The translations under genes and the position numbers were made by a program. From JBHIBR01 sp046759145 [NCBI: Nitrospinota bacterium] (GTDB lineage Bacteria; UBA8248), in assembly GCA_046759145.1 (NCBI GenBank), contig JBHIBR010000008.1:1-14515 (forward strand): 14,515 nt of DNA, written 5' to 3'. Positions 1 through 14,515 of the stretch are shown here, piece after piece. The notes under the pieces were generated by a model. That model saw only the letters and a program-made list of their open reading frames with translations. It did no database searches and had not been told where the DNA came from. Each line of letters begins with the position of its first letter. The first letter of the stretch is position 1.

Positions 1-589
1 GCTCCCCGATGGAGGCCCCGGCTCGGAGGAGCAAGTCGGTGACCCTCTGCTTCGCCCGCAAGGTGAGCCCGGGGGCGGGAGCCACCAGCAGGGAAGAGCC
101 TCCCCCCGAGAGGAGGCAGAGGACCAGGTCCCGCGGGCCGGCCTCTCGCAAGAGGTTCAGCAGGGCCGCCGTTGCCTCAGCGCCCGCTCGGTCGGGGATG
201 GGATGGCCTGCCTCTCGTATCTCCAACCGACGGCAAGGCAACCCGTGGCCATGCTTGGTGATGACGAGCCCGCCGGCCAGGCGGGGGCCGAGGACCTTCT
301 CCACCTCGCGTGCCATGGCGGCCGAGGCCTTCCCCGCCCCCACCGCGAGCACCCGGTCTACCCCCTCGAGGGAGAGGAGGCCTCTGCCCACCCGGAGGAG
401 CGCCCGGCCCCCTCTCCCCTCGAGGCGCAGGTGGCGGCGAATGGCCGTCTCGGGGGAAGCGCCCCTGAGCGCGGCGCGGAAGATGGCGAGGGCGTCCCGG
501 CGGAGGCGGGACCGGGAGCGGGGGGCGCCGCCCCGGAGGGGGGCGTTCACTTCAAGAGGACTTGCGACCCCTGGCGGCCCGCGGCCCAT
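1..589 (-). CDS. Glycerate 2-kinase (DUF4147/MOFRL family), N-terminal part, cut by window edge
   Basis: Reading the minus strand gives an open frame of about 196 codons that continues off the left edge. It contains VGAGKASAAMA, VITKHGHG, EAGHPIPDRAG and LLSGGGSSLL, in the order expected for the N-terminal DUF4147 domain of glycerate 2-kinases (GckA/TtuD type), which phosphorylate D-glycerate with ATP to give 2-phosphoglycerate in the cytoplasm. The C-terminal MOFRL domain would lie outside the window. The start is uncertain. The ATG at 589 would overlap the end of lon by 38 bases; a GTG at 550 lies just past the lon stop and would remove 13 residues. Neither has a strong Shine-Dalgarno, although AGGAG lies about 16 bases before the ATG. 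The overlap or near-abutment suggests co-transcription and translational coupling with lon. The family call is firm; the substrate is inferred from the family. Confidence 0.85.
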   Translation of the reverse strand, partial: MGRGPPGVASPLEVNAPLRGGAPRSRSRLRRDALAIFRAALRGASPETAIRRHLRLEGRGGRALLRVGRGLLSLEGVDRVLAVGAGKASAAMAREVEKVLGPRLAGGLVITKHGHGLPCRRLEIREAGHPIPDRAGAEATAALLNLLREAGPRDLVLCLLSGGGSSLLVAPAPGLTLRAKQRVTDLLLRAGASIGE

Positions 590-3047
590 CGCGGCGAGGG
601 GCGGGCTCCTCGAGGGCGATGCGGAGCACCTCGTCCATCTGGCGGACGAAGTGGAAGGTCATCCCCTCGCGCATGTGGGGGGAGATCTCGACCAGATCCT
701 TGCGGTTCTTCTCGGGGAGGATCACCTCCCGCACACCCGCCCGCCGCGCGGCGAGGACCTTCTCTTTGATGCCCCCCACCGGGAGGACGGAACCGCGGAG
801 GGTAATCTCACCCGTCATAGCCACCTGGCCGCGGGCCTTCTGGTTCGTGATGAGAGAGGCCAGCGCGGTGAGCATGGTGGTGCCCGCCGAGGGGCCATCT
901 TTGGGGATGGCACCGGCGGGGACGTGGACGTGGATTTCGTTCTTCTCAAAAAAATCGTCCGGGACGCCGAGCCCCCGGGCGTTCGAGCGCAGGTAGCTCA
1001 GAGCCGCCATCGCGGACTCCTTCATCACCTCGCCGAGCTGCCCCGTGAGGGTGAGGTTCTTGCTCCCCGGCATCCGGGTGGCTTCCACGAAGATGATCTC
1101 CCCTCCCGCCGCCGTCCAGGCGAGGCCGATGGCCACCCCCGGGCGCCCCAGGCGCTCGGCCGTCTCCGAGAAGAAGCGCACGGGCCCCAGGTACTTGCCC
1201 ACATCTCCCTGGCCCACCACGATGGGCTTTCGCCTCCCCTCGGCGAAGCGCCGGGCGGCCGCCCGGCAGATGGCCGCCACCTCCCGCTCCAGGTTCCGGA
1301 GGCCGGCCTCCCGAGTATAGGAGCGGATGATGGTGCGGAGGGCGCCGTCGGTGATCCTCAGCTCCCTGGCCGCGAGGCCGTGCTTTTCGACCTCCCGGGG
1401 GAGGACGAAGCGCTTGGCGATGGCGAGCTTCTCCTCATCGGTGTAGCCGGGAAGCTCCAGCACCTCCATCCGGTCGCGCAGGGCGGGCGGGATGGGGTCG
1501 ATGAGGTTGGCGGTGGTGATGAACATCACCGTGGAGAGGTCAAAGGGGACGTCCAGGTAGTGGTCCACGAAGGAGTGGTTCTGCTCCGGGTCCAGCACCT
1601 CGAGGAGAGCGGCCGAGGGGTCCCCCCGGAAATCCAGGCCGAGCTTGTCCACCTCGTCCAGCATGAAGACGGGGTTGCGGGAGCCCGCCTTCCGGATCCC
1701 CTGGATGATGCGGCCGGGCAGCGCCCCCACATAGGTCCTGCGGTGGCCCCGGACCTCGGCCTCATCCCGCACCCCTCCCAGGGAGATCCGGTGGAACTTG
1801 CGTCCCAGCGCCCGGGCGATGGAACGGCCCAGCGAGGTCTTGCCCACGCCCGGCGGCCCCACGAAGCACAGCATGGGCCCCCGCATGTCGCGCTTGAGCT
1901 TGCGCACCGAGAGGTACTCGAGGATGCGTTTCTTCACCTTCTCCAGGTCGTAGTGGTCCTCATCCAGGATGCGGCTCGCCTCCGGGATGTCCAGGGTGTC
2001 TTCGGTGGAGCGCTGCCAGGGGAGTTCGATGAGCCAGTCCAGGTAGGTGCGGCTCACGGTGTACTCCGCCGCCGCGGCCGACATCCGGGCCAGCCGGTCG
2101 AGCTCTCGTTCGGCCTCCTTCCTCACCTCCTCGGGCATGCCCGCCTGGGCGATCTTGCCCCGCAGCTCTTCCACCTCGGCCGCCCGCTCGTCCTTCTCCC
2201 CCAGCTCCTTCTGGATGGCCTTGAGCTGCTCGCGGAGGAAATAATCGCGCTGGGTCTTGTCCATCTCCTCCTTCATCTGGGACTGGATCCTCTGGCCGAG
2301 CTCGACCACCTGGAGCTCGGTGTTCAAGAGCTTCGCCACCTGCTCCAGGCGTTCCTGCACGTTGAGGGTCTCGAGGATCTGCTGCTTGTCCTCCACAGAG
2401 ATGTTGAGGTAGCTGGCCACAAGGTCGGCCAGGGCGCCGGGGTCTTCCATGTTGAGGGCGAGAACCGCCAACTCCTGGGGCACGCTCGGGGAGAGCTCGG
2501 CCACCTTCTGGAAGAGCCCCTGGACGGTGGTGGTGAGCGCGCTCAGCTGGACGCCCGCCTGCTGCTGCTCGGCCAGGGGAGTCACGCGGGCCCGGAAGTA
2601 GGGATCCGACTGCGTGGGTTCGAGGAGGTGGAACCGGGAGTCCCCCTGGACGACGAGCCGCAGGGAGCCGTCGGGCATCTTGAACATCTTCAAGATGGTG
2701 GCGGCCGTCCCCACCCCGAAGAGGTCCTCCCAGGAAGGGTCCTCCTGCTCCGCTTGCCTCTGGGCGAGGAGGCCGATGACCTTAGAGCCCAGAACGGCCT
2801 CATTCACCAGGCGCACCGAGCGGGGCCGTGCCACCACGAGGGGCATTACAACCCGGGGGAAGAGGACGGTCCCCCGGAGGGGAAGGATGGGGAGCTCGGC
2901 CGGCAGAGATACTCCCTCCACCCCTTCCGGCATCCCGCCCTTTGCTTCCGGCGAAGGGACCTCCAGAACGGGGGAGGGGATGTCCTCCTCCTCGGAGGCA
3001 TACCGCTGGCGAGGCTCGTTAGCTTCGGGAAGCTGCGCTCGACTCAT
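552..3047 (-). CDS. lon: ATP-dependent Lon protease (endopeptidase La)
   Basis: This is a complete cytoplasmic AAA+ protease of 831 residues from the ATG at 3047; a TTG at 3056 would add three. Lon degrades misfolded and short-lived regulatory proteins. A charged leader of about 50 residues is followed by the LON substrate-binding domain (LPILPLRGTVLFP, roughly residues 50-250), a helical region, the AAA+ module with Walker A GPPGVGKTS (about 397-405) and Walker B VFMLDE (about 460-465), and the proteolytic domain. The catalytic serine lies in DGPSAGTTM (about residue 720) and the lysine in GGIKEKV (about 763). Their spacing of 43 equals that of E. coli Lon Ser679/Lys722. Length is normal for a bacterial LonA. 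The C-terminal tail (PRRDGPRAARGRKSS) is basic and looks lineage-specific. The next gene on the same strand is a glycerate kinase, not a partner chaperone; no clpX is adjacent. Confidence 0.97.
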   Translation of the reverse strand: MSRAQLPEANEPRQRYASEEEDIPSPVLEVPSPEAKGGMPEGVEGVSLPAELPILPLRGTVLFPRVVMPLVVARPRSVRLVNEAVLGSKVIGLLAQRQAEQEDPSWEDLFGVGTAATILKMFKMPDGSLRLVVQGDSRFHLLEPTQSDPYFRARVTPLAEQQQAGVQLSALTTTVQGLFQKVAELSPSVPQELAVLALNMEDPGALADLVASYLNISVEDKQQILETLNVQERLEQVAKLLNTELQVVELGQRIQSQMKEEMDKTQRDYFLREQLKAIQKELGEKDERAAEVEELRGKIAQAGMPEEVRKEAERELDRLARMSAAAAEYTVSRTYLDWLIELPWQRSTEDTLDIPEASRILDEDHYDLEKVKKRILEYLSVRKLKRDMRGPMLCFVGPPGVGKTSLGRSIARALGRKFHRISLGGVRDEAEVRGHRRTYVGALPGRIIQGIRKAGSRNPVFMLDEVDKLGLDFRGDPSAALLEVLDPEQNHSFVDHYLDVPFDLSTVMFITTANLIDPIPPALRDRMEVLELPGYTDEEKLAIAKRFVLPREVEKHGLAARELRITDGALRTIIRSYTREAGLRNLEREVAAICRAAARRFAEGRRKPIVVGQGDVGKYLGPVRFFSETAERLGRPGVAIGLAWTAAGGEIIFVEATRMPGSKNLTLTGQLGEVMKESAMAALSYLRSNARGLGVPDDFFEKNEIHVHVPAGAIPKDGPSAGTTMLTALASLITNQKARGQVAMTGEITLRGSVLPVGGIKEKVLAARRAGVREVILPEKNRKDLVEISPHMREGMTFHFVRQMDEVLRIALEEPAPRRDGPRAARGRKSS

Positions 3048-3085
3048 TCGAGCCAAACCCCGACCGAGCGGGGCTCTACCTCCTT
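3045..3085 (-). promoter_or_regulatory. lon translation start region: perfect Shine-Dalgarno separated from ATG by a hairpin
   Basis: On the minus strand AAGGAGG lies at 3085-3079, 31 bases before the lon ATG at 3047, much too far for normal initiation. The intervening RNA can fold: CCCCG (3073-3069) pairs with CGGGG (3062-3058) around a six-base loop, and GAG (3076-3074) can pair with CTC (3052-3050). When folded, only two bases lie between the Shine-Dalgarno and the stem and two between the stem and the ATG, giving an effective spacing near four bases plus the helix. The in-frame TTG at 3056 falls in the unpaired bulge. The bases are seen directly; folding and function are inference. Confidence 0.5.
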
Positions 3086-3189
3086 AGGGCTTGGTGATGA
3101 AGGGGGAGCCGTTTTCATGAACGGGCCACCGCGTGCGCCCTCCAATCCGAAAAACCGGGGGAGTAGGACTCACCTAACCCCCCATGGCA

Positions 3190-3219
3190 ATTCTAGGAGA
3201 GGCCGCCAATGGGCGTCAA
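3190..3219 (-). promoter_or_regulatory. Putative sigma70-type promoter for lon
   Basis: On the minus strand, TTGACG (3219-3214) and TAGAAT (3195-3190) are separated by 18 bases; each box matches the sigma70 consensus at five of six positions. Transcription would begin near 3183 and leave a leader of about 135 bases before the lon ATG. The leader also contains a five-pair hairpin, CCGTT/AACGG, around a CATGAA loop. I saw no CIRCE element and no convincing sigma32 box. Confidence 0.55.
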
Positions 3220-3255
3220 CTGCGGCGATTGCTCCTCCTTCCCTCTCGCGGACAT
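3193..3255 (-). other. Possible 20-codon leader ORF upstream of lon
   Basis: On the minus strand a perfect AAGGAGG (3268-3262) is followed after six bases by ATG (3255), then 20 codons and a TAG. The peptide begins MSARGKEEQ and ends PIGGLS; it has no hydrophobic segment and resembles nothing I recognise. Its stop overlaps the proposed lon -10 box, so translation here would sit on top of that promoter. I found no clear promoter for it. It is listed because the initiation signal is better than those of several real genes in the window, but a chance occurrence is quite possible. Confidence 0.2.
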
Positions 3256-3387
3256 CGCGAACCTCCTTCGGTCAAACACATCTTTCGTCTCGTGCCGCTT
3301 GCGAGCGGTTCTCCAACCGGGGAGGGGAGCCAGCAGGCCGTGCCTCGCTCCGCGCAGCAGAGGGTTGGAGCCCCCTCGGGGGAGGAT

Positions 3388-3400
3388 GCCTTGACAAGGC
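3388..3400. promoter_or_regulatory. Perfect 6-1-6 dyad overlapping the miaB -35 box (possible operator)
   Basis: The bases GCCTTG-A-CAAGGC form a perfect inverted repeat with six-base arms and a single central base. The -35 hexamer TTGACA lies inside it at 3391-3396. A dimeric repressor bound here would block RNA polymerase. The symmetry is seen directly; the regulatory role is inference and no known operator is matched. Confidence 0.3.
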
Positions 3401-3419
3401 GAGGCAGCGGAAATATATT
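3391..3419 (+). promoter_or_regulatory. Near-consensus sigma70 promoter for miaB
   Basis: TTGACA (3391-3396), exactly consensus, is followed after 17 bases by TATATT (3414-3419), which matches five of six positions. It is one of the two best promoters visible in the window. Transcription would start near 3426, about 46 bases before the miaB GTG. Confidence 0.8.
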
Positions 3420-3471
3420 AACCCATGATAGTGCAATTCGTTAGGGGAACGCCTCCCCGGGAGGGTGGAGG

Positions 3472-4800
3472 GTGGGTGGTCGCTATTATCTTTTCACTTA
3501 CGGCTGCCAGATGAATAAGCACGACTCGGAGGCCATCATGGGTCTCCTCGAGGGGGGGGACTACGAGCGCGCCGAGGACCCTGCCCAGGCTGACCTCATC
3601 CTCCTCAACACCTGCAGCATCCGGGAGAAGTGCGAGCAGAAGGTCTTCAGCCAGGTCGGCCGCCTGAAGGAGCTGAAGAAGAAAAACCCCTCCCTCCGGA
3701 TAGGGGTGTGCGGGTGTCTCGCCCAGCGCGAAGGGGGAAACATCCTGCGGAAGACTCCCTCGGTAGATCTGGTCTTCGGGACGCAGAACATCGAGAAGCT
3801 CCCCCTCCTCCTCGACCGGATGGACGAGGAGGGCCGGGTGGCCGACACGGAGCCCATCCCGCCCAACTTTGACGACGTCCCCAGCGTGACCCGGCAGGAC
3901 GGGCTCAAGGCCTGGGTGAGCATCGCCCGGGGCTGCGACCACTTCTGCACCTTCTGCGTCGTCCCCTACACCCGGGGGCCGGAGTGGAGCAAGCCGAGTG
4001 CTCTTATCCTTCGGGAGGTGCAGGAGCTCGCCGAGAAGGGATATAAGGAGGTGACCCTCCTGGGGCAGAATGTGAACTCTTATGGGAAGAAAACCCCCGG
4101 GGAGCTCTCCTTCGCCCGCCTCCTGGCGGCGGTGAACGGCGTGGAGGGGATCGAGCGGATCCGCTTCGTGACCTCCCACCCCATGGACCTGAACGAAGAC
4201 CTGGTGGAGGCCATGGCCAGCCTCGACAAGGTGTGCGAACATCTCCACCTCCCGTTGCAGGCGGGCTCCGACGGGGTGCTCTGCCGGATGCAGCGCGGAT
4301 ACACGGCGGAGGAATACCTGCGAAAGGTGGAGAGGTTGCGGCGTGAGGTTCCGGGGGTGAGTTTGACGTCGGACATCATCGTGGGCTTCCCGGGAGAGAG
4401 CGACGCGGACTTCAGGCGCACGGTCGAGGTCCTGGACGAGGTCCAGTACGACAGCATCTTCCTGTTCAAATTCTCCCCCCGGCCGGGGACCCCCGCCGCC
4501 CACATGGGCGACCAGGTGCCCGAGGCCAAGAAAGACGAGCGGTTCCAGGAACTAAACGAGCGGCAGAAGGCGATCTCCCTGGCCAAGAATCAGACCCTGG
4601 AGGGCACACGGCAGGAGGTCCTGGTGGAAGGCCCGAGCAAGACCGACCCCCGCAGGCTCACCGGTCGGACCCGGACCAACAAGGTGGGCAACTTCATCGA
4701 CGAGACGGGCTCCCGCGGGGTGGGGTCGCTCGTCTGGGTTGAAATTCTCCGAGGGGGCATATATTGTCTGGAGGGGGTAACCTCGGAGGTCACCGTTTAG
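3472..4800 (+). CDS. miaB: tRNA-2-methylthio-N6-dimethylallyladenosine synthase MiaB
   Basis: This 442-residue radical-SAM enzyme adds a methylthio group to N6-isopentenyladenosine-37 of tRNAs reading UNN codons. The N-terminal UPF0004 domain carries the three auxiliary-cluster cysteines (Cys12 in YTYGCQMN-like YGCQMN, Cys48 in NTCSIR, Cys82 in CGCLAQ). The radical-SAM motif is [10 protein letters not shown] (Cys155, Cys159, Cys162). A TRAM domain occupies about residues 373-440. After the SAM motif the usual GRE-type stretch reads TRGPEWSKP, a mild variation. [13 protein letters not shown] and [11 protein letters not shown] favour MiaB over the related RimO and MtaB. The GTG start follows GGGAGG with seven bases of spacing. 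The stop codon lies inside the Shine-Dalgarno of the next gene, so the two are very likely an operon under the promoter at 3391. Confidence 0.96.
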
Positions 4801-4813
4801 GAGAGTGTGGGCC

Positions 4814-5329
4814 ATGATTGAGATGAAGGTCAAAGGGTTGACGTTGGACCCCCTGACAAACATGCCCATCGTCATCCTGAAGGACCTGGAGGGGAAGCGG
4901 GCGCTCCCCATCTGGGTGGGGATCTTCGAGGCGAACGCCATCGCTCTGGAGATGGAGAACGTCAGCACCCCCCGTCCGATGACCCATGACCTGATCAAGA
5001 ACATCATCGTGGGCATGGACGCGAAGGTGAGCCGCGTGGTGGTGAGCGACCTGCGGGACAACACCTTCTACGCTAACATCTACCTCACCTTCAACCGGAC
5101 GGAGGTCGAGATCGACTCCCGGCCCTCGGACGCCATCGCCTTGGCCCTCCGGGTGGGAGCTCCCATCTTCGTGGCCGCCAAGGTCATCGAGGAGGCCAAG
5201 AGCATCGAAATCGCCGAGCAGGCCGAAAAAGCGGAGGGACAGACCCAGCCGGGGCCGGACGAGACCGAGGAGTGGAAGAAGTGGCTGGAGAACCTCAAGC
5301 CTGAGGACTTCGGCAAGCACGAGATGTAG
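4814..5329 (+). CDS. BFN/DUF151 'bifunctional nuclease' domain protein
   Basis: The 171-residue protein matches the BFN (DUF151) family almost throughout: [31 protein letters not shown], a [12 protein letters not shown] block and AAKVIEEA. Plant and some bacterial members have been reported to have nuclease activity, but the role of most is unknown, so no substrate is assigned. The C-terminal 35 residues, beyond the domain, are charged and probably flexible ([10 protein letters not shown] then [10 protein letters not shown]). I chose the ATG at 4814 because AGGAG at 4799-4803 lies ten bases upstream; a GTG at 4805 is too close to it. The Shine-Dalgarno overlaps the miaB stop, implying translational coupling. 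Confidence 0.9.
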
Positions 5330-5449
5330 CCTCCGCCCGCTTTCGCTCGGGGGCCCCGCCCCGACCTCCCGCGCCCGCTTGGCTTTCCCGCCACGCCAGT
5401 GAACCGGGGGAGGGACGACGCCCGGTCGGCCCCTGCCCGGGGGTGAACC

Positions 5450-5581
5450 TTGGCCTTCCGCCTCTACCTCCTCCGTCACGGCGAGACCGAGTGGAATGCC
5501 GAGGGGCGCATCCAGGGGGCGAGCGATATCCCACTCAACGCCCGGGGAAGAGCCCAGGGGGGCTCACTCGTGGGGGTCTGA
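5450..5581 (+). pseudogene. N-terminal remnant of a histidine phosphatase (phosphoglycerate mutase-like)
   Basis: A TTG start at 5450, preceded by GGGGGTG, opens a frame of only 43 codons. It reads RLYLLRHGETEWNAEGRIQG and then SDIPLNARGRAQ, a clean match to the first 40 residues of the histidine phosphatase family, with the RHG motif and phosphorylated His at residue 10. Full proteins have about 200 residues, with SSPLxRAxQTA and the second catalytic His further on. Here the homology ends after GRAQ (about 5557) and a TGA follows at 5579. None of the downstream frames resumes the family pattern, so this is truncation rather than a frameshift. The lost part is replaced by the 3' end of a convergent small gene. 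No ATG or GTG is possible in this frame, because a stop sits at 5444-5446. It is most likely non-functional. Confidence 0.75.
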
Positions 5582-5758
5582 GTTCTCCCCCTCGGAGACC
5601 TTGCGGTAGTAAGCGTGAAAATCTTCAATGAGGCGGTCGATCTCGTCCTTGGACTTCTGGAGCCGTCTCGTTCGCACGTGGTACACTGCGTAGAAACAGA
5701 GGAAGCCCAAGAGGAATCCCACTGCCAGTCCGTTGAAGAATATCTGGTAAGCGCCCAT
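5564..5758 (-). CDS. Small single-pass membrane protein, function unknown
   Basis: The 64-residue product starts MGAYQIFFNGL and has one clear hydrophobic segment at about residues 7-27 (LAVGFLLGFLCFYAVYHV). A basic stretch RTRRLQKSK follows, then an amphipathic, possibly coiled-coil segment (DEIDRLIEDFHAYYRKV) and an acidic tail ending DPHE. The basic residues after the helix predict a cytoplasmic C-terminus. I do not recognise the family. Supporting a real gene are the membrane-protein composition, unlike the Arg/Pro/Ala-rich shadow frames around it, and a good promoter about 50 bases upstream on the same strand. The ATG has no strong Shine-Dalgarno. The 3' end overlaps the phosphatase remnant by 18 bases. 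Confidence 0.65.
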   Translation of the reverse strand: MGAYQIFFNGLAVGFLLGFLCFYAVYHVRTRRLQKSKDEIDRLIEDFHAYYRKVSEGENSDPHE

Positions 5759-5805
5759 GGCATGCTGTCTCGGGTAGCTTCCGAGGCGGGGCCAGGCCCA
5801 ATTTC

Positions 5806-5835
5806 AATTTAGTCCGGCCGCCTTCTTTTTGTCAA
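5806..5835 (-). promoter_or_regulatory. Putative sigma70 promoter for the small membrane protein
   Basis: On the minus strand TTGACA (5835-5830), exactly consensus, is followed after 18 bases by TAAATT (5811-5806). The start point would be near 5799, about 40 bases before the ATG at 5758. It lies in the short gap before the divergent helicase gene. Confidence 0.6.
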
Positions 5836-5860
5836 CTCGGCTGGTCCCGGGGGGTTCCCC

Positions 5861-7942
5861 TTGAAGCGATACACCCTCAAGAGCCCGCGCCGGACTCCTT
5901 CCTACCGGGTGGACTATGACCGGGAGTTGAACGATCAGCAGCGCGCCGTGGTGATGGCGGGCGAGGGGCCCATCCTCGTCATCGCCGGCGCCGGCAGCGG
6001 CAAGACGCGCGCCCTGACCTACCGGGTGGGGCGTCTGATCGAGTCGGGGGAGCCTCCCGAAGGCATCCTCTTGCTCACTTTCACAAACAAGGCGGCCCGG
6101 GAGATGCTCCACCGGGTGGCGGCGCTTCTCCGGGGCGACGTCCGCCGCGTCTGGGGGGGGACTTTCCACCACACGGGAAACCTCATCCTCCGCCGCTTCG
6201 CCGCCCTGCTGGGCTTCCAGCCCACCTACACCATCCTCGACCGGGAGGACGCGGCCGAGCTCATCCAGAGCTGCGTGGCGGAATGCAGCCTGGGGGGAAG
6301 GGGGCGACGGTTCCCCCGGGGGACGGTGCTCCTCGAGCTCTTCAACTTCGCCTCGGACACGGAGACCACCCTGGAGGATGCCCTCCTCGCCCGCCAGCCC
6401 TACCACCTGGACCTCCTGGGCGAAATGGAGCGGGTTGCGGCCCGCTACCGGGAGCGGAAGCGGGCGCAGAACCTGATGGATTTCTCCGACCTCCTGAGCG
6501 GCTGGCGCACCTTGCTCCTCGAGCAACCCCCCGCCCGGCGGTGGCTCCAGGGGCGGTTCCGCCACATCCTGGTGGACGAGTACCAGGACACCAACCGCAT
6601 CCAGGGCGAGGTGGTGGACCTCATGGCCGAGGCGCACCGCAACCTCACCGTGGTCGGCGACGATGCCCAGAGCATCTACTCCTTCCGGGGCGCCCATTTC
6701 GCCAACATCATCGAGTTCCCCCGCCGCTACCCCGACTCCTCGGTCTTCCGCCTTGAGGCCAACTACCGGAGCGTCCCGCCCATCCTCGAGCTCGCCAACG
6801 CCGCCATCGCCCCCAACCGTCGCCAGTTCCCCAAGCGGCTCGTCCCCATACGCCAGGGGGGGGTGCGGCCCGTCCTGGTGCCCACCCGCGACGTGCTCCA
6901 GCAGGCGGACTTCGTCGCCCAGCGCGTCCTCGAGCTCCAGGATGAAGGCATCCCGCTGGGCGAGATGGCCGTCCTCTACCGTGCCCACTACCATTCCATG
7001 GAGCTCCAGATGGAGCTCACCCGGAGGGGGATACCCTTCGAGGTGCGCTCGGGCCTTCGCTTTTTTGAGCAGCGCCACATCAAAGACGTTACCGCCTACC
7101 TCCGCATCGCCACCAACCCCCAGGACGAGCTCGCGTGGAAGCGCACCCTGAAACTCCAACCGGGCATCGGAAACGCAGCCGCCGAGAGGGTGTGGCGCTT
7201 CGTGGCGGCCTCGGGGGACCCCTGCGGGGCGATCCGGAGGGGCGAGGCAGACCGGCTCTTTGGCCGGTCCGGCCGCCCGGGCTGGGAAGCCCACAAGCGG
7301 CTCCTGCTGGAGCTATGCGAGGAGCCTCTGCGGGGGCAACCGGCGGCCATGATCGAGAGGGCTCTGGAGGGGGGATACGAGGAATACCTCCAGCGCAACT
7401 TCCCGGACGCCTTCCAGAGGGCGGAAGACGTCCGCCAGCTCGCCCGCTTCGCCCTCCAGTACAGCTCGGCGGAAGCCCTCCTGAGCGAGCTCGCCCTGCT
7501 CGGCTCGGTGGGCTCCGAAGTGTTCGTCCCCGGCGAGGAGGGTCCCCCGGAGCGACTCATCCTCTCCACGGTCCACCAGGCCAAGGGGCTGGAGTGGAAG
7601 GAGCTCTTCCTCATCTGGCTCACCGAGGGCCGTTTCCCCTCTCCCCGGGCGCTTCGCGACCCGGAGGGGGAGGAAGAGGAGCGCCGCCTCTTCTACGTCG
7701 CCATCACCCGGGCCAAGGACGAGCTCTTTCTTTGCTATCCGCTGCTGGAGGCGGACACCCACCGGTCGGGTACTCTGGCCAAGCCCTCGAGGTTCCTTCA
7801 GGATATCCCGCCGGAGTGCTACGAGGTGTGGCAGCTCGATGAGGGGACGGGAGACCCCGAGGGCACACCCCCTGGCGCGGAGGGAAACACCGGGGGAAGG
7901 CCGGGGGAGCGGACCTATGACCACACCTTCTTCGAGGATTGA
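5861..7942 (+). CDS. UvrD/PcrA/Rep-family superfamily 1A DNA helicase
   Basis: The 693-residue protein is a complete 3'-5' helicase of the type used in repair and replication restart. Visible motifs: Q motif LNDQQRAVV (residues 23-31), Walker A AGAGSGKT (42-49), motif Ia TFTNKAA, Walker B ILVDEYQDTN (236-245), motif III VVGDDAQSIYSFRGA (264-278), motif IV NYRS, motif V TVHQAKGLEW (around His572) and motif VI FYVAITRAKDE (around Tyr612). The segment GTFHHTGNLILRR replaces the common GTFHSFCARILR, which suggests a UvrD-like side branch rather than classical UvrD. The C-terminal 40 residues are low-complexity and Gly/Pro/Glu-rich. The TTG start follows GGGGGG by six bases; upstream the frame is open only to 5813 and has no ATG. 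The downstream riboflavin kinase gene begins within about 50 bases or overlaps the end, consistent with an operon. Confidence 0.93.
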   Translation: MKRYTLKSPRRTPSYRVDYDRELNDQQRAVVMAGEGPILVIAGAGSGKTRALTYRVGRLIESGEPPEGILLLTFTNKAAREMLHRVAALLRGDVRRVWGGTFHHTGNLILRRFAALLGFQPTYTILDREDAAELIQSCVAECSLGGRGRRFPRGTVLLELFNFASDTETTLEDALLARQPYHLDLLGEMERVAARYRERKRAQNLMDFSDLLSGWRTLLLEQPPARRWLQGRFRHILVDEYQDTNRIQGEVVDLMAEAHRNLTVVGDDAQSIYSFRGAHFANIIEFPRRYPDSSVFRLEANYRSVPPILELANAAIAPNRRQFPKRLVPIRQGGVRPVLVPTRDVLQQADFVAQRVLELQDEGIPLGEMAVLYRAHYHSMELQMELTRRGIPFEVRSGLRFFEQRHIKDVTAYLRIATNPQDELAWKRTLKLQPGIGNAAAERVWRFVAASGDPCGAIRRGEADRLFGRSGRPGWEAHKRLLLELCEEPLRGQPAAMIERALEGGYEEYLQRNFPDAFQRAEDVRQLARFALQYSSAEALLSELALLGSVGSEVFVPGEEGPPERLILSTVHQAKGLEWKELFLIWLTEGRFPSPRALRDPEGEEEERRLFYVAITRAKDELFLCYPLLEADTHRSGTLAKPSRFLQDIPPECYEVWQLDEGTGDPEGTPPGAEGNTGGRPGERTYDHTFFED

Positions 7943-7991
7943 AGGGCCCGCGTGGGGAGGGGAATGCCCTCCGTGGCCCCCCAAGGAGGGC

Positions 7992-8450
7992 ATGACCCCC
8001 ATCGAGCTCCGGGGCCAGGTCTTTTCGGGGAAAGGGGAGGGGGCCCGCTTCACCCAGTTGGATTGGTTCCAGGAATCGCTCGAGCGCCTGGTGGGTTTCC
8101 GCCCCTACCCCGGGACGCTGAACCTGCGCCTTCGGGACCGGGGGTCGATCGGCCGCCTCGCCATGCTGCGAGACGGCCGGGGCCTTTGCGTCCTTCCCCC
8201 CAGCCCGGCTTTCTGTAAGGCCCTCCTTTTTCCGGCCGAGCTCAAGGCGCGCGGCCGCGCGGCCCTCATCATCCCCCTCGTGCCGGGCTACCCGGGCGAC
8301 GTGCTGGAGCTGGTGGCGGCCGTCCCCCTCAGGGAGTCCCTGGGCCTGGAAGATGGCGCCTGGTTGCGCATCCGGGCCTGGGCGAAGGGACCCCTCCCTC
8401 CCGCCGAGCCGGAGGTCGGCATTGCGCGGGAATCCCCGGCCGGAGGATAG
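7992..8450 (+). CDS. ribK: CTP-dependent riboflavin kinase, archaeal RibK type (DUF120)
   Basis: The 152-residue product matches the DUF120 family over nearly its whole length: LRGQVFSGKGEGARF at the N-terminus, GFRPYPGTLNLRL (Thr42 and Asn44 correspond to the Mg-nucleotide ligands of archaeal RibK), then IIPLVPGYPGDVLEL and LRESLGLEDGAWLRI near the end. Characterised archaeal members make FMN from riboflavin using CTP instead of ATP; they resemble neither bacterial RibF nor eukaryotic kinases in sequence. The domain starts at the ATG at 7992, which has AAGGAGG only three bases upstream (tight spacing). An in-frame ATG at 7917, inside the helicase 3' end and with a better-spaced GGAG, would add 25 low-complexity residues. 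The gene overlaps the next by 29 bases. The domain call is strong; CTP use in this organism is inferred from the family. Confidence 0.85.
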   Translation: MTPIELRGQVFSGKGEGARFTQLDWFQESLERLVGFRPYPGTLNLRLRDRGSIGRLAMLRDGRGLCVLPPSPAFCKALLFPAELKARGRAALIIPLVPGYPGDVLELVAAVPLRESLGLEDGAWLRIRAWAKGPLPPAEPEVGIARESPAGG

Positions 8451-8874
8451 CGGCCTCTACCGCCTGCTCATCGAGCTGCGCCGCGAACGGCGCCTGAGGG
8501 TGGGCGCCCTGGGGCGGGCGACTTTTCCCGCGGGCTACTACCTCTACGTGGGCCGCGCCATGGTCCGCCTCCAGGCGAGGCTTGCCCGCCATCTCCGGAG
8601 GCGAAAGCCCCTCCGCTGGCACGTAGACTACCTCCTCGCCCGTGGAAGGGCCGTCCGGGTAGAGGTGCGGCGGGGATCCCGCCCCGAGGAGGAGTGCAGG
8701 GAGGCCCGAAGATGGGCCCGGCTCTCGCGGGGCCGGATCCCTCTCCCTGGTTTTGGCTCCTCCGACTGCCATTGCCCCGCTCACCTCTTCTACCTGGGGC
8801 CCGGATGCCCTGCGAGCCTCGGCGGAAGGCGGTGGGAGGGAGTGGAGGGGAGAACCTTTCTCAGGCGGGCATGA
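8422..8874 (+). CDS. DUF123 GIY-YIG-like domain protein
   Basis: The 150-residue protein has the DUF123 pattern: SGLYRLLIEL (residues 10-19), VGALG, FPAGYYLYVGRAM (35-47, the YIG-like strand), RLARHLRRRK (53-62), RWHVDYLL (65-72), an EEECREA stretch and PGFGSSDCHCPAHLFYL (109-125) with paired cysteines. The family is related to GIY-YIG nucleases; most members are archaeal and have no proven function. The TTG at 8422 is chosen because GGAGGT lies five bases upstream; an ATG at 8353 is in frame but would overlap ribK by almost 100 bases. The 29-base overlap with ribK indicates coupled expression. The C-terminal 25 residues, beyond the domain, run 14 bases into the end of the convergent E2 gene. 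Confidence 0.85.
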   Translation: MRGNPRPEDSGLYRLLIELRRERRLRVGALGRATFPAGYYLYVGRAMVRLQARLARHLRRRKPLRWHVDYLLARGRAVRVEVRRGSRPEEECREARRWARLSRGRIPLPGFGSSDCHCPAHLFYLGPGCPASLGGRRWEGVEGRTFLRRA

Positions 8875-10103
8875 CCTTGGGGTGCTCGAGCATGCTCTTC
8901 AGGATCTGGAGGAACTCGGCCGCCGGGGCACCGTCGACCAGCCGGTGGTCGAAGTTGAGGCTCACATACATGGTGGTGCGAACGGCGAGCTGGCCCTCCA
9001 CCACCGCGGGCCGGGGGGCGGCGCGCCCCACCGAGAGGATGGCGCTCTCGGGGGGGTTCACGATGGCGCTGAAGAAGTCGATGCCATAGGCCCCCCAGGT
9101 TGGTGAGGGTGAAGGTCCCCCCCTCGAGCGCGCTGAGGGGGAGCTTCCCCGTCCGGGCTTGCTCGGCCAGGGAGGCGCTCTCGCGGGCGATCTGGTCAAT
9201 GCTCTTCTGGTCGGCACCGCGGATGACGGGCACCAAGAGTCCTCCCGGGACGGCCACGGCGATGCCCAGGTGGATGTCGCTCAGGATGTGGATCTCCTCG
9301 CCCACCAGGCGGGCGTTCACGTCCGGGTAACGCCGGATGGCGCGGGCGGTGTAGAAGGCGATGAGGTCGCTCACGGTCACGCGCACCCCCAGGTCCGTCT
9401 CCCAGGCCTGACGGCTTGCCTCCCGGACGGCCAGGAGGTTGGTGAGGTCCACCTCCACCGTCTCCGTCACCCGCGCCACCTGCGCCCAACTCTGGGCCAT
9501 CCGCTGGAAGATCACCTTCCGCATGCCCGCCAGGGGCACCCGCTTCAATACCGCCCCCGGCGCGACGACTGGCGCGGCGGGAGGGGAGGGAGCGGGGGCG
9601 GGGGCGCGGGCGGCGGCCGCCCGGATGTCCGCCTCGACGATCCGTCCGCCGGGCCCCGTGCCCCGGATGTGCGTATAGCCCACGCCCAGCTCCCGGGCCA
9701 CCCGGCGGGCTGCGGGCGAGATCTTGATGCGTTCATCCACCCTGCCGGGCGGGGGCCCAGGAGGCCTCTCGGGCGGGGCAGGGGCGGCCACCTCGGCCTT
9801 CTCAGCCGCCGGGGGAGGAGCGCCGCCGTCTGTGGGCTCGAATTGGGCGAATTCGATCTCCTCTGCGGGCTCGCCGATGACGCCCATGGCCCCGCCGCAA
9901 GGGACGGCCTGGCCCTCGCTCGCCCACGCCTTGCGGATCACACCCGAGGCGGGCGCCTCCAGGTCGTATTCCACCTTGTCGGTCTGGATCTGGAGGAGGA
10001 CCTCCCCCTTCCGGACGGGCTCCCCCTCCTTCTTGAGCCACTTGAGGACGGTCCCCTCCTCCATGGTGAGGCCCAGCTTCGGCATGAGGATGGGAGTGGC
10101 CAT
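8861..10103 (-). CDS. pdhC: Dihydrolipoamide acyltransferase E2 of a 2-oxoacid dehydrogenase complex, with apparent frameshift
   Basis: E2 transfers the acyl group (acetyl, if pyruvate dehydrogenase) from lipoamide to CoA and forms the core of the complex. One lipoyl domain occupies residues 1-77, with lipoylated Lys43 in QTDKVEYDLE. An Ala/Pro linker, an E1/E3-binding domain (about 125-162, KISPAARRVARELGV) and the catalytic domain (from about 185) follow. The reading frame breaks near residue 336 at TFTLTNLGG. The next frame continues correctly as AYGIDFFSAIVNPPES through the active-site DHRLVDGAPAAEF to a stop at 8861. Removing one base from the six-base run at 9091-9096 restores a 413-residue protein of normal length. 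Without that, translation runs on to 8790 and lacks the catalytic His. It is the third gene of the operon, 21 bases after pdhB. A single-base sequencing error is the simplest explanation. Confidence 0.9.
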
Positions 10104-10124
10104 GGGGGGCTCGACCTCTAAGGT

Positions 10125-11105
10125 TCAGGCGCTGACCAGCACGCCCCGCACCGCTTCAACGATGCTCTTCTCGTTGGGGATGACGAAGCTCTCCAGTTTG
10201 GGGGCAAAGGGAACGGGCGTCTCCTGGGCCGCCACCCGCCCGATGGGGGCGTCCAGGTAGTCGAAGGCCTCCTCGGCCACCATGGCCGCCACCTCCGCCC
10301 CCCAGCCGCAGCGCTTCACCGCCTCGTGGGCCACCACCAGGTGGCCGGTCTTCTTCACCGAGTTCAAGATCAGGTCCTTGTCCAGGGGGTAGAGGGTGCG
10401 GGGGTCAACCACCTCGCAGCTCACGCCTTCTTTCTCCAGCTCCTCGGCCGCCCGCAGGGCCTTGAGGACCATGCTGGAGGTGGCGACGATGGTGACGTCC
10501 GTCCCCTCCCGCTTCACCTCGCCCACCCCCAGGGGGACGAGATACTCCTCCTCGGGAACCGGCCCCTTGGTCAGGTAGAGCATCTTGTGCTCGATGAACA
10601 TGACCGGATCCTCATCCCGGATGGCGCTCTTGAGGAGGCCCTTCGCGTCGTAGGGCGTGGAGGGCATCGCCACCTTGAGACCCGGCACGTGGACGAACCA
10701 CGCCTCCAGGCTCTGGGCGTGCTGGGCGGCGGAGCTCCGCCCCGCTCCCCCCTGGGTGCGGATGACCAGCGCCGTCTTGGCCTTGCCCCCGAACATGTAG
10801 CGCACCTTGGCCACCTGGTTCACGATCTGGTCCATGGCGATGCCCGAGAAATCCACATACATGAGCTCGGCCACGGGCCTCAGACCGATGAGGGCCGCCC
10901 CCAGAGTGCAGCCCACGATGGCCTGTTCCGAGATGGGGGTGTTGCGGACCCGCTCGCGTCCGAACTCCTGCAAGAGACCGAGGGTCACCTTGTAGGAGCC
11001 CCCGAAGTCGGCGATGTCTTCCCCCAAGAGGAAAACGCTCTCATCCCGGCGCATCTCCTCCGCCAGCGCCTCCCGTAGGGCATCGCGGTAGAGGAGCTCA
11101 CGCAT
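10125..11105 (-). CDS. pdhB: 2-oxoacid (pyruvate/acetoin-type) dehydrogenase E1 beta subunit
   Basis: The 326-residue protein is the beta chain of a heterotetrameric E1, which decarboxylates the 2-oxoacid and passes the acyl group to E2 lipoamide. Family signatures are GEDIADFGGSYKVT near the N-terminus, NTPISEQAIVG with Glu60 (the residue that activates thiamine diphosphate), YVDFSGIAMDQIVNQ, TQGGAGRSSAAQHAQSLE, and PRTLYPLDKD in the C-terminal transketolase-like domain. The ATG at 11105 follows AAGGAG with seven bases of spacing; a TTG at 11123 would put that Shine-Dalgarno inside the gene. It lies 32 bases after pdhA. Pyruvate is the most likely substrate, but acetoin dehydrogenase subunits are close relatives. 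Confidence 0.94.
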   Translation of the reverse strand: MRELLYRDALREALAEEMRRDESVFLLGEDIADFGGSYKVTLGLLQEFGRERVRNTPISEQAIVGCTLGAALIGLRPVAELMYVDFSGIAMDQIVNQVAKVRYMFGGKAKTALVIRTQGGAGRSSAAQHAQSLEAWFVHVPGLKVAMPSTPYDAKGLLKSAIRDEDPVMFIEHKMLYLTKGPVPEEEYLVPLGVGEVKREGTDVTIVATSSMVLKALRAAEELEKEGVSCEVVDPRTLYPLDKDLILNSVKKTGHLVVAHEAVKRCGWGAEVAAMVAEEAFDYLDAPIGRVAAQETPVPFAPKLESFVIPNEKSIVEAVRGVLVSA

Positions 11106-11137
11106 AGAAGGGCTCCTTCTCAATGAGGGGGCTCCCG

Positions 11138-12106
11138 CTACTCCTTTGCGTACACGTCGCTAAGGGCGTCCTCGATCGCGGGCTCAGGGCTCTCCCGGCC
11201 GAACTGGACACCGTCCTCCAGGTCAGCCCCTATCTTGCGGCAGAGCTCCTCGTTGCCGGCATCCGAGAGCCACTTCCTCCGCCTGAGCAATTTCAGCATC
11301 CGGGGGACGGGGTCGCGCTTCTTCCAGGCTCCCACCACCTTGTCGTGGCCGTAGAGGTTGCCGGGGTCGCCCACGTAGTGGCCATAGAAACGCATGCTCT
11401 TCGCCTCGATCAGGGTGGGCCCGCCCCCGCGGCGGGCGCGGCCCACCGCCTCCAGCGCCACTTCGTAGACCTTCACGGGGTCCATCCCATCCACGACTGC
11501 GCCGGGAATGTCGTAGGCCCTGGCCCGGTCGGCGATGTCGCGGATCTTCTGGTGCTGGGCCTGGGGGGTGCTCTCGCCGAAGTGGTTGTTCTCGCAAACG
11601 TACACCACCGGGAGCCCCCACGTGGAGGCGAGGTTCAACCCCTCATGGAAAGCCCCCTGGTTCGAGGCCCCATCCCCGAAGAAGCTCACCACCACCTGGT
11701 TGGTCTTCTTCATTTTGAAGGCGAGGGCCGCTCCGGCGGCGATGGGAACCCCGGCGCCCACGATCCCGTTGGCCCCGAGCATGCCGATGTCGAGGTCGGC
11801 GATGTGCATGGAGCCCCCCTTGCCCTTACAGTAGCCCGTTCGCTTGGCGTAGAGCTCCGCGAACATCTGCCGGTAGTTCCCCCCTTTGGCGATCACGTGG
11901 CCGTGGCCCCGGTGGGTGCTGATGATGTGGTCTTCGGGCTTGAGCGCCGCGCACACCCCGGCCGCGATCCCTTCCTCACCCACGTAGGCGTGGAGGAAGC
12001 CCGGCAACTCCCCGGCCTGGAAGAGCTCGATGGCCTTTTCCTCGAACATCCGGATCCGGAGCATGGTCTCGTAGATCCAGAGCGCCGTCGCCTTCGTCAG
12101 GGCCAT
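11138..12106 (-). CDS. pdhA: 2-oxoacid (pyruvate/acetoin-type) dehydrogenase E1 alpha subunit
   Basis: The 322-residue thiamine-diphosphate-binding alpha chain is the first gene of the minus-strand operon. It shows STHRGHGH (residues 63-70), GKGGSMHIAD (95-104) and the thiamine-diphosphate motif GDGASNQGAFHEGLNLAS followed by NN (about 144-174). FYGHYVGDPGNLY lies near the C-terminal third. The ATG at 12106 follows GGGAGG with six bases of spacing. GKGGSMHI and the short chain fit the PDH/acetoin dehydrogenase group rather than the long single-chain AceE. No E3 (dihydrolipoamide dehydrogenase) or lipoate ligase gene follows in the window, so E3 must be encoded elsewhere or shared. Confidence 0.94.
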   Translation of the reverse strand: MALTKATALWIYETMLRIRMFEEKAIELFQAGELPGFLHAYVGEEGIAAGVCAALKPEDHIISTHRGHGHVIAKGGNYRQMFAELYAKRTGYCKGKGGSMHIADLDIGMLGANGIVGAGVPIAAGAALAFKMKKTNQVVVSFFGDGASNQGAFHEGLNLASTWGLPVVYVCENNHFGESTPQAQHQKIRDIADRARAYDIPGAVVDGMDPVKVYEVALEAVGRARRGGGPTLIEAKSMRFYGHYVGDPGNLYGHDKVVGAWKKRDPVPRMLKLLRRRKWLSDAGNEELCRKIGADLEDGVQFGRESPEPAIEDALSDVYAKE

Positions 12107-12195
12107 GGCGTCCTCCCTCGGTCAAGCCCGGGACAGGAGCCGCAGCCGCCCCCTCCCCTCCGGAGAGCAGAGCCGCTCCCTTCGCGCTTCGCAGC

Positions 12196-12223
12196 ATTAT
12201 AGCAACTGCCCGCTGCCCGCCAA
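12196..12223 (-). promoter_or_regulatory. Promoter for the pdhABC operon
   Basis: On the minus strand a perfect TATAAT (12201-12196) carries an extended -10 (TGC before it). A TTGGCG (12223-12218), matching four of six, lies 16 bases further upstream. The start point near 12189 gives a leader of about 83 bases, rich in G and C, before pdhA. Confidence 0.75.
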
Positions 12224-12241
12224 AGTGCTCGGGCGGCCTGC

Positions 12242-12270
12242 TTGACCGGGTGGTGAGGGGAGCGTAGTAT
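12242..12270 (+). promoter_or_regulatory. Putative promoter for the small membrane ORF and tRNA
   Basis: TTGACC (12242-12247) and TAGTAT (12265-12270) are spaced by 17 bases, back to back with the pdh promoter. Transcription near 12277 would run through the small ORF and the tRNA, probably into tilS. The -35 is strong; the -10 matches four of six. Confidence 0.5.
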
Positions 12271-12317
12271 ATTGACGCATGGGGGTCGGTTCATAGACCG
12301 GGGGGAGGGGCGGCTGT

Positions 12318-12473
12318 TTGCGTCGGGAAATCGAGATCCTGTGCCTTCTCTTCGGGGGTTATGTGTGTCTCATGGCAGGCTTCCGGGTGAGCGACTTCGG
12401 CTTGCAGATCTTCCTCTACCTGATGGCGGCGATGTTCTTTCTCGCCATATTCCGTCCCAAGCAGGCCCCTTAG
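12318..12473 (+). CDS. Small membrane protein (51 residues), function unknown
   Basis: The TTG at 12318 follows GGGGAGGGG with seven bases of spacing and opens a frame of 51 codons ending in TAG at 12471. The peptide has two hydrophobic stretches, about residues 5-21 (IEILCLLFGGYVCLMAG) and 28-46 (GLQIFLYLMAAMFFLAIF), joined by a short FRVSDF turn. It ends in a basic tail RPKQAP, so it looks like a two-helix hairpin. I recognise no family. It lies between a promoter and a tRNA gene, so it may share a transcript with the tRNA. Composition differs sharply from the Arg/Pro-rich shadow frames, which supports coding, but the TTG start and small size leave doubt. Confidence 0.5.
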   Translation: MRREIEILCLLFGGYVCLMAGFRVSDFGLQIFLYLMAAMFFLAIFRPKQAP

Positions 12474-12489
12474 GAGAGGGCGAGAGGCT

Positions 12490-12565
12490 GGCGGTGTAGC
12501 TCAGCGGTCAGAGCATGCGGCTCATATCCGCAGTGTCGGGGGTTCGAATCCCTCCACCGCCACCA
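12490..12565 (+). tRNA. tRNA with anticodon CAT (elongator Met favoured; Ile2 not excluded)
   Basis: The 76-base gene folds fully: a seven-pair acceptor stem GGCGGTG/CACCGCC, a D stem GCTC/GAGC, an anticodon stem TGCGG/CCGCA around loop CTCATAT, a five-base variable loop and a T stem GGGGG/CCCTC (one G-T pair) with loop TTCGAAT. The discriminator is A and CCA is encoded. The first acceptor pair is normal G-C, so it is not initiator tRNA. The acceptor stem and the variable/T region resemble bacterial elongator tRNA-Met. A CAT anticodon can also be tRNA-Ile2, the substrate of TilS, whose gene is 67 bases downstream, so the isotype needs a model comparison. Confidence 0.95.
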
Positions 12566-12584
12566 TGGGATCTGACTTGATGTC

Positions 12585-12614
12585 GGCCCTCCCTCCGGGA
12601 GCGGCGGGAGGGCC
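12585..12614 (+). terminator. Strong hairpin after the tRNA, without a T-run
   Basis: GGCCCTCCC (12585-12593) and GGGAGGGCC (12606-12614) form a perfect nine-pair stem with a 12-base loop, 19 bases after the tRNA. No run of T follows, so it is not a classical intrinsic terminator. It could attenuate read-through into tilS or guide tRNA 3' processing. Confidence 0.4.
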
Positions 12615-12632
12615 CGTCGCTTCCCCGCTCCT

Positions 12633-14078
12633 GTGAGAACCACCGTGTGGACCCCTCGCCAGCGGGCCTTCCTGCGGGACGTTCGCGGAACCATCGAGCG
12701 TCACCGGATGCTAGAGCCCGGGATGGGGGTGCTGGTAGGCGTCTCGGGCGGCGCCGATTCGGTGGCGCTCCTGCGGGCGCTCGCGGCCCTCCGGGAGGAG
12801 TGCCGGCTGCGCCTCTCTGCCCTCCACGTGGACCACGGCCTTCGGGCCGGAGGAAGGGAAGAGGCCCGGTTTGTCCGTCGCCTCTCTGCGGAGCTGGGGG
12901 TGGAGTTTGCTGCCGCGAAGGCCGCCGTGCGCTCCCGGTGGCGCCGGAGTGAGGAGAGCCTCGAGGAGGCGGCCAGGCGAGCGCGCTATGCGTGCTTCCG
13001 GGAGGCCCTGGCCCGGACGGGGGCCCAACGCCTCGCCCTCGGCCACCAGGCCGACGACCAGACGGAGACCGTCCTCATGCGCTTGCTGGACGGGACGGGC
13101 CTTGCGGGCCTTGGCGGCATCCCCCCGGTCCGGGAGGGTTGGCTCATCCGCCCTCTCCTCGAGCGCTCGCGGGCGGAGGTGGAGCTTTTCCTCCGGGAGG
13201 GCGGATGGGATTGGCTGGAAGACCCTTCCAACCGCGACCTCCGCTTCCGCCGGAACCGGGTCCGCCACCTGGTGCTTCCCTGGCTGGGGGAGAATTACAA
13301 CCCACGGGTCGGGCAGGCCCTCGTGCGTCTCGCCCGCCAGGCGAGGGAAACGGAGGAGAGCCTGGAGGAGGGCGTCCGGGCGCTCGAGAGGCTCCACACC
13401 GAGCGGCAAGGGGAAGGGCTCCTGGTGCGGGACCTTGCGGCGCTTTCGAAGGCCCCCGCCGCGCTCCGCTTCCGGCTCTGGCGACGGGCGCTGGCGGTGG
13501 CCCGCGGGGGGCTACGTGGGGTGACGGAGAGGCACCTGCGGGCACTCGATGGCCTCGCCCTCGGGGGGGCTCCTGCGGGCATCCTCCCCCTCCCGGAGGG
13601 AATGCAAGCGCGGCGCAGCTACGGGCGTCTTATCCTGGAGGCCAAGGAGACGGGCGCCCGAGGGCCACAAGCGCCCGGCCCGCTGCCGTTGCCGGAGGAG
13701 GGGGAGGTGCACTGGCCGGAGCTCGGTTGGAGCTTCCGGGTCCGAAAGGGAAGGGGACCCGGGACCCGGGGGGAGGCGGGGGACCCTTCGCGGGCGCACC
13801 TCGATGCGGACCTCCTGGGGGCCCCCTTGATGCTACGCACCAGGCGGCCGGGCGACCGTTTCCACCCCCTGGGAGCGCCGGGTCCAAAGAAACTGAAGGA
13901 CTTTTTTATTGACCGCAAGGTGCCCCGTCCCGAGCGGGACCGAACCCCCCTCCTGGCGGCGGGGGAGGAGGTGGCCTGGGTGGTGGGCCACCGCATCTCC
14001 GAGCGCTTCAAGTTGAGGCCCAGCACACGGAAGGTGTTGATCTTGGAGGCACATCGGCTGGAGATGCGAGATGCCTAG
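12633..14078 (+). CDS. tilS: tRNA(Ile)-lysidine synthase TilS
   Basis: TilS uses ATP and lysine to convert C34 of tRNA-Ile2 (anticodon CAU) to lysidine, so that it reads AUA and accepts isoleucine. The 481-residue protein has the N-type ATP-pyrophosphatase loop VSGGADS (residues 37-43), HVDHGLR (65-71), LGHQADDQTETVLMRLL (136-152) and an IRPLL segment. A substrate-binding middle domain follows, and then the TilS C-terminal domain, with RRPGDRFHPLG, KKLKDFFIDRKVPRPERDRTPLL and WVVGHRISERF. The GTG at 12633 gives a normal N-terminus but has no Shine-Dalgarno; a GTG at 12645 is an alternative. The middle region is GC-rich but the frame is unbroken. The gene follows a CAT-anticodon tRNA and precedes ftsH, a common tilS neighbour. 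Confidence 0.96.
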   Translation: MRTTVWTPRQRAFLRDVRGTIERHRMLEPGMGVLVGVSGGADSVALLRALAALREECRLRLSALHVDHGLRAGGREEARFVRRLSAELGVEFAAAKAAVRSRWRRSEESLEEAARRARYACFREALARTGAQRLALGHQADDQTETVLMRLLDGTGLAGLGGIPPVREGWLIRPLLERSRAEVELFLREGGWDWLEDPSNRDLRFRRNRVRHLVLPWLGENYNPRVGQALVRLARQARETEESLEEGVRALERLHTERQGEGLLVRDLAALSKAPAALRFRLWRRALAVARGGLRGVTERHLRALDGLALGGAPAGILPLPEGMQARRSYGRLILEAKETGARGPQAPGPLPLPEEGEVHWPELGWSFRVRKGRGPGTRGEAGDPSRAHLDADLLGAPLMLRTRRPGDRFHPLGAPGPKKLKDFFIDRKVPRPERDRTPLLAAGEEVAWVVGHRISERFKLRPSTRKVLILEAHRLEMRDA

Positions 14079-14099
14079 AGAACGAGATGGCAAATAGGA

Positions 14100-14129
14100 T
14101 TGATGGGGAGGGGGCCGGCGTGCTATTGT
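14100..14129 (+). promoter_or_regulatory. Putative promoter for ftsH
   Basis: In the roughly 100-base gap after tilS, TTGATG (14100-14105) and TATTGT (14124-14129) are 18 bases apart, and TGC precedes the -10 as an extended element. Each box matches four of six consensus bases. The start point would be about 45 bases before the ftsH TTG. Confidence 0.4.
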
Positions 14130-14182
14130 AGTGCTAGGGATTTCTTGGGCTCCCCCCATGAAAGGGAGCGGAGAGGGCTGCC

Positions 14183-14515
14183 TTGAACCAATTCTCCAAA
14201 AACCTCGCCCTGTGGCTCGTCATCGGCCTCATCATGGTGGCCCTCTTTCAGCTCTTCAGCGGGGCCCGGTCGGGCGAGACCGACATCATCTTCAGCCAGT
14301 TCGTTCGCGATGTGGAGGATGGCCGCGTCAGCGAGGTGGTGATTCGGGGCGACCGCATTCGGGGGCGCTACAACAGCGGCCGGGTCTTCCACACATACGC
14401 CCTGAAGGACCCCGACCTCATCAAGCTCCTCCGCAGCCGGGGCGTGAGCATGCGGGTGGAGCCCCAGGAGCCTAACTCCTGGTATGTGAACCTTTTGATG
14501 TCCTCCTTCCCGATG
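14183..14515 (+). CDS. ftsH: ATP-dependent zinc metalloprotease FtsH, N-terminal part, cut by window edge
   Basis: The TTG at 14183 follows GGAGAGGG with five bases of spacing and opens 111 codons that run off the right edge without a stop. The protein begins with the typical FtsH N-terminus: NQFSKNLALWLVIGLIMVAL is a first membrane helix at about residues 8-25. The periplasmic FtsH extracellular domain then begins (TDIIFSQFVRDVEDGRVSEV, VIRGDRIRGRY, LLRSRGVSM). The segment SWYVNLLMSSFPM near the edge starts the second membrane helix. The AAA+ and HExxH protease domains would lie outside. FtsH degrades membrane and soluble proteins at the inner membrane. The position directly after tilS supports the call. 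Confidence 0.9.
   Translation, partial: MNQFSKNLALWLVIGLIMVALFQLFSGARSGETDIIFSQFVRDVEDGRVSEVVIRGDRIRGRYNSGRVFHTYALKDPDLIKLLRSRGVSMRVEPQEPNSWYVNLLMSSFPM

What the first reader, a model, noticed from the sequence alone, without database searches (positions are those of the whole stretch)
7992..8874. Overlapping pair of archaeal-type genes (CTP-dependent riboflavin kinase and DUF123) behind a bacterial helicase
DUF120 riboflavin kinase and DUF123 GIY-YIG-like proteins are both families known mainly from archaea. Here they overlap by 29 bases in a clearly bacterial chromosome. RibK keeps the PGTLN metal/nucleotide motif and DUF123 keeps the GYYLYVG and SDCHC blocks, so both look functional. They may have been acquired together, or may be an old bacterial lineage of these families. 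If RibK is active, the organism may make FMN with CTP, possibly alongside or instead of RibF.
Basis: partly seen in the sequence, partly recalled or inferred. Interest (0 to 1): 0.6.

Follow-up and report, generated by a model that had tools for sequence, protein, structure and literature searches.

The report
Bacterial CTP-type riboflavin kinase beside DUF123
A bacterium carries a small enzyme gene of a kind known mainly from archaea, probably making a vitamin B2 cofactor; some of its bacterial relatives sit with genes for a rare modified form of that cofactor, while the neighbouring DUF123 gene looks ordinary.

Summary
The two overlapping genes are real: RibK 7992-8450 (PF01982, 90 bits) and DUF123 8422-8874 (PF01986, 75 bits), overlap 29 bases. 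The archaeal reading holds only in part. DUF123 is common in bacteria (41 of 251 Chloroflexota genomes; Thermotoga maritima). RibK is rare (7 of 400 Chloroflexota), but the window protein groups with seven bacterial RibKs apart from six archaeal ones (support 100/98) and shares three signatures with them; an AU test still does not exclude an archaeal placement (p 0.28). The RibK-DUF123 pair was seen nowhere else. All 7 RibK-bearing Chloroflexota genomes also have RibF; the window's genome is not held. Unexpected link: bacterial-type RibK adjoins UbiX (prenyl-FMN synthase) in 3 of 8 loci, in three orientations, and a PPOX-type gene in 3 more; all 6 Chloroflexota genomes with it are among the 14 of 251 with at least 5 UbiD genes. 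Luciferase-type flavoenzymes show no such trend. Best reading: an accessory FMN-forming kinase of a bacterial clade, tied to prenyl-FMN demand in some lineages. The window shows no UbiX or UbiD, so for this locus that last step is inference.

The parts
7992..8450 (+). ribK-like gene, PF01982 CTP-dependent riboflavin kinase family, bacterial type (152 aa)
   Evidence: 90 bits; alignment; tree
7983..7989 (+). AAGGAGG, possible ribosome-binding site for ribK; spacing to the ATG only 2 nt
   Evidence: read from sequence
8422..8874 (+). DUF123 (PF01986) gene, TTG start, 150 aa; GIY-YIG-like by recall
   Evidence: 75.4 bits; alignment with 6 Chloroflexota homologues
8411..8415 (+). GGAGG, likely ribosome-binding site of DUF123 inside the end of ribK
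   Evidence: read from sequence
8422..8450 (+). 29-base overlap of the two genes
5861..7942 (+). UvrD/PcrA-like helicase upstream on the same strand, 49 bases before ribK

Best explanation
The window holds a true bacterial member of the CTP-dependent riboflavin kinase family. It belongs, most likely, to a bacterial clade that differs from the archaeal housekeeping RibK. Most likely it phosphorylates riboflavin to FMN without going on to FAD, as an extra FMN source beside the usual bifunctional RibF. In some other lineages the clade seems tied to prenyl-FMN cofactor supply: UbiX makes prenyl-FMN from FMN and dimethylallyl phosphate, and UbiD enzymes use it. DUF123, translated from inside the end of ribK, is an ordinary bacterial protein (GIY-YIG-like by recall) without a shown functional link. 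Shown here: family, motifs, tree position, co-occurrence with RibF in relatives, UbiX adjacency and UbiD enrichment in relatives. Inferred: the reaction, the use of CTP, the presence of RibF in the window's organism, and any prenyl-FMN role in the window's organism.
For: Family and motifs. Bacterial side of the tree, 8 rows against 6, support 100/98. By eye on the alignment, the FT..W, C and YP signatures are in 8 of 8 bacterial rows, the window included, and in 0 of 6 archaeal rows. tblastn identity of the window RibK to the 7 bacterial homologues is 35-42%, to the 5 haloarchaeal ones 29-33%; to the two archaeal PDB sequences 28-29%. RibF in 7 of 7 RibK-bearing Chloroflexota genomes. UbiX is the immediate neighbour in 3 of 8 bacterial-type loci: Azoarcus plasmid, same strand with a 4-base overlap; G014/L011, tail to tail; G001/L016, divergent (TIGR00421 at 233 and 238 bits). 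By chance at least 2 of the 6 Chloroflexota cases has p about 5e-6, assuming one gene per kb and one UbiX per genome. UbiD: all 6 bacterial-type RibK genomes lie in the 14 of 251 with at least 5 UbiD, Fisher 9e-9; exact counts 5, 35, 10, 35, 24, 35. Over the 20 genomes UbiD counts differ (p 0.006) and luciferase-type flavoenzymes do not (p 0.65). Three further loci (L012, L013, L014) have a PPOX-type gene directly after ribK.
Against: No UbiX or UbiD among the 11 translated window pieces (10 genes) that I scanned with Pfam. The AU test does not reject the window RibK joining the archaeal rows (p 0.276; 0.239). With two long branches added, the bacterial group is no longer pure: a RibK-HAD protein of Natrinema falls with it. 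The UbiD cut of 5 was chosen after seeing the counts; with a cut of 10 it is 5 of 10 against 1 of 241 (p 2e-7). The genomes are related, so p values overstate. 8 of the 14 UbiD-rich genomes lack RibK, two of them with 24 UbiD each (G048, G162). UbiX is not adjacent in 4 of 6 Chloroflexota genomes. One Chloroflexota RibK (G170) is archaeal-like, sits in a genome with 1 UbiD and is on another contig than UbiX. NCBIfam's RibK equivalogs are missed by far (60.3 against a cut-off of 168). The window organism could not be named.
Confidence: 0.6

Rival explanations
1. The kinase has changed its substrate: it phosphorylates something in the prenyl-FMN route other than riboflavin, for instance prenylated riboflavin in salvage, or prenol to give dimethylallyl phosphate for UbiX.
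For: RibF is already present in 7 of 7 relatives, so FMN supply alone is redundant; UbiX adjacency in 3 of 8 loci; the FT..W, C and YP signatures differ from archaeal RibK (alignment).
Against: The GxG and PGTLN blocks of the family are kept. In the Azoarcus operon a NUDIX gene follows ribK; E. coli NUDIX enzymes make dimethylallyl phosphate (PMC12359138, passages read), so that substrate may already be covered there.
Confidence: 0.2
2. Recent joint transfer of ribK and DUF123 from an archaeon.
For: Both families are known from archaea (controls); the genes overlap; the AU test does not exclude an archaeal placement of RibK (p 0.276).
Against: DUF123 is widespread in Chloroflexota; RibK groups with bacterial sequences and shares their signatures; nearest identities are bacterial; DUF123 was not found in any other RibK locus held, archaeal plasmid loci included (flanks there only 2-3 kb).
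Confidence: 0.1
3. RibK replaces RibF as the riboflavin kinase in the window's organism.
For: The window's genome could not be searched, so RibF absence is not excluded.
Against: 7 of 7 RibK-bearing Chloroflexota genomes keep RibF; a replaced RibF would also need a separate FAD synthetase.
Confidence: 0.1

Closest known systems
MJ0056 riboflavin kinase (PF01982; PDB 2p3m, 2vbs, 2vbt, 2vbu, 2vbv)
   Same: Family, GxGEG and PGTLN blocks, length of the kinase domain
   Different: About 29% identity; window protein has the FT..W, C and YP signatures of the bacterial rows, which MJ0056 lacks (alignment)
Azoarcus sp. KH32C pAZKH DUF120 protein (WP_015451796.1)
   Same: Bacterial member, 38.6% identical, same side of the tree
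   Different: Sits in a phenylphosphate carboxylase / UbiD / UbiX / NUDIX operon; the window has no such neighbours
RbkR (HVO_0326 / TA1064), archaeal regulator plus riboflavin kinase
   Same: Kinase domain of the same family (passages of PMC8305020; that PDB 3cta is TA1064 is recalled)
   Different: The window protein shows no N-terminal DNA-binding domain in Pfam (match 10-127 of 152)
DUF123 / PF01986 proteins of Chloroflexota
   Same: GYYxYVG, ARxxRH, WHxDYLL, EC, GFGxSDCxC and HL blocks kept
   Different: Window has R in place of S in the YVGSAM stretch and R for H before WH; neighbour is ribK

Membership tests
PF01982 CTP-dependent riboflavin kinase | Profile match over curated cut-off | tested here: met
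   90 bits against 25
PF01982 CTP-dependent riboflavin kinase | GxGEG-type loop and PGTLN block (the Mg-binding role of T and N is recalled) | tested here: met
   G13, G15, G41, T42, N44 invariant in 11 aligned rows
PF01982 CTP-dependent riboflavin kinase | Cradle-loop barrel fold | tested here: inconclusive
   AlphaFold2 model from 2 sequences, mean pLDDT 43.5
PF01982 CTP-dependent riboflavin kinase | Riboflavin kinase activity with CTP | not testable with these tools
   needs enzyme assay
NCBIfam NF040694 ribK_Meth equivalog | Score over equivalog cut-off | tested here: not met
   60.3 against 168
PF01986 DUF123 | Profile match over curated cut-off | tested here: met
   75.4 bits against 25
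PF01986 DUF123 | Conserved blocks of the family | tested here: met
   alignment with 6 of 12 fetched Chloroflexota loci; the other 6 gave no ORF by my filter
PF01986 DUF123 | GIY-YIG fold and nuclease activity | tested here: inconclusive
   single-sequence model pLDDT 35; activity not testable
Bacterial RibK clade linked to prenyl-FMN | Groups with bacterial RibKs apart from archaeal ones | tested here: met
   100/98 and shared signatures, but AU test of the alternative p 0.276
Bacterial RibK clade linked to prenyl-FMN | UbiX or UbiD next to the gene | tested here: not met
   none among 11 translated pieces (10 genes) of the window scanned
Bacterial RibK clade linked to prenyl-FMN | UbiD-rich genome | not testable with these tools
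   no genome held for the window

The most novel reading that the evidence does not exclude
Bacteria possess their own clade of CTP-type riboflavin kinase, kept beside RibF as a dedicated feeder (of FMN, or of prenylated flavin by salvage) for the UbiX/UbiD prenyl-FMN system, with RibK-HAD fusions and RibK-PPOX pairs as further parts of the same cofactor route; the window gene is a member from a lineage that is probably outside Chloroflexota.
Probability: 0.35. Interest if true: 0.65.

Novelty: new variant of a known kind. Interest (0 to 1): 0.48.

Why it matters
If right, prenyl-FMN biosynthesis has an unrecognised FMN-supplying step in some UbiD-rich bacteria, and an 'archaeal' enzyme family has an old bacterial branch with a specialised job. 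That is directly testable by co-expression with UbiX and UbiD. It would also warn annotators that PF01982 in a bacterium does not mean that RibF is missing or that the gene came recently from archaea.

Tried and rejected
Naming the organism: no genome is held for the window. The one genome-contig scan returned a single relative, L001, a Chloroflexi MAG. The window MiaB is at most 43% identical in full-length matches in 22 Chloroflexota genomes; one genome, G220, gives only pieces, at 42-50%. I therefore think the window is not Chloroflexota, but this is not proven; the phylum stays unknown.

Viral RibK: 30 IMG/VR loci (L034-L063) were reported as relatives of a Chloroflexota RibK. I looked for an ORF (start codon, 40 aa or more) under the match in 11 of the 30; only L055 gave one, and it lacks the GxG and PGTLN blocks. 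In the two loci whose ORFs I listed (L041, L057) the match runs antisense to a Lys/Arg-rich phage ORF. I reject them as spurious, having read 11 of 30. The window RibK itself found no relative in viral contigs or phage records, nor did the Azoarcus one in viral contigs.

Structure: AlphaFold2 models of RibK (pLDDT 43.5) and DUF123 (35.0) are too poor to use; no fold search was run.

General flavin demand instead of prenyl-FMN: luciferase-type flavoenzymes (PF00296) were counted in 22 genomes (counts in the three richest are limited to about 63) and compared over the 20 genomes; no difference.

Joint transfer of the pair: not supported by distribution. The database also took in some protein alignment rows by mistake (warnings in its output); none is among the hits printed. 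A UvrD relative on a viral-class contig (L064, 48%) ends at the contig edge and shows no synteny. DUF123 of the window has no match in plasmids and none in viral contigs.

Literature, all in the held open-access library only: 'DUF120'+'UbiX' 0 papers; three or more of riboflavin kinase, prenylated FMN, UbiX, operon: 9 papers, of which only PMC9597258 holds riboflavin kinase and UbiX together, seen in the listing only; 'DUF123'+'GIY-YIG' 0; one search listed 15 of 37; one paper; further searches. Passages were read in PMC4739770, PMC12359138, PMC8305020, PMC10865409 and PMC4508563, and abstract plus passages of PMC13040415. PubMed 28073944 (RbkR) is not held.

Full report
What is there. The window is a bacterial chromosome piece with lon (reverse), miaB, a bifunctional-nuclease-domain gene, a UvrD/PcrA-like helicase, ribK, DUF123, genes for 2-oxoacid dehydrogenase E2, E1 beta and E1 alpha (reverse), a tRNA with anticodon CAT and tilS. 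RibK runs 7992-8450 and DUF123 from a TTG at 8422 to 8874; they overlap by 29 bases, and a GGAGG six bases before the TTG lies inside ribK. PF01982 scores 90 bits and PF01986 75.4 bits, both over cut-offs of 25.

Are the genes intact? In an 11-row alignment of RibKs that includes the window and two solved archaeal ones, the glycines of the GxG loop and G, T and N of PGTLN are invariant. That T and N bind the metal is recalled, not from a call. The closest NCBIfam equivalogs are not reached (60.3 against 168 bits), so it is not a methanogen-type RibK at equivalog level. DUF123 keeps the GYYxYVG, ARxxRH, WHxDYLL, EC and SDCxC blocks against 6 Chloroflexota proteins, with an R for S and an R for H change (6 of 12 loci gave an ORF by my filter). 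That DUF123 is GIY-YIG-like is recalled. Structure models were too poor to use.

Archaeal or bacterial? DUF123 is found in 41 of 251 Chloroflexota genomes and, among the 14 control genomes, in Thermotoga maritima and three archaea; it is not an archaeal marker. RibK is rare in Chloroflexota: 7 of 251 and the same 7 of 400, while among the 14 controls only 4 archaea ring. One bacterial plasmid has it, Azoarcus sp. KH32C (6 records in all, 5 of them haloarchaeal). In a 14-row tree the window, six Chloroflexota proteins and Azoarcus form one side of a branch with support 100/98 against six archaeal rows. Three signatures, FT..W, C and YP, are in 8 of 8 bacterial rows, the window included, and in 0 of 6 archaeal rows (by eye, alignment). 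Adding two long rows leaves a 95/97 branch, but a Natrinema RibK-HAD fusion then falls with the bacterial rows, and the seventh Chloroflexota protein (L015, genome G170) with the archaeal ones. Forcing the window to join the archaeal rows is not rejected (p-AU 0.276; 0.239). So an old bacterial clade is the better reading, not a proof.

The pair. Of 7 RibK-bearing Chloroflexota genomes 2 also have DUF123 (G066 and G170), on different contigs from RibK. A tblastn of the window DUF123 over the loci held found it only in three loci fetched for DUF123, not in the other RibK loci (flanks of 2 to 8 kb, shorter where the contig ends). The overlap in the window suggests translational coupling, not a shared job.

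RibF. 7 of 7 RibK-bearing genomes have a flavokinase domain of RibF (PF01687), as do 5 of 6 others searched. In these genomes RibK is therefore an addition. The window's own genome cannot be searched.

The prenyl-FMN link. Eight bacterial-type loci are in hand: the window, Azoarcus and six Chloroflexota. In 3 of 8 ribK adjoins a UbiX gene: in Azoarcus on the same strand with a 4-base overlap, after phenylphosphate carboxylase and UbiD genes and before a NUDIX gene; in L011 (G014) tail to tail; in L016 (G001) divergent, where RibK is fused behind a HAD hydrolase domain. Both Chloroflexota UbiX genes pass the UbiX model's cut-off. G014 is the only genome of its class that is held, so it is not a near relative of G001. 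A ribBA-like gene (a DHBP synthase / GTP cyclohydrolase II reading by eye, not a profile search) lies nearby in L001. Three different orientations argue for repeated assembly. In 3 more of 8 (L012, L013, L014) a PPOX-type gene follows ribK, and in two of them a glyoxalase-type gene follows that. L010 and the window have neither. Chance adjacency to UbiX in at least 2 of 6 Chloroflexota genomes has p about 5e-6 under one gene per kb and one UbiX per genome.

UbiD counts. Exact counts in the six bacterial-type RibK genomes are 5, 35, 10, 35, 24 and 35; in G170, whose RibK is archaeal-like, 1; in 13 genomes without RibK 24, 0, 3, 1, 0, 24, 1, 10, 0, 5, 1, 7 and 5 (p 0.006 with G170 in the second group). 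Over 251 genomes, 14 have at least 5 UbiD and all 6 bacterial-type RibK genomes are among them; 8 of the 14 lack RibK (counts there stop at 11). Fisher p is 9e-9; with G170 counted as RibK-bearing 6e-8; with a cut of 10, 2e-7. The cut was set after seeing the data and the genomes are related, so these p values overstate. Each of the six has one UbiX over the model's cut-off. Luciferase-type flavoenzymes show no difference (0, 17, 1, 44, 39, 31 against 0 to 64; p 0.65), so the link is not plain flavin demand.

How it most likely works. UbiX prenylates FMN with dimethylallyl phosphate; the reaction mix in PMC10865409 (passage) uses both. PMC12359138 (passages) says that E. coli NUDIX enzymes make dimethylallyl phosphate. 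A monofunctional kinase would give FMN without turning it into FAD. An operon with UbiX, RibK and a NUDIX enzyme, as in Azoarcus, would then supply both substrates. PMC13040415 (abstract and passages) describes PhdC, a flavin-reductase-like maturase of prenyl-FMN; whether the PPOX-type neighbours do anything of that sort is my speculation: of the two that I compared with the PDB, one has no relative and the other has haem-binding or uncharacterised ones. For the window itself no UbiX or UbiD is visible, so only the accessory riboflavin kinase reading applies with some confidence.

Novelty. The searches of the held open-access library listed no paper that, by its title or abstract start, joins DUF120 or riboflavin kinase with UbiX or prenyl-FMN (one search listed 15 of 37); subscription papers are mostly missing. 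I rate it a new variant of a known kind: a known enzyme family in a bacterial clade with an association that I did not find in print. The window locus alone would rate lower.

Noticed in passing
window 8861-10103 (minus), break near 9091-9096: The E2 acyltransferase gene is split by a frameshift at a run of six G: the catalytic domain is covered to profile position 157 in one frame and from 156 in another. Sequencing error or real break cannot be told.
   Followed up: partly
window 12490-12565 (+): A tRNA with anticodon CAT lies directly upstream of tilS (12633), whose product modifies CAU-anticodon tRNA-Ile (recalled). Whether this is tRNA-Met or tRNA-Ile2 was not tested; ARAGORN says Met.
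   Followed up: no
L016 6271-7383 (minus) and L032 1995-2918 (+): RibK is fused to a HAD hydrolase in both orders: HAD-RibK in a Chloroflexi MAG (Pfam) and RibK-HAD in the haloarchaeon Natrinema gelatinilyticum (HAD by eye from the DxDGT motif). A HAD partner would fit the phosphatase step before riboflavin.
   Followed up: partly
G014, G039, G178, G066, G048, G162, G114: Some Chloroflexota genomes carry 24 to 35 UbiD-domain genes (6 genomes) with a single UbiX over the model's cut-off in five of them and none over it in G162. G114 has 43 first-look UbiD candidates, 11 scored.
   Followed up: partly
L012, L013, L014: A ribK / PPOX-type gene order recurs, with a glyoxalase-type gene after it in L012 and L013.
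   Followed up: partly
L015 7516-8366 (minus): The archaeal-like RibK of Chloroflexota genome G170 directly precedes a TrmO-type tRNA methyltransferase gene, with ends overlapping by 4 bases.
   Followed up: no
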